Positions 1-64,000 of a stretch of 64,000 nucleotides of DNA are shown here, piece by piece. The DNA is taken from positions 1,178,001-1,242,000 of the forward strand of contig NZ_JBGNYA010000001.1 of assembly GCF_041477585.1 (NCBI RefSeq), given 5' to 3'. Origin of the DNA: Halobellus sp. MBLA0158 (lineage in GTDB: Archaea; Halobacteriota; Halobacteria; Halobacteriales; Haloferacaceae). Every line of letters starts with the position of its first letter. Within the stretch, counting starts at the first letter, position 1. A model generated the notes under the pieces. The model was not told where the DNA came from and ran no database searches. It was given only the letters and a program-made list of their open reading frames with translations. Position numbers and translations under genes: made by a program.

Positions 1-718
1 TGCCCGAACGGACCGAGAAGCCGACGCGGTCGCCGACCTGCTGGCCCATCCCGGCGAAGCGCTTCACGAAGATGTTCCGTCGGACGTCGTTACCGACCTC
101 GACCATCTCCAGTTCCAGGTAGACGTCCGCGATCGACCGGAACGGGCCGATCGCCTCCTCGTCGACCGTCGAGGGGTCGACCGTGAGCACGATCGTCTTG
201 CCCTTCGTGGTCAGATCGCGGAAGAAGGAGATGATCTCTAGGGCGGCCTGCCGCTCTTCGTTCTGGCGGACCAGCGCCTCGAACTTCGGGTCGTTCCGGA
301 GGATGGCGTCGAAGGTGTCGACGATGATGACGTCGCCCTCCCAGAGCGTGTCCGCCTCCATCATCCGTTTGAGGAACTGCTTGCGCTCGTCGTCGCTCTC
401 GCCGCCGGTGAGCGCCCCGCGGGCGTCGATCTCGGCGGGAATGAAGAGGATCTGCTCGTCCAGCAGGGGCTTGACGACGTCGTAGGTGAGAGAGTGCATC
501 TGGTCGAGGAAGCCCCGGACACCCAGCTCGGTCGAGATGAGCGTCGTCACCACGCCCTCCTGGGTGAATCCGTAGGTGAACCGCTGTGAGAGGACGCTCT
601 TTCCGGCCCCGTAGTCGCCCTCGATGAGGACGATCGAGCCCTTGGGGATGCCGCCGCCGAGTTCCTTTTCGAGCCGGTCGTGGTCTTTCAGTCCGAGCGA
701 GTATTGGTTCGATGCCAT
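1..718 (-). CDS. arlH: Archaellum motor accessory ATPase ArlH (FlaH), 3' part outside window
   Basis: RecA/KaiC-fold ATP-binding protein of the archaellum motor, which in characterised archaea binds the ArlI ATPase and ArlJ platform at the cytoplasmic membrane. The protein begins [10 protein letters not shown] and has a Walker A stretch GDYGAGKS near residues 35-42 and a Walker B-like VIIVDTFD near residue 125. The reading frame is open to base 1, so about 239 residues are visible and the C-terminus lies outside. The ATG at 718 is 3 bases after the arlG stop. It is the last visible gene of arlCE-arlF-arlG-arlH; arlI and arlJ are expected just beyond the left edge (inference from conserved order). 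Confidence 0.93.
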
Positions 719-721
719 AGA

Positions 722-1177
722 TTAGACGTTGAATCTGAAGGTCTCCTCGTCTCCGTCGACGACGAGCGTGGCCTGGTGGTCGCCGGTGCCCTCCAAGCCG
801 CTGAGTCCACCGATCTCCACCTCGACGACGCCGTGGGGCGTCCACTCCGGGCCGCCGTCGACGACGCTGACGGTGACGTTCGTCCGGTACTCCGCGTCGA
901 AGATCACATCGAAGGTCTGGTTCGTCGCCGGTAAGGTCCGTCTCCCGGTGTTCTTGACGTACAGCGTGACCGTGTCGTTGTCCTGGTCGTACACCGTGCT
1001 GTCTGAGTTGCTGATTATCTCGACGTCCGTCCGGATGTTCTCTGCGACGTCGGCGCCGCGGTCGTCGAGTGCGCCGCTGATGCCGGTGACGGTGTCGATG
1101 AGGACGCCCGCGACGCCCGCCGCGATGACGATGCTCGCGATGAAGAGGATCAGGCTCGGGACGGAGACGTCGGCCAT
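722..1177 (-). CDS. arlG: Archaellum stator protein ArlG (FlaG)
   Basis: 151-residue protein with one N-terminal hydrophobic helix (about residues 7-28, SLILFIASIVIAAGVAGVLI) followed by a beta-rich extracytoplasmic domain. This is the layout of the ArlF/ArlG family, which anchors the archaellum motor to the S-layer in the pseudoperiplasm. It lies between arlF (start codon 1 base after the arlF stop) and arlH (3-base gap), so it is certainly co-transcribed. Length is normal for haloarchaeal ArlG. The ATG at 1177 gives the membrane segment at the very N-terminus, as expected. Confidence 0.92.
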   Translation of the reverse strand: MADVSVPSLILFIASIVIAAGVAGVLIDTVTGISGALDDRGADVAENIRTDVEIISNSDSTVYDQDNDTVTLYVKNTGRRTLPATNQTFDVIFDAEYRTNVTVSVVDGGPEWTPHGVVEVEIGGLSGLEGTGDHQATLVVDGDEETFRFNV

Positions 1178-1621
1178 CTAACTCCCCTCCACCGTGGTGT
1201 TGGTCGACGAGACGCCGTTCTGTGCGACGACTGTGACGCCGTCGGGCTGTGCGACGTTCCTGACGGTCAGCGTGAGCGTCTGACCGGCGGCCCAGACGTC
1301 GGTGTCGCCGTCGCCGTCGACGGAGGTCTCGTCCGGGACCGCGTACTCGTTGTCGACGAGGAGGCTCGTGTCCGCGACCGACAGGGTCGTCGTCCCGTCG
1401 TTCGTCGCGTTGACGACGAGGTCGTTGTTGCCGCTCGCGTTGTAGACGACGCTCGTCACGTCGATCGCCGTATTCCGGCGGTCGAGCAGGTCTTCGGACT
1501 TCTCGTCGCGGGCCTCCGAGAGCTGCTCTGCGCTGCCCGCGGCCGCCGTGTAGAGCGTGCCCGAGGCGATCAGGACGCCGAGGAAGATGACGGCAGTCGA
1601 CCCGCTAACGCCGAATCCCAC
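1178..1621 (-). CDS. arlF: Archaellum stator protein ArlF (FlaF)
   Basis: Membrane-anchored beta-sandwich protein that binds the S-layer and, with ArlG, forms the archaellum stator. I place the start at the GTG at 1621, giving VGFGVSGSTAVIFLGVLIASG: an N-terminal membrane helix immediately at the start, as in the family, and 147 residues. A longer frame exists upstream (ATG at 1675, another GTG at 1630) but its extra residues are Arg/Ser-rich and are the out-of-frame shadow of arlCE. The chosen start overlaps the arlCE end by 17 bases. Start choice is inference; family assignment is firm from sequence and context. Confidence 0.9.
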   Translation of the reverse strand: MGFGVSGSTAVIFLGVLIASGTLYTAAAGSAEQLSEARDEKSEDLLDRRNTAIDVTSVVYNASGNNDLVVNATNDGTTTLSVADTSLLVDNEYAVPDETSVDGDGDTDVWAAGQTLTLTVRNVAQPDGVTVVAQNGVSSTNTTVEGS

Positions 1622-3146
1622 GGGACCCACCTCCGAGCGCCGACAGCTCCTCGAGGAGCCGCGCCTCGTTGACATCGCCGGCGAGTCGGCTGATGTACGT
1701 CAGACTCTCCCTGTGGTGTTCGACCCGCAGGTCGCGCGGGCGTTCGGTCTCCCCGGCGGTGGCGGCGTTGCGGACGTGCTCGCACATCGTCCGCTCGACC
1801 TCCTTCGTGATCCAGTCCTGGGACCGGTACTGTCGCAGCGCCCGCGCCGCGCCGATCGCTCCGCCGACGTCGACGAGGAACCGCGTCCACTCCAGGACGA
1901 CCGATTCCGCCGTGTACCGCGCCGGCAGTTCGGTGAGGTACGCGTCGGATTCGGCGGCCGCCTGCTGGGTCGTTCCGTTCGTCGCCGGCGTCTGTGACGA
2001 CGCCGCTTCGGTCGGTTCGGGCTGCGTCGATGCTGCCGATTCCATCGTTCCGTTTTGTGCTGCGTCCGCCGCGGACTCGGTCTCGGCCTCCGCCCCGGCG
2101 TCGCCTTCGGCCTCGAAGAGCGACTCGTCGGGATCGACCTCCTCAGGTTCGTCGTCCGCTTCGGCCTCGAATCCGTCGCCGTTTTCGAGTTCGTCGCCGA
2201 CGTGGTTCTGCATCCCCTCGAACTCGTCTTCGTCTTCCTCTTCTTCGGCGTCTCCCTCGGCGAGTTCGTCCTCGGCCTCGGCATCCTCTTCGTCTTCGAG
2301 GTCGTCCCAGCCCTCGTTCTCTTCGTACTCCTCTTTCAGATCGTCGAAGCTGGCGCCGCCGCCGGCGCCGCCATCGTCGCCCTCGTCGGCGCCGTCGTCG
2401 TCGAGCGCTTCGGCGGGATCGGCCCGCTCTTCCTCGGCGAGTTCGTCCTCGGCGGCGAGTTCCGCTTCGTCCTCTTCGGCGTCGAGGTCGCCGAAGTCCT
2501 CGTCGAAGAACGACTCGGCGTCGGCGTTGGCGACCTCGGTGTCGAGGTCCTCTTCGCTCTCTTCTTCCATCTCGAAGAGGCCGAACGCGCCGTCGCCTTC
2601 GAGGCCGCCCATCTCGCGGGCGTCGTCGACGAAGGGATTGATCCCGCGGGTGACCATCTCGTAGATGTCGAGCAGCTTCCGGATGGTCTCGTCGAGCTCT
2701 TCGACGGTCTCGCCGATCTGTTTGTTCTCCTCGCGGACCGTGTTCATCCCCGAGGAGATGGAACTGACCTCGTTTTCGAGCTCGGAGATGCGGTCTTCCA
2801 TCTCGGCGATGGTGTCGGCGTCGACCTCCGAGCCGCCGAAGTCGTCGCCGCCTCCGCCGCCACCGTCGAAGCCGCCCATCTCGCCGTCGAGGCCGTCCAT
2901 CCCGCCGTCGTCGAAGCCGCCCATCTCGCCGTCGAGGCCGTCCATCCCGCCGTCGTCGAAGCCGTCTCCCATCCCGTCGCCGAGGTCGTCGCCTCCGCCG
3001 TCGAGGTCGCCCATATCGCCGTCGAGGTCGCCCATATCGCCCATCTCGCCGTCGAAATCGTCCAGGTCCTCGTCGAAGCCGAGCCCGTCTGTGGCGAGCG
3101 TGTCGGACTCCTCGTCGTCGCCGTCCATCCAGTCCATCACGCCCAT
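1605..3146 (-). CDS. arlCE: Archaellum cytoplasmic protein ArlCE (FlaC-FlaE fusion)
   Basis: 513-residue fusion linking the archaellum motor to the chemotaxis machinery. In order: a Gly/Asp/Met-rich N-terminus with 15-residue repeats; a coiled-coil ArlC region (starting about residue 120, EMEDRISELENEVSSISSG); a long Asp/Glu/Ala linker; and a C-terminal ArlD/E domain starting near YLTELPARYTAESVVLEWTR with the conserved W/R/Y pattern. The start at 3146 (MGVMDWMDGDDEES) is preceded by a good Shine-Dalgarno GGGAGGG; a longer frame from 3188 is less likely. It is the first gene of the minus-strand arl operon. Its extreme acidity is typical of haloarchaea, and the linker probably makes length estimates unreliable between species. 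Confidence 0.92.
   Translation of the reverse strand: MGVMDWMDGDDEESDTLATDGLGFDEDLDDFDGEMGDMGDLDGDMGDLDGGGDDLGDGMGDGFDDGGMDGLDGEMGGFDDGGMDGLDGEMGGFDGGGGGGDDFGGSEVDADTIAEMEDRISELENEVSSISSGMNTVREENKQIGETVEELDETIRKLLDIYEMVTRGINPFVDDAREMGGLEGDGAFGLFEMEEESEEDLDTEVANADAESFFDEDFGDLDAEEDEAELAAEDELAEEERADPAEALDDDGADEGDDGGAGGGASFDDLKEEYEENEGWDDLEDEEDAEAEDELAEGDAEEEEDEDEFEGMQNHVGDELENGDGFEAEADDEPEEVDPDESLFEAEGDAGAEAETESAADAAQNGTMESAASTQPEPTEAASSQTPATNGTTQQAAAESDAYLTELPARYTAESVVLEWTRFLVDVGGAIGAARALRQYRSQDWITKEVERTMCEHVRNAATAGETERPRDLRVEHHRESLTYISRLAGDVNEARLLEELSALGGGSRGIRR
2875..2964 (-). repeat. Two 45-bp tandem repeats inside arlCE
   Basis: Two adjacent 45-bp units (2875-2919 and 2920-2964), essentially identical, encode GGMDGLDGEMGGFDD twice in the N-terminal part of ArlCE. 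More degenerate Gly/Asp/Met units continue to about 3055. In-frame expansion or contraction would keep the protein readable. Confidence 0.9.
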
Positions 3147-3455
3147 TCCGATCCCTCCCGGTCGCCGAATTCGGCCGGTATCCGACACGACTGTCGCGGC
3201 GGATCACAGCCTCCTACGGACCGAATCGGGCCGCCCGTCCGCCCGGTCCGGTCGTCCGGTCTCGATGGAACAGGTAGCATTGCCCTGAATGTCCCAGCAT
3301 CGGTACAAGAAGGTTCGCTCCAAATTATCGCTCGTGATAGAACCGGTGTGGCTGGGTGTCGGTGTCGCCGCTCTGTGACGGAATCCAGGGGCGAAGAATT
3401 ATCCGGGTGCGGGACCGACGCATCACCTAACACCTACCAGGGAGTGATCTCACGT
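3147..3455. promoter_or_regulatory. Divergent arlCE / KaiC-like intergenic region with dyad
   Basis: A 309-base non-coding gap between the arl operon and the KaiC-like gene. At 3327-3338 is the dyad ATCGCTCGTGAT, an imperfect relative of the ATCA-N4-TGAT sites elsewhere in the island. On the minus strand a weak TATA-like TTCTTGTAC lies about 24 bp downstream (3303-3310). On the plus strand an AT-rich GAATTATCC at about 3394-3402 could serve the KaiC-like gene. I see no small gene here. Confidence 0.5.
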
Positions 3456-4217
3456 ATGCCAGAATTCGTCAAGACCGGCGTGGAGGGGCTCGACTCGATC
3501 CTCAACGGGGGTATCATCGAGAACGCGGCCGTCCTCGTCAGCGGAAACCCCGGTACCGGAAAGAGCCTGCTCGGCCTCCAGTTCCTCTACAACGGCGTTG
3601 ATATGTTCGACGAAGGCGGTATCTACCTCACCTTCGAGGAGACGAAAGACGACATCAGCCAGGCCGCCGAATCGATCGGCTTCGAGAAGTGGGACGAGTT
3701 CATCGAGGAGGGGCGTATCAAGATCTACGACAAGCGGACGCTGCTGCGGAGCGGCGACTTCTCAGACACCCTCGATACGATCCTCGACGACCTCCAGGAC
3801 ACCCAGTACGACCGGCTCGTGTTGGACTCGCTGACGATGTTCCAGCTCTTCTTCGAAGACGAGAAGGAACAGCGCCAGTACCTCCTGAAGTTCATCGACA
3901 TCCTGAAAGACAGCGGGCTCACCTCCATTCTGACGATGGAACAGTCGGCGGTGTTCCCCGAGACCGAGATCGGCCTTGAGAACTTCCTGACCGACGGCAA
4001 CATCTACCTGATCCAATCGCCTGCCGGCTCGACCTCGAACCGGTACGTCTGGGTGGCGAAGATGCGCAAGCAGGCGATCAAGAACTCGATGTTCCCCCTC
4101 GAAATCGAGGAGGGCGGGCTCAAGGTGTACGAGCAGGCCGCCGGGTTCTCGATGGTCGGCGAGTCGGCGCCGATGTTCGGTGACGGTGACGCGGGCGGCG
4201 GTGGCGGATTGGAGTAA
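3456..4217 (+). CDS. KaiC-like RecA-superfamily ATPase (CirA-like)
   Basis: 253-residue single-domain KaiC-type ATPase starting MPEFVKTGVEGLDSILNGG. Walker A is SGNPGTGKS (about residues 29-37), Walker B is DRLVLDSLTM (about 121-130), and the C-terminus is a Gly-rich tail. The start is fixed by GGAG about 12 bases upstream of the ATG at 3456 and by the family N-terminus; the longer open frame upstream is antisense to arlCE. Haloarchaeal KaiC homologues of this type sit beside arl genes and in Haloferax (cirA) influence motility versus rod/disk state (established knowledge). It diverges from arlCE and converges on the archaellins, so a motility-linked regulatory role is inferred. Confidence 0.85.
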   Translation: MPEFVKTGVEGLDSILNGGIIENAAVLVSGNPGTGKSLLGLQFLYNGVDMFDEGGIYLTFEETKDDISQAAESIGFEKWDEFIEEGRIKIYDKRTLLRSGDFSDTLDTILDDLQDTQYDRLVLDSLTMFQLFFEDEKEQRQYLLKFIDILKDSGLTSILTMEQSAVFPETEIGLENFLTDGNIYLIQSPAGSTSNRYVWVAKMRKQAIKNSMFPLEIEEGGLKVYEQAAGFSMVGESAPMFGDGDAGGGGGLE

Positions 4218-4364
4218 TTCGAGAACTGCTCGTTCGAAGAGAGCGTTTAGTCTGTTCAGCTGATATTCGTTTTCTCGGAATACGGCAGCGCTGCCGCTCC
4301 TCGTATCCTATTTCGAGAAAATGATGAGAATTCGTTCGTCGTCGACGCGAAGCTAGCTCTGGGT

Positions 4365-5000
4365 TTAGAGCTTGACGGGTTCGCCGGGGTTCTTGCCAGC
4401 GAGTTGCTGGGGCATCGTGAGGATGACCTGGGTCGTCCCACCAGTTCGGCTGGTAATCTCTAACTGGACCTGCTCACCAGTCGAGAGCCCTTCTCCAGTT
4501 TCACTAGTAGTTTCAATAGCTGACGTGTCGATCGTCACCTCGTAGCGATCAGAGGGACTGTTAAGCACTCCGAACGACCCATCGTCGTCTGTAACTTTCG
4601 ACAGGGCAAACATCGTACCAGTCCCGTCTGCGTCACCGTCAGACTCGGTCGTACTTGGAGTCTTATTTGTTAGAGTTTGTACATTATCTGCGCTGAGGTA
4701 TTTGATAGAGGTAGTGTTCATATCGACACTACTGGAGCCGGCAGCGAGACGCACGGTCATCGTAATGTTGGCGATATCTTCATTGTTGCCAACGGTCCCG
4801 TGCGTGTTGATCACATCGACGCGATTCGTGACCTTGTTCACACTCTCTTGACCAGCGTCCTCGGCAGTAGCTTGGAGGAAGCCAGCGGTGTTCACCAGGA
4901 CGCCGGCCGCGATCGCAGCGACTAGCACCATCGCGATAAACACGATGAGCGTACCGATACCGACTTGACCGCGTTCATCTTTGTTGAATATTTCAAACAT
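4365..5000 (-). CDS. Archaellin, short type, unit B second gene
   Basis: 211-residue archaellin, the structural subunit of the archaellum filament. N-terminus [20 protein letters not shown] is a class III signal peptide with the prepilin-peptidase site at the RG of ERGQ, followed by the hydrophobic polymerisation helix; the C-terminus ends with the conserved [14 protein letters not shown] core. The ATG at 5000 is preferred over the GTG at 5009 because GGTGA sits 5 bases before it and overlaps the TAG of the upstream archaellin, implying translational coupling. It is nearly identical to the archaellin at 5880-6509, differing mainly in the surface-exposed middle. NXT/S sequons (NTT, NKT, NIT) are possible N-glycosylation sites. 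Confidence 0.95.
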
Positions 5001-5009
5001 TTGTATCAC

Positions 5010-5678
5010 CTAGAGGGGAACCGGATCGTTGTTCTGCTTGCCGGCGAGTTGCTGGGGCATCGTGAGGATGACCTGCGTCGAGCCACCGGAGCGACTCGTC
5101 AGTTCGAGTTCGACCGAGTCGCCAGTCGAGAGGCCACCGGTACCACCTTCGACGAGCGAGGTGTTGATGACGATCTCGTATCGGTCCGCCTGACTATTCA
5201 GTACGGGATACGATGCATCGTCGTCATCCTCAAGCGCATATGCCGTGAATTCGGTCGAATTCAGACCGTAAGGATCGCTTGCCGTCCACTTGGATACGTT
5301 TCCGAGATCCTTGCCACCGTTCGTCGTCGCATTCTTGTATACGAGATTTTCGGCAGTCCCTCCACTCACGTAGTTTATGGTGGAACTTTCGAGTGAGACG
5401 CTCCCGGACCCGGCGGCGAGCCGAACCGTGAGATTCAGGCTGTCAACTGCGAACCCGTCTCCGGTATCGTTAACGATTCCGTGTGTGCTTACGACGTCCA
5501 TACGATTTGTGACCTTGTCGACGCTCTCTTGGCCAGCATCCTCGGCGGTAGCTTGGAGGAAGCCAGCGGTGTTCACCAGGACGCCGGCCGCGATTGCGGC
5601 GACCAGGACCATCGCGATGAACACGATGAGCGTTCCGATCCCGACCTGACCACGGTCGGTGTCGATGTTTTCGAACAT
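5010..5678 (-). CDS. Archaellin, long type, unit B first gene
   Basis: 222-residue archaellin beginning [20 protein letters not shown], with the class III cleavage site at RG, a hydrophobic helix to about residue 45, a variable middle, and the conserved [15 protein letters not shown] end. The start at 5678 matches the family; the frame stays open further upstream only through the 92-base leader shared with the other unit. It is the first gene of a two-gene operon (9-base gap to the next). Its paralogue at 6519-7184 shares the N- and C-terminal thirds almost exactly and differs in about 30 central residues, as expected for exposed D2/D3 surface. Confidence 0.95.
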
Positions 5679-5770
5679 AGTGTGTTGTCTCCAGTCTGGC
5701 CCCCGCGCCTCCTCCCCGGAGGTGAGGACCGTCACTCTGCCAGAATCTCGATCCATACATAATGGTATGG
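5679..5770 (-). repeat. Archaellin leader repeat, copy B
   Basis: 92 bases immediately 5' of archaellin unit B, identical by eye to 7185-7276. It contains the TATA-like box and an apparent 5' leader of 50-60 bases with a small hairpin (CCTC-CGGG-GAGG). Identity ends abruptly at 5771/7277. Confidence 0.9.
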
Positions 5771-5790
5771 GGCCAGATATCAAATTTGAT
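5756..5790 (-). promoter_or_regulatory. Archaellin unit B promoter with ATCA-N4-TGAT dyad
   Basis: On the minus strand the perfect palindrome ATCAAATTTGAT (5779-5790) lies with its centre 25.5 bp upstream of a TATA-like TTATGTA (5756-5762). The same arrangement and spacing occurs before unit A although the flanking bases have diverged, which suggests a selected operator. Confidence 0.65.
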
Positions 5791-5879
5791 TCTACCTCCG
5801 TCACTCAGGCTGATCGATAATATTAGCACAAAAATGAAAATCAGTTAAACACAAATCCTCAGCGCGGTCTGTCCTGGGT

Positions 5880-6509
5880 TTAGAGCTTGACGGGCTCGCC
5901 GGGGCTCTTGCCAGCGAGCTGCTGGGGCATCGTGAGGATGACCTGGGTCGTCCCGCCTGTCCGGCTGGTAATCTCTAACTGGACCTGCTCGCCGGTTGAG
6001 AGCCCTTCACCATCTTCACTGCCACTTTCAATAGCTGACGTGTCGATCGTCACTTCGTAGCGGTCTGATGCGCTGTTGAGGACACCGAAGGAGTCGTCAT
6101 CGTCCGCCACGTTCGTGAGGCTGAACGCGGTGCTAGTTCCGTCTCCATCGGTATCAGTTGCACCTGAAGTTTTATTTGTTAGGGTTTGTACATTATCTGC
6201 GCTGAGATATTTGATGGAGGTAGTGTTCATATCGACACTACTGGAGCCGGCAGCGAGACGCACGGTCATCGTAATGTTGGCGATATCTTCATTGGTGCCA
6301 ACGGTCCCGTGCGTGTTGATCACATCGACTCGGTTCGTGACCTTGTTCACACTCTCTTGACCAGCGTCCTCAGCAGTCGCTTGGAGGAAGCCAGCAGTAT
6401 TCACTAGCACGCCGGCCGCAATCGCGGCGACGAGGACCATCGCGATGAACACGATGAGCGTACCGATACCGACCTGACCGCGTTCGTCTTTGTTGAATAG
6501 TTCAAACAT
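5880..6509 (-). CDS. Archaellin, short type, unit A second gene
   Basis: 209-residue archaellin starting [20 protein letters not shown], with prepilin-peptidase site, polymerisation helix and conserved C-terminal [14 protein letters not shown]. The ATG at 6509 has the same GGTGA Shine-Dalgarno overlapping the upstream stop as its paralogue at 4365-5000. The two short archaellins are almost identical for the first 110 residues and last 50, with small indels between ([10 protein letters not shown] here). The gene is followed by the 200-base promoter region of unit B, so units A and B are probably separate transcripts. Confidence 0.95.
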
Positions 6510-6518
6510 GTGTATCAC

Positions 6519-7184
6519 CTAGAGGGGGACCGGATCGTTGTTCTGCTTGCCGGCGAGTTGCTGGGGCATCGTGAGGATGACCTGGGTCGAACCCCCAGAG
6601 CGGCTCGTGAGTTCCAGTTCGACCGAATCGCCAGTGGAGAGGCCACCGGTGGTTTCCTCAACTACAGATGTATTAATGACAATCTCGTACCGATCGGCTT
6701 GGCTGTTCAACACCGGGAATGATGCGTCGTTATCGTCTTCTAGCGGGTACGCGGTAAATTCGGTCGAATTGAGACCTCGCGCACTTCCTGTCTGGCTCTC
6801 GCTCACGTTGAGGAGCGTGCCATCCGGTGCAGTCTCGTTATTATAGACGAGGTTTCTGGCGGTGGACCCACTCACGTAGTTTATTGTGGAACTTTCGAGT
6901 GAGACACTCCCGGACCCGGCAGCGAGCCGAACCGTGAGATTCAGGCTGTCAACAGTTAGCTCGCTCCCGGCATCGCTAACGATTCCGTGTGTGCTTACGA
7001 CGTCCATACGATTCGTGACCTTGTCGACGCTCTCTTGGCCAGCGTCCTCAGCAGTCGCTTGGAGGAAGCCAGCAGTGTTCACCAGGACGCCGGCCGCGAT
7101 TGCGGCGACCAGGACCATCGCGATGAACACGATGAGCGTTCCGATCCCGACCTGACCACGGTCGGTGTCGATGTTTTCGAACAT
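6519..7184 (-). CDS. Archaellin, long type, unit A first gene
   Basis: 221-residue archaellin starting [20 protein letters not shown]. Signal peptide, hydrophobic helix and C-terminus match the paralogue at 5010-5678 while the central region differs (for example [16 protein letters not shown]). Start 7184 is chosen by family N-terminus and by the shared leader. It is the first gene of unit A, transcribed toward the arl operon but separated from it by the second unit and the KaiC-like gene. Sequons NLT, NVS, NST and NTS are visible. Confidence 0.95.
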
Positions 7185-7276
7185 AGTGTGTTGTCTCCAG
7201 TCTGGCCCCCGCGCCTCCTCCCCGGAGGTGAGGACCGTCACTCTGCCAGAATCTCGATCCATACATAATGGTATGG
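7185..7276 (-). repeat. Archaellin leader repeat, copy A
   Basis: 92 bases identical by eye to 5679-5770, directly upstream of archaellin unit A. Together with the coding similarity this marks the two archaellin units as a tandem duplication of about 1.5 kb. Confidence 0.9.
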
Positions 7277-7296
7277 TCTTAGAAATCAGATCTGAT
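7262..7296 (-). promoter_or_regulatory. Archaellin unit A promoter with ATCA-N4-TGAT dyad
   Basis: The perfect palindrome ATCAGATCTGAT (7285-7296) has its centre 25.5 bp upstream (minus strand) of TTATGTA (7262-7268). The rest of the 312-base gap between this unit and the regulator gene (7297-7496) is AT-richer than its surroundings and holds no gene that I can see. Confidence 0.65.
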
Positions 7297-7496
7297 ATTG
7301 GTGTCTTATCGACTGAAACGGCAGAACTGACCACTTAGATGCAGAAAACAGAACTCCTCAACAGTTCACCACCGACAATATTAGCTGCATCTCGGCCTGT
7401 AGCTACATCCGCATCAACCTCGGCCGTTCTATTGTTCCCCAACAGACGGTTGATCTCCGATATTACGCGTTGCTCTCGCCACTCACGTGGGCGAAT

Positions 7497-7835
7497 TTAC
7501 TCGCTGGAGATTTGCCGCCAGACGTCGTCGAGCTTGTTCTTCACTTCGGGTCGGTCCGTGACCTCGATGTTGAGTTCGTTCTCGTTGAACTCGATTATGA
7601 TTTCGTCGACCTCCCGCCGGTAGACGTTGGTCCGTCGGTGTTCGTCCGAGAGAACGCGGTCGTGCAGTTCCAGCAGTCCCGCCCCAGTGAGTTCCTCGAT
7701 CCGACGATAGCAGGTCGCGATCGGGATATCGAGCATATCGCTGAATTCCTGGGCGGAGTGGGCTTCGTCGGCAGCGCGCAGGATATCGGGATTGTACTCG
7801 TTCCCGAGCGCTGACAGCGTCCTATCGGACTCCAT
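7497..7835 (-). CDS. Winged-helix transcription regulator beside archaellin genes (EarA-like candidate)
   Basis: 112-residue protein with an ArsR-like winged helix-turn-helix: the recognition region is SAQEFSDMLDIPIATCYRRIEELTGAGLLE (about residues 26-55), followed by a wing (DEHRRTNVYRREVDEIIIEF). A short acidic C-terminus follows. It lies upstream of both archaellin units on the same strand, as archaellum regulators of the EarA type do in other archaea; the equivalence is inference. It is the best local candidate for binding the ATCA-N4-TGAT dyads. Its own upstream region carries ATCGGTATTGAT at 7888-7899, so autoregulation is possible. Confidence 0.8.
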   Translation of the reverse strand: MESDRTLSALGNEYNPDILRAADEAHSAQEFSDMLDIPIATCYRRIEELTGAGLLELHDRVLSDEHRRTNVYRREVDEIIIEFNENELNIEVTDRPEVKNKLDDVWRQISSE

Positions 7836-8076
7836 AGATACTCCCCTATTCTACGTGGAATTACCTCAATGTGACGGTCGGTGAAATATCGGTATTGATA
7901 CTGAAAACTGACGGCGAGAGCGTCAGTATCGTTCATTTACGGGTGAGTCGTTCGTTCACGATCGGCGCGAAGGGCTCGATTCGGTTTCGCACAGCGCAAA
8001 TCGAGTCTGTTCCGCCGACCGAGCTGAGTTTTACGCCTGCGATGGGCTTATTATCGCGCCGACGACACCACGAGGT

Positions 8077-8634
8077 ATGGCCCCGGCGGACCCCACAGAC
8101 GACGCGCATCCACACGCGCGTGAAGATGAGGGTGTCGTCAGGCCCGACGAACTCGACTACACCGCCTCCGAGCGGGTCGCAGAACTCGACGAGGGGCGAT
8201 ACGTCGTCGCGACCGACAACGACGAGACGCCCTCGGTCGACGATGGCGACGAGGAGGCGGTCGAGGACCGGGGCAGCCTCGCCCGCCAGCAGATGGCCCG
8301 TTACGTCTCCGAACAGGACGCGGACTACGGGTTCGCCCTCACCGCGGCGTTCGACGGCGAGGTCGCTCACCACGAGCACTTCTCGGACGACGTCGCGACC
8401 GCGTTCGGCGAACTGACCTCGTGGTACGTCGACCAGATCGACACCGACGCCTCGACGCGAAAGGCGCTCGCGATCCTCCTCTTGGCGTCGGACACGCAGG
8501 TCTCCTACCCCACGAAAGCGCTGGCGTCGGTGCTCAACCGACACGGCCTCAGCCTCGACGATTCGATCGCGGACCTCGTCAGCGCGCTCCGCGGCGAGGG
8601 GCTCCAGATCCCGTCGGACCCGCCCGAGGAGTGA
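8077..8634 (+). CDS. Acidic haloarchaeal protein of unknown function in motility island
   Basis: 185 residues. The first 90 are acidic and probably disordered; the C-terminal half (from about DADYGFALTAAFDGEVAHHEHF) looks globular and helical. No catalytic motif, signal peptide or membrane segment is visible. The start at 8077 (MAPADPTDDAHPHARE) follows an AT-rich GGGCTTATTATCGCG about 30 bases upstream. The gene lies between the winged-helix regulator (divergent) and cheY (same strand, 90-base gap with its own promoter). Its position suggests a role in archaellum or taxis control, but nothing in the protein proves this. Confidence 0.75.
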   Translation: MAPADPTDDAHPHAREDEGVVRPDELDYTASERVAELDEGRYVVATDNDETPSVDDGDEEAVEDRGSLARQQMARYVSEQDADYGFALTAAFDGEVAHHEHFSDDVATAFGELTSWYVDQIDTDASTRKALAILLLASDTQVSYPTKALASVLNRHGLSLDDSIADLVSALRGEGLQIPSDPPEE

Positions 8635-8668
8635 GCCAGACCGCTCCGTTCGGCCGTCGCTCTCCCGT

Positions 8669-8701
8669 ATCATCACTGATAATGGGGGCGATGCGTTTAT
8701 A
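8669..8701 (+). promoter_or_regulatory. cheY promoter with ATCA-N4-TGAT dyad
   Basis: ATCATCACTGAT (8669-8680) is centred 24 bp upstream of TTTATA (8696-8701). The ATG of cheY at 8725 is also preceded by a clear Shine-Dalgarno GGAGGG 5 bases away, so the gene can be read both from near its promoter and with an SD. Confidence 0.65.
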
Positions 8702-8724
8702 CAGCGTTTCTCGGAAGGAGGGAT

Positions 8725-9093
8725 ATGGCACGCAGCGTACTGGTGGTCGACGACTCGGCGTTTATGCGGAACCTGCTGAAGCAGTTGCTGGAAGACGACC
8801 ACGAGGTCGTGGGAGAAGCCGAGAACGGCGTCGAGGCGGTCGAGCTGTATCGGGAACTCGATCCCGACGTCGTCACGATGGACGTGGTGATGCCGATCCG
8901 CAACGGGATCGAAGCCACCTCCGAGATCAAGTCGATCGACCCCAACTCATCGGTGATTATGTGTACGTCCGTCGGACAGGAAGAGAAGATGCGGGAGGCC
9001 GTCGAAGCGGGCGCTGACGGCTACATCACGAAGCCGTTCCAGAAGCCCAACGTCCTCCAGGCCATCGACGACGTGGTGGGCGTCGAAGCATGA
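8725..9093 (+). CDS. cheY: Chemotaxis response regulator CheY
   Basis: 122-residue stand-alone receiver domain. It takes phosphate from CheA and signals to the archaellum motor, in haloarchaea through CheF adaptors and ArlCE/ArlD. Key residues are present: acidic pair Asp9-Asp10, phospho-acceptor Asp53 (VVTMDVVMP), Thr81 and Lys103 (YITKPFQ). No output domain is present. Its stop overlaps the cheC start (ATGA), so cheY-cheC-cheD form one operon. cheA, cheB and cheR are not adjacent here. Confidence 0.97.
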   Translation: MARSVLVVDDSAFMRNLLKQLLEDDHEVVGEAENGVEAVELYRELDPDVVTMDVVMPIRNGIEATSEIKSIDPNSSVIMCTSVGQEEKMREAVEAGADGYITKPFQKPNVLQAIDDVVGVEA

Positions 9094-10340
9094 ACCTCGA
9101 CATCCAGTCGCTTCGCACGTTCAGCGACCTCGCGCACTCGGGCGCCGAGGAGGCGGCCGGCTCGCTCACGACGCTGACTGGGTTCGACGCGCGCGTCGCC
9201 GTCACAAAGATCGAGATGGCGACCAGAGACGACGTCGAGCGGGAGTTCCGCGAGCGCGACCTCGTCACCGTCCACATCGGCTTCTCCGGGGCGATCGCGG
9301 GCCACACGATCCTGGCGTTCGACCGCGACCGCGCGGTCGAACTCGTCGACGCGCTCGTTCCAGGGGCGTCCGACGATCCCGACAGCGAGCTCGCTACGAG
9401 CGGGCTGAAGGAACTGGGCAACATTATGCTCGGCGGGTTCATCGACGGCTGGGCGGACTTCCTCGGCGAGGGGATCGACATCACCACGCCGACCTACGTC
9501 GAACTGGACGCCAATCGCTCGCTCCAGGACGTCGTCGACGGACCCGCAGCTGGCGACGGCGGGGTCGCCGCCACGAACGGGACCGGCGGCGCCACCTCGT
9601 TCGAGACCGAACTCGACACGGGCCACGTGCTGGCGTTCCGGAACCACCTCGAGACGGTGAACGAGGAGGCGGGCTTCTACATCTACATGCTTCCCACCCA
9701 CGACTCCGTCGAGACCATCGTCGACGCCGCCGGCGAGGACAACGACGCGATCCCCGTCGAGACGTTCACCTCCTTCTCCCGGATGATCACCGAAGGCGCC
9801 GGGCAGGCCTCCGAGGACCTGACCGCGATGACCGGCATCGACACCTCTGTCGACGTCAGCCGGCTGAGCTTCGTCCCGGTCGAGGGGGTACCGATGGAGC
9901 TGACAGACGAGGCCCGGCGCGGGGTCGTCCTCGAATTTATGGGGACGCCCTCCGGGTACATCGCGATCCTGTTCGACCACGACTCCGCCGAGAGCGTCGC
10001 CGACGCGCTGATGCCGGGGATGGACGCCGACCCGGCGATGCGGCAGAGCGCGATCCAGGAGATCGGCAACATCGTCACCTCCGGGTTCTTGGACGGCTGG
10101 GCGAACGCCCTGGAGACGACGATCGACATCTCGCCGCCGACCTACGTCGACGACATCGCCTCGGCGATCGTGGACCCGCTCGTGACCGAACTCGCGCGGA
10201 CCCAAGACTACGCGTTCCTCATCGACTCCGCGATCGTGACGCCCGACGAGACGTTCACCTGCGACATCTACGCGCTGCCGGACGAGCGGGAACTGCGCGC
10301 GGCGTTTGACCAACTCGCGCCCGAACCCGAACCGAACTGA
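9090..10340 (+). CDS. cheC: CheC phosphatase with two CheC domains
   Basis: 416-residue tandem CheC. Each half has the CheC/CheX/FliY catalytic signature with paired Glu and Asn: LKELGNIMLGGFIDGWAD in the first and IQEIGNIVTSGFLDGWAN in the second, each followed by a Pro-containing DITTPTY or DISPPTY strand. A Gly/Ala/Asn linker (about residues 150-172) separates them. CheC dephosphorylates CheY-P and binds CheD, both encoded next to it. Most CheC proteins are single-domain; double forms are known in haloarchaea. Both active sites look intact. Overlaps cheY by 4 bases. Confidence 0.95.
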   Translation: MNLDIQSLRTFSDLAHSGAEEAAGSLTTLTGFDARVAVTKIEMATRDDVEREFRERDLVTVHIGFSGAIAGHTILAFDRDRAVELVDALVPGASDDPDSELATSGLKELGNIMLGGFIDGWADFLGEGIDITTPTYVELDANRSLQDVVDGPAAGDGGVAATNGTGGATSFETELDTGHVLAFRNHLETVNEEAGFYIYMLPTHDSVETIVDAAGEDNDAIPVETFTSFSRMITEGAGQASEDLTAMTGIDTSVDVSRLSFVPVEGVPMELTDEARRGVVLEFMGTPSGYIAILFDHDSAESVADALMPGMDADPAMRQSAIQEIGNIVTSGFLDGWANALETTIDISPPTYVDDIASAIVDPLVTELARTQDYAFLIDSAIVTPDETFTCDIYALPDERELRAAFDQLAPEPEPN

Positions 10341-10396
10341 GGCCGCGATCCGGTCTCCCTGTGGCCCGGCCGGGCCATCTCCCTCCGAACAAATCA

Positions 10397-10969
10397 ATGA
10401 AGGTATACACGACTGACCGATCGACCGATCGATCACGCAGCGAGCGCGTCAAGGTCGGCGTCGCCGACTACGCCGTCGCCGAGACGGGCTCGGAGCTGGT
10501 GACGAGCGGCCTCGGCTCCTGTGTCGGGATCGCGCTCGTCGACCCCGAGGCCGGCGTCGCGGGCCTCGCCCACGCGATGCTCCCCAAGGCCAGCGACGGC
10601 CGACACGAGACCGACGGCGGAAACCGCGCGTCGTCGGACGGCCCCACGCCGCCGTCCGAGACCCCGAACGAAGCGAAGTACGTCGATACGGCCGTCCGCG
10701 GCCTCCTGCGCTCGATGGTCGACGCCGGCGCCGACCGCTCGCGCGTCGAGGCCCGCGTCGCCGGCGGGAGCGCGATGTTCGATTTCGACTCCGGCGACGG
10801 CGGGATCGGCGAGCGCAACGTCGCCGCCGTCGAGGAGGTCCTCGCGGACCACGACATCCCGATCGTCGCGACCGACGTCGGGGGCGACCACGGCCGGTCG
10901 CTGTCGCTGGACGCTGCGACCGGCGCGCTGTCCGTCCGTCGGGCGCACGACGACACGCGCGTCCTCTGA
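10397..10969 (+). CDS. cheD: Chemoreceptor glutamine deamidase CheD
   Basis: 190-residue CheD, which deamidates Gln residues of transducers and is held by CheC. The catalytic Cys is in SGLGSCVGIAL and the His in GLAHAMLP, with the later conserved RVAGGSAMF; the Cys-His-Thr fold is recognisable. A 30-residue insertion rich in Asp/Gly/Asn/Ser (after MLPKASDG) interrupts the domain. The ATG at 10397 (MKVYTTDRSTDRS) gives the family N-terminus; earlier in-frame codons are not supported. It follows cheC by 56 bases. Confidence 0.93.
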   Translation: MKVYTTDRSTDRSRSERVKVGVADYAVAETGSELVTSGLGSCVGIALVDPEAGVAGLAHAMLPKASDGRHETDGGNRASSDGPTPPSETPNEAKYVDTAVRGLLRSMVDAGADRSRVEARVAGGSAMFDFDSGDGGIGERNVAAVEEVLADHDIPIVATDVGGDHGRSLSLDAATGALSVRRAHDDTRVL

Positions 10970-11014
10970 ACCGTTCTCGCCACTGAGTCACGGGGTCGAA
11001 TCCCGCCTCCAGAA

Positions 11015-11047
11015 ATCGAATCTGATAATTTCGCAGGTACGTTTATG
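11015..11047 (+). promoter_or_regulatory. arlD promoter with ATC-N6-GAT dyad
   Basis: ATCGAATCTGAT (11015-11026), an imperfect version of the island dyad, is centred 24 bp upstream of TTTATG (11042-11047). The gene starts at 11109, leaving a leader of about 40 bases. Confidence 0.5.
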
Positions 11048-11108
11048 AACGCGCCACGAAATCGTCGAGTGAGACCACAGCGGCGGGCGCGCCGCGACAA
11101 CCCAGGCT

Positions 11109-12023
11109 ATGACCATCGATCCCGACGACTACGACCTCCGAGAACTCAGGCGTATCGCGGACGAGCGGCGGAACGACCGCCGATCGGACGACTCCGACGA
11201 CGCGGGCGGCTCCCGTTCGCGGTCCGAGGACCGCCGGCAGTCCAACGGCCGCGACTCGCTCGATCGCCCGGACCGGCGACGGCGCGATCGCCGCCGCAAC
11301 GGCCACCACCGCGGTAACGGCACGGCCGACCGGCGCCGCAACGGCCGCAACGGCCGCGACGACGCCGAGCGCCGCAACGGCACCGAGGGCGACGTCTCGG
11401 TCCGGCCGCGCGAGGACGTCACGCCGCCGCGGCGCGGCGACTCCGACCACGCCGACGGCCACGACGAGGTCGTCCGGGCCGACCAGATCGCTCGGGACCT
11501 CGGCTTCGGCCGCAACGGCGAGACGCGTGATGGTCGATTCGACTACGGGCGCCGGGACCGCGGGCGTTCGAACGGCGTCTCGCGTCCACGGTCCGGTCGC
11601 GGCGACTTCGACCGCCACGACGACGTCGGGCGGTTCCAGTTCGACACCGAGATCCGCGAGCGGCCGCGCGGCCGCGCCGGCGAGGCGCTCCGCCAGAATC
11701 AGCTCGAACAGCTCCTCGTCCACGAGACGGCCGCCGCCGAGCGGCTCTCGAAACCGTATCTCACGTCCCTGCCGGACGCCTACGCGGCCGAGCGGATCGT
11801 CTTCGACTGGCTGGAGTTCCTCGTCCTCAAGGGCGGCTTCAAGCGGACGATGGACGCCATCCGGTATTACCACACCGTCGACTGGCTCACCGAAGACGTC
11901 GAGGCCGAACTCCAGGACTACCTCGTCGGGTTCTCTGGCGAGGTCACGGACACCTCCGAGTTCGACGTCGACGACCACCACCTGAGTCTCGTCTACATCG
12001 CGCGCCTCTCGTCGATGCAGTAG
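11109..12023 (+). CDS. arlD: ArlD/E-domain archaellum protein (ArlD-like) with Arg/Asn-rich N-terminus
   Basis: 304 residues. The C-terminal 110 residues form an ArlD/E domain (KPYLTSLPDAYAAERIVFDWLEFLV to the end), clearly related to the C-terminus of ArlCE. The N-terminal 190 residues are low complexity with repeated RRNGR, RDRR and RNG motifs, basic overall, which contrasts with the acidic ArlCE linker. ArlC/D/E proteins dock the archaellum motor to CheF/CheY in haloarchaea. It is transcribed on the plus strand with the che genes and apart from the arl operon. The symbol is assigned by domain and context; the basic tail is unusual for a halophile. Confidence 0.85.
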   Translation: MTIDPDDYDLRELRRIADERRNDRRSDDSDDAGGSRSRSEDRRQSNGRDSLDRPDRRRRDRRRNGHHRGNGTADRRRNGRNGRDDAERRNGTEGDVSVRPREDVTPPRRGDSDHADGHDEVVRADQIARDLGFGRNGETRDGRFDYGRRDRGRSNGVSRPRSGRGDFDRHDDVGRFQFDTEIRERPRGRAGEALRQNQLEQLLVHETAAAERLSKPYLTSLPDAYAAERIVFDWLEFLVLKGGFKRTMDAIRYYHTVDWLTEDVEAELQDYLVGFSGEVTDTSEFDVDDHHLSLVYIARLSSMQ

Positions 12024-12094
12024 GGTCGACGCCCGCCGATTCTGTCATTCTCCTGACCAACAGGGTTTTTAATCCGTTGGCGCTCGGTTCCGGT

Positions 12095-13171
12095 ATGGCC
12101 GACGAACAAGACGCGCCGTCCGAGGACGAGACGGACGACAGCGCAGCGGAGCCCGAAGGGCCGACGCCGGTAGGCGTCAAGCTCGGTAGCACACGAACCG
12201 TTCTCCAGTACGTCCGCGACGGCGAGGTCACCACCGTCCGGACGCTGACCTGCCTCGCCACGTTCGAGGACGCCCTCACGGGCGAGGAACAGGTCCTCTT
12301 CGGCGAACAGGCCGCCCAGGAGTACCCCGACAAGGTGGAGTATATGCTCCGTTCGGGCCTCCCCGAGGACGACGAGCGCGCGGAGCTCGCCGCGAAGTTC
12401 TTCAACGAGGTCGTCGCGAGCGAGGGCCTCGACGCCGACAGCGCCGTCGTCTACGCGATCCCGACGATCGACAACGAGCCCGGCCTGGAGAACCTCAACC
12501 GCGTGATCGAAGAGAGCCCCGTCGGCGACGCCCTCGTCCGGAGCTTCCCCGAGTCGCTCTGCGGCGCGATCCCGGCCTTCGGCGACGACCTGGAGGCGAT
12601 CGACGAGGTCTTCGCCGCGGTCAATATGGGCTCGACGAACCTCGAAGCCTCGGCGTACCGCCACGGCGAACAGCTCTCGCCGTTCGTCTCCGGCGCGGTC
12701 ACGGGCAACGAGGTCGACCGCCGGATCGCCAATGCCGTCGAGGAAGAAACCCAGGGCCGGGTCAACATCGACCTGACGACCGCCCGCGAGTACAAGGAAG
12801 AACACGCCGACTTCGACGACTTCCAGCCGTTCACGGACGTCATCCAGCAGCCCGGCGGCGGCGCCCACGAGTTCACGATCGAGCGCTCGGTGATGGAGCC
12901 GCTCTCGGACTACGTCGACGACGCCGTCGACGAGGTCGCGAACAACTTCCTCGCCCAGCTCGCGAACGACCACATGAAGCCCTACCAGCTCGCGCTCTCG
13001 AAGCCGATCGTCCTCACCGGCGGGATGGCCTGCATCCCCGGCATCGTCGACGTCTTCGAAGAGCGCCTCTCGGCCGAACTCGACCGCGACGTCGACTGCA
13101 TCGCCGCCGACCGGCCGGACCTCGCGCCCGCCGAGGGCGCCCGCCGGATCGCCGAGCGGCTGATCGACTGA
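12095..13171 (+). CDS. Actin/Hsp70-fold ATPase, possible salactin/volactin-type cytoskeletal protein
   Basis: 358 residues from the ATG at 12095 (MADEQDAPSED). After an acidic N-terminal tail come the actin-fold ATP motifs: phosphate-1 VGVKLGSTRTV (about 28-38), phosphate-2 AVNMGSTNLEASAY (about 175-188) and an adenosine motif VLTGGMACIPGI near residue 309. No Hsp70 substrate domain is present. Haloarchaeal actin homologues (salactin, volactin) control cell shape and polarity, and cell shape and motility are linked in these organisms; assignment to that exact family is inference. A TATA-like TTTTTAAT lies about 28 bases before the start, so it is probably a separate leaderless transcript. Confidence 0.8.
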   Translation: MADEQDAPSEDETDDSAAEPEGPTPVGVKLGSTRTVLQYVRDGEVTTVRTLTCLATFEDALTGEEQVLFGEQAAQEYPDKVEYMLRSGLPEDDERAELAAKFFNEVVASEGLDADSAVVYAIPTIDNEPGLENLNRVIEESPVGDALVRSFPESLCGAIPAFGDDLEAIDEVFAAVNMGSTNLEASAYRHGEQLSPFVSGAVTGNEVDRRIANAVEEETQGRVNIDLTTAREYKEEHADFDDFQPFTDVIQQPGGGAHEFTIERSVMEPLSDYVDDAVDEVANNFLAQLANDHMKPYQLALSKPIVLTGGMACIPGIVDVFEERLSAELDRDVDCIAADRPDLAPAEGARRIAERLID

Positions 13172-13212
13172 TCGACTGATCGATAGACCGACTGACCGGC
13201 TGATCGACCACG
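13160..13212. repeat. Imperfect TGATCGAC microrepeat at gene end
   Basis: Six to seven imperfect copies of an 8-base TGATCGAC or TGACCGGC unit run across the stop codon of the actin-like gene into the spacer. A shorter cluster of the same unit (GACCGATCGACCGATC) occurs at about 10410-10435 at the start of cheD. Confidence 0.6.
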
Positions 13213-13303
13213 GCTGACGCCCGGCGGACGGACTCCGTCGGTCGATTCTCACTCCCTGGCAGTCACCCAAACGACTACCCCGCGGGTCGGCGTACCCTCG
13301 CGT

Positions 13304-13741
13304 ATGTACGAACGCATCCTCGTTCCGACCGACGGCAGCGACTGCGCCGACTACGCGGTCGAGCACGCGATCGACATCGCCGAGCAGTACGGCGCCGAGC
13401 TCCACGTCCTCTCGGTCGTCGACTCCCGCGACGTGAGCCACAGCGCACCCGCGATCAGCCCCCAGCAGGTCGAAGAGACGCTCCGCGAGCGCGCGGAGTC
13501 CGTCGTCGAGGCCATCGCCGACCGCGCCGCCGACGCCGGCGTCGAGGCGGTCACCGTTGTCGAACCCGGCATCCCGGACGATGTCGTCGTCGACTACGCC
13601 GTCGACAACGACTGCGACCTGATCGTGATGGGGACTCACGGTCGGACCGGCCTGGAGCGGTACCTCCTCGGGAGCGTCACCGAGCGGACGGTCCGCCGTT
13701 CCGCGGTCCCGGTGCTCACCGTCCGCGCGAGCGACGAGTAG
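13304..13741 (+). CDS. Universal stress protein, UspA family
   Basis: 145-residue single UspA domain starting MYERILVPTDGSDCADYAVEH. The ATP-binding loop is present near the C-terminus: GTHGRTGLERYLLGSVTE, matching G-2x-G-9x-G(S/T). Such proteins are soluble nucleotide-binding dimers; their client process is unknown. The gene is monocistronic, with its own 132-base spacer, and is followed by the kinase gene after 84 bases. A second UspA protein at 61447 is only a distant relative. Confidence 0.93.
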   Translation: MYERILVPTDGSDCADYAVEHAIDIAEQYGAELHVLSVVDSRDVSHSAPAISPQQVEETLRERAESVVEAIADRAADAGVEAVTVVEPGIPDDVVVDYAVDNDCDLIVMGTHGRTGLERYLLGSVTERTVRRSAVPVLTVRASDE

Positions 13742-13780
13742 CGCGGCGTCGGGGTCGCGTCGCTCGATGAGCGGCCGCGG

Positions 13781-13824
13781 CGCCCCGAGGGCGATATATA
13801 TACGCCCCGAGGTCTATCTCGGGG
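13781..13824 (+). promoter_or_regulatory. Kinase promoter with dyads around TATA box and start
   Basis: The TATA box (ATATATATA, about 13793-13801) is flanked by direct repeats CGCCCCGAGG (13781-13790 and 13803-13812). Between TATA and the ATG at 13826 is a perfect inverted repeat CCCCGAG (13805-13811), 6-base spacer, CTCGGGG (13818-13824). The ATG lies about 29 bases after the TATA centre, so the arms cover the transcription start, a repressor-like location. Confidence 0.6.
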
Positions 13825-13825
13825 T

Positions 13826-14629
13826 ATGGAGCTCCGTCGCCTCCTGCGCGGGCGCGTCGAGTGGTCCCGCCTGGAGGAGGTCGCCCGCGAGATCCGCGAC
13901 CGCTACGGCCGCGAGGAGGTCCGCGTGCGGTTTCTCGACGCCGACAACTGGCTGTCGACGCCGATGGTCGTCGACGACCGATGGTTCGTGAAGGTCATCT
14001 CCCAGCAGAACTCCATCGTCCACGCGCTCTTCACCACGGGTCGGAACCTCGGGGCGTTCTCCTCGGGGACGGAGGGCTTCTTCGAGCACTTCGCGACCCC
14101 GGTCGAGATGGCCCGCCACGAACTCGAAGCGACGGAGCGGATGCGCGAGGTCGGCCTCAACGCCCCCGAGCCGGTCGAGGCCTTCGAGGTCGACGGCCTC
14201 GGCGTCCTGGTGCTCGAATACCTCCCCGACTTCCGGACGCTCGACGAACTCGACGAGGAGGCGGAGGCCGATCTCGCGCCGGCGCTCTTCGAGGCGCTCG
14301 CGACGATGCACGACCACGAGCTCCTCCACGGCGACCTCCGGGCGGAGAACGTCCTCATATTGGACGGCGAGATCTACTTCATCGACGCCACGAACGTCCG
14401 CGAGGAGGGCGCGCCCGACGCCAAGGCCTACGACCTGGCGTGCGCCCTCGGCGCGCTCGAACCGCTGATCGGCGGCAAGCGCACCGTCGACGCCGCGGAG
14501 TCGGCCTTCTCGACCGAAGACCTCCTCGCCGCCGCGCGCTTTCTGGACTTCGTCAACATCCGGCCCGACCACGACTTCGACGCCGCCGTCCTGAAAGGCG
14601 AGATCGACAAACGCGCGTCGTCGCCGTAG
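13826..14629 (+). CDS. RIO-like serine/threonine kinase or ATPase
   Basis: 267 residues with a RIO/Bud32-like small kinase fold. Visible elements are the ATP-lobe Lys in WFVKVIS (about residue 55), hinge VLVLEYLPDF, catalytic loop HGDLRAENVL (about 169-178) and the metal-binding IDATN in place of DFG. The N-terminal 40 residues are basic and could be a winged-helix remnant. It resembles RIO1-type atypical kinases or ATPases involved in ribosome maturation but is shorter. A dyad overlapping its start suggests repression. The kinase call is firm; the substrate is unknown. Confidence 0.85.
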   Translation: MELRRLLRGRVEWSRLEEVAREIRDRYGREEVRVRFLDADNWLSTPMVVDDRWFVKVISQQNSIVHALFTTGRNLGAFSSGTEGFFEHFATPVEMARHELEATERMREVGLNAPEPVEAFEVDGLGVLVLEYLPDFRTLDELDEEAEADLAPALFEALATMHDHELLHGDLRAENVLILDGEIYFIDATNVREEGAPDAKAYDLACALGALEPLIGGKRTVDAAESAFSTEDLLAAARFLDFVNIRPDHDFDAAVLKGEIDKRASSP

Positions 14630-14908
14630 CGGTCGCTCCGGCCGGTCGAAGTCGAAGTCGAATGGATTGGCGTGGCCGGAGCGCGGAAGGGAGGTGGCGG
14701 GAGTGGGCGCACAGTCTCCCTCTCCGGGAGGAGGGAGCTGAACGCGTGGCCACAGCGGACCCCGAACACTGTGGCGGATGCGGCGGGTGTGTGCCGACTT
14801 CGACGAGAAAAGCGTCGGTCGTCGGCGATGGGAGATAGCGCGGCGACGTCAATAAACCCACCGGGATGGGCCGACGCTCCGAGCCGCCCTCACGCGTCGC
14901 GATTGGCC

Positions 14909-15340
14909 TCACGCGTCGGCTTCGACCGCCCGGCGAAGCGCGCGTTCGAGGTTCTCCAGTTCGGCGTCGAGGTTGCGCTTGAAGAAGCCCTCGACGCCGG
15001 GGACGCGGCCGTCGACGACGAACTCGTTGACGAGCTTCGTGCCGCCCTCCGTGGGCTCGATCGTGTGCTCGCCGGTCACGCGCAGCACCGAGGACTTCCC
15101 GACGAACTTGACGTACTTCGGGGGGTCGCGGGTGACGTCTTCGGTCTCGACCCTCGCGGTCGAGTTCACGAGCGGGATCGGGAGCCGGACGTGCCACGTC
15201 GCGGTTCCGGCGTCCGGGTCGACCTCGTAGCGCTCGACGACGCTTATCGCGTCCGCTCGCTTGCTGGGGTCGGCGATGAAGTCCCACACGGCCTCGGGAT
15301 CGGCGTCGAACTCGAAGACCCGCCGGACGCGTACCGTCAT
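14909..15340 (-). CDS. SRPBCC/START-like (polyketide cyclase family) protein
   Basis: 143 residues from the ATG at 15340 (MTVRVRRVFEFDADPEAVWDFIAD). The pattern of an N-terminal strand, the VWDFIADPSKRADAIS helix, a long beta-sheet and a final amphipathic helix (FFKRNLDAELENLERALRRAV) is the SRPBCC helix-grip fold, which binds lipids or other hydrophobic ligands. No catalytic residues can be assigned. A longer frame upstream has no family similarity. It lies 59 bases downstream of the small wHTH gene on the same strand, so they may be co-transcribed. The 279 bases between this gene and the kinase hold nothing I recognise. Confidence 0.8.
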   Translation of the reverse strand: MTVRVRRVFEFDADPEAVWDFIADPSKRADAISVVERYEVDPDAGTATWHVRLPIPLVNSTARVETEDVTRDPPKYVKFVGKSSVLRVTGEHTIEPTEGGTKLVNEFVVDGRVPGVEGFFKRNLDAELENLERALRRAVEADA

Positions 15341-15399
15341 ACACGCTCCTCGGCGGCGGAGACAAAAAAGGCCCTGAATCGCGGCGGTTTCACCCGTTG

Positions 15400-15624
15400 T
15401 CAGCTCTGGGTGACGCGCCACGTCGTCGAGCGGGCCCGGCCCCACTTTTCGATCTCGACGTCGTCGGACTTCTCCGCGAGCCGCGGGAGGCGAGCGCCGA
15501 CCTGCTTGGCCGAGAGGCCGATGGCGTCGGCGATGTTCTTCGCGCGGAAGTAGCGCTCACCGGCGGCGACGCTCTCGCGGAGGTAGGCGACGATCCGTCG
15601 CTCCTCTTCGGTGAAGTCGCTCAT
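15400..15624 (-). CDS. Small winged-helix haloarchaeal protein (DUF7123-like)
   Basis: 74 residues: MSDFTEEERRIVAYLRES, then a helix-turn-helix RAKNIADAIGLSAKQVGARLPRLAEK (about 27-52) and a short wing DVEIEKWGRARSTTWRV. This is the layout of the small wHTH family widespread in haloarchaea. It probably binds DNA but no target is known. A TATA-like GCTTAAG lies about 28 bases upstream, suggesting a leaderless transcript. Confidence 0.75.
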   Translation of the reverse strand: MSDFTEEERRIVAYLRESVAAGERYFRAKNIADAIGLSAKQVGARLPRLAEKSDDVEIEKWGRARSTTWRVTQS

Positions 15625-15686
15625 CTCGCCCCCTCTAGGGACGGTCCGGTCTTAAGCTTCTCGTCCGTTCGGACGCTCGCCGGCGC

Positions 15687-15878
15687 TCACCCGAAGAGGT
15701 GCGTCGCCGAGACCGCCAGCGACGCGGCGACGACGGCGACGGCGAACCCGACGGCCGCGAGCAGCTGCGCCCCGGTCAGCCCCGCGGCGAACATCCCGGC
15801 GACGCCGAACAGGGCGACGATAGAAAAGAGGACGGTCAGGCCGAATCCCTTGTCCGTGGTAGCGGAAGCAGTCTCCAT
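15687..15878 (-). CDS. Small two-helix membrane protein
   Basis: 63 residues (METASATTDKGFGLTV...) with two hydrophobic segments, about 13-32 and 37-58, and no charged catalytic residues. It looks like one of the small conserved haloarchaeal membrane families. Its neighbours are the wHTH gene downstream and the divergent LEA-2 protein. Function unknown. The coding call rests on codon bias, a clean ATG and the two helices. Confidence 0.7.
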   Translation of the reverse strand: METASATTDKGFGLTVLFSIVALFGVAGMFAAGLTGAQLLAAVGFAVAVVAASLAVSATHLFG

Positions 15879-15985
15879 ACTGCGTGGGTCGACCGGTCGC
15901 GACTTAGTTCATACGACTCCGGCCGCCGCCCCCGCGGGCGGCCTCTCCGACAGCATCTTTAGGGCCGGTCCGCTCCGGAGAGACG

Positions 15986-17140
15986 ATGCCATCGCTCCTG
16001 GTCTTCGGCCGGCTCCGGACCGTCGTCGGCGCGCTGCTCGTCGTGGCGCTCCTCGTCGGCGGCGCGTTCGCGGCCGGAGTCGTGGGCGTCCCCTCCGTCG
16101 CGGGCGTCGAGAACCGCTTCGGCCCCGTGAACGAGACGACCACGGTCGTCGAGACCGACCTCGTCGTGTCGAATCCGAATCCGATCGGCGTCTCGCTCGG
16201 CGGCCTCACCGTCGACTACGACGTGCGCCTGAACGACGTCTCGCTGGCCAGCGGCGTCAAGGAGGGGCTCCAGGTCGGCACCGGCAACACCACCGTCCCG
16301 TTCCGGACGGCCGCGCGGAACGAGCGGATCCCGCCGTGGTGGGTCTCACACGTCCGCAACGGCGAGCGGACGACCGTGACTGTCGATACCACGGTGGAGT
16401 CGTCGACGCTCGGCAGCACGGTCGACCCGCCGAACGTCACCCGGCAGGTGGAGACGGACCTGCTCTCGCAGTTCAACTCCTCGGAGACCAGGCCCGTGAA
16501 CGCGAACCGGCCCTTCGTCTCGGATCCGGTCCTCTACGTGAACGAGACGCGCGCGCAGTGGGGGACCGTCACCGACGCCGAGACGCCGATGCGGCTGGAC
16601 TTCGTCGTCTACAACCCCAAGCCGTACCCGATCGGCGTCTCCCAGCTCGGCTACGACATCACGATGAACGACGTCGCCGTCGGCAACGGCACGACCGACT
16701 CCGAGTACGTGATCCCCCCGAAGTCGTCGCGGACCGTCGAGGCGACGGTGTCGATCCGCAACGACCGGATCGACGAGTGGTGGGTGACCCACCTCGAACG
16801 GAATCAGGTGACGGACCTCAGGATCGAGTTCGCCGCGCGCCTGGAGTTGTCGACCACGGCGATTCGGGTCCCGCTGGACTCGCTGACCTACACGCGGACG
16901 ATCGAGACCGACATCTTCGGCACGAAACCGACGGGCGAGAACGGGACGGCGACGTCGGAGACCGCGACCGCGACGCTATCCGAGGGGACGAGTGACGACG
17001 CGGCGACCGAGACCGCGTCGCCGACGCCGACCGCCGCGCCGACGCCCGATTCGACCGAGACGGCGACTCCGAGTCCGACCGCGACGAGCGGCGATTCGGG
17101 GACTACGACGACCGACGGCGGGCTGATCGAGATCGGGTAG
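15986..17140 (+). CDS. LEA type 2 (WHy) domain surface protein
   Basis: 384 residues: an N-terminal membrane anchor or signal (about residues 10-35), then two LEA-2/WHy-like beta-sandwich domains, the first around ETDLVVSNPNPIGVSLGGL and the second around LDFVVYNPKPYPIGVSQLGYD. The two share the NPxPxGVS core and the WWVxHxRN region, suggesting internal duplication. A Thr/Ser/Pro-rich tail of about 65 residues follows, typical of a glycosylated wall-spanning stalk. Many NXT/S sequons are present. Domain order indicates an extracellular anchored protein; function unknown. Ends 5 bases from the convergent PhoU-type gene. Confidence 0.8.
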   Translation: MPSLLVFGRLRTVVGALLVVALLVGGAFAAGVVGVPSVAGVENRFGPVNETTTVVETDLVVSNPNPIGVSLGGLTVDYDVRLNDVSLASGVKEGLQVGTGNTTVPFRTAARNERIPPWWVSHVRNGERTTVTVDTTVESSTLGSTVDPPNVTRQVETDLLSQFNSSETRPVNANRPFVSDPVLYVNETRAQWGTVTDAETPMRLDFVVYNPKPYPIGVSQLGYDITMNDVAVGNGTTDSEYVIPPKSSRTVEATVSIRNDRIDEWWVTHLERNQVTDLRIEFAARLELSTTAIRVPLDSLTYTRTIETDIFGTKPTGENGTATSETATATLSEGTSDDAATETASPTPTAAPTPDSTETATPSPTATSGDSGTTTTDGGLIEIG

Positions 17141-17145
17141 GTATC

Positions 17146-18177
17146 TCAGCCGATCGTGACGTGTTCGGACTCCTCGTTCAGCGCGAGGTTCGCGGCGATC
17201 TCGGCGTTCCGCATCGCGTATTGGGCGGTCTGCTGGAGGCTGACGAGGACTTCCCGGACCTGCAACAGCTCGTTGTTCTCCATCTCCGGGAGATCGTCGA
17301 GGATCTCCTGTTCGCGGTCCCGCAGCTGGCGGAACAGCGTCCGGCACTCGACGGTCTTGTCGTAGTCGCGCTCGACGACCGACTGCACCGCCGTCCTGGT
17401 GAGTTCGTCGACCTGGTCTGTGAACTCCCGGATCCGCCGCATCGTCCCGGAGTCGATGTCGAGGGTGTGGCCGTCGGCGTCCATTACGATGTTGGCGATG
17501 TCCTCGGCGTTGTCGGCGGTGAGTTCGAGGTTCTTCGCCACCGAGCGGTAGCCGATGAGGGGAAAGCCCGATTCGAGGCCGACCGCCCGCGCGAGGTTGG
17601 GGTTCTGGTAGGCGGTGAAGATCAGGCGCAGGAGGAGGACGAAGATCTTGTTCGCCTGCCGCTCGCGGTTCAGCGCGCGCTGGGCGAGGTCGGTGTTGCC
17701 GTGCGCCAGCGCCTTGACCGCCTCGCCGCGCATCGTGCTGCCGGTGTTCTCCAGCCGTTCGAGGAGGTTGTTCAGCGTGAAGTCCTCGGGATCGACGGAA
17801 CACCGGATGGCGATCCGGTCGGGCGTCTCCTCGATGACGCCGAGGCCCATCAGCTGGGTCTCGGCCTTGTAGACGGCGTTGATGTGCTCGGAGTCGAGCG
17901 CGCCGTCGCTCTTTTCGATGTGGATCACCCGCCGCCCGAGGACGTACTGGGCGACGATCGCGCGTTCGAGCGAGTCGGCGTCGAGGCCGTCGGCGCGGAT
18001 CGTCGCCGAGGAATCTTCCTGGCTCGCGGACTCGGGAAGGACCGTCAGCGTGCCCTTGCCCCCCATCCGGAGCGAGACCTCGTCGCCCTTCTCGACGTTG
18101 TGCTCTTTGGCCCACTCCGCTGGAAGGGTCATCGCCAGCGTCGAGGGGCCCAACCGCTGGACCTTACGTGTCTCCAT
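17146..18177 (-). CDS. phoU: Phosphate uptake regulator, AbrB-PhoU type
   Basis: 343 residues. The N-terminus METRKVQRLGPSTLAMTLPAEWAKEHNVEKGDEV is a SpoVT/AbrB swapped-hairpin DNA-binding domain, followed by PhoU helical-bundle repeats (from about residue 130) with acidic metal-binding patches. This fusion is common in archaea and usually regulates phosphate transport or signalling; no pst genes are nearby, so the target is unproven. The upstream 18203-18238 region is strikingly AT-rich for this genome and holds several TATA-like boxes. Confidence 0.88.
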   Translation of the reverse strand: METRKVQRLGPSTLAMTLPAEWAKEHNVEKGDEVSLRMGGKGTLTVLPESASQEDSSATIRADGLDADSLERAIVAQYVLGRRVIHIEKSDGALDSEHINAVYKAETQLMGLGVIEETPDRIAIRCSVDPEDFTLNNLLERLENTGSTMRGEAVKALAHGNTDLAQRALNRERQANKIFVLLLRLIFTAYQNPNLARAVGLESGFPLIGYRSVAKNLELTADNAEDIANIVMDADGHTLDIDSGTMRRIREFTDQVDELTRTAVQSVVERDYDKTVECRTLFRQLRDREQEILDDLPEMENNELLQVREVLVSLQQTAQYAMRNAEIAANLALNEESEHVTIG

Positions 18178-18202
18178 ACGTCTCTACTGGCTTCGACTGA
18201 CC

Positions 18203-18238
18203 TTAATTCTCACTATATGCTACTTATATCTATACAAA
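18203..18238 (-). promoter_or_regulatory. AT-rich promoter region of the PhoU-type gene
   Basis: A 36-base AT-rich island reading on the minus strand through TTGTATAGATATAAG and ATATAGTGAG. At least two overlapping TATA boxes lie 28-55 bases before the ATG at 18177, so alternative starts are likely. Confidence 0.6.
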
Positions 18239-18303
18239 TCTACCGTGGGTGTTAAATGCCGTTGGAAGCGTGTGGACCCTCGGGTCGTCCGGGCGTCCGT
18301 CGC

Positions 18304-19362
18304 TCACGCGATCCGCATCATCCGCCGTTCCACCCGGCCGACGCGGACCTTCGTCCACCCGCGGAGTTCCGCGTCGAGGTCGGGGTCGTCGGTGTCGACC
18401 CGGAGTTCGCCCACGGTGTCGAGCTTGGACCTGGAGGCGACGATTTCGAGGTCACAGCGGCGGATCACCGCGGGCGACAGCTGGGGGTTGCCGCGGCCGA
18501 ACACGAACCCCTGGCCGCCGATCGGCGAGACGACGATGACGTTCTCCTCGCCGAGCGCGTCCAGAATCTCCGACTCGGTGGCATCGAGCGCGAGCACCTC
18601 GCCGCCGCGCCACACGTCGACGCCGAGCGGCGAGCCGTCGAAGCCGAGTGCGTCCTTGATCGCGCCGACGGTGCTTCCCGGCCCGAGGACGAAGGTCTTG
18701 TCGCTCGCGCGGATGTCGTCGGCGACGCCCTCGGCCAGCGCCTCCACGTTGCCGCCGCCCAGCTGCTTCGAGGACTGCAACTCCTCGGCGACGGGCACGA
18801 GCGGGACCGCCCGGAGTTCGGGGTGGACCTCTCCCTCCCGGTAGTCGTCCTCGTCGATGTCCATCACCTCGCGGTGCTCGGTCCGCTCGAACGTCCGGAC
18901 GACGTGGGCGGCGTCCTCGGGCGAGACCGCGAACACCGACGAGTACACCTTCACGCCCGCGGGCACGCCGAGCATCGGCGTCTCGGTTTCCTCCAGCGCC
19001 TCGGCGACGTCCGCGGCGGTCCCGTCGCCGCCGACGAACAGCACGAGGTCGACGCCGGCGTCGACGAACGCGCGCACCGCTCGCTCCGTGTCGGCGGCCG
19101 TGGTGTCGTCGCCCTCGGGCGCACCGAGGACCTGCGGGTCGAAGCCGGCCTCGCGGGCGACGTCTCCGCCCATCCCGCCGCCCCAGGTGAGCAGGTCGAC
19201 GTCGTCGCGGTCGGCGAGCTCCGAGAGCGCCCGCCGCGCCCGGTCGGGGGCCCGCGGCTCGGCGCCGCGGCGGCGGGCCTCCGCGACCTTCCCGTCGGTG
19301 CCCTTCAGGCCGACGCGGCCGCCCATCCCGGCGATCGGATTGACGACGAGCCCGATTCGCAT
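18304..19362 (-). CDS. ATP-NAD kinase family protein (NadK/AcoX-like)
   Basis: 352 residues from the ATG at 19362 (MRIGLVVNPIAGMGGRVGLKGTDG). The diacylglycerol/NAD-kinase motif GGDGTAADV is at about residue 107, preceded by LVLFVGG, with a later Gly-rich GPGSTVGAIKDALGF. This matches the ATP-NAD/AcoX kinase group, longer than canonical NadK, and found next to unrelated genes in haloarchaea. Substrate (NAD or a polyol) cannot be decided. The open frame continues 45 codons upstream but starts with residues unlike the family. Confidence 0.82.
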   Translation of the reverse strand: MRIGLVVNPIAGMGGRVGLKGTDGKVAEARRRGAEPRAPDRARRALSELADRDDVDLLTWGGGMGGDVAREAGFDPQVLGAPEGDDTTAADTERAVRAFVDAGVDLVLFVGGDGTAADVAEALEETETPMLGVPAGVKVYSSVFAVSPEDAAHVVRTFERTEHREVMDIDEDDYREGEVHPELRAVPLVPVAEELQSSKQLGGGNVEALAEGVADDIRASDKTFVLGPGSTVGAIKDALGFDGSPLGVDVWRGGEVLALDATESEILDALGEENVIVVSPIGGQGFVFGRGNPQLSPAVIRRCDLEIVASRSKLDTVGELRVDTDDPDLDAELRGWTKVRVGRVERRMMRIA

Positions 19363-19477
19363 ACCCGAAGCGAGTGGCGAAGCGCGGAAAAGGCCGCCGG
19401 TCGGCGATCGGTCGCGGACCGCCGACCGCGACGCCGGATACTGAACGCTTAAGAACGCCGCCCCGGAAGCGTGTGGT

Positions 19478-19591
19478 ATGCTCCCGCTCGCAATCACCGG
19501 CGAACCGTTCCCGATCGCGGAGACCGGTGCGGTCGTGCTGCTCTTGAGCCTCGCGATGGTCGTCGTCTGGATCAGACTGCTCGGCCGCTGA
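19478..19591 (+). CDS. 37-residue single-helix membrane protein
   Basis: A short gene starting ATG at 19478: MLPLAITGEPFPIAETG, then a hydrophobic helix (VVLLLSLAMVVVWI, about 19-32) and ending RLLGR. It is divergent from the NAD-kinase-like gene, with an AT-rich ACGCTTAAG about 30 bases upstream of the start, compatible with a leaderless transcript. Codon use is G/C-ending like its neighbours. I recognise no family; evidence is the promoter spacing and the transmembrane pattern. Confidence 0.55.
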   Translation: MLPLAITGEPFPIAETGAVVLLLSLAMVVVWIRLLGR

Positions 19592-19618
19592 TCCCGTCTC
19601 GCCGCGTCTCTTCGCCGC

Positions 19619-20317
19619 CTACTCTTCGTCCGCGGTCAGTTCCACGCGCGCTTCCAGCCACGCCGCCGCGTCCTCGACCTCGTCGGCGTCGGTCGAAGTG
19701 AGCTTGATCCGGACCGACTCGCCGGGGTAGCTGCCGACCGTCACCTCGAAGCGCTCGCGGAGCTCGCCGAGGCGGTCGATGAGCTCGCTCTCGGGCTCGT
19801 CGACGTCGACGACCGTCGAGTGGGTGCGCTCGCCGGAGAACTCCTCGGCGACGCGCTCGAACATCGCCTTCATCTCGTCGGGGACGCCCGGAAGCACGTA
19901 GATCCCCTCGACGACGGCGCCGGGGGCGACGCCCTCGTCGTTCGGGAGCATCCGCGCTCGTGCGGGCAGTTCCGTCGTCCCGTCGACGAGATCGCCCGCG
20001 GCGTAGCCGCCCTCCTCCCGCAGCCACCGCTCGGCCTCCTCGTGGGGTTCGACGTCGCGGCCGACGGCGGCGGCGACGGCCTCCATCGTCACGTCGTCGT
20101 GGGTCGGCCCGAGCCCGCCGGTCACGACGACCGCGTCGTACTCCGCGCGGTACTCGTTGACGACGCGGGCGATGTCGGCGACGACGTCGGGGACGGTGGT
20201 GATCCGCTCGACGCTGACGCCGCGGGCTGTCAGCTGTTCGCACAGCCACGCGGCGTTCGTATTTACGGTGTCGCCGGCGAGGATCTCGTCGCCGACGGTG
20301 ACGATTGCGACGCGCAT
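19619..20317 (-). CDS. Molybdopterin-binding-fold protein, CinA N-terminal type
   Basis: 232 residues from the ATG at 20317 (MRVAIVTVGDEILAGDTVNTNAAWL). The MoCF/MoaB-like fold is evident: GDEIL with TNAAWL, VVVTGGLGPTHDDVTMEAVA (about 63-82), a conserved PxxARMLPN and LPGVPDEM. This is the competence/damage-inducible CinA N-terminal domain, without the C-terminal nicotinamide-nucleotide amidase domain. In this family the N-domain can act as an ADP-ribose pyrophosphatase (established for COG1058), but activity here is inference. Separated by 86 bases from the lipoprotein gene upstream. Confidence 0.85.
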   Translation of the reverse strand: MRVAIVTVGDEILAGDTVNTNAAWLCEQLTARGVSVERITTVPDVVADIARVVNEYRAEYDAVVVTGGLGPTHDDVTMEAVAAAVGRDVEPHEEAERWLREEGGYAAGDLVDGTTELPARARMLPNDEGVAPGAVVEGIYVLPGVPDEMKAMFERVAEEFSGERTHSTVVDVDEPESELIDRLGELRERFEVTVGSYPGESVRIKLTSTDADEVEDAAAWLEARVELTADEE

Positions 20318-20403
20318 ACCGACTCCTGGGCCGAGGCGGACAAAAGGAGCGCGGCTCGGTCGAGAGCGCGTGGCCCGGCCGAGAGAGCGCGGCCCGCGCG
20401 GCC

Positions 20404-21201
20404 TCAGCGCATCCCCGGCGGCGGGCCGTCGTCGTCGTCGATCTCGGTCTCGACGTCGATTCCCATCTCCTTGCGCTGCTCCCGCAGCACCTGGATCTGC
20501 CGGCGGTAGTACAGCAGGCCGCCGACGCCGACGAGCGCGACGAGGGCGACGATCCCGCCGAAGATGTAGAGGTCCCGCTGGAGGTAGAACTGCACCGAGA
20601 CCGTCTCGCGGGTCACCGGCTCGTCCCAGACCACGTGGACCCGGCTCTCCTCGTCGATCGACGTCTCGTAGTTCCCGGGCCTGACCTGCCCGAAGACGGG
20701 GAAGTCGAGCCGGCGGTCCGGCGGCAACACGACCTCGTAGGTCCCCTCGACGTACGTCGGGAGGGTGAACCGCTTTGGCGTCCCGCCGCTTGTGAACGCC
20801 AGCGCCCCGCCGCGCGGCGGCGCGTCCGAGGGCAGCGTGACGATCGTCTCGTCGCGGGTCGTTCTGATCTCGCCGCCCTGGGCGCGGATCTCGCTGCCGG
20901 TCACGACGGTCCCGTTCGGATACCGATAGCGGACCGCCTGCACCGAGAGGGGGTTCGTCCCCCCGAAGCCGTCGCGGCGGAACAGTTCGAGGGTCGTGCC
21001 GTTCGTCTGCAACACCGCGCGGAACTGCGTGTTCGGCTGGATGGTGACGTGGGCCGTGCGGTTGGACTCCCACGTGTAGTTGGCCGCGGGGTCGCTGTCG
21101 ATTCGGTCCTGGGGGACGGGGCCGGTCCCGATCCCGAGACAGCCGCTGGTGGCGGCCAGGAGGGCGAGGCAAGCGGTCGCGAGCAGGAGTCGGCGGTTCA
21201 T
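20404..21201 (-). CDS. Lipoprotein with C-terminal membrane helix (DUF5803-type)
   Basis: 265 residues. A signal peptide MNRRLLLATACLALLAATSGC ends in a lipobox (TSGC). A beta-rich extracytoplasmic domain with NXT sequons follows, then a single membrane helix (about residues 213-232, YIFGGIVALVALVGVGGLLYY) and an acidic cytoplasmic tail. So the protein is tethered both by lipid and by a helix. Resembles the haloarchaeal DUF5803 group. Neighbours are the CinA-like gene and DUF2110; no functional clue. Confidence 0.8.
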   Translation of the reverse strand: MNRRLLLATACLALLAATSGCLGIGTGPVPQDRIDSDPAANYTWESNRTAHVTIQPNTQFRAVLQTNGTTLELFRRDGFGGTNPLSVQAVRYRYPNGTVVTGSEIRAQGGEIRTTRDETIVTLPSDAPPRGGALAFTSGGTPKRFTLPTYVEGTYEVVLPPDRRLDFPVFGQVRPGNYETSIDEESRVHVVWDEPVTRETVSVQFYLQRDLYIFGGIVALVALVGVGGLLYYRRQIQVLREQRKEMGIDVETEIDDDDGPPPGMR

Positions 21202-21238
21202 AGTAGCCTTCCGTAGTCGATGTGCGTCGTCGGAGCGG

Positions 21239-21916
21239 TCAGGTCAGGACGCACTTCAGCTCCGAGCGGAGGTACGAGCCGATGCTGGCGAGCAGCCCCG
21301 GCGGGTCGGTGTCCGCCGGACAGACGATGCTCTGTTCTAGGAGTCCCAGGCGCTCGACCGTAACGATGTCGGCCGCGTGGCCCGCGCGGTTGACCGTCGC
21401 GCGGACCTCGCCCCGCGTGGCGCTGTTGACGTTGACGCGGCCGCTTCCCTCCTCGCGGGTCCACTCGTAGAGGCGGTCGCGCTCGGCGTCGGCGAGGCGC
21501 GAGGGCTCGCCGTAGACGAACCGGAGCGGGAGGTGCTGGACGACGCCGAAGCGGTCGCGCACCTGGACGGGCGTGCCCGCGCCGAGCCCCAGTTCCTCGG
21601 CGGGGATCCGGATCTCGGTCCCGTTGCCGGCGTCGAGGGTCCAGCCCTCCTCGTCCCAGGATTCGAGCGTGCCGACGTAGGTCTCGCCGGCCTCGAACTC
21701 GGGGGTGATCTCGCCCCACGTCTCCGCGAGGGCGTTGGCGGCGACGGTCGCGTCCTCGCCGGAGAGCGCGACGTCGAGGAAGTCGTCCTCGCGGACCTCG
21801 ACCGTCCAGTCTACGTCGAGGTCGCCGACCTCGTTGTCTATCAGAGAGCCGAAACTGTCGAGCGCGCGCTCGCGGGCGTCGCCGCTCACGTAGCACTTGG
21901 TCGCGAGGACGACCAT
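21239..21916 (-). CDS. DUF2110 family protein
   Basis: 225 residues beginning MVVLATKCYVSGDARERALDSFGSL. It matches the archaeal DUF2110 family, usually encoded directly downstream of TFE. A helical N-terminal part is followed by a small OB-like region around GETYVGTLESWDEEGWTLDAGNG and a C-terminal part with VNVNSATRGEVRATVNRAGHAADIV. The ATG shares one base with the TFE stop, so the two are translated as a pair. The conserved pairing hints at a role in transcription but the biochemistry is not known to me. Confidence 0.85.
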   Translation of the reverse strand: MVVLATKCYVSGDARERALDSFGSLIDNEVGDLDVDWTVEVREDDFLDVALSGEDATVAANALAETWGEITPEFEAGETYVGTLESWDEEGWTLDAGNGTEIRIPAEELGLGAGTPVQVRDRFGVVQHLPLRFVYGEPSRLADAERDRLYEWTREEGSGRVNVNSATRGEVRATVNRAGHAADIVTVERLGLLEQSIVCPADTDPPGLLASIGSYLRSELKCVLT

Positions 21917-22443
21917 CAGTCGCTGTGGACCTCGACGTTGAGTTCGTCTCTGAGCTCTTCGATGCGGCGCTCCATCGCCTCGACCATGTCGTCGTTGTCC
22001 ATCGGCTCAAGCGGCGCGCCGGTCTCGGGACACTGGAAGCCCTGCTCCATCGCCTCGGAGAACTCGAAGCGGATGCCAGCGGGCTCGGAGAGGTAGAACT
22101 CGTGGGTGCGCTCGTACTCCAGCCGCTCTTCGAGCGCATCGAGCAGCCGCTCCATCTCCTCGCGGAGGTTCTCGGGGATGTTCTCGTAGTGGAACGTCCA
22201 GAGGTAGGTGAGCCACCCGGAGTCCTCGTCGCGGACCCGGCGGTACTCCGCCAGGTCGTTCTCGTAGAGAATAAAGAGCGCGCGGCGGACGTCGTTGAGC
22301 TCGAGACCCAGCTCCTCGGCGAGCTCCTCGTCTGTCACCTCGCCGTCGGGGGGCGCCGCGGCGACCGGCATCCCCGTCGGCCCGACCAGCTCGTGGAGGT
22401 ACTTCTGGATGACCGGGTCGTTCAGCAGCTCCTCAAAAGCCAT
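21916..22443 (-). CDS. tfe: Transcription initiation factor E alpha subunit (TFE)
   Basis: 175-residue TFE-alpha, the archaeal homologue of TFIIE-alpha that aids promoter opening. An N-terminal extended winged helix (about residues 1-105, with VTDEELAEELGLELNDVRRALFILYENDLAEY) is followed by a coiled-coil linker and the usual zinc-ribbon region. In the ribbon (about 114-146) only one Cys remains (GFQCPETG); the other three ligand positions read as Ser/Ala/Thr, so zinc binding is doubtful. Length and the ribbon's FEFSEAMEQGF framework are otherwise normal. Forms an overlapping pair with DUF2110. Confidence 0.93.
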   Translation of the reverse strand: MAFEELLNDPVIQKYLHELVGPTGMPVAAAPPDGEVTDEELAEELGLELNDVRRALFILYENDLAEYRRVRDEDSGWLTYLWTFHYENIPENLREEMERLLDALEERLEYERTHEFYLSEPAGIRFEFSEAMEQGFQCPETGAPLEPMDNDDMVEAMERRIEELRDELNVEVHSD

Positions 22444-22502
22444 TACGCACAGTTGCGCCGCTCAGTCGTTTTAAAGTTGCGGATGGCGGGGTCGGCGGGC
22501 AC

Positions 22503-23072
22503 TCACTCGTCGCCGGCGTCTAGAGCCGCCTCCTCTCCATCCACGTCGACGACGCGCTTGCCCCGCGCCTGCGGGAGCACGCGGCGGTCGGCGCCGGGCC
22601 ACTCCTGGTCCAGTTCCCGCCCCTCGAACAGCCGGTCGAGAAAGACCGCGAGCCCCGCGACCTCCGAGTGCGGTTGGTTGGTGACGCCGACGTTCCAGTC
22701 GGCGTGTTCGTACACCTCGAAGGGCACCTTCTCGCCGCCGACGACCACGAGCAGCGGCCCCTCTCGGTGGGCCGCTCGCACCTCTTCCGCGACGTCCTGG
22801 ATCCGCTCGCCGTACATCGTCAGGTGGACGACCGCGCCGGGCCACTCCCGGATGGTCGCGTCCAGCTCCGCGGTCAGTTCGACCTCGAAGGGGCCGCCGA
22901 ACCGCCCCGTGATGTCCGCGACCGTCTCCTCGGACTGCCCGGCGTTGTCCGGGAGGATCACGCGGTCGGCGCCGAGGGCCCGCGCGGTGAGCCCCACGTG
23001 GGTCGTCATCCGGTCGTCGCGGCCGGGCCGGTGGCCGTACCGGAGGACGGCCACCTCCGATTCGCCTTGCAT
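22503..23072 (-). CDS. trm56: tRNA (cytidine(56)-2'-O)-methyltransferase aTrm56
   Basis: 189-residue SPOUT methyltransferase that methylates C56 of the tRNA T-loop, an archaea-specific modification. Diagnostic blocks are VLRYGHRPGRDDRMTTHVGLTARALGA at the N-terminus and GGEKVPFEVYEHADWNVGVTNQPHSEVAGLA near residues 112-142, the SAM-binding trefoil knot. The length is normal. Encoded alone, 60 bases upstream of tfe on the same strand. Confidence 0.93.
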   Translation of the reverse strand: MQGESEVAVLRYGHRPGRDDRMTTHVGLTARALGADRVILPDNAGQSEETVADITGRFGGPFEVELTAELDATIREWPGAVVHLTMYGERIQDVAEEVRAAHREGPLLVVVGGEKVPFEVYEHADWNVGVTNQPHSEVAGLAVFLDRLFEGRELDQEWPGADRRVLPQARGKRVVDVDGEEAALDAGDE

Positions 23073-23109
23073 ACCCCCACCGAGACGGCGTGGGGCTAAG
23101 GGGCTTCGG

Positions 23110-23158
23110 ATGGCTCGCTCCCGGTCCCGGTCTCGGTCTCGGACTCGGTCTCGGTCGG
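23110..23158. repeat. Hexamer-like GGTCTC microrepeat upstream of lipoprotein gene
   Basis: About six imperfect copies of CGGTCTC/CGGTCCC in a row in the 165-base gap between trm56 and the SIMPL protein. Low-complexity; no gene. Confidence 0.6.
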
Positions 23159-23180
23159 CCGTCGGCTCGGCGACCCAAAT

Positions 23181-23196
23181 TCAAACGATCGTTTGA
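23181..23196. promoter_or_regulatory. Perfect 16-bp palindrome upstream of SIMPL lipoprotein
   Basis: TCAAACGATCGTTTGA (23181-23196) is a perfect palindrome located 42 bases before the ATG at 23238, just upstream of an AT-rich GAAACACTTTGTG (about 23208-23220) that probably contains BRE and TATA. Position and symmetry suggest an operator for a dimeric, perhaps TetR-like, regulator. Confidence 0.6.
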
Positions 23197-23237
23197 GCCA
23201 CCACGAAACACTTTGTGTCGGTGTCGAATCGTCGCGT

Positions 23238-23990
23238 ATGCCACGACGCGCACTCGCCGCAGTCGGCGTGGTCGCATTGGTCCTGCTCGCGGGCTGTTCG
23301 GGCGCCCTCTCGGGCTCCGCCGCGGACGCTCCGCAGTCCCAGTCCCAGGCTGGAAGCACGATCGAGGTCTCCGGCGTCGGCAGCGCCAGCGGACAGCCGA
23401 ACCGCGCGGTCGTCCGCGTCGGCGTGGTCGCGACCGCAGACGACGCCGTGACCGCCCGGCAGCGACTCGCCGAGAACGTCTCGCGGATGCGAGACGCCCT
23501 CTCGGGGATGGGCCTCACCGACGACCAGGTCACGACCCAGTACTACGACATCGGCCGCGACTACCGGCCGCCGCGGCGCGAGGGCGCGGAGCCGCGGGTC
23601 CAGTACCGCGCGACCCACGAGTTCGAGATCACGCTCTCGGACGTCGACCGGGTCGGCGCGGTCATCGACACCGCGGTCGGGAACGGCGCCACGAACGTCG
23701 ACGACGTCTCCTTCACGCTCGCCGCCGACCGCCGCAAGCAACTCGAACACAGCGCGCGCCAGTCGGCGATGGCCGACGCGCGGCAGAAGGCCGAAACGGT
23801 GGCCGAAGCGGCCAACCTCACGATCACCGGCGTCCACGTCGTCCGCGTCGAGGGCGACTCGCCGCGCCCGGTCGACCTCGAATACGCCGCGACGTCGACG
23901 CCCGCCGGGAACGTCGGCAGCGACGTCGAGAGCGGTCCGGTCGACGTCGTCGCGACCGTGCAGGTCGTCTACAACGCGACGGCCGCCTGA
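23238..23990 (+). CDS. SIMPL (DUF541) domain lipoprotein
   Basis: 250 residues from the ATG at 23238 (MPRRALAAVGVVALVLLAGC). The signal peptide ends in lipobox LLAGC. The body is a SIMPL/BP26 domain: IEVSGVGSASGQPNRAVVRVGVVATADDA (about 45-73), repeated TATHEFEITLSDVDRVGAVID strand-helix units and a C-terminal VVATVQVVY. SIMPL proteins are secreted or periplasmic oligomers of uncertain role. The family start and palindromic operator support the chosen ATG over in-frame codons upstream. Monocistronic. Confidence 0.88.
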   Translation: MPRRALAAVGVVALVLLAGCSGALSGSAADAPQSQSQAGSTIEVSGVGSASGQPNRAVVRVGVVATADDAVTARQRLAENVSRMRDALSGMGLTDDQVTTQYYDIGRDYRPPRREGAEPRVQYRATHEFEITLSDVDRVGAVIDTAVGNGATNVDDVSFTLAADRRKQLEHSARQSAMADARQKAETVAEAANLTITGVHVVRVEGDSPRPVDLEYAATSTPAGNVGSDVESGPVDVVATVQVVYNATAA

Positions 23991-24077
23991 TCGGCGTCGA
24001 CGGTCGACGGCCGCCGGTCGCACGGTTCCGCCGTCCGAACGGTACGGCTTTTACCCGCCCGCCGCGTAGCCGCGGGC

Positions 24078-24866
24078 GTGCAGTTCGTCGGCTACGACAC
24101 GGGCGGTCCGGGGCTCCTCCTCAGCGACGCCTCCTCGGACGATACCGAAACCGATCCCGGGGCGTCCGCCGACGTCGAGTTCGTTTCCTTAGAGTCGGGC
24201 ACCGAACTCGCCTACTCCCTCGGCGAGCGCCACTGCGCGGGGGCGGTCACCGACGACGGCCACGTCCCCTGTCCGGAGCCGACCGCGCCTCACTGTCCGC
24301 AACACGCCTCCACGTGGGTCTGCGCCAAGTGTACGGGCATCTGCCTGAAAGACGAGATGGACTGCGTCGAGCCGCACGCGATCTATCTCGCGGCGTTCGC
24401 GCCCGACGCGTTCAAGGTGGGCGTGACGAAGGAGTGGCGCCTCGAAACCCGGCTCCGCGAGCAGGGCGCCGACCGCGGGGCCCTCCTCGCGGTCGTCCCG
24501 GACGGCCGCATCGCCCGCGAGCGGGAGGCCGAGATCGCCGAGGAGATCCCCGATCGCATCCGCGTCCCCACGAAGCGCGCCGGCCTCCACCGCGACGTCG
24601 ACGAGGCGGCCTGGGACGCGCTCTGTTCCGAGTTCGGCGTCGACGAGGACGACCGCTTTCGCTTCTCCTACGGCCTGGACCTCCGGGACCGACCGGTCGC
24701 CGAGACGATCGCCACCGGCGTCGTCCGGGGCGTCCAGGGTCGCCTCCTGGTCCTCGATCACGCGGGGAGCACCTACGCCGTCGACCTTCGAGACTTGGTC
24801 GGTTACGAGGCCGCGCCGGAGGCGACCACCCGCGACGTGCAGGCCAGCCTGGGCGCGTGGGGATGA
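24078..24866 (+). CDS. DUF2797 family protein with Cys-rich region
   Basis: 262 residues, starting at the GTG at 24078 (VQFVGYDTGGPGLLL); no earlier in-frame start is plausible. A Cys/His-rich segment (ERHCAGAV, VPCPEPTAPHCPQHA, CAKCTGICLKDEMDC; about residues 53-97) probably binds zinc. The middle reads AIYLAAFAPDAFKVGVTKEWRLETRLREQGA, which resembles a GIY-YIG fold, followed by a C-terminal small domain. The DUF2797 assignment is from the overall pattern; the nuclease relation is my inference. Function unknown. Confidence 0.8.
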   Translation: MQFVGYDTGGPGLLLSDASSDDTETDPGASADVEFVSLESGTELAYSLGERHCAGAVTDDGHVPCPEPTAPHCPQHASTWVCAKCTGICLKDEMDCVEPHAIYLAAFAPDAFKVGVTKEWRLETRLREQGADRGALLAVVPDGRIAREREAEIAEEIPDRIRVPTKRAGLHRDVDEAAWDALCSEFGVDEDDRFRFSYGLDLRDRPVAETIATGVVRGVQGRLLVLDHAGSTYAVDLRDLVGYEAAPEATTRDVQASLGAWG

Positions 24867-24958
24867 GAACGCCGTTAACGGGGCGTTACCGGACCGGGAT
24901 CTGCTGTACCCGAATTAAACGGCCTAAATCCGACTGAATCCGGTGCCACGACCGTCTG

Positions 24959-24964
24959 TATAAA
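24959..24964 (+). promoter_or_regulatory. TATA box for DUF4382 lipoprotein gene
   Basis: TATAAA at 24959-24964, about 32 bases before the ATG at 24994. The intervening in-frame ATG at 24964 overlaps the box and is therefore rejected as a start. Confidence 0.6.
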
Positions 24965-24993
24965 TGATCGTTCGGCTCCTCCCTCCGAGCGCA

Positions 24994-26148
24994 ATGAACC
25001 GCAACGCAATCGCGACCGTCCTCGTCGCGGCGCTGGTGCTCGTCGCCGGCTGTTCGGCCGGCACCACCGGCTCCGGCGGGGACGTCGCGACCGACGGCAC
25101 CGCCACGGCGATGGAGTCGACGAGCAGCTCCGGCAGCGGCGGCACGGTGAACCTCTACATCAGCGACCAGCGGAACGACATCGACGACTTCGAGCACCTG
25201 AACGTCACCATCACGCGCGTCGGCTTGCTTCCGGCGGGCGAGGATGACGCCGACGAGTCCGACGACGCCGACGAATCCGACGAGTCCGAGGACGGTGACG
25301 ACACCGAAACCGAGACCGAGGTCGACGACGACGCGAACGAGACCGAGACGGAAGTGACCGTCACGTCGGCCGCGTCCACCGAGGAGATGGACGACGGCGA
25401 GGACGCCGACGACGAGGGCGAGTCCGAGTGGATCGAATACGAGGTCGACAACCGCACGGTCGACCTGACGCGGCTCAAGGGCGCGAACGCGACGCAGCTG
25501 TCGTCGTTCGACGTCCCGAACGGCACCTACGAGAAGGTGTTCGTCTACGTCTCCGGCGTCGAGGGGACGCTCAAGGATGGGAGCGACCAGCGCGTGAAGC
25601 TCCCGAGCGGCAAGCTCCAACTGAACTCGGAGTTCACCGTCGGTGCCGGCGAGGAGGTCGACTTCGTGTTCGACATCACCGCGATCAAGGCCGGCCAGAG
25701 CGGGAAGTACATCCTGAAGCCGGTGATCTCCGAGTCCGGGACGGACGTCGAGATCGACCGGGTCGACGAGGACGAAGACGACGATGACGACGAGCGCGGC
25801 GAGCAGGCGGCCGATCGCCCCGACGGCGAGAGCCGGGCGCTCGACGCCAGCTTCGTCGGGAACGTCACCCGCGGCGAGAACGCGACGCTCAGCGTGACGC
25901 GGAACGGGAGCGCGGTCGCGAACGCTTCCGTGTCGGTCAACGACGAGGCGGTCGGGACGACCGACGCGGACGGCACGATCACGTTCCCCGTCCCCGAGGA
26001 CGCCGAGGAGCTCTCCGTGAGCGTGACGAAAGGCGAGATGGAAGGCGAAGTCGAAATCGAGTTCGAGTCGGAGTCCGATTCGGATTCGGACTCGGAGGCC
26101 GGATCCGACCAGGGACAATCGAACGGCCAGCAGACCGCGACGGCCTGA
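24994..26148 (+). CDS. DUF4382 domain lipoprotein with acidic insert
   Basis: 384 residues from 24994 (MNRNAIATVLVAALVLVAGC). Lipobox VAGC; then a DUF4382 domain, whose first strand (GGTVNLYISDQRNDIDDFEHLNVTI) and second half (YEKVFVYVSGVEGTLKDG...) are split by a 75-residue Asp/Glu/Thr-rich insert. A C-terminal Ig/carboxypeptidase-regulatory-like segment (NASVSVNDEAVGTTDADGTITFPVP) and a Ser-Asp/Glu tail follow. It is a surface-anchored protein with several sequons. Ends 27 bases from the convergent YegP-repeat gene. Confidence 0.82.
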   Translation: MNRNAIATVLVAALVLVAGCSAGTTGSGGDVATDGTATAMESTSSSGSGGTVNLYISDQRNDIDDFEHLNVTITRVGLLPAGEDDADESDDADESDESEDGDDTETETEVDDDANETETEVTVTSAASTEEMDDGEDADDEGESEWIEYEVDNRTVDLTRLKGANATQLSSFDVPNGTYEKVFVYVSGVEGTLKDGSDQRVKLPSGKLQLNSEFTVGAGEEVDFVFDITAIKAGQSGKYILKPVISESGTDVEIDRVDEDEDDDDDERGEQAADRPDGESRALDASFVGNVTRGENATLSVTRNGSAVANASVSVNDEAVGTTDADGTITFPVPEDAEELSVSVTKGEMEGEVEIEFESESDSDSDSEAGSDQGQSNGQQTATA

Positions 26149-26175
26149 CCGCGGACAGTCTGATCGCGGGCGGCC

Positions 26176-27888
26176 TCAGCCGCCCGACCCGTCCTCCCTT
26201 TCTTCTTCGGTCTCCCCGGTAGCGTCGGCGTCGGTGCCGGCGCCTTCCGCGTTTTCTGCGCCGTTGCCGTCGTCTGAACCCTCGCCATCGCCCGCGTCGT
26301 CCGCCTCGTCCGCAGATTCGAGCTCCGCGTTCGGCGCGTTCCGCTTGACGCTCTCGACGCCCTCGCGGGCGTTCCGCCGCTCGGCGTAGCCCTGGCCCGA
26401 GTCAGCGAGGATGTTCCCGTTGCGGTGGCGGAGTCGCCAGCGGTACTCGCCGCCGCGGTCCTCGTAGATCTCGAAGGCGGCCTCGCCGACGTCGAGCACC
26501 CGCGCCTCGGGCGCGTACTCCCGGACGCGGTCGACGGCCTCGTCGGCGCCGCGGGCGTCGGCGTATCCCTGCCCGGAGTCCCCGAGAATCTGGCCGTTCG
26601 CCGACTTGAGCCGCCAGCGGTACTCGCCGGCCGCGTCCTCGTACCGCTCGAACGACAGGTCGTCGATCCCCTCGCGGATCCGGTCGATCGCCCGCTTCGC
26701 GTCGCGCCGTCGGGTGTAGCCCTCCCCGGAGTCCGCGAGGACGTTCCCGTTCCGGTGGACGAGCCGCCACCGCCAGGCGCCGGCGGCGTCGCGGTAGGTC
26801 TCGAACGCCGTCGGGTCGAACCGGAGGTAGTCCGCGCCGCCGACGTACTCGCGGACGCGGTCCATCGCGCGCTTGGCGTCGCGCCGCCGGGTGTAGCCCT
26901 CGCTGCTCTCGGCGATCAGATTGCCGTTCTCGTGGCGGAGTCGCCAGCGGTACTCGCCGCCGCGGTCCTCGTAGAGCTCGAACTCGGCCTGGCTTTCGGC
27001 CTCCTCGACCGGGTCGAACTCCTCGTCGGCCTCGGGGAGTTCGGACTCGTCTTCGAGGAACAGCACGGTCGCGCCGAGGGCGTTCCGGCGGACGCTCTGC
27101 ATCCCCTTCTGGGCGTTGTGGCGCGCCGTGTACCCCTCGCCGCTGCTCGCGATGACGTTGCCGTTGCGGTGGCGGAGCCGCCAGCGGTACTCGCCGCCCT
27201 GATCCTCGTAGAGCTCGAACTGGGCGCTGCTGGACCGCAGCGACCGCAGCCGCGCCGCGAGGTCGGCCTCGTCGGCCTCGACGCCCGCGACGTCCTCGCG
27301 GAGTTGTTCGACCGTTGCCGACAGATCGGCCTCGCGCTCGCGGAGCCGCTCGATCGTCTCCGCCGCCTCGGCCTCCTCGACACCCGCGTCTTCGAGCGCG
27401 GTGCGGAGGTCGTCGACCTCCTCACGCAGCGCTTCCCGCTCGGACTCGGCGGCCGCCGTCGCACTCGGGGTCACGAGCGGGACGAACACCCCGGCGGCCG
27501 CGATCACGATCGCCCCGAGCGCGTACAGGCCGATGATCCACACCCACCTGGACCGCGTCCACCCGTCGGGGAACGCGATCAGGAACCAGACCACGGCGAC
27601 GAAACAGACGGCCAGCCCGACGTACGTCAGGCGGGTGGCTCGCTCTCGCAACGGGAGTCGGATGATGGGGCCCGCCAGCACCAGTGCGAGCCCCACCCCG
27701 GCGAAGACGATCGCCCACTCCCGGAGCGGGCTCGCCACCCGGCTCGGGAGGAACAACACCAGGCCGAGCACGCCAAGGACGGCCCCGAGAGCGAACAGCC
27801 AGTAGCCGCGGACTTCGTCGGTCGTCTCGGGTCGTCCGATTCCCCGTCGATACCACCGCGGAAGCGTGCCGTCGTCCGAATCACTCAT
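26176..27888 (-). CDS. Membrane protein with five YegP/DUF1508-like repeats
   Basis: 570 residues from the ATG at 27888 (MSDSDDGTLPRWYRRG). Four hydrophobic helices (about 25-145) are followed by a coiled coil (about 150-210), then five copies of a 50-55-residue YegP-like unit: F-E-x-Y-E-D-x-x-G-E-Y-R-W-R-L...NGN-x-x-x-x-S-x-x-GY...A...x-V. A Gly/Asp/Glu tail ends the protein. YegP units are usually found in ones or twos in small soluble proteins, so five on a membrane anchor with a coiled coil is unusual. Frame continues upstream through the SRP RNA gene and is not coding there. Function unknown. Confidence 0.85.
   Translation of the reverse strand: MSDSDDGTLPRWYRRGIGRPETTDEVRGYWLFALGAVLGVLGLVLFLPSRVASPLREWAIVFAGVGLALVLAGPIIRLPLRERATRLTYVGLAVCFVAVVWFLIAFPDGWTRSRWVWIIGLYALGAIVIAAAGVFVPLVTPSATAAAESEREALREEVDDLRTALEDAGVEEAEAAETIERLREREADLSATVEQLREDVAGVEADEADLAARLRSLRSSSAQFELYEDQGGEYRWRLRHRNGNVIASSGEGYTARHNAQKGMQSVRRNALGATVLFLEDESELPEADEEFDPVEEAESQAEFELYEDRGGEYRWRLRHENGNLIAESSEGYTRRRDAKRAMDRVREYVGGADYLRFDPTAFETYRDAAGAWRWRLVHRNGNVLADSGEGYTRRRDAKRAIDRIREGIDDLSFERYEDAAGEYRWRLKSANGQILGDSGQGYADARGADEAVDRVREYAPEARVLDVGEAAFEIYEDRGGEYRWRLRHRNGNILADSGQGYAERRNAREGVESVKRNAPNAELESADEADDAGDGEGSDDGNGAENAEGAGTDADATGETEEEREDGSGG
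26405..27225 (-). repeat. Five DNA-level repeats encoding YegP-like units
   Basis: The coding units start near 27220, 26985, 26815, 26650 and 26480 (reading minus strand). A segment of about 45 bases encoding EDRGGEYRWRLRHRNGN recurs almost unchanged in units 1, 2 and 5, indicating recent duplication or gene conversion. Confidence 0.7.
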
Positions 27889-28015
27889 TATCGACCACGA
27901 GGGATACATCGCCGAGCGAGTAGTTATAGTTCGGGGACAGGTCAGACCGTCGCGGCCGCGGCGCTCGGCGGGCGTTCGACGGAGCCGCGGCTCGGGAGTC
28001 GATGCCGAATGAATG

Positions 28016-28322
28016 GTGGACAGCGGGATTGCCCGGCGTTCCGGCACGGGGAATCCCGGTCGCCTCCTCCACCCCGCGATCCTCCGAGCGACGAACGTCC
28101 GTCGGTCCGCTGCTCGCTTCCGCGCCTGACGGGGTACCGACGACGAACCGCGGGAGACCGACCCTGCGGCCGGCGTCCGCTGACCGCCGTCCCCGAAGGA
28201 CGAGGCTTCGACGTTGGCTTCCGGGGCCCGCGCCGGTCTGACCGGACGCCCCCGGGTTCGGTCCCCGCTGAAGGCCAAAGTCGCGGGTGGAGAGCAGGGC
28301 CTAGCTGCCCGACCTAGTCCAT
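28016..28322 (-). ncRNA. ffs: 7S / signal recognition particle RNA
   Basis: About 305 nt, minus strand. Diagnostic helix 8 of SRP RNA reads CAGGCGCGGAAGCGAGCAG (plus-strand 28111-28128): a GGAA tetraloop with the flanking CAGG and AGCAG that bind SRP54. The two ends pair (TGGAC at 28317-28321 with GTCCA near 28017-28021, helix 1), and the 5' part GGTCGGGCAGCTAGGCCCTGC resembles the archaeal Alu domain. Size fits haloarchaeal 7S RNA. A TATA-like TTATGT lies about 25 bases upstream of the 5' end. Ends are estimated to within a few bases. This explains the otherwise empty 27.9-28.4 kb interval. SRP19 is encoded at 47741 in the same window. Confidence 0.85.
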
Positions 28323-28341
28323 CCCGAGGTACGCCGGGGCC

Positions 28342-28350
28342 ACATAAGGG
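28342..28350 (-). promoter_or_regulatory. SRP RNA promoter
   Basis: On the minus strand GAAAGCCCCTTATGTGG: BRE-like GAAAG followed by TTATGT (28342-28347), centred about 24 bases before the predicted RNA 5' end. Confidence 0.6.
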
Positions 28351-28402
28351 GCTTTCGACTCCTCGATCACCCGATCGACGGACGGCGTGCGGGTGCGGAT
28401 GG

Positions 28403-28825
28403 TCAGCTCAGGACCCGTCGGGCGTAGCTGGCGGCCGCGATGGCGGCGACGGCGGCGCCCGTGACGACGACCCACCGGTGGGTCTCCAGCCACGCGTACT
28501 CCGCGGGGAAACTGAAGAGGAGCGTCGGGTCGATCGCCAGCGCCCAGAGGAGCGAGAAGAGCACCATCGCGAGCCCGGAGACGAGCGCGACGCCCGAGAG
28601 GGTCGCGGGGTCCGACCGCTCCTGGGCGCCCGCGAGGAAGACGACGACGTCGAGCAGCGCGAGCACGCCGACGATCGAGACGCCGATCGGGCCGGCGGCG
28701 TAGTACTCCGCGACGCCCGAGCCGGGCGCCGATACCACGAGCGCGGGCGCGAAGACGACCCCCGCGAGCAGGAGGCAGACGACCGCGCCGACCTTCGGCG
28801 CGAGGGAGTCGAGGCCGAGGTTCAT
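28403..28825 (-). CDS. Four-helix membrane protein of unknown function
   Basis: 140 residues from the ATG at 28825 (MNLGLDSLAPKVGAVVCLLL). Four hydrophobic segments at about 11-30, 44-66, 74-95 and 112-132, connected by short loops; no recognisable motif. It is divergent from the thiolase gene and sits next to the SRP RNA. Similar small membrane proteins are common and uncharacterised in haloarchaea. A longer frame upstream overlaps the thiolase start and is not supported. Confidence 0.7.
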   Translation of the reverse strand: MNLGLDSLAPKVGAVVCLLLAGVVFAPALVVSAPGSGVAEYYAAGPIGVSIVGVLALLDVVVFLAGAQERSDPATLSGVALVSGLAMVLFSLLWALAIDPTLLFSFPAEYAWLETHRWVVVTGAAVAAIAAASYARRVLS

Positions 28826-28934
28826 ATCGGCAGTGGGACGGGCGGCGGTGTAAGCGCTTCGAGAGGCGCTCGCGGACCCGAGCGGAACCGACCGAAAGGG
28901 AAACGAGTAAGCCGTCGCCCTCTCGTGTCCGACT

Positions 28935-30089
28935 ATGGAGCGCGTAGCGATCATCGGCGCGTCGATGACCCAGTTCGGGCAACGCGAGGAGTGGATCCGC
29001 GGGTTGCTCGCGGAGGCCGGAGGCGCCTGCCTCCGGGACGCTGGGGTGTCGGCCGACGCCGTCGACCACCTGTACGTCTCGAATATGGCGAGCGGCGAGT
29101 TCGAGGGCCAGACCGGCGTTCCGAACGCCCTCGCACACGACCTCTCGGCGGTCCCCGCCTACACGGCGCGGATCGATCAGACCTCCTCGTCCGGCGGCGC
29201 GGGCGTCTACGCCGCCTGGCAGTCGGTCGCGTCGGGCGCCTCCGAGATGACGCTGCTCGTCGGCGGCGAGAAGATGACCCACCGCTCGACGGCCGAGGCG
29301 ACCGACGTCATCGCCTCGCTCACCCACCCCGTCGAGTACAAACACGGGATCACGCTCCCCTCCTTCGCGGGGCTCACCGCGCGGCACTACCTGAACGAGT
29401 ACGACGCGCCCCGCGAGGCCCTGGGGAAGGTCGCGGTGAAGAACCACAAGAACGGCGTCGACAACCCTCACGCCCAATTTCAGAAGGAGGTCGACCTCGA
29501 TACGGTGCTTGAGTCGCCGATCGTGGCCGACCCGCTCCGGCTCTATGACTTCTGTCCCATCACCGACGGCTCGGCGGCGCTCCTCCTCTGTCCCGAGTCG
29601 GTCGCGAGGGAGTACACCGACGAGTACGCGGTCGTCTCGGGCATCGGCGGCGCGACAGACACCCACGTCGTCCACGAGCGCGCCGACCCGACGACGATGG
29701 GCGGCGTCGTCAACTCCGCCGAGCAGGCCTACGAGATGGCAGATGCCTCTCCGGACGACGTCGACGTGGCCGAACTCCACGACATGTTCACCATCCTGGA
29801 GTTCCTCCAGTCCGAGGACCTGGGCTTCTTCGAGAAGGGCGAGGGCTGGAAGGCCGTCGAGGAGGGCGTCACCGACCGCGACGGCGACCTCCCGATCAAC
29901 ACCTCCGGAGGTCTCAAGTCGAAGGGCCACCCGCTCGGCGCCTCCGGCGTCGCGCAGGTCTACGAGATCTACAAGCAGGTCGTCGGCGAGGCCGGCCCCC
30001 GCCAGGTCGACGCCGAGACGGGACTGGCCTGCAACGTCGGCGGCTTCGGGAACTGCGTGACGACCACGATTCTGGAGGGACAGGTATGA
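28935..30089 (+). CDS. Thiolase-family protein lacking the nucleophilic Cys
   Basis: 384 residues with the thiolase fold (MERVAIIGASMTQFGQREEW...). The loop that normally carries the acyl-accepting Cys (ACASGG) reads TSSSGG, residues 83-88, so Ser84 occupies that position. The downstream catalytic elements are kept: ELHDMF, GGLKSKGHPLGASG with the active His, and CNVGGFGNC at the C-terminus. Its ATGA overlap with an OB-fold (DUF35-type) gene matches the archaeal thiolase/OB-fold pairs that form a complex with HMG-CoA synthase. Either the enzyme is divergent or it is a structural/transfer partner. Related to SCP2-type thiolases. Confidence 0.88.
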   Translation: MERVAIIGASMTQFGQREEWIRGLLAEAGGACLRDAGVSADAVDHLYVSNMASGEFEGQTGVPNALAHDLSAVPAYTARIDQTSSSGGAGVYAAWQSVASGASEMTLLVGGEKMTHRSTAEATDVIASLTHPVEYKHGITLPSFAGLTARHYLNEYDAPREALGKVAVKNHKNGVDNPHAQFQKEVDLDTVLESPIVADPLRLYDFCPITDGSAALLLCPESVAREYTDEYAVVSGIGGATDTHVVHERADPTTMGGVVNSAEQAYEMADASPDDVDVAELHDMFTILEFLQSEDLGFFEKGEGWKAVEEGVTDRDGDLPINTSGGLKSKGHPLGASGVAQVYEIYKQVVGEAGPRQVDAETGLACNVGGFGNCVTTTILEGQV

Positions 30090-30481
30090 GCCAGGAGACC
30101 GAGGACGCGAGCGACGGACCGACGATGGAGGCGTACCGCTACCCCGACGGGAGCATCACCTACCCGGGCCACCCGTACGGCCCCGGCGGCGAGGAGCCGA
30201 CCGGGACGGTCGACCTCAGCGAGTACACCGCCGAGGTCGTCACCTGGACGACGTCGACCGCGACGCCGCCGGGCGTCCGCGAGCCGAACACGATCGCCAT
30301 CGTCGAGTTCGACGTCGACGGCGAGCCCGTTCGGGCGATCGGTCAGGTCACGACCGACGAGGTCGACGTCGGCGACGCGGTCGAGCCGGTGTACTGCGAG
30401 GAGCTCCGCGACCCCGAGGCGGGCATCCGCGAGCCCGAGAGCCAGGAGTGGGACGGCTTCCGGTTCGAGCCCGTCGAGTAG
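30086..30481 (+). CDS. OB-fold protein (DUF35-like) partner of thiolase
   Basis: 131 residues. The core TGTVDLSEYTAEVVTWTTSTATPPGVREPNTIAIVEFDVDG and IGQVTTDEVDVGDAVEPVY is the OB-fold half of DUF35 proteins. The zinc-ribbon half (CxxC pairs) is absent; only one Cys is present. It overlaps the thiolase gene by 4 bases, so the two surely work together. In archaea the DUF35 protein bridges thiolase and HMG-CoA synthase; here no HMG-CoA synthase is adjacent, so the acceptor is unknown. Confidence 0.82.
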   Translation: MSQETEDASDGPTMEAYRYPDGSITYPGHPYGPGGEEPTGTVDLSEYTAEVVTWTTSTATPPGVREPNTIAIVEFDVDGEPVRAIGQVTTDEVDVGDAVEPVYCEELRDPEAGIREPESQEWDGFRFEPVE

Positions 30482-30535
30482 GTCGCCGGGACTCCGGCAC
30501 GCACGCTTTTCACGTCCCCGCGCGTCGGTTCGCGT

Positions 30536-31564
30536 ATGAGTGATCTCTCCTACCGGCGGCTCGGCTCGACCGGCACGAAGGTCTCGGAGCTCTGCTTCGG
30601 GACGTGGCGCTTCGGCCGCGAGACCGACGGCGTCGTCGAGACGACGAAGGGCGAGGCCCACGACCTGCTGGACGCCTTTGCGGACCGCGGCGGCAACTTC
30701 ATCGACACCGCGAACGTCTACGGCACGCCTAGCGGCCGCAGTGAGGAGTGGATCGGCGACTGGCTCGCCGGCCGGGACCGCTCGAAGTACGTCGTCGCCT
30801 CGAAGGTCTACTTCGACTTCGATCCCGACGACCCCAACGGCTCGGGGCTGTCGCGGACGCACATCCGAGAACAGATCGAGGGCACCCTCGACCGGCTCGG
30901 CACCGACTACCTCGACCTCTACTACATCCACCGCTGGGACGAGGAGACGCCGATCGAGGAGACGCTGTCGACGCTGGACCGCCTCGTCGAGGAGGGAAAA
31001 GTGAACTACCTCGGCGCCTCGACGATGGCGGCCTGGCAGCTCACGAAGGCGCTGTGGAAGTCCGAGGTCAACGGCTGGGAGCGCTTCGAGGTCACCCAGC
31101 CGCTGTTCCACGCCGGCTACTACGAGGACGTGAAGGAGTACCTCGACGTCTGCGGCGACCAGGGGCTGGCGGTCTGCCCGTACTCGCCGCTGGCCGGCGG
31201 CTTCCTCACCGGCAAGTACGAGCGCGCGGACTCCGGCGATCCCACGGACGTGATCGCCCCGGACGGGTCGCGGGCGTCCCTCGACGACCGCTTCAGCGAC
31301 TACTACCTCTCCGAGCGCGGCTGGCACGTCCTCGATGCGGTCCGCGCGGTCGCCGACGAGGAGGGCGTCTCGCCCGCGCAGGTGGCGCTCCGGTGGCTGA
31401 TGGACTACCCCGACGCGACCGTGATTCCGATCGTCGGCGCCCGGACCGTCGAACAACTGGAGGAGAACCTCGGCGCCGCTGACGTCGACCTCTCCGACGC
31501 CCAGTGGGACCGCATCTTCGAGGCCCGCTACGACGAGGAGGGCCGCCGCTGGGGTCACCGCTGA
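30536..31564 (+). CDS. Aldo/keto reductase
   Basis: 342-residue NADP(H)-dependent TIM-barrel reductase. Family landmarks: YRRLGSTGTKVSELCFGTWRFG at the start, catalytic Asp and Tyr in FIDTANVYGTPSGRSEEWIG (about residues 54-74), Lys in YVVASKVYF, His in DLYYIHRWDEETP, and the cofactor loop YSPLAGGFLTGKY. All four catalytic residues are present. It resembles the Kvbeta/YajO-like AKR group. Substrate unknown. Monocistronic, with a likely TATA (GCTTTTCACG) about 30 bases before the ATG. Confidence 0.93.
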   Translation: MSDLSYRRLGSTGTKVSELCFGTWRFGRETDGVVETTKGEAHDLLDAFADRGGNFIDTANVYGTPSGRSEEWIGDWLAGRDRSKYVVASKVYFDFDPDDPNGSGLSRTHIREQIEGTLDRLGTDYLDLYYIHRWDEETPIEETLSTLDRLVEEGKVNYLGASTMAAWQLTKALWKSEVNGWERFEVTQPLFHAGYYEDVKEYLDVCGDQGLAVCPYSPLAGGFLTGKYERADSGDPTDVIAPDGSRASLDDRFSDYYLSERGWHVLDAVRAVADEEGVSPAQVALRWLMDYPDATVIPIVGARTVEQLEENLGAADVDLSDAQWDRIFEARYDEEGRRWGHR

Positions 31565-31595
31565 GGAGCCGCGCTGCCGCTCGCACCCGACCCCG

Positions 31596-31826
31596 TCAGA
31601 TCTCGTCGCGCACGCGACGCGTGATCGCGTCGACGTCGTAGTCGTCGTCGGCCTTGTCCCAGACGACGTCGCCGTCGACGGCGACCGTCAGCACGCCGTG
31701 GTCGCCGGTCACGAGCGCGACCCGGTCCAGCCGGTCGCCGAACTGTTCGAGCAGGGCGTGCTGGATCTCCTCGGCGCGGTCGAGGAAGCCGCAAGGCACG
31801 CAGTATTCGATCTCGATCGCCGTCAT
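31596..31826 (-). CDS. Rdx/SelT-SelW-like thioredoxin-fold protein
   Basis: 76 residues from the ATG at 31826: MTAIEIEYCVPCGFLDRAEEIQHALLEQFGD. The CxxC (CVPC) at residues 9-12 and the following helix match the Rdx family (SelW/SelT/SelH-like redox proteins, with Cys in place of selenocysteine). The C-terminal DYDVDAITRRVRDEI is the family's final helix. A redox role is likely; partner unknown. Convergent with the aldo/keto reductase. The frame upstream of 31826 is not coding. Confidence 0.85.
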   Translation of the reverse strand: MTAIEIEYCVPCGFLDRAEEIQHALLEQFGDRLDRVALVTGDHGVLTVAVDGDVVWDKADDDYDVDAITRRVRDEI

Positions 31827-31915
31827 ACTCGGATTCTCGACGCCGCGGCCTGTTAAGCGCGTCGCGCGTCCCAGGGTCAAGCTTTTGTTAGTCGATACCG
31901 TAGCACAAGATTGGT

Positions 31916-32140
31916 ATGTGTTACCACTCCCAGCGGCGGGCCGCGCTGGCCGAGCAGGAGCACGACGCCGAGGTGGTGGCCGACCGAGACCGCACCGCAT
32001 CCAGAACAGCGGACGACCGCGACGCCCCCGCGGACCCGGACGACTTCGTCGAGATCGACGAGGTCGCAGAGCGCGTCGACGACGCGGCCGACGATCCGGG
32101 AGGCGTCGAGACGGAGCCGAAGCCGGTGGGATTCGCCTGA
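31916..32140 (+). CDS. Small acidic hypothetical protein
   Basis: 74 residues starting MCYHSQRRAALAEQEHDAEVV; strongly acidic, no hydrophobic segment, ends EPKPVGFA. An AT-rich CTTTTGTTAG lies about 30-35 bases before the start, which fits a leaderless haloarchaeal gene, and third positions are G/C-rich. I recognise no family. Divergent from the Rdx gene and convergent with the membrane protein at 32172. Confidence 0.55.
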   Translation: MCYHSQRRAALAEQEHDAEVVADRDRTASRTADDRDAPADPDDFVEIDEVAERVDDAADDPGGVETEPKPVGFA

Positions 32141-32171
32141 GAGCCTCCCGCCGGCTCTCACCGACCCCTTT

Positions 32172-32852
32172 TCACCGACGGAACCGGTCGCCGACGACCG
32201 GCCGCCAGTACAGGAGCGCGACCGTCGCGAGGAAGACGACCGTCGAGACGTCGTAGGAGAAGTCGAACGCCGCGGCGGCGACCGCCGAACCCCCGCCGAA
32301 GACGCCCGACAGGAGCGACGCCACGATCGGCCACGAGCACGACACGCACGAAAAGAGCCCGACGATCCCGGAGACGGCCGCGCCCGCGGCGTCGATCACC
32401 GTCGCGTACACGAGGTACGCGAGCGCGAGGTAGCCGACGACGCGCGCGGGCATCAACACGAGGGCGGCCCACGGCGTCGAGACGACTGGCGCGGGGCCCC
32501 ACCCCGGCGCGAGCGTCGCGATCCGGACGCCGAACTCGCCCGCGCCGGGCCGCATCGCGGTGACGACGACGCCGCCGACGACCGCGAGCACGACGAAGTA
32601 AGCGGCGGCGACCGCGACGGCTCGGCGGCGGATCCCCGCGTCGGTCGGCGCGGGCTCGGTCTTCCAGACGGCGAGGACGCCGACGACGATCCACAGCAGG
32701 CCGTAGAGCGTGTATCGGGGCTGGACGATCGTGATGCCCGCCGTCAGGAGGTACGCCAGCGCCAGGGCCACGACCGTGTTGGCGACGAGCGCGGCGTGGA
32801 GGGCGTCTCGGCCCCGGATTCCGACGCGCGAGGCGGTGTCGGCGAGCGCCAT
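32172..32852 (-). CDS. Multi-pass membrane protein downstream of heme synthase fusion
   Basis: 226 residues from the ATG at 32852 (MALADTASRVGIRGRDALHAALVANTVVALALAYLL). Six hydrophobic segments are visible. A conserved-looking FSCVSCSWPIVASLLSGVFGGG near residue 167 has two Cys that could bind metal or form a disulphide. It begins 2 bases after the ctaB stop, so it is in the same operon, and coxB is divergent: a role in cytochrome oxidase or heme assembly is an inference from context. Confidence 0.75.
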   Translation of the reverse strand: MALADTASRVGIRGRDALHAALVANTVVALALAYLLTAGITIVQPRYTLYGLLWIVVGVLAVWKTEPAPTDAGIRRRAVAVAAAYFVVLAVVGGVVVTAMRPGAGEFGVRIATLAPGWGPAPVVSTPWAALVLMPARVVGYLALAYLVYATVIDAAGAAVSGIVGLFSCVSCSWPIVASLLSGVFGGGSAVAAAAFDFSYDVSTVVFLATVALLYWRPVVGDRFRR

Positions 32853-32854
32853 CG

Positions 32855-34270
32855 TCAGACTGCCAGGGCGTCGACGACCACGGCGAGGAGCAAGGCGCCG
32901 AGGTACGCGTTCGAGGCGTGGAACGAGCGGAGCGCCGCGGCCTCGGTCTGTTCGTAGTGGAGCCGCACGGCGAAGTACAGGAACGCCGCGCCGAAGGCGA
33001 CGCTCGTGAGCGCATAGAGCAGACCCAGCGCGTCCATCATCGCCATCGCGCCCGCGGCGACGAGCGTCGCGGCGAGGTAGAAGAGCACGTGCTTTCGCGT
33101 CTCGGTCTCGCCGCGGACGACGGGCATCATCGGGAAGCCGCCGCGCTCGTAGTCGTCCTTGTACGCCAGCGCGAGGTTGTAGAAGTGCGCGGGCGTCCAC
33201 AGGAAGATGATCGTCGCGAGCGCCACGCCCCCGAGTCCGACCTCGCCGGTGACGGCGACCCAGCCGATGAGCGCGGGCAGCGCGCCCGCGGCGCCGCCGA
33301 TCACGGTGTTCTGGACTGTGTTCGGTTTCAGGAGCAGCGTGTAGACGACGCTGTAAAACAGGATCGCCGCGACCCCGAGGACCGCGGCGAGGACGTTCAC
33401 CCACGCGAACAGCGCGACGGAGGCGACCGCGAGGGCGACGCCGAACGCCAGGGCGTTGCGGACGGGGACTAAGTCCGTCGCGAGCGGCCGGTCGCTCGTC
33501 CGCTGCATCCGCCTGTCGATGTCGCGTTCGAGGACGTGATTGAACGTCCCCGAGGCGCCGATCGAGAGCACGCCGCCGCCCAGCGTCGCGAGGACGATCC
33601 CGACCGTCAGGTCGCCGCCGGTGGTCGCCGCCAGCGCCATCCCCGCGGCGGCGACGAGACACAGCAGCCACATCAGCCGGGGCTTCGTCAGCCTGAGGTA
33701 CGCCTTCGCGGTCGCGAGCAGTCGCTCTCGGGGGTCTGTCGGAATCGTCGGCTCGTAGCCGTCGTCGACGGGCGGATCGAGGTCGACGCTGTCGACCAGA
33801 TCCTCGTTCGGGTCGCCGGTCTCGCGCTCCAGCGACCACGCCAGCGCAGCGACGAGCGAGCCGAAGATGCCCATCCCGACGGTCAGATGGAGCGCCGAGA
33901 GCGCGCCGGTCGCGCCGCCGACCGCGACCACCGCGCCGAGGCCGGCCTGGATCGGGTAGAGGACGCCGGCGAGCACCGTCGCCGCCAGCACGCGCCGCTC
34001 GACGCCGGCGCGAAGCCCCGTCACCATCGTCACGACGCCGAGCGCGCCGACGAGCACGGCCGCGATCCGGTGGCCGACGGCGAGCCAGCCGGCCGCCGCC
34101 GTCGGCGTCGTCCACCCGTCGCCGCAGATCGGCCAGGCGGTACACGCCGCGGCCGCGTCGGTCAGGGCCGTCGTCGCGCCGACGAGCAGTAGCAGATAGA
34201 CGCCGATGGCCGTCGCCGCGAGCAGGCCGTGGAATCTGTCGTGGGATGCGGTCGGCGCCACGGGAATCAC
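32855..34270 (-). CDS. ctaB: Heme A synthase-like domain fused to heme O synthase (CtaA-like/CtaB)
   Basis: 471 residues. The N-terminal 150 residues resemble half of the CtaA/COX15 family (four helices; ACTAWPICGDGW with Cys pair, GHRIAAVLVGALG and LHLTVGMGIFG with heme-type His). After an acidic linker comes a complete CtaB protoheme IX farnesyltransferase: YLRLTKPRLMWLL, NHVLERDIDRRMQRTSDRPL (about 261-280) and YKDDYERGGFPMMPVV, the two Asp-rich prenyl-binding motifs. CtaB makes heme O for terminal oxidases. The start is a GTG at 34270. Divergent from coxB, 112 bases apart. Confidence 0.92.
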   Translation of the reverse strand: MIPVAPTASHDRFHGLLAATAIGVYLLLLVGATTALTDAAAACTAWPICGDGWTTPTAAAGWLAVGHRIAAVLVGALGVVTMVTGLRAGVERRVLAATVLAGVLYPIQAGLGAVVAVGGATGALSALHLTVGMGIFGSLVAALAWSLERETGDPNEDLVDSVDLDPPVDDGYEPTIPTDPRERLLATAKAYLRLTKPRLMWLLCLVAAAGMALAATTGGDLTVGIVLATLGGGVLSIGASGTFNHVLERDIDRRMQRTSDRPLATDLVPVRNALAFGVALAVASVALFAWVNVLAAVLGVAAILFYSVVYTLLLKPNTVQNTVIGGAAGALPALIGWVAVTGEVGLGGVALATIIFLWTPAHFYNLALAYKDDYERGGFPMMPVVRGETETRKHVLFYLAATLVAAGAMAMMDALGLLYALTSVAFGAAFLYFAVRLHYEQTEAAALRSFHASNAYLGALLLAVVVDALAV

Positions 34271-34351
34271 CTACTCGGAGTTGGGAATCCCCGTACTTAG
34301 GGGCCGCGCTTTTCGCGTCGCGTCGGTCCCGGAGTGGCGAAAGTCAGCAAC

Positions 34352-34357
34352 TATTTA
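34352..34357 (+). promoter_or_regulatory. coxB TATA box
   Basis: TATTTA at 34352-34357, centred about 28 bases before the ATG at 34383, indicating a leaderless or near-leaderless transcript. Confidence 0.6.
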
Positions 34358-34382
34358 CGTGGTAGTTCCTAAGCCCGTACCG

Positions 34383-35111
34383 ATGCGAAAGACGCGTTTG
34401 GCACTCGTTTCACTGCTCACGGTGGTGGTGGCGGGCCTGGTCGCGGACCCGGTCGCCGCGCAGACGTCCGCCAGCGCGGAGCTCATCCACGGGCTGAACG
34501 GGAAGCTGCTGACGATCGCGATTCCCGTCACCATCCTCGTGGAGGCGATCCTCATCTACACGGTGGTGAAGTTCCGGAACAACGACGAGCCGAGTCCGAC
34601 GAAGGAGAACCGTCGCCTGGAGATCACCTGGACGATCGCCACGGCGATCATCCTCCTGTTCGTGGGGGTCGCCTCCTACGGCGTGTTGGCGAACGAGAAC
34701 GTCTCCGGCCAGCCGCAGGTGCAGAACGCCGCCGGCGACGCGGTCGACGGGGACCCGGTCGTCGTCCGCGCGGAGGCCTACCAGTGGGGCTGGGAGATGT
34801 CCTACCCCGAGGCGGGCAACTTCTCGACCGGTACGAACATCGTCGTCCCGGTCGATCGCCCGGTCCACATACGGGTCACGTCGCGCGACGTGATACACGG
34901 CTTCCACGCTCCGGACCTGGCGCTCAAGGTGGACGCGATGCCCGGCCAGGTGAACACGATCAAGACCGTGCCCTACGAGACCGGCGAGTTCCAGGGCTAC
35001 TGCACGGAGTACTGCGGGGTCGCCCACTCACAGATGTACTTCACGATCGAGGTCGTCTCCCAAGAGGAGTACCAGCAGTGGCTCGACGAGCAGCAGAACA
35101 GTAACGAGTAG
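34383..35111 (+). CDS. coxB: Cytochrome c oxidase subunit II
   Basis: 242 residues from the ATG at 34383: signal peptide MRKTRLALVSLLTVVVAGLV, two membrane helices (about 40-62 and 82-103), then the cupredoxin domain. The CuA site is complete: DVIHGFHAPDL, and GYCTEYCGVAHSQM with two Cys, Glu carbonyl, His and Met. The subunit accepts electrons from a blue-copper or similar donor at the outer face of the membrane. Subunit I is not adjacent in this window. Divergent from the ctaB fusion, consistent with joint assembly. Confidence 0.95.
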   Translation: MRKTRLALVSLLTVVVAGLVADPVAAQTSASAELIHGLNGKLLTIAIPVTILVEAILIYTVVKFRNNDEPSPTKENRRLEITWTIATAIILLFVGVASYGVLANENVSGQPQVQNAAGDAVDGDPVVVRAEAYQWGWEMSYPEAGNFSTGTNIVVPVDRPVHIRVTSRDVIHGFHAPDLALKVDAMPGQVNTIKTVPYETGEFQGYCTEYCGVAHSQMYFTIEVVSQEEYQQWLDEQQNSNE

Positions 35112-35117
35112 TCGCGC

Positions 35118-35170
35118 GTTCTCGTTTTTCCAGTTTCCAGTTTTCAGTTTCGAGTTCCCGTTCTTCGACT
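35118..35170 (+). terminator. T-rich termination region after coxB
   Basis: Repeated T-runs (TTTTTCC, TTTCC, TTTTC, TTTCG) in a CCAGTTT-type microrepeat directly after the coxB stop and before the convergent ribL end; T-rich tracts terminate archaeal transcription. Confidence 0.55.
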
Positions 35171-35208
35171 AACGCAGAATCGAGCGACCGCCAGCCACCA
35201 GCCCGCGG

Positions 35209-35655
35209 CTACGCGTCGCCCTCGTCCGCCCGCGACGCCACGATCCGATCGATGATCCGGCCGGTCGAGAGCAGTTCCTCCTCGTACCGCGGTTCGCGAG
35301 CGGACGCGCGGTCGACCGCGCAGTCGATCCCGCGGGCCGCGAGCGCGTCGCGGATGGCGTCGGCGTCGTGGTGCTGGTCGTGACCGAGGACGATCACGTC
35401 GGGATCGATCCGCTCGATCGGCACGAAGATGTCCTCGCGGTGGCCGAGGTGGGCCTCGCTCACGACGTCGAGCGCGTCGACGACGTCCCGCCGCTGGCGG
35501 TCGGGGAGGATCGGCGGCTCCTTGTGGGTCACGTTCTCCCGGCGGGCGACGATGACGTGGAGCTCGTCGCCCATCGCGGCCGCCTCCGAGAGGTAGTGGA
35601 CGTGACCGGGATGGATGAGGTCGAAGGTGCCCTGGGCGACGACCCGTCGCGTCAC
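35209..35655 (-). CDS. ribL: FAD synthetase, archaeal RibL type
   Basis: 148-residue nucleotidyltransferase that adenylylates FMN to FAD. The HxGH motif is in [14 protein letters not shown] (residues 9-22) and the second loop ISSTGR-type signature appears as LLSTGRII near residue 132; [16 protein letters not shown] is the RibL-like middle. It is related to glycerol-3-phosphate cytidylyltransferases, but length and archaeal context favour RibL. It starts at a GTG that overlaps the JAMM gene stop (GTGA), so the two are one operon. Confidence 0.88.
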
Positions 35656-36200
35656 CGGAAGAACCCTCCGTCGTCCCGCCCGCCGCGGTCCTCGCGACGG
35701 GTCGATTCCGCCTCGACCGCGCCGTAATCGAGGTCCAGGTCTGATTCGGTGAAGTCGAAGAACTCTTCGGGATCGGGGAGGTCGACGTCGAGGACGTCCA
35801 GGTCGCGCGGGTCGCCGTTCTGATCGAACGCCCGCCAGTCGTCGGGGCCGTAGGGGTGGCCCAGGATGATGTGGACCCGGCCCTGGCCGAAGGTGTCGAG
35901 GTCGGCGTCGCTCGGGCGGAGCACGCCGTTCGGGTGCGAGTGGATCGAGCCGACGGCGCGGCGGTCGTTCGGGATCATATTGTTGTCGACGGTCGCGCTC
36001 GTCTCGTCCGAGCGGGTCCCCGGAACGATCAGGACCTCCGTGATCACCGTGCCCGAACGGTCGAGATCGAAGTTCCGCGCCGGCTCGCCGCGGAGGAACC
36101 CCATATACTCGTTCGGGTGGGTCTCCCGTGAGGCCTCCAGCGCGAAGTCGAGCGCGTCGGCGGCGATGCCGAGGATCTCGCTCGACCGGAAGAGTCGCAT
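35652..36200 (-). CDS. JAMM/MPN+ metalloprotease (possible desampylase, JAMM2-like)
   Basis: 182 residues from the ATG at 36200 ([21 protein letters not shown]). The JAMM motif is complete: Glu31 ([10 protein letters not shown]), His87-x-His89 and Ser97-x-x-Asp100 in [16 protein letters not shown]. Haloarchaeal JAMM proteins cleave SAMP ubiquitin-like modifiers from targets, and one of the two Haloferax paralogues lies near ribL and a DHH gene, as here; equivalence is inference. The C-terminal 50 residues are acidic and end in a Gly/Arg/Asp-rich tail. Divergent from the DHH gene. Confidence 0.85.
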
Positions 36201-36366
36201 ACGCGATGCTGAGAAGCGTCGCCTTCTAAGGATTCCGGTCGCTCTACGCGGCGACCGCGGGCTCCACTCGCCGTGGCCCGAAGGGCCGTCTGCGGCCGAT
36301 TTCGCGGCCGTTTCCGCTCGGGGCCGATTGTAAAGTCTTAACCACGGCGCACCACTGTTCGACAGT

Positions 36367-38292
36367 ATGAACGCCGACAACGCCGGGGATTCCGGCGGCG
36401 AGTCCGCTCCGGATTCGGAGGGCGACTCGCGTCCTGTCGTCTACGATCTCGCACCGAACTGCACGCTCGAAGACGTCTCAGAGGGTGACCACTACCACGC
36501 CGTCGTCAACGGCGTCGTCGAGTACGGCGTCTTCGTCGACGTCTCCGACGAGGTCTCGGGGCTGGTCCACGAGTCGAACCTCGATCGCTCCTACGAGGTC
36601 GGCGATCGCCTGACCGTCACGCTCGAAGAAGTCAAGGAGAACGGCGACGTCGCCTTCGACGTCTTCCGCGAGTCCTCGTATCAGACCGTCGTCGTCGACC
36701 ACGAGCCCGACCTGACGCCGATCGCGGGGCTCTCGGCCGGCGACGAGGTCCACATCGAGGGCCAGGTCGCCCAGATCAAACAGACCGGCGGCCCCACCGT
36801 CTTCCGCATCGCCGACGAGACGGGCATCGTCTCGGCGGCGGCCTTCCGCGAGGCGGGCGTCCGCGCCTTCCCGGCGATCGACCTCGACGACGTGGTTCGG
36901 GTCGGCGGCACCGTCGAGTCCCACGACGGCTCCCTCCAGCTTGAAGTCGAGTCGATGACGCGCCTCGACGACGAGGCGATGGCGGAGGCCCGCGAGCGCC
37001 TCGATACGGCCTTCGAGGAGCGAGCCGCGCCCGAAGACGTCGAGCCGCTCGTCGAGTGGCCCGCCTTCGAGAAGCTCCGCGACGACCTGCGGGACCTCGC
37101 GCGCCTGCTCCGGCGGACCGTCCTCGAAGGCCGACCCATCCGGGTGCGCCACCACGCCGACGGCGACGGGATGTGCGCCTCCGTTCCGGTCCAGCTGGCG
37201 CTGGAGAACTTCATCGAGGCCGTCCACGACGACGCCGACGCCTCGCGGCACCTGATCAAGCGCCTCCCCTCGAAGGCCCCCTTCTACGAGATGGAAGACG
37301 TCACGCGCGACCTCAACTTCGCGCTTGAGGGCCGCTCCCGCCACGGCCAGCGGCTCCCCTTCCTCCTGATGCTCGACAACGGCTCGACCGAGGAGGACGT
37401 CCCCGCCTACGAGAACCTCGCGCACTACGACGTCCCGATCGCGGTCGTCGACCACCACCACCCCGACCCCGAGGCCGTCGAGGACCTGCTCGACGCCCAC
37501 GTCAATCCGTACCTCTACGACGAGGACTACCGGATCACCACGGGGATGATGTGCGTCGAGCTCGCCCGGATGATCGACCCCGACATCACCGACGACCTCC
37601 GGCACGTCCCCGCGGTCGCCGGGCTCGCCGACCGCTCGAAGGCCGAGGTGATGGACGACTTCGTCGACCTCGCCGAGGCCGAGGGCTACGACCGCGAGCG
37701 CCTGCTCGACGTCGGCGAGGCCCTCGACTACGCGGCCCACTGGCTCCGCTACAGCGACGGCCAGTCGCTCGTCAACGACGTCCTCAACGTCGGCTGCGAC
37801 GACGAGGAGCGCCACCGGGAACTGGTGGACTTCCTCGCGACCCGCGCCGAGCGCGACGTCGAGCGGCAGATGGACGCCGCCGAGCCGCACCTCGACCACG
37901 AGCGGTTGGAGTCGGGAGCGCACCTCTACACGGTCGACCTCGACGAGTGGGCCCACCGCTTCACCTACCCCGCGCCGGGGAAGACCACCGGCAAGCTCCA
38001 CGACCGGAAGGTCAACGAGCACCGCGAGCCGGTGATCACGATCGGATACGGCCCCGACTTCGCCGTCCTCCGCTCGGACGGCGTCCGGCTGGACATCCCG
38101 CGGATGGTCGCCGAACTGAACGAGGAGGTCGTCGGCGGCGGCGTCTCCGGCGGCGGCCACCTCGTCGTCGGCTCGATCAAGTTCGTGAAGGGGATGCGCG
38201 AGGCGGTCATCGACAGCCTCGTCGAGAAGATGGCCGACGCCGAACTCGACGAGGAGCTCTCCTCGCAGGCGATCGTCGAGACCGACGACTGA
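36367..38292 (+). CDS. DHH/RecJ-like phosphoesterase with S1 and OB domains
   Basis: 641 residues. In order: an acidic tail; an S1 RNA-binding domain (about 35-95, GDHYHAVVNGVVEYGVFVDVSDEVSGLV); an OB-fold nucleic-acid domain (about 115-200); and a DHH phosphoesterase from about residue 255 with HHADGDG (motif I), LMLDNGST, VVDHHHPDP (motif III) and GLADRSK; then a DHHA1-type domain ending GGGVSGGGHLVVGSIKF. All metal ligands appear intact. It belongs to the archaeal RecJ-like/GAN exonuclease group. Promoter GTAAAGTCTTAACC lies about 30 bases upstream. Divergent from the JAMM gene by 166 bases. Confidence 0.9.
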   Translation: MNADNAGDSGGESAPDSEGDSRPVVYDLAPNCTLEDVSEGDHYHAVVNGVVEYGVFVDVSDEVSGLVHESNLDRSYEVGDRLTVTLEEVKENGDVAFDVFRESSYQTVVVDHEPDLTPIAGLSAGDEVHIEGQVAQIKQTGGPTVFRIADETGIVSAAAFREAGVRAFPAIDLDDVVRVGGTVESHDGSLQLEVESMTRLDDEAMAEARERLDTAFEERAAPEDVEPLVEWPAFEKLRDDLRDLARLLRRTVLEGRPIRVRHHADGDGMCASVPVQLALENFIEAVHDDADASRHLIKRLPSKAPFYEMEDVTRDLNFALEGRSRHGQRLPFLLMLDNGSTEEDVPAYENLAHYDVPIAVVDHHHPDPEAVEDLLDAHVNPYLYDEDYRITTGMMCVELARMIDPDITDDLRHVPAVAGLADRSKAEVMDDFVDLAEAEGYDRERLLDVGEALDYAAHWLRYSDGQSLVNDVLNVGCDDEERHRELVDFLATRAERDVERQMDAAEPHLDHERLESGAHLYTVDLDEWAHRFTYPAPGKTTGKLHDRKVNEHREPVITIGYGPDFAVLRSDGVRLDIPRMVAELNEEVVGGGVSGGGHLVVGSIKFVKGMREAVIDSLVEKMADAELDEELSSQAIVETDD

Positions 38293-38308
38293 GACGGCGG
38301 TCTCGCTG

Positions 38309-40063
38309 TCACGGGTCCTCCCGGTTCTCGAACTCTACCGTCCGACGCAGCGCGAACGCCGCCAGCAGCAGCGCCGCGAGCGATCCGAGCGCCATCGTCA
38401 GCCGGGTTCGGAGATCCGAAGACGCCCACGCGGGCCCCGACGAACCGGCGCCGGCGGCCGCCCGCCAGTCGGCCTCGAACGCCGACCGGAAGTAGGCCGC
38501 GGGCTCGGAGCCGGCGAGCGCGATCAGGACCTCTCGGTTCTCGCGCGCGGAGTGCGCGTTGAAGTTGAGGCTCCCGACGATCACCGCGTCGTCGGCGACG
38601 ACGCCCTTCGCGTGAACCTTCCCGAACCTGTCTCCCGGATCGGCGATCCGCGCCTCGATCGGCAGCCCGCGCTCGCGGAGATCGGCGGCGCGGTCGACCA
38701 CGGCGCGGTTCGAGTCCTCGTCGTACCACGCGTTCGACAGCAGGATCCGCACGCGAACGCCCCGCTCCGCGGCGGCGACGAGCGCGGCGAAGTAGGGGCC
38801 GTCGACGTCCAGCCGCGGCGCCAGGAGCGCGACGCTGTCGTCCGCCGCTGCGATCGTCTCCCGGACGGCGGCGCCCGCGTTCCCCGGCGCGGTGAGCACG
38901 CGGACTCGATCGACGGCGACGGATTCGGGTTCGATCTTGGCCTCGAACGACCCCGACGCGGGCGCGACGTCGACGAACGAGGCATTGCGCCGAACCGCTC
39001 GCCAGGGCACCGCGTCGAGGCCGTCGGCGTCGTGTGCGAACACGGCAGCGAGCTCGTCGGCCGTTCGGGCTGAGTCGACGCGGACGCCCCACCCGCGGCT
39101 GTCGCGGCCGCCCGTCCCCGCCGGCTTCCAGTTCTCGGTCAACACGAGCGCCCGGTCGTCGACGACGGCGTACTTGGGGTGGTGGTAGGCATACCGCGAG
39201 TGCGGGCCGTCGATCAGGCGGACGTCGACGCCGCCCGCCGCCAGGCGGTCGAGCTGCTCGCGCTGGGCCGTCGTCATCCCGCCGATCGGGCCGCCGTCCA
39301 GGAGGACGCGGACGCGCACGCCGCGCCGTTGGGCCGCCAGCAGCGCGTCGGTCGCGCGCGGCGAGGCGAAGGTGTAGCCCGCGACCAGGATTCGCCGGTC
39401 CGCGTCCCGGAGCGTCTCGATCGGGACGTCGGGCGCGTCCGGGAGCACGAACGCCGTCGCCGTCGCGGCCCCGGTGGCGACGACCGGCCGGGGTCGCAGT
39501 CCACGCGGCGTCCACCGCCCGGTAGTGGCGTTGAGCCGTTCGCCCTCGTTCGAGCGGTCGTATCCGACTTCGTCAACCACGCGGCCGTCCCGTTCGAGCA
39601 CGAGCCGTTCCCCGGCGTTCGAGAGCTCCAGTCCGGGCGCGACGACTCGTATCTCCGTCCCGACGAGCGCCCGTGTCGCGTTCGGCGCCGACGAGAGCGC
39701 GACGCGGCCGCCGGGCGGCACGCCGACGGTCGACTCGCCGTCGCCGATGGTGAGGTTCCGCGTTCCGTCGGCGTCGACGACGACGTACTCGCCCCGGTCC
39801 CCGTCGGCCACCGGGTCCGGGAAGACGGCGACGATTTCCGGCGCGGCTCCCCCTTCCGTGGTCGCCGTGTGGTTCGCCGGCGGGGAGCTATCGGCGGCGA
39901 CCGGTCCGGCGAGCGCGGCGGCTGACAGCACGCAGAGCCCGACCGCGACTGCGACCGCGACGAGCCGCGCGGCCCTGCCCGATGGATGCCACACGGACGA
40001 CTCGTCGGCGTCGAAACGGGGCGATCGACGGGTGGGGTGACGGCCGCGCGCTCGTGGGGGCAC
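38309..40063 (-). CDS. Secreted phospholipase D-family protein with lamin-tail-like domain
   Basis: 584 residues. A basic N-terminus is followed by a signal helix (about 33-56, LVAVAVAVGLCVLSAAALAG); then a beta domain like a lamin-tail (APEIVAVFPDPVADGDRGEYVVV); then two PLD half-sites, HHPKYAVVDDRALVLTENW (about 300) and KVHAKGVVADDAVIVGSLNFN (about 497), both with H-x-K-x4-D; a final membrane helix lies near the C-terminus. So it is a wall-anchored hydrolase or nuclease. The start is a GTG at 40063 supported by a TATA box 27 bases upstream; a shorter start at a GTG near residue 24 cannot be excluded. Confidence 0.85.
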   Translation of the reverse strand: MPPRARGRHPTRRSPRFDADESSVWHPSGRAARLVAVAVAVGLCVLSAAALAGPVAADSSPPANHTATTEGGAAPEIVAVFPDPVADGDRGEYVVVDADGTRNLTIGDGESTVGVPPGGRVALSSAPNATRALVGTEIRVVAPGLELSNAGERLVLERDGRVVDEVGYDRSNEGERLNATTGRWTPRGLRPRPVVATGAATATAFVLPDAPDVPIETLRDADRRILVAGYTFASPRATDALLAAQRRGVRVRVLLDGGPIGGMTTAQREQLDRLAAGGVDVRLIDGPHSRYAYHHPKYAVVDDRALVLTENWKPAGTGGRDSRGWGVRVDSARTADELAAVFAHDADGLDAVPWRAVRRNASFVDVAPASGSFEAKIEPESVAVDRVRVLTAPGNAGAAVRETIAAADDSVALLAPRLDVDGPYFAALVAAAERGVRVRILLSNAWYDEDSNRAVVDRAADLRERGLPIEARIADPGDRFGKVHAKGVVADDAVIVGSLNFNAHSARENREVLIALAGSEPAAYFRSAFEADWRAAAGAGSSGPAWASSDLRTRLTMALGSLAALLLAAFALRRTVEFENREDP

Positions 40064-40085
40064 GGCGCGTCTGGCCGCCCAATCC

Positions 40086-40094
40086 TATATAAAA
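40086..40094 (-). promoter_or_regulatory. TATA box for PLD-family gene
   Basis: TATATAAAA on the plus strand (TTTTATATA on the minus strand), centred 27 bases upstream of the GTG at 40063, indicating a leaderless transcript. Next to it is a small hairpin GGTCC-GAGG-GGACC (40095-40108). Confidence 0.65.
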
Positions 40095-40113
40095 GGTCCG
40101 AGGGGACCGCGAA

Positions 40114-41442
40114 TCAGGCCGGCGCGGCTTCCGCGTCGGCGTCGTCGAGCGTCTCGGCGGCGAGTTCGGCCTCGTGCTGGACGAGGTACGACTGCTCGTC
40201 GGCGTACTCGGCGACGGTCTCCAGCGCCGCCTCGGTGCCGATCTGGCGGAGCGCCCAGGCCGCCGCCGCGCGGACGGTGTCGCTCTCGTCGTCGGCGAGG
40301 GCGTCCCCGAGCGGATCGATCGCGCGCGTGTCGCCGATGAGTCCGAGCGCGCGAGCGGCGTAGGGCCGGACGTTGTCGTTGTCCATTTCGAGCTTGTCGG
40401 CGATGGCCTGGGTGGCCTCCGTCGAGCCGATCTCGCCGAGCGCGCGGAACGTCACCTTCTGGAGCGCGGGGTCGGAGTCGGTGTCGATGTACTCGACGAG
40501 CGTCTCGACGGCGCCCTCGGCGTCGCCGCCCATCCGGCCGAGCGCCTTGATCGCCTTCTTCTCGCGGCGCTGGGCGAGCTGGTGCATCTCGTCGAACGCC
40601 TCGGCGTTGGCCATCCGGACGAGCGCGTCCATACAGTGCTCCTGCATAAACTCCGACTGGAGCTTCTCCTTCGCCAAGAGGACCATATCGACGCGGCCCT
40701 GCTCCTCCCACTGCTTGAGCGCCGACAGCTCCGGCGGGTAGTCCTTGTAGTGTCCGAGGACGTCGTAGAACCCCTCGGCCATCAGCTGCTCGTTCGTTTC
40801 CAGGTCGTCCCACTCCTGGGCGTCCTCCAGCCCGGCTTCGAGGTCGTCTGTGGCCTCCAGGAGCGCCGCGATGGTCTCGGCGTCCTCGTCGGCGTCGAGG
40901 TCGGCGTCCTCGACCGCCGCGACGACGTCGTCGAGCGCCGCCGCGACGGCGTCGGTGTCGATCCCATCGCCGGCGGCCGCGTCGGCCTCGAAGGCCAGGC
41001 CCGCATCGAGCGTCTCCTCGGCGGCGTCGACGAACGCCGAGACGGCCTCGACGACCGCGGACTCGCCCTGCTCGGTCCAGCGCGTGTCGGAGATCTTCGA
41101 TCGGGCGGATTCGACGGCCTCGGTCACGTCGCTGGCGTAGGGGCCGCGCTGGGCTTCGAGGTCGTCGCGGAGGTCCGAGACGCGGGATTCGAGGTCCGCG
41201 CGCGGATCCTCGTCGTCCTCGTCGTCCTCGTCAGGCTCGGGCAGGTCCGCCGACTCCAGGTCGGCCTCGACCGCGTCGAGATCGGCCTCGACCGCGTCGA
41301 GGTCCGCCTCCGTCTCGGCGGCCTCCAGCGCGTCGGCGACCTCGTCGAGGCGCTCGCTGAGGGTCTCGGGCGTCGCGTCTGTCGACTCGTCCGACGCCGC
41401 CGCGTCCGAATCGGCGGTCGTCTCCTCGTCCCCGTCACTCAT
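40114..41442 (-). CDS. HEAT-repeat protein with acidic coiled-coil N-terminus
   Basis: 442 residues. The N-terminal 130 residues are Asp/Glu/Ala/Ser-rich with coiled-coil repeats (EADLDAVEADLDAVEADLESADL). A middle helical domain contains DVLGHYKDYPPELSALKQWEEQGRVDMVLLAKEKLQSEFMQEHCMDALV. From about residue 290 there are four to five HEAT/PBS-lyase-like repeats (ALGRMGGDAEGAVETLVEY, ALGEIGSTEATQAIADKL, ALGLIGDTRAIDPLGDAL, ALRQIGTEAALETVAEY). Such proteins are scaffolds; no enzymatic motif. Start MSDGDEETTADS at 41442. Function unknown. Confidence 0.85.
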   Translation of the reverse strand: MSDGDEETTADSDAAASDESTDATPETLSERLDEVADALEAAETEADLDAVEADLDAVEADLESADLPEPDEDDEDDEDPRADLESRVSDLRDDLEAQRGPYASDVTEAVESARSKISDTRWTEQGESAVVEAVSAFVDAAEETLDAGLAFEADAAAGDGIDTDAVAAALDDVVAAVEDADLDADEDAETIAALLEATDDLEAGLEDAQEWDDLETNEQLMAEGFYDVLGHYKDYPPELSALKQWEEQGRVDMVLLAKEKLQSEFMQEHCMDALVRMANAEAFDEMHQLAQRREKKAIKALGRMGGDAEGAVETLVEYIDTDSDPALQKVTFRALGEIGSTEATQAIADKLEMDNDNVRPYAARALGLIGDTRAIDPLGDALADDESDTVRAAAAWALRQIGTEAALETVAEYADEQSYLVQHEAELAAETLDDADAEAAPA

Positions 41443-41555
41443 ATGGCGGAATATCCGTCCGTACCCGAAAAGAGCGTTTCCCTTCTGTCGCGGTCGGCTC
41501 GCTCCCCTCTTCCGCTCCGAAGCGATTTATCCCGCTCCGCCGCGAACCCCCGCCG

Positions 41556-42380
41556 ATGACTGCGCCGAGCGACGAAAGCGGCAGCGCGAACGCCGACCGC
41601 GACGACTGGGACTCCGAGACCTACGACGGCTCGCACTCGTTCGTCTACGAGTACGGCGCCGACGTCGTCGACCTCCTCGACCCCGAGCCCGGCGAACGAA
41701 TTCTCGATCTCGGCTGCGGCACCGGCCACCTCACCGATCGGATCGCCGACGCGGGCGCGGACGTCGTCGGCGTCGACCAGTCTGAGGAGATGATCGAGAC
41801 CGCGCGCGAGACGTACGAGCACCGCTTCGTACAGGCGGACGCCCGCGATTTCGGTCGCGCCGATCTCGGAATTGACGCCGGCCCCGCCGACCCGTTCGAC
41901 GCCGTGTTCTCGAACGCCGCGCTCCACTGGATCGACGATCAGGACGCCGTGCTGGACTCGGTCGTTGACGTGCTCGCCCCGGGCGGTCGGTTCGTCGCGG
42001 AGCTCGGCGGCCACGGCAACGTCTCGGCGATCGTCGCAGCCGTCGCGGCCGAACTCGAAGAGCGGGGCTACGAGCCGCCGATCGACCCCTGGTACTTCCC
42101 GACCGTCGGCGAGCACGCGACGACGCTCGAAGCCCACGGTTTCGAGGTGCGGTACGCGCGGCTGTTCGATCGGCCGACCGAACTGGACGAGGGCGACGAC
42201 GGGCTGGCCGCGTGGCTCGGGATGTTCGGCGACCGGCTGTTCGGATCGGTCCCGGAAGCGGAGCGTCCGGACGTCGTCGCGGGCGTCGAAGACCGGCTCC
42301 GGGACGAACTCTACGACGCGGACGCGAACGCCTGGACCGCCGACTACCGCCGCCTCCGGTTCGTGGCGGTGCTGGAGTAG
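41556..42380 (+). CDS. Class I SAM-dependent methyltransferase (trans-aconitate methyltransferase-like)
   Basis: 274 residues. SAM-binding motif I is ILDLGCGTGHLTDRIAD (about 49-65), followed by VVGVDQSEEMI, FVQADARDFG and VFSNAALHWIDDQDAVL, which is the Tam/trans-aconitate methyltransferase pattern; the C-terminus FVAVLE is typical. Substrate unknown. Divergent from the HEAT-protein gene by 113 bases; convergent with surE. Confidence 0.88.
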   Translation: MTAPSDESGSANADRDDWDSETYDGSHSFVYEYGADVVDLLDPEPGERILDLGCGTGHLTDRIADAGADVVGVDQSEEMIETARETYEHRFVQADARDFGRADLGIDAGPADPFDAVFSNAALHWIDDQDAVLDSVVDVLAPGGRFVAELGGHGNVSAIVAAVAAELEERGYEPPIDPWYFPTVGEHATTLEAHGFEVRYARLFDRPTELDEGDDGLAAWLGMFGDRLFGSVPEAERPDVVAGVEDRLRDELYDADANAWTADYRRLRFVAVLE

Positions 42381-42395
42381 CCGCCCGTCGGCCGT

Positions 42396-43196
42396 TCAGA
42401 CGGTATCGAGGTACGTCTCCGCGAGCGCGTCCAGCGCCTCGTGGTGCTCGGTCGTGTGGGGCGCGGTCAGCGGCGACACCGACACCTTGCCGTCGACGAC
42501 CGCGCGGCGGTCGGTCCCCTCGGGGTCGGGGATGTCGTCGGCGCGCATCCGGTCCCAGACGCGGTCGTGGAGCGTGATCGTGCCGTTTCCGTCGTGCTCG
42601 GCGGTCATCTCGTACAGCGTCGAGGGTCGGGTGATCTCGATCGGTGCCGGACCGTCACCCTCGGCCATCGGCGCGTTGACGTTCAGGTACTCGGCCTGCT
42701 CGAAGACGCCCGCGCCGAGGGCGTGCTCGACGAGGAATTTCGTCGCCGCCGTCGCGTTCCGGAAGTCCTCGGGGTCGGACGCCTGCTCCTGCCAGGGCGT
42801 GTCGCCGCCGCCGGGGACGTACAGCGACACGGCGATGGCCGGCACGTCGAAGAACGCCGACTCGACGGCCGCGCTGACCGTTCCCGAGCGGCCGAGGACG
42901 TAGGCGCCGAGGTTCGCCCCCTTGTTGCAGCCCGCGACGACCGCGTCGACGTCGGGACGGAGCGCTTCGAGGCCGGCGACGACGCAGTCGGCGGGCGTCC
43001 CCTCGATGGCGTAGCCCAGGTCGTGCTCGCGCACCGAGACGTCGTTCGAGAGCTTGCGGCCGACGGCGCTCTGGTCGTCCGCCGGCGCGACGGCGGTCAC
43101 GTCGGCGACCTCCGAGAGCGTCTCGTAGAGCGCCCGGAACCCGACCGCGTCGATCCCGTCGTCGTTGGTGAGTAAAAGCGAGAGCGAATCGCTCAT
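42396..43196 (-). CDS. surE: 5'/3'-nucleotidase SurE
   Basis: 266 residues from the ATG at 43196 (MSDSLSLLLTNDDGIDAVGF). The metal-binding NDDG is at 11-14, Ser in SAVGRKLS, Asn in AGCNKGANLG (about 91-100) and YGSGTVSAA-like GRSGTVSAAVES follow: the SurE core is complete. It dephosphorylates nucleoside monophosphates. It follows rsm22 by 47 bases on the same strand, so tyrA-rsm22-surE may be one transcript. Confidence 0.94.
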   Translation of the reverse strand: MSDSLSLLLTNDDGIDAVGFRALYETLSEVADVTAVAPADDQSAVGRKLSNDVSVREHDLGYAIEGTPADCVVAGLEALRPDVDAVVAGCNKGANLGAYVLGRSGTVSAAVESAFFDVPAIAVSLYVPGGGDTPWQEQASDPEDFRNATAATKFLVEHALGAGVFEQAEYLNVNAPMAEGDGPAPIEITRPSTLYEMTAEHDGNGTITLHDRVWDRMRADDIPDPEGTDRRAVVDGKVSVSPLTAPHTTEHHEALDALAETYLDTV

Positions 43197-43243
43197 ACCG
43201 CTTCCTTCGGCGGGCGGGGGAAATGTGTACCGCCCGCCGGTGC

Positions 43244-44722
43244 CTACGCGACGAACTCGACGAACGTGCCGTCGTCGACGACGAGGTTGTACGCGCCCTC
43301 GTCGTCGTTCCACAGACAGAGGACGTTCTCGAACGCGAGCACGTCGCCGTAGTCGGCGGCCAGCAGATCCTCGTTCAGCGGATCGGTCGCCGTCGCGACC
43401 GCGTAGTGTTCGGTCGACTCGCTCCCGTCGCCGACCTTGAACAGCGGATTGGTCCCGTCGTCGCCGTCGTCGGTCAGGTCCCGGCTCAGTTTCACCGCGA
43501 GGAGGTCGATCCGGTTCGTGACGTGCCGCTCCATCTCGGCCATCTTGGCGTGCCGGTCGGGATCCGCGCGGACCTCGGTCCGGCGCGCGCCGTCCGGCCG
43601 GAGCACCGCGTAGGAGAACTGGACCGTCTCGTTGCGGAAGGTGCCGTCGCCGGGCGTCCGCCGGCTCGCGGGGCCGTCGGCGCCGTCGGGTTCTTCCGGA
43701 TCCGCCTCTCCGGCCTCGTCGAGTCGGCGCTGGAACGGCGGCGCCTCGATCTCCGGGCGGCGGTCGAACGACCAGCCGCGGTCCGAGGGCGCCTCCCCGG
43801 GCCACAGCCGGAGCGTCGGCGCGTAGACGGCGACGTCGCCGCCGGCGGGCGCCAGCGCGCGCTCGACTTCCCGGAGCCCGACGCTGGTGTTGCGGTCGGC
43901 GGGCGCCAGCGCGACGAACGAGCCGTCGGCGGCGACCGCATCGAGGTAGCGCGCCGCGACCGACGCCGGCTCGTCGAGTTCGCTCAGGACGTTCGCGAAC
44001 AGGACGAGGTCGAAGCCCGACTCGGCGCCGGTCACCGATTCGGGGTCGAACGCCTCGGCGGTCTCGCGGTGGATCGTCGGCCGGAAGTTCCGGCCGGTCT
44101 CGGCGAGCAGTCGGTCGAGGACGTCCGCCGACGCCGAGGGCTCGACCGCGTGGTAATCGACGGCGGCGTCGTCGGGCAGGTAGTCGTGGAGGCCGAGCGC
44201 CGGCCCGCCGGTCCCCGCGCCGACGTCGAGGACGCGGAGCGTCCGCGGGAGCCGCTCGCGCTCGGCCAGATCGTCGAGGACGTAGCCGATCGCGGCGTAG
44301 TAGTCGGGGAGGTGGTAGATCGCATAGGCCAGCGCGGCCACGTCGTCGTACTCCACGGGGTGCTGCCGGTAGTAGTCCTCCTTCAGCCGCCTGATCGTCG
44401 CGCGCAGTTCGGCGCCGCTCTCGCCGCGGTGCCAGTTCGCGCCGTAGCGCTCGACGAGCAGGTCTTCGAGCGCGAAGGCGTAGTCCTCGGGGAAGGACTC
44501 GGGCCGCCATCCGGACTGTGGCGCGGGCTCGTCGCTGACGGGGACGAACGTCCCGTCGTCGCGCTCTCTCAGTCCGAGGTCGAAGGCCTCCTCGCGGAGC
44601 GCCTCGCGGACGACCGCGGGGTGGGGCGTCCCCTCGATGTACTCGCAGATCTCCTCGGGGTCGATGGGTCGGACGTGCTTCAGGTACTTCGCGTTCGCGC
44701 GGACGGCCTCGCGGTCGATCAC
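43244..44722 (-). CDS. Rsm22-family methyltransferase
   Basis: 492 residues from a GTG at 44722 (VIDREAVRANAKYLKHVRPID). A helical N-terminal region precedes a Rossmann SAM-binding domain: YAIYHLPDYYAAIGYVLDDL, then VLDVGAGTGGPALGLHDYL (about 167-185) and LVLFANVLSEL. A C-terminal beta domain contains the Rsm22-like SFDRRPEIEAPPFQRRL region. Rsm22 proteins act on small-subunit rRNA in mitochondria and relatives; the archaeal target is unproven. The GTG overlaps the tyrA stop (GTGA), supporting this start over an upstream ATG at 44785. Confidence 0.82.
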   Translation of the reverse strand: MIDREAVRANAKYLKHVRPIDPEEICEYIEGTPHPAVVREALREEAFDLGLRERDDGTFVPVSDEPAPQSGWRPESFPEDYAFALEDLLVERYGANWHRGESGAELRATIRRLKEDYYRQHPVEYDDVAALAYAIYHLPDYYAAIGYVLDDLAERERLPRTLRVLDVGAGTGGPALGLHDYLPDDAAVDYHAVEPSASADVLDRLLAETGRNFRPTIHRETAEAFDPESVTGAESGFDLVLFANVLSELDEPASVAARYLDAVAADGSFVALAPADRNTSVGLREVERALAPAGGDVAVYAPTLRLWPGEAPSDRGWSFDRRPEIEAPPFQRRLDEAGEADPEEPDGADGPASRRTPGDGTFRNETVQFSYAVLRPDGARRTEVRADPDRHAKMAEMERHVTNRIDLLAVKLSRDLTDDGDDGTNPLFKVGDGSESTEHYAVATATDPLNEDLLAADYGDVLAFENVLCLWNDDEGAYNLVVDDGTFVEFVA

Positions 44723-45519
44723 GCGTCGTCGCCCCGCTCGCGGCGCTCGTCCGGCTCCCGGTCCGACTCCCCTGTCCCGCGCCACGCCCCCGCTTCGGCG
44801 TACAGTTCCTCGAACGCCTCGCCGTCGGCGTCGGCGATCCGGCGGGCCGCGGCCGCGACGTCGTCGGCGCCGTCGAAGGATTCCTGGATCTCGCGGTAGA
44901 CCTGCGGCGTGCCGCCGGTCACGGTCTCGACCAGGTCCGAAAGCGCCTCCGAGACCGGCGTCGCGAACTCCTCGCGGACGTCCTCCGCGGCCAGCGCGTA
45001 CGCGAGCACGGCCGTGTGGGCGCCGGCCTGGACCGTCTCCATCGCCGCGTCGTGTTCGGCGGGATCGGTCTCGAAGACGTCGTTGCCGGCGGCCTCGATC
45101 GCTCCGATCGCCCGCTCGGTCACCGGCCCCGAGGCGTCGACGACGGCCGCGACGTTCCCCGGCGCGTTCTCGGGCGCGAAGAGTGGATGCAGACTCACCC
45201 GTTCGCGGTCCGGCAGCCGCTCGCGCATCGCCGTCACCGGCTCGGCCATCACGCCGGTCACGTCGAGCATCGCCCGCGACGCGCGGTCGGCGTGGGCCTC
45301 GATCGCCTCGTCGGCGGCGCTGATCGGCACGGCCAGACAGACCGCTGCGAACGTCTCTCCGGTGTCGAGAGCGACGGCGCGGGCGTCGGCGTCGATCGCC
45401 TCGGCCGCCGCCCTCGCGACGGCGGGGTCGCGGTCGGCGAACGCGACGCTGAACGCCGACCCGAGCGTTCGGCCGGCCCAGCGGCCCATTCCGCCGGCTC
45501 CGACGACGAGTACCTCCAT
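44719..45519 (-). CDS. tyrA: Prephenate dehydrogenase (TyrA)
   Basis: 266 residues. Rossmann motif MEVLVVGAGGMGRWAGRTLGSAF at the N-terminus, VCLAVPISAADEAI, then LDVTGVMAEPVTAM and SLHPLFAPENAPGNVAAVV (His of the TyrA active site) near residues 105-125. The enzyme converts prephenate to 4-hydroxyphenylpyruvate with NAD(P) for tyrosine synthesis. No chorismate mutase or regulatory ACT domain is fused. First gene of a probable operon with rsm22 and surE. Confidence 0.9.
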   Translation of the reverse strand: MEVLVVGAGGMGRWAGRTLGSAFSVAFADRDPAVARAAAEAIDADARAVALDTGETFAAVCLAVPISAADEAIEAHADRASRAMLDVTGVMAEPVTAMRERLPDRERVSLHPLFAPENAPGNVAAVVDASGPVTERAIGAIEAAGNDVFETDPAEHDAAMETVQAGAHTAVLAYALAAEDVREEFATPVSEALSDLVETVTGGTPQVYREIQESFDGADDVAAAARRIADADGEAFEELYAEAGAWRGTGESDREPDERRERGDDA

Positions 45520-45582
45520 CGCCGCCGACTACGCGCCGCGGTCGTCAAAAGGGGTTCGGTGCCGTCGCCGCCGAGCCTCTGC

Positions 45583-45662
45583 TAATGTCTATTGTCAGTC
45601 GTTGCCGCTGGTTCGCCGAAACGGGGTGACGAACCAGCGGTAAACAGTGACAGTAGACATTA
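45583..45662. mobile_element. 80-bp palindromic MITE-like element
   Basis: An imperfect inverted repeat spanning the intergenic region: outer arms TAATGTCTATTGTCA (45583-45597) and TGACAGTAGACATTA (45648-45662) differ at one position; inner arms CCGCTGGTTCG and CGAACCAGCGG (about 45605-45615 and 45630-45640) are perfect. If TA is a target duplication, the element is ATGTC...GACAT flanked by TA, as in IS630/Tc1-type MITEs. No coding capacity. Alternatively it is an RNA hairpin terminator. Confidence 0.6.
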
Positions 45663-45696
45663 TGGATCGGCCACCCTCAGTATTCCACACCAGGTT

Positions 45697-45729
45697 ATCA
45701 GAACTGATACTCTAGTCCGTACGTTTATT
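45697..45729 (+). promoter_or_regulatory. Promoter with ATCA-N4-TGAT dyad outside the motility island
   Basis: ATCAGAACTGAT (45697-45708; flanks extend it to TATCAGAACTGATA) is centred 24 bp upstream of TTTATT (45724-45729), the same geometry as the cheY and archaellin promoters. The predicted start is about 145 bases before the gene at 45897. The 377-base gap 45520-45896 holds this site and the MITE-like element, and no other gene that I can see. Confidence 0.55.
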
Positions 45730-45896
45730 GCGATCGTCGGAAGATACGTATCGGGGGAAACGGACCTGCACCGTCGCCAGACCGACCGGTCGATCGCATC
45801 GAGCCGCACCCACATACACGCGTGTGACGGCCGTACGCCGCCGGAGCCGACCTCGATCGGCTCCGAACCGGACATCCGTGCGGCCACCTTCAACGA

Positions 45897-46400
45897 ATGA
45901 AATTCCCAACGACCTCGGGCACCGACACGCACGGCCGCCGCGTGACGCTGCCCGACGACCTCGACGGCGACCAGACGCTGCTCGTCGTCAGTTTTCACCT
46001 CCGACAGCGGTCGCTCGTCGCCCCGTGGCGGGAGTTCGCGACGGAACTCCGCGAGGAGTTCGATCACTTCGCGTACTACGAACTCGTCGTCGGAAGCAAC
46101 GGCGGGATGCTCCCGCCGACCTCCAAGGGCGGCCTCTCGCCGACGAACGCGCGACACCGCCTCCACGAGGACACGATCTTCCTCTCGGTGAACAAGCGCG
46201 CCTTCCGCCGCCGCCTCGGGATCCTCGGCGAACAGACGATCTACGCGTTCCTCGTCGAAGACGACTACGTCGTCCGACAGGCCGCGGGCGTCCTCACGCC
46301 GAACACCGCCGACGCGCTGGAGTCGCTGCTCCGGGAGTACCGCGACCAACAGAACCGCTCTTCGAACGGCGCGGGGAGCGCGGGCGAGTCGTCGTCCTGA
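45897..46400 (+). CDS. Thioredoxin-fold (AhpC/TSA-like) protein without cysteines
   Basis: 167 residues. MKFPTTSGTDTHGRRVTLPDDLDGDQTLLVVSFHLRQRSLVAPWREFATEL looks like a peroxiredoxin N-terminus in which the catalytic Cys loop has become HLRQRSLVAPW; there is no Cys in the protein. The C-terminal half (TIFLSVNKRAFRRRLGILGEQTIYAFLVEDDYVVRQAAG) keeps the fold. So peroxidase activity is unlikely. The frame is closed by a TGA at 45825 upstream, which fixes the ATG at 45897. A long leader and an upstream dyad suggest regulation. The fold call is inference. Confidence 0.65.
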   Translation: MKFPTTSGTDTHGRRVTLPDDLDGDQTLLVVSFHLRQRSLVAPWREFATELREEFDHFAYYELVVGSNGGMLPPTSKGGLSPTNARHRLHEDTIFLSVNKRAFRRRLGILGEQTIYAFLVEDDYVVRQAAGVLTPNTADALESLLREYRDQQNRSSNGAGSAGESSS

Positions 46401-46424
46401 TCGGCGACCCCCCGTCGACCCGCT

Positions 46425-47609
46425 TCAGACCCGCAGTTCGATCGGATGCTCGGTCAGGTTCTCGTGACCGTCCTCGGTGACGACCACCAGGTCTTCGAGC
46501 CGCATCCCGCCGATCTCGGGGTCGTACAGCCCCGGCTCGACGGTGATCACGTGGCCCGGTTCGAGCTCGCCGCCGTCGGGCGAGACCCGCGGGAGTTCGT
46601 GGACGTCCAGGCCGACGCCGTGGCCGGTCGAGTGGATGAACCCCGTCTCGGTCGTGGGGTCAGAGCGGAGCGTCGGCAGCCCGGCGTCCTCGTAGACGTC
46701 GCAGACGGCGTCGTGGACGGCCTCGCCCGTCACCCCGGGCTCGATGGCATCGAAGGCGGCGTCCATCGCCTCCCGCGTGAGGTCGAACCACTCTCGGATC
46801 TCCGCGCCGGGGTCGCCCTTCACGAAGGTCCGGGTCATATCGGCGTGGTACTTCGTCGCCTTCGACTGCGGGAAGATGTCGACGATGATCGGCTCGTGGG
46901 GCCGGAGCGGGCCGCTGCCCCTGTCGTGGGGATCGGCGGCGTCGGCGCCGCAGGCGACGATGGTCTCGTCGAGGGCACAGCCCCGTTCGAGGAGCGTCGT
47001 CTCGATCTCCCGCTTGACGCGCTCGCTCGTCAGGACCTCGCCCTCGTAGCGGAGCACGTCGCCGTCGCCGTCGTCGCCGATCGTGGCCGCGTCGAGCAGG
47101 TCGTTCGTCGCCCGCATCGCGGCCTCGTTCGCGCGTTGCGCCTCGCGGATCCACTCGATCTCCTCGTCGGTCTTGCGCGCGCGGATCTCGGTCACGACGT
47201 CCTCGGTCTCGGCTTCGACGGCGATGCCGCGCTCGCGGAGCCGGTCGGCGGGCCCGAGCGGGAAGCGGTCGGGCGCCGCGATCGAGCCGACGGCGTGGTC
47301 TTCGAGCCAGGCCGCGACGACACGCGCTCGTGCCTCGTCGGTGCCGTGCTCGGCGGCCAGCGAGCGGTATTCGTAGTCCGCCAGCCGCGAGACGTCGTCG
47401 GCGCGGCTCTCCTTCTTCGCGCGGCCGAACTCCAGCGAGGAGACGAGGATCGCAGTCGTCTCGGGCGTGAACAGCGTCACGAACGGGTCGGGCGCGTCGA
47501 AGCCCGAGAGGTACCGCTGGGTCGAGTTCGACCCGTCGGCATCGACGAGGTAGCCGTCGAGCCCCGCCGACGCGAGGTAGTCCTCCAGCTGCGAGAGGTC
47601 GGGTTCCAT
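46425..47609 (-). CDS. pepQ: Xaa-Pro aminopeptidase, M24 family
   Basis: 394 residues from the ATG at 47609 ([21 protein letters not shown]). An N-terminal creatinase-like domain is followed by the pita-bread catalytic domain with five metal ligands in order: Asp in [11 protein letters not shown], Asp in HADMTRTF, His in [15 protein letters not shown], Glu in [10 protein letters not shown] and Glu in RLEDLVVV. It removes N-terminal residues before proline, or acts as a prolidase. Start supported by family alignment; the frame upstream is Ser/Gly-rich without similarity. Convergent with the thioredoxin-fold gene. Confidence 0.92.
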
Positions 47610-47740
47610 ACCCGGACTGGGTGACGCTGTCGGATAAAGGCCACCGCTCGCGGGACCGGCCTCCCCGCCCTGCGAGTCCCCGTGGCTCGCTCCCGACGCG
47701 GACCACAACCGTATTACGGGCGCGTCGCGGTCGTTGGACT

Positions 47741-48022
47741 ATGGCTGTGGAGAACGTCATCTGGCCGCGCTACCTCGACGCCTCGGTCTCCCGGGACGAC
47801 GGCCGGCGCGTCCCCCTCGACGACGCGATCGAGGACCCGACGGTCGACGAGATCGCGAAGGCCGTCCAGCAGATCGGCTACGACGCCGTCATCGAGCGCG
47901 ACGTGACGCACCCCCGCGAGTGGGACGCCCGCGGGCGCGTCCTCGTGAAGGGCGCCGAGGACTCGACGAAGAACGACCTCGTCCAGGCGGTCGCCGCCTA
48001 CGTCGGCATCCTGCGGGACTGA
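47741..48022 (+). CDS. srp19: Signal recognition particle protein SRP19
   Basis: 93 residues from the ATG at 47741 ([33 protein letters not shown]). The family signature is complete: NVIWPRYLD at the start, [34 protein letters not shown] and [18 protein letters not shown]19 binds helices 6 and 8 of SRP RNA, which is encoded at about 28.0-28.3 kb. A 1-base gap separates it from gar1, so they are co-expressed. Start choice rejects 40 upstream codons lacking similarity. Confidence 0.94.
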
Positions 48023-48023
48023 T

Positions 48024-48251
48024 ATGCAGCGGCTCGGCACCGTCTCCCGGACGGCCCAGAATCTCCTCGTTGTCCGCTGCGACGACGCCGACCACCCCGG
48101 AATCGGCACCGAGGCCGTCGACGAGTCGCTCTCGACGGTCGGCCGCGTCGTCGACGTCTTCGGTCCGGTGGACCGCCCATACGTCGCCGTCGCGCCCGAG
48201 TCGAGCGTCCGCCCGGCATCGGTCGTCGGCCAGCGGCTCTACGCGCGCTGA
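48024..48251 (+). CDS. gar1: H/ACA RNP protein Gar1
   Basis: 75 residues: MQRLGTVSRTAQNLLVVRCDDADHPGIGTEAVDESLSTVGRVVDVFGPVDRPYVAVAP. This is the Gar1 beta-barrel core (R-L-G-x-V, then G-x-V-x-D-V-F-G-P-V), which binds Cbf5 in pseudouridylation complexes. Glycine-arginine tails of eukaryotic Gar1 are absent, as usual in archaea. Begins 1 base after the srp19 stop. Confidence 0.9.
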   Translation: MQRLGTVSRTAQNLLVVRCDDADHPGIGTEAVDESLSTVGRVVDVFGPVDRPYVAVAPESSVRPASVVGQRLYAR

Positions 48252-48321
48252 GTCGGCCTGCGGCTCTCCCGCCGCCGCCGAAGCGCAATCCCCATAGTGG
48301 GCCGCCCGCAACCGTGGCCGT

Positions 48322-49275
48322 ATGCGAAGACGCGTCGCCGCCGCGGTCGGATTCGCCGCCCTCCTGTTCTTGCTCGTGCAGCTCGGCGCGCTGGCGCTCG
48401 TGCCGACCTTCTACGAGGCGGGCTACCAGACCGTCGAGGACCCGAGCGACCCGACCAACAGCCTGGTGTACATCGGCGCGATCCTCGTCGCGACGGCGCT
48501 GATGCTCGCGGCGTTCAAGTTCGACCTCGACTGGGTCGTCCAGGGATTCGTCGTCCTCGCGGCCGGGTCGCTGGCGTGGTACGTCTTTTCGGTCTTCCTC
48601 GCGCCGATCCCCGCGCTGGTCGCGTCGGCGGCGATCGCGGTCCTCCTCTTCGTCCACCCGGAGTGGTACGTCATCGACGCCGCCGGGGTGCTGATGGGCG
48701 CCGGCGCCGCGGGGCTGTTCGGTATCAGTTTCGGCCTCCTGCCCGCGATCGTCCTCCTCGCGGTGCTGGCCATCTACGACGCGATCAGCGTCTACGGCAC
48801 CGAACATATGCTCGATCTGGCCTCGGGCGTGATGGACCTGAATCTCCCGGTCGTGCTCGTCGTTCCGACGACGCTCTCGTACTCGCTCCGGGACTCGACG
48901 CCCGACGCGGTCGAGCGGGATGGCGACGAGGAAAGTGACGCTGACGCCGATGCCGACGACGATGACGACGTCCGCGACGCGTTCTTCATCGGCCTCGGCG
49001 ACGCCGTGATGCCGACGGTGATGATCGCCAGCGCGGCGTTCTTCGTCCCGACGTCGCTCGCGCCGCCGCTCGGCGTCCCCGGCCTGCCGGCATTGAACCT
49101 CCCCGCGCTGACCGCGATGGTCGGCACCTTCGCGGGCCTGTTCGCGCTGCTGTGGATGGTGCTGAAGGGTCGCGCCCACGCCGGACTGCCGCTGCTCAAC
49201 GGCGGCGCCATCGGCGGCTATCTGGTCGGCGCGCTCGTCTCGGGCGTGCCGATCCTGACGGCGCTCGGGCTCTGA
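48322..49275 (+). CDS. Presenilin/SPP-type intramembrane aspartyl protease (A22)
   Basis: 317 residues with about nine membrane helices. The GxGD protease motifs are present: Asp153 in AIYDAISVYGTEHM (YD motif), Asp227 in FFIGLGDAVMP (GLGD motif) and the C-terminal PAL-like GLPLLNGGAIGGYLVG. A 30-residue Asp-rich loop separates the two catalytic helices. Archaeal presenilin homologues cut transmembrane substrates; the substrate here is unknown. It follows srp19-gar1 by 70 bases, in keeping with a link to membrane protein handling (inference). Confidence 0.9.
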   Translation: MRRRVAAAVGFAALLFLLVQLGALALVPTFYEAGYQTVEDPSDPTNSLVYIGAILVATALMLAAFKFDLDWVVQGFVVLAAGSLAWYVFSVFLAPIPALVASAAIAVLLFVHPEWYVIDAAGVLMGAGAAGLFGISFGLLPAIVLLAVLAIYDAISVYGTEHMLDLASGVMDLNLPVVLVVPTTLSYSLRDSTPDAVERDGDEESDADADADDDDDVRDAFFIGLGDAVMPTVMIASAAFFVPTSLAPPLGVPGLPALNLPALTAMVGTFAGLFALLWMVLKGRAHAGLPLLNGGAIGGYLVGALVSGVPILTALGL

Positions 49276-49290
49276 GACCGAACCGACGAC

Positions 49291-49803
49291 CTACTCCTCG
49301 TCGCCTTCGCCGCCGGCGCCCTCGCGGATGCTGACAGCCATCCCCGTCTCGAAGTCGCCCATCGCGTCCGCGGAGAGCTCCGCGCGTCCCACCCCGAGGA
49401 CGGTGTCGTCGTCGAGGACGACGGCGACCTCGTCGCCCGGCCGGACCGCCGGGTCGACCTCGCGGACGAACTTCGCGAAGGCGTTCTTCCCGTCCCTGAC
49501 GAACGGCGCGCTCTCGTCGCCGACGACGACCCGCGCCTTCGGCCGCTCCAGCCCCGCGACGAGGCGCCGACCGCCGACGACGCCTAGGGTGAATCGGCCG
49601 TCGGTCCCGTAGGAGACGACGCGGCCCTCGGTCGCGACGACCTGCCGCGGGCGACCGCTCGTCGATCGATGGATCGTCAGGCGCTCGGTCTCGGGTTCGT
49701 CGCCACCGGCCCGGGGGAACAGCGCCGCGCCGGCGCCGGCGCCGAACTGGTAGTCCGCGATCGTCCGGAGTTCGGCGAGGTCCTCGCCGCTCGCGTCGCT
49801 CAT
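49291..49803 (-). CDS. PUA-domain protein
   Basis: 170 residues from 49803 (MSDASGEDLAELRTIADYQFGAGAG). The N-terminal half includes the FGAGAGAALFP motif of archaeal PUA-domain proteins related to the tail of archaeosine transglycosylase. The C-terminal 80 residues form the PUA fold: KARVVVGDESAPFVRDGKNAFAKFVREVDPAVRPGDEVAVVLDDDTVLGVGRAELSADAM. An RNA-binding role is likely. No catalytic domain. Convergent with the presenilin gene. Confidence 0.85.
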   Translation of the reverse strand: MSDASGEDLAELRTIADYQFGAGAGAALFPRAGGDEPETERLTIHRSTSGRPRQVVATEGRVVSYGTDGRFTLGVVGGRRLVAGLERPKARVVVGDESAPFVRDGKNAFAKFVREVDPAVRPGDEVAVVLDDDTVLGVGRAELSADAMGDFETGMAVSIREGAGGEGDEE

Positions 49804-49892
49804 ACGCGCCGTACCGTCCGGAGCGTCAAGACACCCCCGGTCCGGCGCGGGGAGTGCTAGTCCGTCTCACGCCGCGACGACTCGAAAATTCA

Positions 49893-49898
49893 TATATA
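49893..49898 (+). promoter_or_regulatory. TATA box for small membrane protein
   Basis: TATATA at 49893-49898, centred about 27 bases before the ATG at 49922; leaderless transcript. Confidence 0.65.
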
Positions 49899-49921
49899 CC
49901 GCCGCGGATTCGGGAGCGTAT

Positions 49922-50107
49922 ATGATCGTCAACGCGCGCCTCGTCGCGCTCGGTGTCTTCCTCCTCGCTCTCAGCAGCGGCCTCTTCTTCGAGACGGGCG
50001 TCAGCGACGCCCTCGCCCTGTCCGTCGCCGGCGTCGCCATCGCCGGCACGGCGCTCGCGGCGCTCGTCGCAGTTCGGACCGACGCGGGCGAGTCACGCCC
50101 GGCCTGA
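49922..50107 (+). CDS. Small two-helix membrane protein
   Basis: 61 residues: MIVNARLVALGVFLLALSSGLFFETGVSDALALSVAGVAIAGTALAALVAV then a short polar tail. Two hydrophobic helices (about 7-24 and 30-51). A strong TATA box sits at the correct distance for a leaderless gene, which supports that it is expressed. Convergent with the NYN-domain gene. Function unknown. Confidence 0.7.
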   Translation: MIVNARLVALGVFLLALSSGLFFETGVSDALALSVAGVAIAGTALAALVAVRTDAGESRPA

Positions 50108-50149
50108 AGTCCGACCTGAATCGGCCCCGGCCTCCCCGGCACTCTGTCC

Positions 50150-50647
50150 TTACAGCAGGAACGTCTCCTGGCGCTCCGAGAGGTCGAGGAACGTGTCTGC
50201 GGCGTCGATCAGTTCCTCGGCGGTCGACTCCTCGAAGGCCATCACTTCGACGCGGACCCCCTCGTGGCGGAGGTGCGAGCACAGCCTGGAAAAGTCGCCG
50301 TCGCCGGTGCAGAGCACGACCGTGTCGACGTGGTTCGCGAGCGTGACCGCGTCGAGGCTCATCCCGACGTCCCAGTCGGCCTTCTTCGAGCCGTCGCCGA
50401 AGGTCTTGATCTCCTTGATCTTCGGCTCGAAGCCGATGTCGACCAGGGCGTCGAAGAACGATTCCTCCTCGGGGCTGTCCGCGCGGACGACGTACGCGAT
50501 CGCCCGCGTGAGGCTCCGTCCCGAGACGCCCTTCTCCAGGAGCGCGGAGTAGTCGATGTTCCTGGAATAGAGGCTCTGGGCCGTGTGATAGAGGTTCTGG
50601 GCGTCGGCGAGCATCGCCACCCGCTGATCCGGGTGAATTTCGGTCAT
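50150..50647 (-). CDS. NYN-domain (PIN-like) nuclease, LabA/DUF88 type
   Basis: 165 residues from the ATG at 50647 (MTEIHPDQRVAMLADAQNLYHTAQSLY). The NYN pattern is clear: the first Asp in LADAQNLYH (residue 15), then KADWDVGMSLDAV (about 93-105) and VVLCTGDGDFSRLCSHLRHEGVRVEV (about 114-139) with conserved acidic residues. It is a predicted Mg-dependent ribonuclease. Divergent from the ribbon-helix-helix gene, with an 82-base spacer. The open frame continues upstream across the antitoxin but has no family similarity there. Confidence 0.85.
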   Translation of the reverse strand: MTEIHPDQRVAMLADAQNLYHTAQSLYSRNIDYSALLEKGVSGRSLTRAIAYVVRADSPEEESFFDALVDIGFEPKIKEIKTFGDGSKKADWDVGMSLDAVTLANHVDTVVLCTGDGDFSRLCSHLRHEGVRVEVMAFEESTAEELIDAADTFLDLSERQETFLL

Positions 50648-50703
50648 ACAGTACCTGGGGGCGGCTTGGTACATGAATGTCCGGTCCCGTCGGAACGATT
50701 TTA

Positions 50704-50724
50704 CGTACATCCAACGGATGTACG
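50704..50724. promoter_or_regulatory. Antitoxin operator: 9-bp perfect inverted repeat
   Basis: Arms CGTACATCC (50704-50712) and GGATGTACG (50716-50724) separated by AAC. It lies directly after a TATA-like GATTTTACG and 5 bases before the ATG at 50730, the classical place for autoregulation by a ribbon-helix-helix antitoxin. GTAC submotifs at the ends overlap the TATA. Confidence 0.75.
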
Positions 50725-50729
50725 CACGT

Positions 50730-51005
50730 ATGTCGGAAGCCGACTCGAACGGATCGGACCCCGAGATCGACCGGATCAATCTCCGGATCTCCCGATCGTT
50801 CCTGGAAGTCGTCGACGAGACGTGGCGCGAACGCGGCTTCAACAGCCGGAGCGAGTTCATCCGGTACGCCCTCCGCGACTCGGTGAACCACCCGGAGGGA
50901 GCGGGCCTCTGGAAGGACATCGCGATCAGCGAGGCGCAATTCGGCGAGACGGACGGCGTTCCCAGCGACGAGATCAGGGACGAATACGGCACGAATGGGG
51001 AGTGA
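50730..51005 (+). CDS. Ribbon-helix-helix antitoxin/regulator (CopG/ParD-like)
   Basis: 91 residues from the ATG at 50730 (MSEADSNGSDPEIDRINLRISRSFLEVVDETWRERGFNSRSEFIRYALRDSV). The RHH fold is at about residues 14-52: strand RINLRIS, two helices with NSRSEFIRYALRD. The C-terminal 40 residues would bind a toxin. It overlaps the following RelE/ParE remnant by 11 bases, as TA pairs do. With the toxin broken, the intact antitoxin probably remains as an orphan repressor of its own promoter or of other TA loci. Confidence 0.85.
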   Translation: MSEADSNGSDPEIDRINLRISRSFLEVVDETWRERGFNSRSEFIRYALRDSVNHPEGAGLWKDIAISEAQFGETDGVPSDEIRDEYGTNGE

Positions 51006-51179
51006 CGACGAGTGGGAGTGGGTGTTTTCGCCGCGAGCGGAGTCCCAACTCTCGCAGATCGACGCCGAGTCACAGCAGCGCATCATCGACAAACTGGACG
51101 AGGCGGTCACCTCTCCGTGGCGGTCCTCCGCGTCGAGGGTGTCCGAAAGCGCGACGGGGCATACAAGGGCGACGACTGA
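50995..51179 (+). pseudogene. RelE/ParE-family toxin, deleted and frameshifted
   Basis: The N-terminal part is intact: MGSDDEWEWVFSPRAESQLS to DEAVTSPWR (ending about 51123), matching haloarchaeal RelE-type toxins. The frame then shifts; in the next frame the typical toxin C-terminus VLRVEGVRKRDGAYKGDD is encoded and ends at the TGA at 51177-51179. About 30 central residues are missing. A 7-bp direct repeat GGCGGTC (51102-51108 and 51119-51125) lies at the junction, consistent with a slippage or microhomology deletion. The original frame runs on to 51393 through unrelated sequence. Confidence 0.8.
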
Positions 51180-51211
51180 CCGTTCCGCTCGCTCCGCGCC
51201 ACTGCGAAACG

Positions 51212-51219
51212 TATATAAT
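51212..51219 (+). promoter_or_regulatory. TATA box upstream of dapA leader region
   Basis: GAAACGTATATAATTTTGG: BRE-like GAAAC followed by TATATAAT (51212-51219). The predicted start is about 51240, 190 bases before dapA, exactly where the GTG of a short frame (51242) lies. Confidence 0.6.
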
Positions 51220-51241
51220 TTTGGAGGATCATCTCTCGGGT

Positions 51242-51331
51242 GTGACACACGCCACGCCGTCCGCGACGGACTCGCCCCGTCGGCCAGCGGCGGGTGGCGC
51301 TCTTTTCCGCGGGAAAAAACGCGCGGCGTAA
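51242..51331 (+). CDS. Possible 29-residue leader peptide with tandem Lys codons before dapA
   Basis: A GTG at 51242, 27 bases after the TATA centre, opens a frame of 29 codons ending TAA at 51331. It ends ...ALFRGKKRAA, and the two Lys codons are consecutive AAA, a codon rarely used in this GC-rich genome. They lie on the right arm of a dyad TTTTCC-GCG-GGAAAA (51303-51317). Position before a lysine operon suggests a role in sensing lysyl-tRNA, by analogy to bacterial leader peptides; this is inference. It may also be an untranslated leader. Confidence 0.35.
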   Translation: MTHATPSATDSPRRPAAGGALFRGKKRAA

Positions 51332-51433
51332 ACGCTCTGGGCGGGAGTGGCGACCCCGTCCTTGGCGACCCCCGGACCGCGCGTACCGGATGACGACAGA
51401 GACAAACCCCACCCGACAGTACACACCCCAACG

Positions 51434-52342
51434 ATGACAGATATCGACTTCACCGGCGTGTTCCCCGCGATGACCACGCCGTTCGACGCGGACGAGGAGA
51501 TCGACCACGAACAGCTCGCCGAGGACGCCCAGCGGCTCGAAGCCGCCGGCGTCGCGGGCCTCGTGCCCGCCGGCTCGACCGGCGAGAGCGCGACGCTGAC
51601 CCACGACGAACACATCGAGGTCGTCGAGACGGTCGTCGAGGCCGTCGACGACGTGCCCGTGATCGCGGGCTCGGGCTCGAACTCGACCCACGAGGCGCTG
51701 GACCTCTCCCAGCGCGCGGCCGACGCCGGCGCCGACGGCCTCCTCCTGATCTCGCCGTACTACAACAAGCCCGAACAGGCGGGCCTCCGCCAGCACTTCG
51801 AGGCCATCGCCGACGCGGTCGACCTCCCGCAGATCGTCTACAACGTCCCGAGCCGAACGGGTCGTAACATCGAGCCCGAGACGGTCGGCGAACTGGCCGC
51901 TCACGAGAACATCCGGGCGTACAAGGCCGCCAGCGGCGACATCGCACAGATCTCGGAAGTGATCGAGTACACCCGCGGCGAGGATCTTTCGGTTCTGTCC
52001 GGCGACGACGCGCTGACGCTCCCGATCTGCTCGCTCGGCGGTCGCGGCGTCATCTCCGTCGCGGGCAACGTCGAGCCCGAGCGGATGGTCGAGCTCGTCG
52101 ACGCCGCCGTCGGCGACGACCTCGAACGGGCCCGCGAGCTCCACTACGAGCTGTCGCCGCTGTTCCGGCACCTGTTCGTCGAGACGAACCCGATCCCGGT
52201 CAAGGCCGCGATGGAGATCCGCGGCTACGGCCCCGCCCGGCTCCGCTCGCCGCTTACGGACCTCGAAGACGACAACCACGCCGAGATGGAGCGGATCCTC
52301 GCGGAACTGGAGACGGAACGAGAGGCGACGGAGGCCGTCTGA
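51434..52342 (+). CDS. dapA: 4-hydroxy-tetrahydrodipicolinate synthase
   Basis: 302-residue TIM-barrel aldolase condensing pyruvate with aspartate semialdehyde, the first step of lysine synthesis. Start MTDIDFTGVFPAMTTPFDADEEID at 51434. Pyruvate-site GSTGESATLTHDEH (about 44-57), Tyr in IVYNVPSRTGRNI (about 135-147) and Schiff-base Lys in AYKAASGD (about 161-168) are present. First gene of the six-gene operon; its stop overlaps the dapB start by one base. Upstream leader of about 190 bases. Confidence 0.95.
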   Translation: MTDIDFTGVFPAMTTPFDADEEIDHEQLAEDAQRLEAAGVAGLVPAGSTGESATLTHDEHIEVVETVVEAVDDVPVIAGSGSNSTHEALDLSQRAADAGADGLLLISPYYNKPEQAGLRQHFEAIADAVDLPQIVYNVPSRTGRNIEPETVGELAAHENIRAYKAASGDIAQISEVIEYTRGEDLSVLSGDDALTLPICSLGGRGVISVAGNVEPERMVELVDAAVGDDLERARELHYELSPLFRHLFVETNPIPVKAAMEIRGYGPARLRSPLTDLEDDNHAEMERILAELETEREATEAV

Positions 52343-53169
52343 TGGGCGGGCTCCGCGTCGCGATCACGGGCGCAAGCGGTCGGATGGGCGGCGAACTCCT
52401 CACGGCCGCCGCCGACCACGACGACGTCGACTACGTCCTCGCGGCGACCCGGACGCCCGAGGCGGTCCCGAGCGGCGACGCGCCGGACGCACCCGACGCG
52501 GTCGTCGCCGACAGCGACCTCGGCGACGCGCTCGAATCCCACGATATCGACGTCCTCGTGGACTTCACCGTCCCCGAGGCGAGCGTCGACTACCTCCGGG
52601 CCGCCGCCGACAGCGGCGTCGCCGCCGTCGTCGGGACGACCGGCTACGACGACGACCACCTGGAGACCCTCGATTCGGTCGCCGAGTCGGTCCCGTTCCT
52701 GCGCGCCTCGAACTTCTCCCGCGGCGTCGCGGCGCTCCGCCGGGCGGTCGAGGCCGCCGCCGGGGCGCTCTCGGGCTACGACGTCGAAGTGACCGAGACC
52801 CACCACAACGGCAAGCGCGACGCCCCCTCGGGGACGGCGCTCACGATCCTCGACGACATCGACGAGGCCCGCGGCGAAGCGGCAGAGCGCGTCCACGGGC
52901 GCGAGGGCGACCAGCCTCGCGAAGGGACTGAGATCGGCGTCCACGCGCGCCGCGCGGGCGACGTCACGGGCGAGCACGAGGTCCTCTTCGCCGGCAACGA
53001 GGAGGTCGTCGAACTGACTCACCGCGCCGGCTCCCGCGGCATCTTCGCGGTCGGCGCGCTCGACGCCGCGGCCTGGCTCGCCGGCCGCTCTCCCGGACGG
53101 TACGATTTCGGTGAAGTCTTGGACGCCGGCGGCGAGAACGAAGACGACGGAGCTTCCCGATCCCAATGA
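52342..53169 (+). CDS. dapB: 4-hydroxy-tetrahydrodipicolinate reductase
   Basis: 275 residues. The NAD(P)H-binding GASGRMGG is at about residues 9-16; the catalytic core THHNGKRDAPSGTAL (about 152-166) carries the conserved His pair and Lys, and ARRAGDVTGEHEVLF follows. It reduces the DapA product to tetrahydrodipicolinate. Starts inside the dapA stop (TGATG) and ends 4 bases into dapD (ATGA). A short acidic C-terminal tail (ENEDDGASRSQ) is present. Confidence 0.95.
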   Translation: MGGLRVAITGASGRMGGELLTAAADHDDVDYVLAATRTPEAVPSGDAPDAPDAVVADSDLGDALESHDIDVLVDFTVPEASVDYLRAAADSGVAAVVGTTGYDDDHLETLDSVAESVPFLRASNFSRGVAALRRAVEAAAGALSGYDVEVTETHHNGKRDAPSGTALTILDDIDEARGEAAERVHGREGDQPREGTEIGVHARRAGDVTGEHEVLFAGNEEVVELTHRAGSRGIFAVGALDAAAWLAGRSPGRYDFGEVLDAGGENEDDGASRSQ

Positions 53170-54011
53170 GCCTCGAATCCGACATCGACGACCTGTGGCA
53201 GCGCTACCAGGACGACGACCTCTCCGCGGAGACCGCCGGCTCCGGCGTGGAGTCGACGCTCAATGCCTTCCTCGAAGCCCTGGAGACCGGCGAGGTGCGG
53301 GCGGCCGAGCAAGTGGGCGACAGCGGCCCGGACGGCTGGGTCGTCAACGAGTGGGTAAAGCGCGGCATCCTGCTCAACTTCGGCCTGCGCGAGACGCTCC
53401 CCCGCGAGTACGGCGACGTCACCTACTACGACGTCCTGCCGCTCCGTTCGACGACCGACCTCGGCGGGCGCGGCACCCGCAACACCCCCGACGGGACCGC
53501 GATCCGCCGCGGCGCCTACCTCGGCTCGGACTGCATTATGATGTCGCCGTCGTTCGTCAACATCGGCGCCCACGTCGGCGACGGGACCCTCGTCGACTCG
53601 TGTGACACCGTCGGCTCCTGCGCCCAGTTAGGAGAGAACGTCAAGCTCGGCGCCAACACGCTGATCGGCGGCGTCCTCGAACCCGTCGAGGACGCGCCGG
53701 TGATCATCGAAGACGGCGTCTCGCTCGGCGCGGGCTGTCGAGTCACCTCCGGCTTCCACGTCGGCGAGAACACGGTCGTCGGCGAGAACACCCTTCTGAG
53801 CCCCCGGATTCCAGTCTACGACCTCGTCGAGGAGGAGGTCATCTACGGGCACCTGCCGTCCGAGCGCCGCGCGTTCACGCGGTACGTCGAGTCCTCGCTC
53901 GGCGACCACGACCTCTTCGAGTCCGGCGCGTACAAGCCCGCGGTCGTCGCGCTCGACATCGAAGACGACACCCTCGACAAGACCCGTCGCGAGGAGGCGC
54001 TCCGGGAATGA
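53166..54011 (+). CDS. dapD: Tetrahydrodipicolinate N-succinyltransferase (DapD)
   Basis: 281 residues: helical N-terminal domain then a left-handed beta-helix of hexapeptide repeats (from VNIGAHVGDGTLVDSCDTVGSCAQLGENVKLGANTLIGG). RGAYLGSDCIMMSPSFVNIGA and VIIEDGVSLGAGCRV are DapD landmarks. It commits the operon to the succinylase branch. Overlaps dapB and lysA by 4 bases each. The pathway would need an aminotransferase (DapC) that is not encoded here. Confidence 0.94.
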   Translation: MSLESDIDDLWQRYQDDDLSAETAGSGVESTLNAFLEALETGEVRAAEQVGDSGPDGWVVNEWVKRGILLNFGLRETLPREYGDVTYYDVLPLRSTTDLGGRGTRNTPDGTAIRRGAYLGSDCIMMSPSFVNIGAHVGDGTLVDSCDTVGSCAQLGENVKLGANTLIGGVLEPVEDAPVIIEDGVSLGAGCRVTSGFHVGENTVVGENTLLSPRIPVYDLVEEEVIYGHLPSERRAFTRYVESSLGDHDLFESGAYKPAVVALDIEDDTLDKTRREEALRE

Positions 54012-55252
54012 GCCACTCCGGCGGCGGAGGGCCGGCGGTCAGGCGCCTCGCCGACTGGGACGGCGAGGCCCTCCTCGCGCTCGCCGGGGAGCACGAGACG
54101 CCGCTCTACGTCGTCGACCTCGATCGGGTGGAGGAGAACTGCGCACGACTCCAGTCAGCGTTCCCCGACGCCGACGTCCGCTACGCGATGAAAGCCCACT
54201 CGGGCGCCCAGGTCCTGCGGACCGTCCGCGAGGCGGGGCTGGACGCCGAGTGCGCCTCCGCGGGCGAGGTGATGCGCGCGCTCGACGCCGGCTTCCCGGG
54301 CGACCGGGTCCAGTACACGGCGGTCAATCCACCCGCCCGCGACCTCGACTACGTCGTCGAGCGCTGGCGCGAGCACCCCGGCCTCACGGTCACGGTCGGC
54401 GCGGCCGACACGGTCGACCGCCTGCGGGACCGCGGCTTCGACGGTCGGCTCTGCATCCGCGCGAATCCGGGCGTCGGCGCCGGCCACCACGAGAAGGTCC
54501 AGACGGGCGCGAACGCGAAGTTCGGCATCCCGATCGAGCGCGTGCCCGACCTCGCCGAGCAGTGGGCCGCCGAGTTCGACCTCGTCGGCGTCCACGCCCA
54601 CGCGGGCAGCGGCATCTCGGGCGAGGACCTCTCGGCCCACCGCGAACTGGTCAGTCGGATGGGCGACCTCGCGCGCGAGGTCGAATCCGCGGTCGTCTCC
54701 CTGGAGTTCGTCGACGTCGGCGGCGGCTTCGGCGTCCCCTACGAGGAGGACGAGCCGCCGCTGGACCTCGACGCCGTCGCCGAGGCGACGCGCGAGGCGC
54801 TGGGCGAGGTCGACGCGACGCTCGCGGTCGAGCCCGGACGGTACGTCGTCGCCGACGCCGGCGTGCTCCTCACGACCGTGAACACGGTCAAGCAGGCCCG
54901 CGACGCCACCGTCGTGGGCGTCGACGCCGGGATGACGACGCTCCTCCGGCCGGCGATGTACGACGCCTACCACGCGATCCGGAATCTCTCGGCGCCCGAC
55001 GCCGAATCGACCCCCGTCACGGTAGCGGGACCTATATGTGAGTCGGCGGACGTACTGTGTGAGCACAGGTCGCTCTCGCGGCCCCGACGCGGGCACGTCC
55101 TCGCCATTGGGAACGCGGGCGCGTACGGATACGAGATGTCGAGCACCTACAACTCCCGACCGCGGCCGGCCGAAGTCGTCCTCTCGGAGGCGACGGTCCG
55201 TCCGTCCCGTCGGCGCGAGACCCTGACTGACCTCACCACCCTAGACCAATGA
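54008..55252 (+). CDS. lysA: Diaminopimelate decarboxylase
   Basis: 414-residue PLP enzyme, fold III. PLP Lys in VRYAMKAHSG (about residue 61), the glycine-rich phosphate loop VDVGGGFGVPYEEDEPP (about 237-253), and the C-terminal GPICESADVLC, GNAGAYGYEMSSTYNSRPRPAEV signatures are all present. It converts meso-DAP to lysine. It lies before dapF although it acts after it. Overlaps dapD and dapF by 4 bases. Confidence 0.95.
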   Translation: MSHSGGGGPAVRRLADWDGEALLALAGEHETPLYVVDLDRVEENCARLQSAFPDADVRYAMKAHSGAQVLRTVREAGLDAECASAGEVMRALDAGFPGDRVQYTAVNPPARDLDYVVERWREHPGLTVTVGAADTVDRLRDRGFDGRLCIRANPGVGAGHHEKVQTGANAKFGIPIERVPDLAEQWAAEFDLVGVHAHAGSGISGEDLSAHRELVSRMGDLAREVESAVVSLEFVDVGGGFGVPYEEDEPPLDLDAVAEATREALGEVDATLAVEPGRYVVADAGVLLTTVNTVKQARDATVVGVDAGMTTLLRPAMYDAYHAIRNLSAPDAESTPVTVAGPICESADVLCEHRSLSRPRRGHVLAIGNAGAYGYEMSSTYNSRPRPAEVVLSEATVRPSRRRETLTDLTTLDQ

Positions 55253-56193
55253 GCGTACAGCACGACAGAGTACCAGTCGAGAAGTACCACGGCACCGGCA
55301 ACGACTTCATCGTCGTCGACGCCGTCGAATCGATCCCCGACCGCCCCGCGTTCGCGACCGCCCACTGCGACCGCGAGACCGGCGTCGAACACGACGCCTC
55401 GCCGCGCACCGGCGCCGACGGCGTCCTCTTCTTGCATCTGGAAGAGCGCTACTCGCCGCCGCGCGTCGTGATGACGCTCGTCCAGCCGGACGGGTCGGTC
55501 GCCGCGATGTGCGGCAACGGCGCGCGCGTCGCCGCCGCCTGGGCCGCAGAGCGTACGGGATCGGACGAACTGATGATCGACACGCCCGCGGGCACGCGCC
55601 ACGCGGTCGTCGAGGGCGACGAGGTGACGATCGAGATGGGCGAACCGAGCTTCCGTCCGCGCGACGTCCCGCTGGCCCGCGAGGCCGAACGCAGTGAGGC
55701 CTCGGAAGAGCGAGCGGGAGCGGAGCGACACGCGAGCCGCGAAGCCGAACTCATCGAAGAGGACGTCGAGGGACTCACCGTCACCGCAGTCAACACGGGC
55801 GTCCCTCACGCCGTCGCGGTCGTCGACGACGTCGACGCGGTCGACCTCGAATCGGTCGCGCCCGCGGTCCGCTACGCCGACGTCTTCCCCGAGGGCGCGA
55901 ACGTCACGCTCGCCTCGCGGGACGGCGAGGACCGCGAGGGCAACCCCCAGTTCCGCCAGCGCACCTACGAGCGCGGCGTCGAGGGCGAGACCCGCTCGTG
56001 CGGGACCGGTGCGGTCGCGGTCGCCGCGGTCGCCAAGCGGCTCGGCCTCGTCGACGGCTCCGACTCGATGACGGTCAGCCCGCCCGGGGGCGACCTCCGG
56101 ATCACGGTGCCCGACGACGGGCCCGCGACGCTCGCCGGCCCCGCCGAACGCGAGTTCGCGGGCGAACTCGACGTCGTGGTGCGATCGACGTAG
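55249..56193 (+). CDS. dapF: Diaminopimelate epimerase with low-complexity insertion
   Basis: 314 residues. VEKYHGTGNDFIVVDA at the N-terminus; the two catalytic Cys in MCGNGARVAAAW (about residue 86) and TRSCGTGAVAVAAV (about 249). Between the halves (about residues 145-165) is an extra AERSEASEERAGAERHASREAE segment, encoded by a GAGCGAGCGGGAGCGGAGCG-type DNA tract, not present in the core family. The insertion keeps the frame and sits in a loop before the second domain. Otherwise complete. Overlaps lysA by 4 bases. Confidence 0.94.
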   Translation: MSVQHDRVPVEKYHGTGNDFIVVDAVESIPDRPAFATAHCDRETGVEHDASPRTGADGVLFLHLEERYSPPRVVMTLVQPDGSVAAMCGNGARVAAAWAAERTGSDELMIDTPAGTRHAVVEGDEVTIEMGEPSFRPRDVPLAREAERSEASEERAGAERHASREAELIEEDVEGLTVTAVNTGVPHAVAVVDDVDAVDLESVAPAVRYADVFPEGANVTLASRDGEDREGNPQFRQRTYERGVEGETRSCGTGAVAVAAVAKRLGLVDGSDSMTVSPPGGDLRITVPDDGPATLAGPAEREFAGELDVVVRST

Positions 56194-57348
56194 ATGGCGG
56201 GCGCGGATTCCGACGCTGACCCCGACGCGGATTCGCATCAGGGATTCGACCCCGTCTCCTTCCTCGAATCCGCGGTCCCGATCACCTCGAACGAGAACGT
56301 CGATGAGATGCGGGAGTTCCTCGTGGAGACGGTCGAGTCTCGGGGCATCGACGTCCGCGTCGACGACGCGGGCAACATCATCGCGACGAAAGCCGGCGCG
56401 GACGCCGGCGACGACCCCGAGACGCACCTCGTCTTCAACACCCACATCGACACCGTCTCGCCGCACGTCGCCTTCGAGCGCGAGCAGGTCGACGGGGAAC
56501 TCGTCCGGATCCACGGCCGCGGCGCCTGCGACGCCAAGGGCCCGCTCGCGGCGATCCTCTCGGCGTTCTTCGCCGTCGAGCCCCGAGCGGACGCCCGCGT
56601 GACGCTCGCGGTGACGCCCGACGAGGAGGCGCTGTCGACCGGCGCGGCGGCGCTCGACCTCGACGGCGATTGCTACGTCGTGGGCGAGCCTACCGATCTG
56701 GACGTCTGCACCGCCGCGAAGGGCCGCTTCCAGGGCACGCTCACGCTCTCGGGCGTCGCGGCCCACGCCGCCGAGCCCGACTCCGGCGCGAACGCCATCG
56801 CGGGCCTGGAGGGCGCGCTCGGAGCGATCCGGACCTTCGACGAGGGGCGGGCGGCTCACCCGCAGCTCGGCCGCGCGACGCTGACGCCGACGACCGTGGT
56901 CGGCGGCGACGCGACCAATCAGGTGCCCGCCAACTGCGAGCTCGTCCTCGACCGGAGGAGCGTCCCGCCGGAGACGGCAGAAGGTTTCCGGTCCGAGCTC
57001 GAAACCGCGGTCCGCGAGGCCGTCCCCGACGACGTCGGCGTCGACTTCGCGCTCACGGACCGGCCGACGCCGTTCCTGGAGGCGTTCGCGACCGACGCGG
57101 ACCACGACCTCGTGCGGACGCTCGCCGCCGCGAGCGAGCGCGCGGGCGGCTCCGGCGCGGTGCGGCCCTTCACCGCCGCGACGGAGGCGTCGTACTTCTC
57201 GCCCGCGCCGGTGGTCGTCTTCGGTCCGGGGGTCCTCGCCGACGACCGGGGTGCCGTGGCCCACGCCGAGCGCGAGTACGTCGACGTCGCGGACGTGCGC
57301 CGCGCCGCCGAGGCGCTGACCGACGCCGCGCGACGGCTGGTCGGCTGA
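56194..57348 (+). CDS. dapE: Succinyl-diaminopimelate desuccinylase, M20 family
   Basis: 384 residues starting directly after the dapF stop (MAGADSDADPDADSHQG). M20 metal ligands: His in FNTHIDTVSPH (about residue 88), Asp in RGACDAKGPLAAI (about 113), Glu pair in TPDEEALSTG (about 151), Glu in VVGEPTDLDVCTAAKGR (about 171) and a final His. The lid/dimerisation domain is present. It fits the succinylase pathway with dapD; the M20 family also contains similar amidohydrolases, but the operon decides the assignment. Confidence 0.9.
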   Translation: MAGADSDADPDADSHQGFDPVSFLESAVPITSNENVDEMREFLVETVESRGIDVRVDDAGNIIATKAGADAGDDPETHLVFNTHIDTVSPHVAFEREQVDGELVRIHGRGACDAKGPLAAILSAFFAVEPRADARVTLAVTPDEEALSTGAAALDLDGDCYVVGEPTDLDVCTAAKGRFQGTLTLSGVAAHAAEPDSGANAIAGLEGALGAIRTFDEGRAAHPQLGRATLTPTTVVGGDATNQVPANCELVLDRRSVPPETAEGFRSELETAVREAVPDDVGVDFALTDRPTPFLEAFATDADHDLVRTLAAASERAGGSGAVRPFTAATEASYFSPAPVVVFGPGVLADDRGAVAHAEREYVDVADVRRAAEALTDAARRLVG

Positions 57349-57413
57349 CTCCCCGCTCGGCCGCCCGTCGCCCGACCGCAACTCCCATACTCGCCCGCCC
57401 TGTCTCCTCCCGT

Positions 57414-58145
57414 ATGTACGAGGCGGTCCACGCCCACCCCGACGGCGAGAGCACGGCCTCGCGCCTCGCGCTGACGGCCGAGCGCCACGGCTACGCGGGC
57501 GTGGTCGTCCGCGCCGACGACGCCGATCCCGACTACGAGACGCTCCGGGAGGCCGCGAACGTCGACGTCGCCGACGGCGTCGAGATCGTCGCCCCCGATC
57601 CCCAGCACGCCAGCGGCGCGGTCGGGAACGCCCGGCCGAAACACGAGGTGGTGATCGTCGCCGGCGGGACCGACGGGCTGAACCGCTTCGCGGTCGAGCA
57701 GGCCCGCGTCGACGTGCTCGCGCGGCCGTTCGAGGGCACCCGGGACGACGATGGAACCGACGGGATCGGCGGCGACGGCGACGTCAACCACGTGCTCGCG
57801 AAGGCCGCCCGCGACAACGACGTCCGGATCGAGGTGAACCTCGCGCCCGTCCTCCGGGACCGCGGCGGCGGCCGCGTCCGCCACCTCGACAAGCTCCGTC
57901 GCCTGAAGCGCCTCCTCGATCACTACGACGCGCCGTACGTCGTCAGCGCCAACGCCGAATCGCACCTCCAGGTCCGCGCGCCGCGCGAGCTGGCCGCCCT
58001 CGGGGAGGAGATCGGCCTCGGCGCCGAGTGGACTCGCGACGGACTCACGGAGTGGGAGCGGCTCGTCGAGCACAATCGGACGCGGCTGTCCGAGTCGTTC
58101 ATCACCCCGGGCGTCGAACGTGGCCGGTATGAAGAAGACGATTGA
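57414..58145 (+). CDS. rnp3: RNase P protein component 3 (Rpp30)
   Basis: 243 residues from the ATG at 57414 (MYEAVHAHPDGESTASRLALTAERHGY). TIM-barrel Rpp30 pattern: YAGVVVRADD, FAVEQARVDVLARPF, HVLAKAARDNDVRIEVNLAPVLRDRGG and the C-terminal YDAPYVVSANAESHLQVRAPRELAAL. It pairs with Pop5 (rnp2, encoded two genes downstream) on RNase P RNA for tRNA 5' maturation. A short acidic insertion (TRDDDGTDGIGGDGDV) is present. Overlaps the methyltransferase by 17 bases. Confidence 0.92.
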   Translation: MYEAVHAHPDGESTASRLALTAERHGYAGVVVRADDADPDYETLREAANVDVADGVEIVAPDPQHASGAVGNARPKHEVVIVAGGTDGLNRFAVEQARVDVLARPFEGTRDDDGTDGIGGDGDVNHVLAKAARDNDVRIEVNLAPVLRDRGGGRVRHLDKLRRLKRLLDHYDAPYVVSANAESHLQVRAPRELAALGEEIGLGAEWTRDGLTEWERLVEHNRTRLSESFITPGVERGRYEEDD

Positions 58146-58797
58146 GGAACACGCCGAGCGCTTCTCGGAGGCGGCGGCGTCCTACGACGACGACCAGGAC
58201 AGCGCGGAGTACCTCGCCTGTGCGGATCTCGTCGTCGAACACGCCGACCCCGGTCCCGACGACGTCGTCCTCGATCTGGGGACCGGCACGGGCGCCATCG
58301 CGCTCGCGCTGGCACCGGCCGCAAAGCGCGTCGTCGGCCGCGACATCAGCGAGGGGATGCTCGATCAGGCGCACGAGAAAGCGGCCGAAATGGGCATCGA
58401 GAACGTCGAGTTCGGCGAGGGGCGCTTCCGCGCGCCGAACTATGACGGGCCCGTCGATGTCGTCACCTCGAACTTCGCGATGCATCACCTCTCCGACGAC
58501 GAAAAGCGCGAGGCGATCGGAGTGATCGCGGACCTGGACCCGAAGCGGTTCGTCCTCGGCGACGTGATGTTCTTCGGCACGCCCGATCCCGACGAACCGT
58601 TCTACAGCCCGGAGGTCGACGACCCCGCGACGGTGGGCACGCTCGTCGACGCGCTGACCGACGAGGGGTTCGTCCTCACCGCGGTCGAGCGCGTCCACGA
58701 CCAGGTCGGCGTCCTCGTCGCCGAGCGCTTCGGCGAGTCGAGCGAGCGCGTCGCGGTCGACGGCGACCCGAACGAAGCCGGCGCAGGCGAGGAGTAG
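58129..58797 (+). CDS. SAM-dependent methyltransferase between RNase P genes
   Basis: 222 residues starting MKKTIEEHAERFSEAAASYDDDQD at 58129. Motif I VVLDLGTGTGAIALAL (about 45-60), GRDISEGMLDQA, FGEGRFRAP and VTSNFAMHHL are typical of class I methyltransferases; a D-x-G-x-G core is intact. It overlaps rnp3 by 17 bases and is followed by rnp2 after 4 bases, so it is embedded in an RNase P operon. A tRNA or rRNA substrate is suggested by context only. Confidence 0.85.
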   Translation: MKKTIEEHAERFSEAAASYDDDQDSAEYLACADLVVEHADPGPDDVVLDLGTGTGAIALALAPAAKRVVGRDISEGMLDQAHEKAAEMGIENVEFGEGRFRAPNYDGPVDVVTSNFAMHHLSDDEKREAIGVIADLDPKRFVLGDVMFFGTPDPDEPFYSPEVDDPATVGTLVDALTDEGFVLTAVERVHDQVGVLVAERFGESSERVAVDGDPNEAGAGEE

Positions 58798-58801
58798 CCC
58801 G

Positions 58802-59281
58802 ATGAAACACCTCCCGAAGCACCTCCAGCCGCGCTGGCGCTACCTCGCGGTCGGGATCGAGACCTGGCCCGACGCGGACTTCTCGCGGGGGGCCTTCCAG
58901 CGGGACCTCTGGTACGCCGCCCAGAACCTCTACGGCGACGTCGGCAGCGCCGAGACCGACCTGACGGTGCTCGGTTTCGCGCTCTCGGACGGGGACGGCG
59001 AGACGATCGTCCGCGCCCACCGAGGCACAGAGGACCGCGCGCGGGCCGCCCTGGCGACGCTCGACCGCGTCGACGGCCACGAGGTCGGCCTCCGCGTCCG
59101 GGGGATCTCGGGGACCGTTCGTGCCTGTGAGGAAAGGTATTTGAACGGCCGGACCGGACGTGGCAAACAGAGAGACGTCGTGTTCGAGAACGAGCCTCAC
59201 GCCGCCGTCGTCCGCGACAGTCGCGTCGACGTCGAGCGGGCGGAGGGGTTCGCGGGCGCGACGCGGCTCGATTTCGAGTGA
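58802..59281 (+). CDS. rnp2: RNase P protein component 2 (Pop5/Rpp14)
   Basis: 159 residues: MKHLPKHLQPRWRYLAVGIETWPDADFSRGAFQRDLWYAAQNLYGDVG is the Pop5 signature, with ETIVRAHRGTEDRARAALATL and GTVRACEERYL. Pop5 binds Rpp30 and the catalytic domain of RNase P RNA. The C-terminal 45 residues after the ferredoxin-like core are a basic/acidic tail. 4 bases before psmA, so translationally linked. Confidence 0.92.
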   Translation: MKHLPKHLQPRWRYLAVGIETWPDADFSRGAFQRDLWYAAQNLYGDVGSAETDLTVLGFALSDGDGETIVRAHRGTEDRARAALATLDRVDGHEVGLRVRGISGTVRACEERYLNGRTGRGKQRDVVFENEPHAAVVRDSRVDVERAEGFAGATRLDFE

Positions 59282-59285
59282 TACT

Positions 59286-60041
59286 ATGCAGGGACAAGCC
59301 CAACAGCAGGCATACGACCGTGGGATCACGATCTTCTCGCCCGACGGTCGTCTCTATCAGGTAGAGTACGCGCGCGAGGCCGTAAAGCGAGGGACCGCGA
59401 GCGTCGGCGTCCGCACGGCGGAGGGCGTCGTGCTGGCGGCCGACAAGCGTTCGCGCTCCCCGCTGATGGAGCCGACGAGCGTCGAGAAGATCCACAAGGC
59501 CGACGACCACGCCGGCATCGCCTCGGCGGGGCACGTCGCCGACGCCCGCCAGCTGATCGACTTCGCGCGGCGTCAGGCCCAGGTCAACCGCCTCCGCTAC
59601 GGCGAGGCCGTCGGGATCGAGACGCTCACGAAGAACGTCACAGACCACATCCAGCAGTACACCCAGGTCGGCGGCGCGCGCCCCTTCGGGGTGGCGCTGC
59701 TCATCGGCGGCATCGAGAACGGCGAGCCCCGACTCTACGAGACGGACCCCTCGGGGACGCCCTACGAGTGGAAGGCCGTCTCGATCGGCGCCGACCGCAG
59801 CGACATCCAGGAGCACCTCGAAGAGAACTACGCCGAAGGCCTCTCCCTCGACGAGGGCGTCGGCCTCGCGCTGCGGGCGATCGCCTCGGCCAACGAGGAC
59901 GAACTCGAAGCCGACGGCGTCGACGTCGCGACGGTCTCGACCGACACCGAGGCGTTCGTCGAACTCTCGAACGACGAGATCGCCGAGTACATCGCCGACA
60001 ACGACCTCGAACCGGCCGACGACGAGGAAGACGAAGAGTAG
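59286..60041 (+). CDS. psmA: 20S proteasome alpha subunit
   Basis: 251 residues from the ATG at 59286 (MQGQAQQQAYDRGITIFSPDGRLYQVEYAREAVKRG). The alpha-type N-terminal helix and GRLYQVEYAREAV signature gate the core particle; no N-terminal catalytic Thr is expected. ASAGHVADARQL and EAVGIETLTKNVTDHIQQYTQVGGARPFGVALLIGG complete the fold. Acidic C-terminus. RNase P-proteasome clustering is conserved in archaea. Last gene of the run. Confidence 0.96.
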   Translation: MQGQAQQQAYDRGITIFSPDGRLYQVEYAREAVKRGTASVGVRTAEGVVLAADKRSRSPLMEPTSVEKIHKADDHAGIASAGHVADARQLIDFARRQAQVNRLRYGEAVGIETLTKNVTDHIQQYTQVGGARPFGVALLIGGIENGEPRLYETDPSGTPYEWKAVSIGADRSDIQEHLEENYAEGLSLDEGVGLALRAIASANEDELEADGVDVATVSTDTEAFVELSNDEIAEYIADNDLEPADDEEDEE

Positions 60042-60196
60042 CCCGCGGGCCGCTGCTGCCCGGCCTTCTCGCTGCGAGCCGTTCGCGACGCGTCGCCGTT
60101 CGGACCGCCGATCGCGTACCGAATCCCGCTACGGCCGACGCTCGCGCCGAGTGTAAATCACGCGGAGCCTAACAGCCGAAACCGCGACGTCGAGGC

Positions 60197-60550
60197 TCAG
60201 TACTCCTCGTAGGCGAGGTTCATCAGCCACTGCGAGAAGGCGTCGCTGTTGTGGTTCACCTCTTCCTCGCCGATGAACGGCGAGAGCATGTCGCCCGCCA
60301 TAAGCAGCGAGAAGTCGAGATCGCGCGCGGCGGGTTCGAGGTGGTAGGTGTTGTGGCCGTCGTAGACGGTGTCCTCGCGCTCGATGAGCCCCTGGGACGC
60401 GAGGCTCTCGGCGATCCGGCTACCCTTCCGCGAGGAGATATCGAGTTCCTTCCAGAAGTCGCTCTGGTGGATCCCACCGGTCTCTCGGATGAGTTCCAGC
60501 CCGCGACGTTCGTCCTCCGAGAGGTCGGCTTCGGGGTCGCCTGCGCTCAT
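60197..60550 (-). CDS. Winged-helix transcription regulator (MarR-like)
   Basis: 117 residues from the ATG at 60550 (MSAGDPEADLSEDERRGLELIRETGG). Helix-turn-helix IHQSDFWKELDISSRKGSRIAESLASQGLIERED (about 28-61) and wing TVYDGHNTYHLEP are the widespread haloarchaeal wHTH form; the C-terminal half (LLMAGDMLSPFIGEEEVNHNSDAFSQWLMNLAYEEY) is family-specific. Target unknown. Convergent with psmA, 26 bases downstream of the NRDE gene on the same strand. Confidence 0.8.
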   Translation of the reverse strand: MSAGDPEADLSEDERRGLELIRETGGIHQSDFWKELDISSRKGSRIAESLASQGLIEREDTVYDGHNTYHLEPAARDLDFSLLMAGDMLSPFIGEEEVNHNSDAFSQWLMNLAYEEY

Positions 60551-60575
60551 AGGGGGTTCGACGCCCGCGACTCGT

Positions 60576-61349
60576 TTAAACCTGACTTTCGACCCGTTCG
60601 AACGACGTCTCACAGGGCGGCCCGTCCGCGAAGCGGAACCCGACGTCGCCGTCGGCCGAGAACGTGAGGACCGACGACGAGCGCGTCCCGAAGTCGCGGT
60701 CGGGTTCGTGGATACAGACGCCGTACTCGTGGTCTCCGAGGATCTCCATCGCGCGGTCCCGCCAGGCGACCGGGCCGTCGAAGTCGGTGGGGTCGAGCGC
60801 CGCGAGAATCCGCTCTGCGTTGTGTGCCTGCTCGATCCCGCGTTCGGGGTCGCCGTCGAGGTCGAAGCGCTCGCCGTCGATCCCGACGTTGACGACGACG
60901 TGGACGCCGGGATCCAGTCGTCGCACCCGCAGGTCGCCGTCCCACTCGAAGAGGTAGGCCGCGGGCTCGCCGTCGCGTCCCCGACCGCGGCCGTCGGCGA
61001 CGACGAGGTTGAAGCCGTTGTACGTGTCTGATTCGACCGCGGGTTCGACGACCGCCCGAGCGCCGTCGGCGCTCTCGGTCCGGAGGACGTCGCGGACGAG
61101 CTGGCCCCGGGAGCGCTCGCCGCCGTCCTCGATACGGACCCAGCGGTTCGTCAGGCCCGCGAAGACGCCGCGCTCGTTGTAGCCGATCCAGGTCCCGCCG
61201 GCGACGGCGTCACGCGGGGCGAGAAACGCCGGGTCGCCCTCGGCGACGGCCGGCGGCTCGGATGCCCGATCCAGCCGTTCGTCGCGGTTCGCGGCCACGA
61301 CGAGCGGCGCGTCGGCGAACGCGCGCCAGGCGAAGGTCAGCGTACACAC
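60576..61349 (-). CDS. NRDE family protein (TANGO2-like)
   Basis: 257 residues from a GTG at 61349 (VCTLTFAWRAFADAPLVVAANRDERLDRASEPP). The N-terminal Cys and the ANRDE motif at residues 20-24 define the family, related to N-terminal nucleophile hydrolases; GGTWIGYNERGVFAGLTNR and TYNGFNLVVAD follow. A Cys at position 2 is the likely catalytic residue after Met removal. TANGO2 relatives are tied to heme or lipid handling in eukaryotes; the archaeal role is not known. The longer upstream frame is rejected. Confidence 0.88.
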   Translation of the reverse strand: MCTLTFAWRAFADAPLVVAANRDERLDRASEPPAVAEGDPAFLAPRDAVAGGTWIGYNERGVFAGLTNRWVRIEDGGERSRGQLVRDVLRTESADGARAVVEPAVESDTYNGFNLVVADGRGRGRDGEPAAYLFEWDGDLRVRRLDPGVHVVVNVGIDGERFDLDGDPERGIEQAHNAERILAALDPTDFDGPVAWRDRAMEILGDHEYGVCIHEPDRDFGTRSSSVLTFSADGDVGFRFADGPPCETSFERVESQV

Positions 61350-61446
61350 ACCCGCGATACGTGCGGCGGACCAATAGGTGTGCTGTTCGAGTCGGGCGGG
61401 AATCGGGGGACCGTTCAAGGCCCCGCCGGCCGAAGACGAACCCGAG

Positions 61447-61887
61447 ATGTACGACCGCATCCTCGTTCCCACCGACGGAAGCGACGGCACGCTCCAGGCG
61501 CTCGAACACGCACTCGACATCGCGGCCACGCGCGAGGCGACGGTCCACGCGCTGTCCGTGGTCGACCGACGCCTCTATTTAGCTGCCGGCGAGGAACAGA
61601 AGCCCGAACTCAAGGCGTCGCTGGAGGACGACGCCCGCGGGGCCGTCGACCGAGTCGCCGACGCCGCGGCCGACGCCGGCGTCGACTGCGAGACGACCGT
61701 CCGCGACGGGATTCCCTACCGGGCGATCCTCGACTACGCCGAGGACTCGGACGTCGATCTGATCGTGATGGGCACCCACGGGCGGTCGGGGCGGGACAAG
61801 CTCGCGAACCTCGGCAGCGTCACCGAACGCGTCGTCGAGAACACCGACAAGCCCATCCTGGTCGTGCGGATGATCGACGACGAGTAG
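61447..61887 (+). CDS. Universal stress protein, UspA family
   Basis: 146 residues: MYDRILVPTDGSDGTLQALEHALDIAATREATVHALSVVDRR. ATP-binding loop MGTHGRSGRDKLANLGSVTERVVENTDKPILVVRM is complete. It starts at 61447, divergent from the NRDE gene (98 bases). The domain is the same family as at 13304 but with low detailed similarity. Followed by an orphan promoter-like signal. Confidence 0.92.
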   Translation: MYDRILVPTDGSDGTLQALEHALDIAATREATVHALSVVDRRLYLAAGEEQKPELKASLEDDARGAVDRVADAAADAGVDCETTVRDGIPYRAILDYAEDSDVDLIVMGTHGRSGRDKLANLGSVTERVVENTDKPILVVRMIDDE

Positions 61888-61936
61888 GGTCGGCCGCCGC
61901 CAGCCGGGTCCGCGCGATCGGCGATTCCGGCGGGGA

Positions 61937-62050
61937 TTTATATACGATCGCGGGGCCAGACGCCCCGTGACGTAGAATTCACCCCGCGTCGGGTCGCGGT
62001 TGCTCGGCACGTCGACGCGGGCGCAGCCGTGCCGACTGTTCGCCTTTTCG
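61937..62050 (+). ncRNA. Possible small RNA: orphan promoter followed by hairpin
   Basis: A strong TATA (TTTATATA, 61937-61944) has no gene in a suitable position downstream. At the expected start, about 61970, begins a GC-rich region with an 8-bp perfect inverted repeat TCGGCACG (62004-62011) and CGTGCCGA (62028-62035), then a T-rich stretch. Both flanking genes, the UspA protein and purNH, end here, so the promoter serves neither. It could express a small RNA of 70-90 bases, or read into purNH as antisense. The 219-base gap 61888-62106 holds nothing else that I recognise. Confidence 0.35.
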
Positions 62051-62106
62051 CCGCAGCGCTCTCTGTCGGCTACTCGGCCTCTACTTCCGGCGCTCCTTCG
62101 CCCCGC

Positions 62107-63702
62107 TCAGTCGTGTCTAAAGCACCGCCGCCCGGTGAACACCATCGGCACGTCGTGGGCGTCGCAGGCGGCGATGACATCCTCGTCGTTGACCGAGCCG
62201 CCGGGCTGGATCACCGCCTCGACGCCGGCGTCGATCGCCTCCTCGACGCCGTCGGGGAACGGGAAGAAGGCGTCGGAGGCCATCACCGCGCCCTCGGGGC
62301 TCTTGCCCTCGGCGTGTTCGTCGGCCTTCATCGCCGCGAGCCGGACGGCGTCGACCCGCGAGACCTGGCCCATTCCGACGCCGACGGTCTCGGTCCCGTC
62401 GGCGAAGACGATGCCGTTGGACTTCACGTGCTTGAGCACCTTCCAGGCGAACAGCATCGTCTCCAGCTGCTCGTCGGTCGGCTGGGTGTCGGTGGCGATC
62501 TCGACGTCCTCGCGGTCGGGCGCCCAGCGGTCGCGCTCCTGGACGAGTCGGCCGCCGACGAGCCGCTTCTCGGTGAGCGCGTCGGTCCGCTCGCCGAGCG
62601 ACCCGACGTCGAGGACGCGGAGGTCGTCCTTCGCACGGAGGACGTCGAGCGCCGCGTCCGTGTAGCCCGGCGCGACCACGACCTCCTTGAACGAGTCGAC
62701 GATCTCCTCGGCGGTCGCCGCGTCGCACTCGCGGTTCAGCGCGACAATTCCTCCAAAGGCGCTCATCGGGTCCGTCGCGAGCGCGTCGGCGTAGGCGTCC
62801 GCGAGCGTGTCGGCCGTCGCACAGCCCGCGGGGTTGGTGTGTTTGATCACCGCCGCCGCCGGCTCGTCGTCGGCGAACTCCTTGATCAGGTTCAGGGCCG
62901 CGTCGGCGTCGTTGTAGTTGTTGTACGAGAGGCCCTTCGCGCCCTCGTTCAGCTGCGGCGCGCCGACGACGCTCGCTTCCGTGTCGGCGGCGTCGGCGTA
63001 GACCGCGGCGTCCTGGTGGGGGTTCTCGCCGTAGCGCAGTTCGGCCACGCGGTCGTTCGAGACGACGCGTCGCTCGGGGAAGTCGCCGCCGTCGTCGCCC
63101 TCGACCGAGACGGTGAGCTCGCCGTCCCGCTCCGAGACGTCGAGACGCCCTTGGGCGAACCACCGCACGGCGCGCGGGTACGCCGTGAACTCGGCGTCGT
63201 AGAGGACGCGCGACTTCAGCGACTCAGCGTTGTCGTCGCCGTAGACCGGCACCGACTCCTGGGTGACGACCGGCCCGGCGTCGACCTCCTCGGTGACGAC
63301 GTGGACGGTGCAGCCGGTCACGCTGACGCCGGCGTCGAGCACCTGCTCGTGGGCGTCGTCGCCGGGGAACGACGGCAGCAGCGACGGGTGAACGTTGAGG
63401 ACCGTCGGCGTCGCTTCCAGGAACGTGTCGGTGAGGATCCGCATATAGCCGTCCAGACAGATCAGGTCGAAGTCGTAGCTCGACAGCGCATCGAGGATCC
63501 GCCGCTCGTGGTCCGCGCGCGACTCGTCCTCGCCGCGCTCGACGACTTCCGTGGGAATGCCGCGCTCGGCGGCGGCGTCGAGGACGGGCGCGCCCTCGTG
63601 GTTCGCGAGGACGACGCCAAGCTCGGCGCCGCCGGGCGCTCGCTCGTCGATGTGCAGGAGGTTTCGGCCGCGGTTGCTCGCTAGGCCGGCGATCGTGGTC
63701 AT
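62107..63702 (-). CDS. purNH: Fused GAR formyltransferase / AICAR formyltransferase
   Basis: 531 residues from the ATG at 63702 (MTTIAGLASNRGRNLLHIDER). Residues 1-190 form PurN: LASNRGRNL, VHPSLLPSFPG with the catalytic His (NVHPSLLP) and an Asp in HVVTEEVDAGPVV. Residues 205-531 form the AICAR transformylase half of PurH: LRYGENPHQDAAVY, YNNYNDADAALNLI, IKHTNPAGCA and VMASDAFFPFPDGVEEA. The N-terminal IMP cyclohydrolase domain of bacterial PurH is absent, so ring closure must be done elsewhere (PurO in archaea). Divergent from purB. Confidence 0.93.
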   Translation of the reverse strand: MTTIAGLASNRGRNLLHIDERAPGGAELGVVLANHEGAPVLDAAAERGIPTEVVERGEDESRADHERRILDALSSYDFDLICLDGYMRILTDTFLEATPTVLNVHPSLLPSFPGDDAHEQVLDAGVSVTGCTVHVVTEEVDAGPVVTQESVPVYGDDNAESLKSRVLYDAEFTAYPRAVRWFAQGRLDVSERDGELTVSVEGDDGGDFPERRVVSNDRVAELRYGENPHQDAAVYADAADTEASVVGAPQLNEGAKGLSYNNYNDADAALNLIKEFADDEPAAAVIKHTNPAGCATADTLADAYADALATDPMSAFGGIVALNRECDAATAEEIVDSFKEVVVAPGYTDAALDVLRAKDDLRVLDVGSLGERTDALTEKRLVGGRLVQERDRWAPDREDVEIATDTQPTDEQLETMLFAWKVLKHVKSNGIVFADGTETVGVGMGQVSRVDAVRLAAMKADEHAEGKSPEGAVMASDAFFPFPDGVEEAIDAGVEAVIQPGGSVNDEDVIAACDAHDVPMVFTGRRCFRHD

Positions 63703-63851
63703 ACCTGAGCCCCCTCGCGCGGGTAGTAAGTCAGTTGCGGTCTCCCCGAGGTGAGTATGCACGGACGCGGATAGCGTACTCGGAAAACGGGCTGAAACAC
63801 ACCGGATCTATGCACGGGAATGGGATACCCACCGCCACCGCTTCGACACGC

Positions 63852-63858
63852 TTTTTTA
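63852..63858 (+). promoter_or_regulatory. purB TATA box
   Basis: TTTTTTA (63852-63858) in ACGCTTTTTTAGCGG, centred 26 bases before the ATG at 63881; leaderless. GCTTTTTTAGC is itself nearly palindromic. Confidence 0.6.
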
Positions 63859-63880
63859 GCGGACGGCGGAGTCTCTCCGT

Positions 63881-64000
63881 ATGCAGGACCTCTCCCGTTC
63901 CGACCCGCTCGCGGCCGTGTCGCCGCTCGACGGACGGTACGCGGGCCGCACCGAACCGCTCGTCCCGTACGCCAGCGAGGCGGCGCTGATGCGGGCCCGA
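63881..64000 (+). CDS. purB: Adenylosuccinate lyase, N-terminal fragment at window edge
   Basis: The first 40 codons are visible: MQDLSRSDPLAAVSPLDGRY and AGRTEPLVPYASEAALMRAR. The SPLDGRY motif near the N-terminus is the signature of PurB (adenylosuccinate lyase), which acts in both IMP and AMP synthesis. It is cut by the right edge of the window, not broken. Divergent from purNH, which also makes purines. Confidence 0.9.
   Translation, partial: MQDLSRSDPLAAVSPLDGRYAGRTEPLVPYASEAALMRAR

Follow-up and report, generated by a model that had tools for sequence, protein, structure and literature searches.

The archaellin locus of Halobellus sp. MBLA0158 probably holds a tandem duplication of two complete expression cassettes, with ends homogenised by gene conversion and middles that have diverged. 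It lies in a window of 64 kb (the whole stretch of DNA analysed) from a Halobellus genome of 3.29 Mb in 2 contigs, called G000 below. Reading away from a csmR-like gene, the minus-strand order is long A, short A, long B, short B, and the two units, both on that strand, are offset by 1,506 bp:

3456..4217, plus strand: KaiC-like ATPase (PF06745), a candidate for cirA from its position and family
4365..5000, minus strand: short archaellin, unit B (211 aa; PF01917 match)
5010..5678, minus strand: long archaellin, downstream unit B (222 aa; PF01917 match)
5569..5770, minus strand: exact 202-bp repeat, unit B copy (92-bp leader and first 110 coding bases)
5689..5692, minus strand: Shine-Dalgarno-like GGAG, unit B (the unit A copy lies 1,506 bp higher)
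5756..5762, minus strand: TATA-like TTATGTA, unit B (putative TATA box, from the leader alignment)
5880..6509, minus strand: short archaellin, unit A (209 aa; PF01917 match)
6519..7184, minus strand: long archaellin, upstream unit A (221 aa; PF01917 match)
7075..7276, minus strand: exact 202-bp repeat, unit A copy (92-bp leader and first 110 coding bases)
7262..7268, minus strand: TATA-like TTATGTA, unit A (putative TATA box, at a conserved place in the leader alignment)

Two long-then-short archaellin units had been proposed in an earlier note, and this reading stands: all four open reading frames are present on the minus strand, and their products score 109-123 bits each against Arch_flagellin (PF01917), above the curated cut-off of 29.5 bits. 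The four proteins all carry the short charged leader with terminal RG expected of archaellins under their cleavage rule. The proposed overlap of the second Shine-Dalgarno with the first stop is likewise found, both junctions reading TCTAGGTGATACA(A/C)ATG. With two operon copies, here adjacent, the locus resembles the tandem duplicated two-archaellin operons of Halorubrum, and both units are predicted to be transcribed and their products built into the filament. ArlC/E, ArlF and ArlG are encoded on the same side of the archaellin units as the KaiC-like gene, with DUF7500, cheY, cheC and cheD genes on the opposite side. The DUF7500 protein gene (8077-8634), between csmR and cheY, occupies the same place in 12/12 genus loci and may belong to the motility cluster.

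We propose a model where an archaellin operon of the arlA1-arlA2 type would have been duplicated in tandem, each copy forming a complete expression cassette of CsmR-type operator, TATA-like box, structured 5' leader, Shine-Dalgarno and two archaellins. Gene conversion would then keep alike the leader, the N-terminal coding region for the filament core and, in the long genes, the final C-terminal bases, and the middle of the genes, where the copies would pair poorly, would escape conversion and reach a between-species level of divergence.

Comparisons drew on 17 genomes of the genus Halobellus, 12 of them with a PF01917 match (the relatives include captivus, G001; clavatus, G002; inordinatus, G003; rarus, G006; rufus, G008; salinus, G010; and sp. 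Atlit-31R, G012), and on 57 loci from a search with a CsmR alignment; single loci carry L numbers below. Two contiguous units are found in G000, G001 and G009, and G002 has two leaders with a contig break inside the repeat, so that at least 4 of the 12 archaellin-bearing genomes carry duplicated units. Seven genomes have a single unit (G003, G004, G005, G006, G007, G010 and G012), and G008, in which the contig breaks inside the first long gene, was left outside the unit count. Another genus of the family also features a tandem pair of two-archaellin units, the distance between its leaders being 1,493 bp (G057; L101 and L112). In this G057 pair the middle of the long gene is the most divergent part, with a window identity of 0.58 against 0.98 in the first window and 1.00 in the last. 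In two Halovenus loci (L056, L067) a CsmR-like gene precedes a row of archaellin genes, six in the first and five in the second.

Each unit of G000 is preceded by an inverted repeat, and related sites lie further upstream:

5777..5792, minus strand: CsmR-type operator, unit B (GAATCAAATTTGATAT, 2 mismatches, core ATCA-N4-TGAT intact)
7283..7298, minus strand: CsmR-type operator, unit A (ATATCAGATCTGATTT, 1 mismatch)
7497..7835, minus strand: CsmR orthologue (112 aa, Pfam HTH_20)
7886..7901, minus strand: weaker CsmR-like site upstream of csmR (2 mismatches)
8667..8682, strand unassigned: CsmR-like site upstream of cheY (GTATCATCACTGATAA, 2 mismatches; at most 2 mismatches in 12/12 genus loci)
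8725..9093, plus strand: cheY (Response_reg match)

The repeat, approximately ATATCA-N4-TGATAT, occurs at the same place in 16/16 genus leaders with at most 2 mismatches and with varying spacer bases, and was recognised in the Halobellus leaders before being compared with the published motif TATCA(N4)TGATA, obtained for the motility regulator CsmR by ChIP-seq in Haloferax volcanii (Nussbaum et al. 2026, PMC13286277, in the portion available to us). The CsmR assignment is that of a small winged-helix protein just upstream of an arlA1-arlA2 type pair: the gene product matches HTH_20, sits at the corresponding place and is 83% identical to its counterparts in 12 Haloferax loci with the gene 5' of two archaellins. 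At those 12 Haloferax loci the operator is present throughout, with at most 1 mismatch and at -100 to -108; it has 2 mismatches in L039, and no site with 3 or fewer mismatches is found in the 230 bases before the first archaellin of L040 and L053. The short genes of L032-L037 and L041-L052 likewise have no such site in their 230 preceding bases, as would fit a single transcript per unit. By whole-genome scan, exact matches number 10 in nine archaellin-bearing genomes, 9 of the 10 at an archaellin leader, with none in G000, G004 or G007, and a reversed control pattern gave 1 site in the 17 genomes. The genomes without a PF01917 match (G011 and G013-G016, two of these at just 68 and 72% completeness) hold 13 exact matches, so that the motif is not confined to archaellins. 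In G000, at least 4 of the 55 sites with at most 2 mismatches fall within a 5-kb archaellin/csmR/cheY block (Poisson p 1.9e-6, for a block chosen afterwards). The site upstream of csmR, 65-72 bases before the gene, recurs in 10/12 loci with at most 3 mismatches, a level at which chance matches occur. From the place and sequence of these sites, CsmR would be expected to bind both unit operators.

The two leaders (7185-7276 and 5679-5770) had been called identical by eye; they are so at 92/92 positions, and the exact match extends to 202 bp, the longest exact direct repeat within 4200-7900. Over their whole length units A and B agree at 1212/1397 aligned bases. Immediately 5' of the 202-bp block the A and B flanks are unrelated, except for the palindrome 6 bases away in both, and the best local alignment of these flanks, 109 bp each, covers 13 bases. 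Near-identity of the coding ends of the long genes, also claimed earlier, is borne out at the N-terminal side (110 bases exact) and at the C-terminal side is limited to the last window, where columns 631-690 have an identity of 0.98 and the preceding windows 0.88, 0.86 and 0.74. In the first ~150 columns of the short genes the paralog is not the best match, or is tied best only.

Silent divergence is strongly patterned along the genes. Across four regions, cut after the alignment had been seen, dS of the long pair (Nei-Gojobori, with values above 1 being rough) is 0.13 (N-terminal), 0.30, 2.52 (central) and 0.96 (C-terminal) in G000, 0.13, 0.03, 1.35 and 0.07 in G001, and 0.09, 0.45, 1.11 and 0.26 in G009. 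The unevenness of silent codon differences across these regions is significant in all three long pairs (p 2.7e-10 by chi-square in G000, 8.8e-8 in G001 and 0.024 in G009), as well as in the short pairs of G000 (p 9.5e-4) and G009 (p 1.2e-4). The longest run of identical silent sites in the G000 long pair spans 34 of 186 comparable third positions (permutation p 1.5e-4, a value shared by the long pairs of G001 and G009), with permutation p of 0.0012 and 0.019 for the short pairs of G000 and G009. In most middle windows of the long genes, the nearest row is another species and not the paralog. These data support gene conversion between units A and B, and we would attribute the homogenised ends to conversion rather than to repeated crossing-over. 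The earlier note had spoken of ongoing conversion; the patchy silent divergence, repeated in two relatives, upholds the conversion, and its being ongoing is more than one genome can date. We also tested conversion within a unit, between long and short genes, where the signal is weak: it amounts to three silent sites (p 0.011, noticed post hoc), and N-terminal sites of this type are absent in G001 and G009.

A different account of this pattern would have the units duplicated recently in this lineage, with fast diversifying selection then acting on surface-exposed segments, as suggested by the sister position of the whole long genes (100/100) and by amino acid differences being greatest in the centre. 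Its weak point is the silent sites: a dS of 2.52 in the middle, rough and near saturation, against 0.13 at the start is more than selection on amino acids alone can produce, and it was on this synonymous saturation that we dropped the idea. The selection for surface variation proposed in the earlier note is also not supported by dN/dS, which is below 1 in every region of the MBLA0158 pairs: 0.00, 0.37, 0.12 (central) and 0.03 for the long pair and 0.02, 0.14, 0.13 (central) and 0.09 for the short pair (Nei-Gojobori), in a table where a few cells lack a ratio as dS is saturated. The sole value above 1 is 1.60, for the N-terminal region of the G001 short pair, where it reflects 1 silent change and 5 replacements, and where the gene contains an assembly gap. 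We consider this account very improbable; judged by the substitution pattern, weak constraint together with a lack of homogenisation would be enough to explain the central divergence. An AlphaFold model of long A, poor overall (mean pLDDT 62.8), features an N-terminal helix at 14-53 and low-confidence segments at 116-140 and 150-162, which are compatible with an exposed loop, though no proof of one.

As the central excess includes near-saturated synonymous change, it points to age or to imported sequence. Import would mean that the central cassette of one copy was swapped for DNA of another Halobellus, in which case the duplication need not be old, and in 60-column windows the middle of long A indeed resembles G001 long B (0.71-0.74) and that of long B resembles G006 (up to 0.77); archaellin exchange between taxa has moreover been argued for Halorubrum (PMC7349177, in the part available to us). 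Set against this, the other genus genomes compared offer no donor closer than these similarities, and central GC3 (0.63 and 0.57) falls inside the range of the others (0.56-0.87), albeit at its low end, and we regard import as unlikely. Still harder to credit than either of these accounts is that strong functional constraint alone, with no conversion, made the leaders identical. The leader is matched in 10/17 genus genomes, G000 included, and its hairpin covaries, and conservation across the genus does make it more than a by-product of conversion; yet the best near-full-length leader from another species reaches 86% (shorter parts 90-100%), against 100% between copies A and B over 92 bp and 110 coding bases.

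Under the favoured reading, duplication with homogenised ends, the age of the duplication depends on which part of the unit is consulted. The expectation that the units would be each other's closest relatives holds for the whole long genes, whose trees pair A with B in G000 (100/100) and in G001 and G009 (100/99 each), and fails for the G001 and G009 leaders: in the leader tree the B leaders of the two species group together (100/100) as do their A leaders (86/86), and within-species pairing is rejected by AU tests (p 0.0078 and 0.0084). Because the leaders group by unit, the duplication in G001 and G009 would most simply predate the separation of these species, with homogenisation making their long paralogs look young; the same leader pattern could arise if a unit had passed from one of these species to the other. 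In G000 the leaders are sisters (99/96) and so have been homogenised as well, which makes the age of the duplication unreadable from them. Trees of the middle of the G000 long genes neither support nor reject A/B sisterhood (44/7 and 52/26), leaving an old duplication unproven for G000, where import of the middle from another strain would look alike. Regional trees of the short genes are similarly divided, with A and B pairing together in G000 (96/93, 98/98, 87/89 and 99/100) and mostly not in G001 and G009. Between these two relatives the short types look swapped, G001 short A resembling G009 short B and the reverse, which suggests reshuffled long-short pairings (L019, L029); within-species pairing of these short genes was not rejected by AU tests (p 0.12-0.18).

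Within the leader, a hairpin is predicted between promoter and start codon:

5698..5730, minus strand: 5'-leader hairpin, unit B (consensus fold and covariation)
7204..7236, minus strand: 5'-leader hairpin, unit A (sequence identical to the unit B copy)

In the consensus stem of 15 aligned genus leaders 95.6% of cells are paired, a figure favoured by the derivation of the structure from the same alignment. Changes on both sides affect 5/9 stem pairs, a count reached by 9/500 shuffles, and stem covariation is 0.395 against 0.278 ± 0.027 in shuffles, with 0/500 as high and at most 0.198 when the stem is slid along the alignment; pair types, by contrast, are no more numerous than expected, 67/500 shuffles being as high. 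A covariance model found 24 places in 19/170 family genomes. Of these, 16 are genus leaders (the 15 aligned and the second, identical G000 copy), and the remaining 8, from two further genera (g10, g16), each closely precede a long archaellin. Run on 37 loci, 12 of them Haloferax, model R1 scored strongly in the Halogeometricum loci L039 and L040, which by scores and positions appear to be G056 and G054 of g10, at chance level in L066 and L070 (E 0.5 and 0.6), and in 0 of the 12 Haloferax loci. The Haloferax hairpin consequently rests on single folds, which place a hairpin at the matching position in 12/12 leaders; RNAalifold on a MAFFT alignment of these 12 did not return it, perhaps because of indels. 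Folding energy is clearly low in Haloferax (mean z -1.97, 12/12 below -1), moderately so in L039, L040, L101 (two), L103 and L106 (mean z -1.17, 3/6 below -1) and weakly so in Halobellus (mean z -0.51, 5 of 16 windows of 46 bases below -1, where the two G000 copies are identical and the G001_B and G009_B windows cut the stems), and ten 71-base leaders range from z 0.57 to -2.75. No Rfam 15 covariance model matched window positions 4000-8000 at E up to 1, and among the literature matches listed no title or abstract start concerned an archaellin leader hairpin.

Two candidate roles were dropped. Masking of the Shine-Dalgarno is disfavoured by the consensus fold, in which GGAG lies outside the stem, even as single folds pair part of GGAG in some leaders (e.g. 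L026), and the 12 Haloferax leaders have the hairpin without, by eye, a GGAG before the start; a translated leader is broken by between-species indels that disrupt the frame. The hairpin would act on the stability or translation of archaellin mRNA. It is possible, if somewhat short of probable, that it constitutes an undescribed cis-acting RNA: a hairpin between CsmR promoter and start codon, found in at least three genera with compensatory changes, kept in Haloferax without GGAG, setting the stability or translation of filament mRNA and open to homogenisation along with its unit. With this putative function, the hairpin would be the most novel element of the locus.

Most mRNAs in this group are leaderless, and a genuine leader hairpin would mean that archaellum control has a post-transcriptional layer as well. 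More generally, the locus offers a natural case of a filament gene family whose ends seem homogenised while the part between them is free to vary, in which a whole-gene tree can misdate duplications, and two intact CsmR-type cassettes side by side raise the question of selection on copy number or on subunit mixing.

Among known systems, concerted evolution in prokaryotes leaves paralogs more alike within than between species (PMC6053082), and polyploid Haloferax performs efficient intermolecular gene conversion (PMC11276520); the likeness to our case is homogenisation within species, archaellins being absent from the portions of both papers available to us. No title or abstract start among the literature matches listed concerned archaellin gene conversion or Halobellus archaellin operons. 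In Halorubrum, 9/50 genomes have an additional, probably duplicated flaB1-flaB2 operon (Pyatibratov et al. 2020, PMC7349177), likewise a two-archaellin operon with an extra copy, but in that genus FlaB2 is longer than FlaB1 (the two being 36% identical in strain DL18), whereas the Halobellus order is long then short; the part of that paper available to us analyses neither operators nor conversion between the duplicated operons. Recombination that deletes units or makes chimeras, anticipated in the earlier note, has left no such product at this locus and has been published for Halorubrum lacusprofundi ACAM 34, where recombination is inferred to have removed one archaellin gene, leaving a chimeric signal peptide (PMC7349177, same portion). 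With Haloferax volcanii the locus shares a winged-helix csmR (HVO_1209) just upstream of arlA1-arlA2, the motif TATCA(N4)TGATA and a KaiC-like gene beyond the archaellins (cirA, beyond arlA2, in Haloferax), the CsmR targets there being archaellum and chemotaxis genes; a word search of the available text for 'duplicat' found one place, in the sequencing sense (PMC13286277). As far as that text goes, Haloferax has one two-archaellin operon here, whereas Halobellus has two, each with its own site. Recurring in the genus and in Halorubrum, the duplicated two-archaellin operon is a known kind of arrangement; what the present locus adds is that each copy keeps a complete CsmR-type promoter together with a candidate leader RNA element.

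Follow-up and report, generated by a model that had tools for sequence, protein, structure and literature searches.

The lysine operon of this haloarchaeon raises the question of what lies between its promoter and its first gene, and whether that interval could control the genes behind it. In the window, by which we mean the whole 64,000-nt stretch of DNA that was analysed, taken from a 3.29-Mb haloarchaeal genome whose named close relatives are Halobellus species, the genes dapA-dapB-dapD-lysA-dapF-dapE form a compact operon at 51434-57348. The first gene, dapA (dihydrodipicolinate synthase; 51434-52342; PF00701, E 7.9e-91), is followed by dapB, dapD, lysA, dapF and dapE at 52342-57348, each with a Pfam match; the operon and all parts of the leader described below lie on the forward strand. 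The start of dapA has no TATA element of its own, and its ATG at 51434 stands 192 nt 3' of a GTG that opens a short frame. We propose that this frame is a leader peptide that gauges charged lysyl-tRNA and controls the lysine operon, its output probably being factor-dependent termination, and we put the probability of this reading at about two in three. Directly upstream of the leader promoter, at 50673-51177, lie a CopG/RHH antitoxin-like gene and then an apparent shortened or decayed ParE-like toxin frame.

An earlier note on this DNA had suggested a leaderless leader peptide before dapA, and its BRE/TATA, GTG, 29-codon frame, tandem AAA codons and dyad were all found, on re-reading of the window, where it had placed them. 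The promoter element is GAAACGTATATAAT (51206-51219), and the frame (51242-51331) runs from the GTG (51242-51244) to a TAA stop codon (51329-51331) and reads VTHATPSATDSPRRPAAGGALFRGKKRAA, the peptide ending in ...GKKRAA. Homologous frames occur at other haloarchaeal dapA loci, and 79 distinct leaders could be aligned on their start codons. A or T was kept at positions -28 and -27 in 100% and at -26 in 97% of them, and the length from TATA to start codon did not vary, so that at the sequence level these leaders show the leaderless arrangement, in which the transcript begins with the start codon, about 26-27 nt 3' of the TATA centre. Because the TATA position is fixed relative to the start codon, transcription is predicted to begin on the start codon itself, which we consider strongly indicated. 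The start codon is ATG in 61 of the 79 and GTG in 18, the leaders of Halobellus, Haloferax and Halogeometricum being among those with GTG. GTG may be a weak start on leaderless mRNA. In Haloferax, native transcripts that begin directly with GUG are known (PMC4983044).

The comparison that the earlier note had called for, of dapA leaders in related genomes for a conserved short frame with Lys codons, came out strongly in its favour. The DNA upstream of dapA was read at 80 loci from named haloarchaeal genomes and at 17 further same-genus loci, and the search rule called a short frame with clustered Lys codons close to its 3' end at 88 of these 97 loci, in about 30 genera, giving the 79 distinct peptides. 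The frames are 25-33 codons long, and all but a few end in two to four clustered Lys codons; a frame at the predicted 5' end of the transcript that carries clustered codons for the amino acid of its operon is thus conserved, together with those codons, among the relatives. The loci missed by the search rule were mostly Haloquadratum-like, with a degenerate or reduced frame; three others had one to three Lys at the end of the frame. For a single frame, and at the low Lys frequency of the window's own dap operon, two Lys in the last six codons have a probability of about 0.001, and as a control, two Lys in the last ten residues occurred in only 9 of 243 other short frames of the same upstream regions, two of these nine being the leaders of loci that the search rule had missed. 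The leaderless start, the clustered Lys codons and the position before dapA are kept across the class Halobacteria, which supports the leader-peptide reading on sequence grounds and confirms the leader observation as real and more than chance.

The two tandem AAA codons of the window (51314-51319) are the putative control codons. Lys is uncommon in the products of this operon, where it accounts for 0.86% of the codons (2 AAA and 15 AAG among 1970), and the usual preference is for AAG. In the leaders this preference is reversed, with an AAA:AAG ratio of 162:16, whereas the dapA genes that follow them have 10:243 (odds ratio 246, this figure and its p-value being nominal as the sequences are related). 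In theory, control codons that have to respond to tRNA charging should favour the rarer synonymous codon, and the AAA bias fits such a role; AAA may also be favoured through pairing with UUU. The wording of the cluster varies (KKR, KRKR, SKSKPKPKR(V), KRKRK, GKKRA, FPKRKRV and KRKRKCA) and its place is constant, which would fit a role of the codons themselves rather than of the peptide; the Haloferax leaders at L065 and L081, for instance, end in FFSKKRVF/FFSKKRAY. Frameshifting by -1 on AAAAAAC was rejected, as many leaders carry AAACGYAAACGC instead. The dyad TTTTCC-GCG-GGAAAA (UUUUCC/GGAAAA in RNA; 51303-51317), which the earlier note had seen overlapping the Lys codons, is present in the sequence and in the window fold, but it is only partly conserved, a TTT within 15 nt before the Lys codons being found in 55 of the 79 leaders. 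It is not the conserved regulatory element; two hairpins and a candidate third helix, here called hairpin A, hairpin B and helix C, are.

Hairpin B (51330-51371), which the earlier note had not described, follows the Lys codons directly. Its stem is formed by 51333-51336 with 51364-51367 and by 51340-51345 with 51355-51360, and its loop (51346-51354) contains GUGGCG. Over 71 distinct sequences, 93.9% of the cells of its 13 pairs were paired and eight pairs showed double changes, with a covariation score of 0.279 compared with 0.140 for shuffled and 0.073-0.156 for slid alignments. Two G-U pairs are nearly invariant (71/71 and 70/71), and the loop GU[GA]GC[AG] is conserved more than pairing requires. 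As G-U pairs would be mismatches in a DNA palindrome, a DNA operator at this site is unlikely. A covariance model found a single strong copy in the own genome (48.4 bits, the next best match scoring 19.8) and matches in 92 of 116 Halobacteria genomes, the remaining 24 having none at the threshold. All 30 class loci checked, which were the best matches, and the match of the window itself lie just before dapA, as do three weak matches; second matches occurred in only two genomes and were weaker and inside coding sequence. Among 120 genomes drawn from the phylum, none outside the order gave a match to hairpin B. Control of other genes by hairpin B was likewise rejected, there being no other credible match in the own genome, only coding second matches in the class and none outside the order. 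Some of the 24 genomes without a match may lack the lysine pathway. Its absence has been stated for Halobacterium salinarum (PMC8305020).

Hairpin A (51250-51299) lies inside the leader frame, 5' of the Lys codons, and was found in the window fold. It has a mean z of -1.54 over 79 leaders, and its strands co-vary between genera (t=-4.4, 31 genera), a co-variation that persists where the encoded residues differ, as at the locus L163. Between hairpins A and B, the Lys codons occupy a slot with a median length of 37 nt, roughly one ribosome footprint. Hairpin B lies 15.4 nt (SD 1.1) 3' of the last Lys codon, a distance of about the reach of the front edge of a ribosome, and in 68 of the 79 leaders that codon lies 9 or 12 nt before the stop codon. 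The stop codon itself stands 4.0 nt from hairpin B with an SD of 5.2, often 3-7 nt before it and sometimes inside it. Because the first distance is tight and the second is loose, it is the Lys codon, and not the stop codon, that is held at a set spacing from hairpin B.

Pairing between segments was assessed by duplex energy, the values within a locus being set against those obtained with segments of other genera, and hairpins A and B stood out in this comparison. As with the codon counts, the sequences used are related, and genus-level testing was applied to pairing only. Seen also in the window fold, the candidate helix C would pair the 8-10 nt that follow the last Lys codon with bases 57-61 nt further on, past hairpin B; in the window, its 5' strand (51319-51327) lies directly 3' of the Lys codons and its 3' strand at 51377-51384. 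Its register is constant, and its signal was t=-5.5 over sequences and t=-3.1 over 31 genera, with 71% of genera in the right direction and a weak signal in Haloarcula; an unplanned segment pair, the 5' strand of helix C with the 3' strand of hairpin B, gave a similar value (t=-2.9). We regard helix C as a moderately supported candidate pairing. By this model, stalling on the Lys codons would place the ribosome over the 5' strand of helix C and leave hairpin B intact. In the same genus-level tests, the segments of hairpins A and B showed no co-variation with each other, and a classical antiterminator made of the two, that is, an antiterminator and a terminator that exclude each other, was rejected. 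Nor did the dapA start co-vary with any leader segment of A or B, and sequestration of the dapA start by such a segment was rejected as well.

The spacer between the leader structures and dapA (51385-51433) is poor in T and rich in C, with 11% T and 39% C over 79 loci compared with 20% T and 29% C in the region upstream of the promoter. It contains no U-tract in any of the 79 loci, the longest T run being 3. Because T runs never exceed this length, an archaeal U-tract terminator is absent, and an intrinsic terminator of this kind after hairpin B was rejected. In Natrinema and relatives, repeats such as CCGATCGGAACCGATACACCCTACCGAT occur in this spacer shortly before dapA (L018, L019, L022, L024, L035, L036 and L043), and a similar TACACCCTAC precedes dapA in several Halobellus loci (L002, L006 and L007); these repeats are possibly a second regulatory site.

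From these features we infer a sequence of events in which a ribosome would translate the leader from the start codon at the 5' end of the transcript and meet the clustered AAA codons in the roughly 37-nt slot that separates hairpin A from hairpin B. If Lys-tRNA were scarce, the ribosome would stall at these codons with its front edge against the base of hairpin B and mask the bases just 3' of the Lys codons, so that helix C would be blocked and the operon would be on. If lysine were plentiful, the ribosome would finish and leave, helix C would close over hairpin B and the operon would be off. The likely output is a premature, factor-dependent loss of transcription, mediated by aCPSF1/FttA, in the C-rich, U-poor spacer when it carries no ribosome. 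The sensor part of this model is drawn from conservation, codon choice and spacing, and the direction of the switch, with scarce lysine turning the operon on, from physiological logic. In its complete form, the model would be an archaeal ribosome-mediated attenuation, in which a leaderless Lys leader and a ribosome stalled between two hairpins block a third helix and avert aCPSF1/FttA termination, replacing the bacterial hairpin plus U-tract; we offer this form tentatively, as a possibility that is more doubtful than not.

The main rival to a termination output keeps the same sensor and lets it act on the translation of dapA, through ribosome loading or re-initiation about 100 nt downstream (termination-reinitiation or a uORF effect), its frequency being set by the ribosome on the short frame or by the release of that ribosome just 5' of hairpin B, with transcription unaffected. 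A spacer without a U-tract terminator would suit it, as would a stop codon that often lies 3-7 nt before hairpin B and a dapA that lacks its own TATA and stands behind an open A/C-rich spacer. However, the dapA start region co-varies with no leader segment, the distance from the stop codon to dapA ranges from 84 to 211 nt and that from the stop codon to the hairpin is unconstrained, and we therefore judge control at the level of dapA translation to be unlikely, though a serious contender. It is much less probable that hairpin B is itself the regulator, bound through its GU[GA]GC[AG] loop by a protein or a small molecule, with the short frame being incidental. This would account for a loop conserved past the needs of pairing and for the one copy per genome that always precedes dapA, but it leaves the leaderless start, the Lys cluster, the AAA preference and the fixed distance from Lys codon to hairpin unexplained, and no Rfam family matches the hairpin; binding at hairpin B may add to the leader mechanism but would not replace it. 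We consider a functional small basic protein very improbable as the product of the frame, despite the conservation of the frame and its length, because residues outside the Lys/Arg end vary freely between genera, the N-terminal MRHVAH...VSG of one group coincides with the strands of hairpin A, which is built from other codons elsewhere, and a choice of AAA over AAG is not selectable at the protein level. A chance frame without function, which the abundance of open frames in GC-rich DNA might suggest, is refuted by the class-wide conservation and the covariation and has next to no probability.

The proposed gauge of lysyl-tRNA can be compared with several known systems. Like the bacterial ribosome-mediated attenuators of the Yanofsky type (trp, his, leu, thr and ilv), it has a short frame at the 5' end, tandem cognate codons, flanking hairpins and a preference for the rarer synonymous codon. 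In contrast to them, it is archaeal and leaderless, its Lys codons are placed between the hairpins instead of in segment 1, no antiterminator of A and B co-varies, no U-tract terminator is present, and the candidate regulated helix encloses hairpin B and begins at the Lys codons. Because both the antiterminator and the U-tract are missing, the known bacterial way of ending transcription is absent; the leader resembles bacterial attenuators in its logic and departs from them in two structural respects, mutually exclusive hairpins and the U-tract. The Rho-dependent bacterial tnaC system is alike in that a stalled ribosome could hide RNA from a termination factor and in its C-rich, G-poor downstream RNA, whereas here the signal would be starvation for the cognate codon rather than a peptide-plus-ligand arrest, and a strong conserved hairpin follows directly. 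To our knowledge, archaea have no Rho. The lysine riboswitch (L box, RF00168) and T-box leaders share cis-acting RNA control of amino-acid genes, but here the signal is apparently read by a ribosome on a short frame. A riboswitch, a T-box or another Rfam RNA at the leader was rejected, as no Rfam family matched within 51150-51460 up to E=5; elsewhere in the window, the only match was the archaeal signal recognition particle RNA (28014-28324, minus strand, 180.8 bits).

Short frames of 15-31 codons have been described in long 5'-UTRs of the haloarchaeon Haloferax volcanii, some of them before aminoacyl-tRNA synthetase genes, but those peptides have a low isoelectric point and no mechanism was proposed for them (Babski et al. 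2016, PMC4983044). Frames of 23 and 26 codons precede the tryptophan--tRNA ligase gene and pheS (Table 2, PMC4983044). The gene dapA is absent from the 16 uORFs of that survey of long 5'-UTRs, which counts against the leader reading (PMC4983044). No report of an archaeal leader-peptide attenuator was found in the open-access literature, to which the search was confined.

In the own genome, no comparable leader with cognate codons was seen before trpC, trpD, hisG or the homoserine dehydrogenase gene, and on this absence a general haloarchaeal leader system was rejected. In most of the haloarchaea examined (L148; L146-L159), trpC has at its start, just 5' of the gene, a shared operator-like repeat, about TTATGTACANNNNNGTNCNTNNNTGTAC, and no leader frame, which suggests a DNA-binding repressor. 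The gene leuA (2-isopropylmalate synthase; G000:C1:2089657-2089946, minus strand, in the own genome) lacks an ATG close to its reading frame; the frame that a leaderless ATG does open, MSHDDMEAQSDTPAGRVLPGHISPNN with its stop codon, overlaps leuA, and a +1 shift from it enters leuA (..RLVEFFQGTLAQITESE..). This layout recurs in other haloarchaeal genera (L168, L173-L186 and L196-L219) and points to either programmed +1 frameshifting near NCCCCGGC or a uORF that overlaps the gene. The 5' end of leuA2 is the subject of a supplementary figure in an annotation paper of 2021 (PMC8305020).

Control of amino-acid genes by leader peptides is a textbook mechanism of bacteria and depends on translation keeping up with transcription. 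For archaea, nearly nothing is known about the coupling of the two processes, according to a 2021 paper (PMC8576121). A class-wide case that is defined by sequence and occurs in genetically tractable haloarchaea would make this question directly testable. The design proposed here is non-bacterial, with a leaderless start, control codons between two hairpins and no U-tract; if it operates as we suggest, it would account for the control of the dap operon and would supply a lysine-responsive genetic switch for these organisms.
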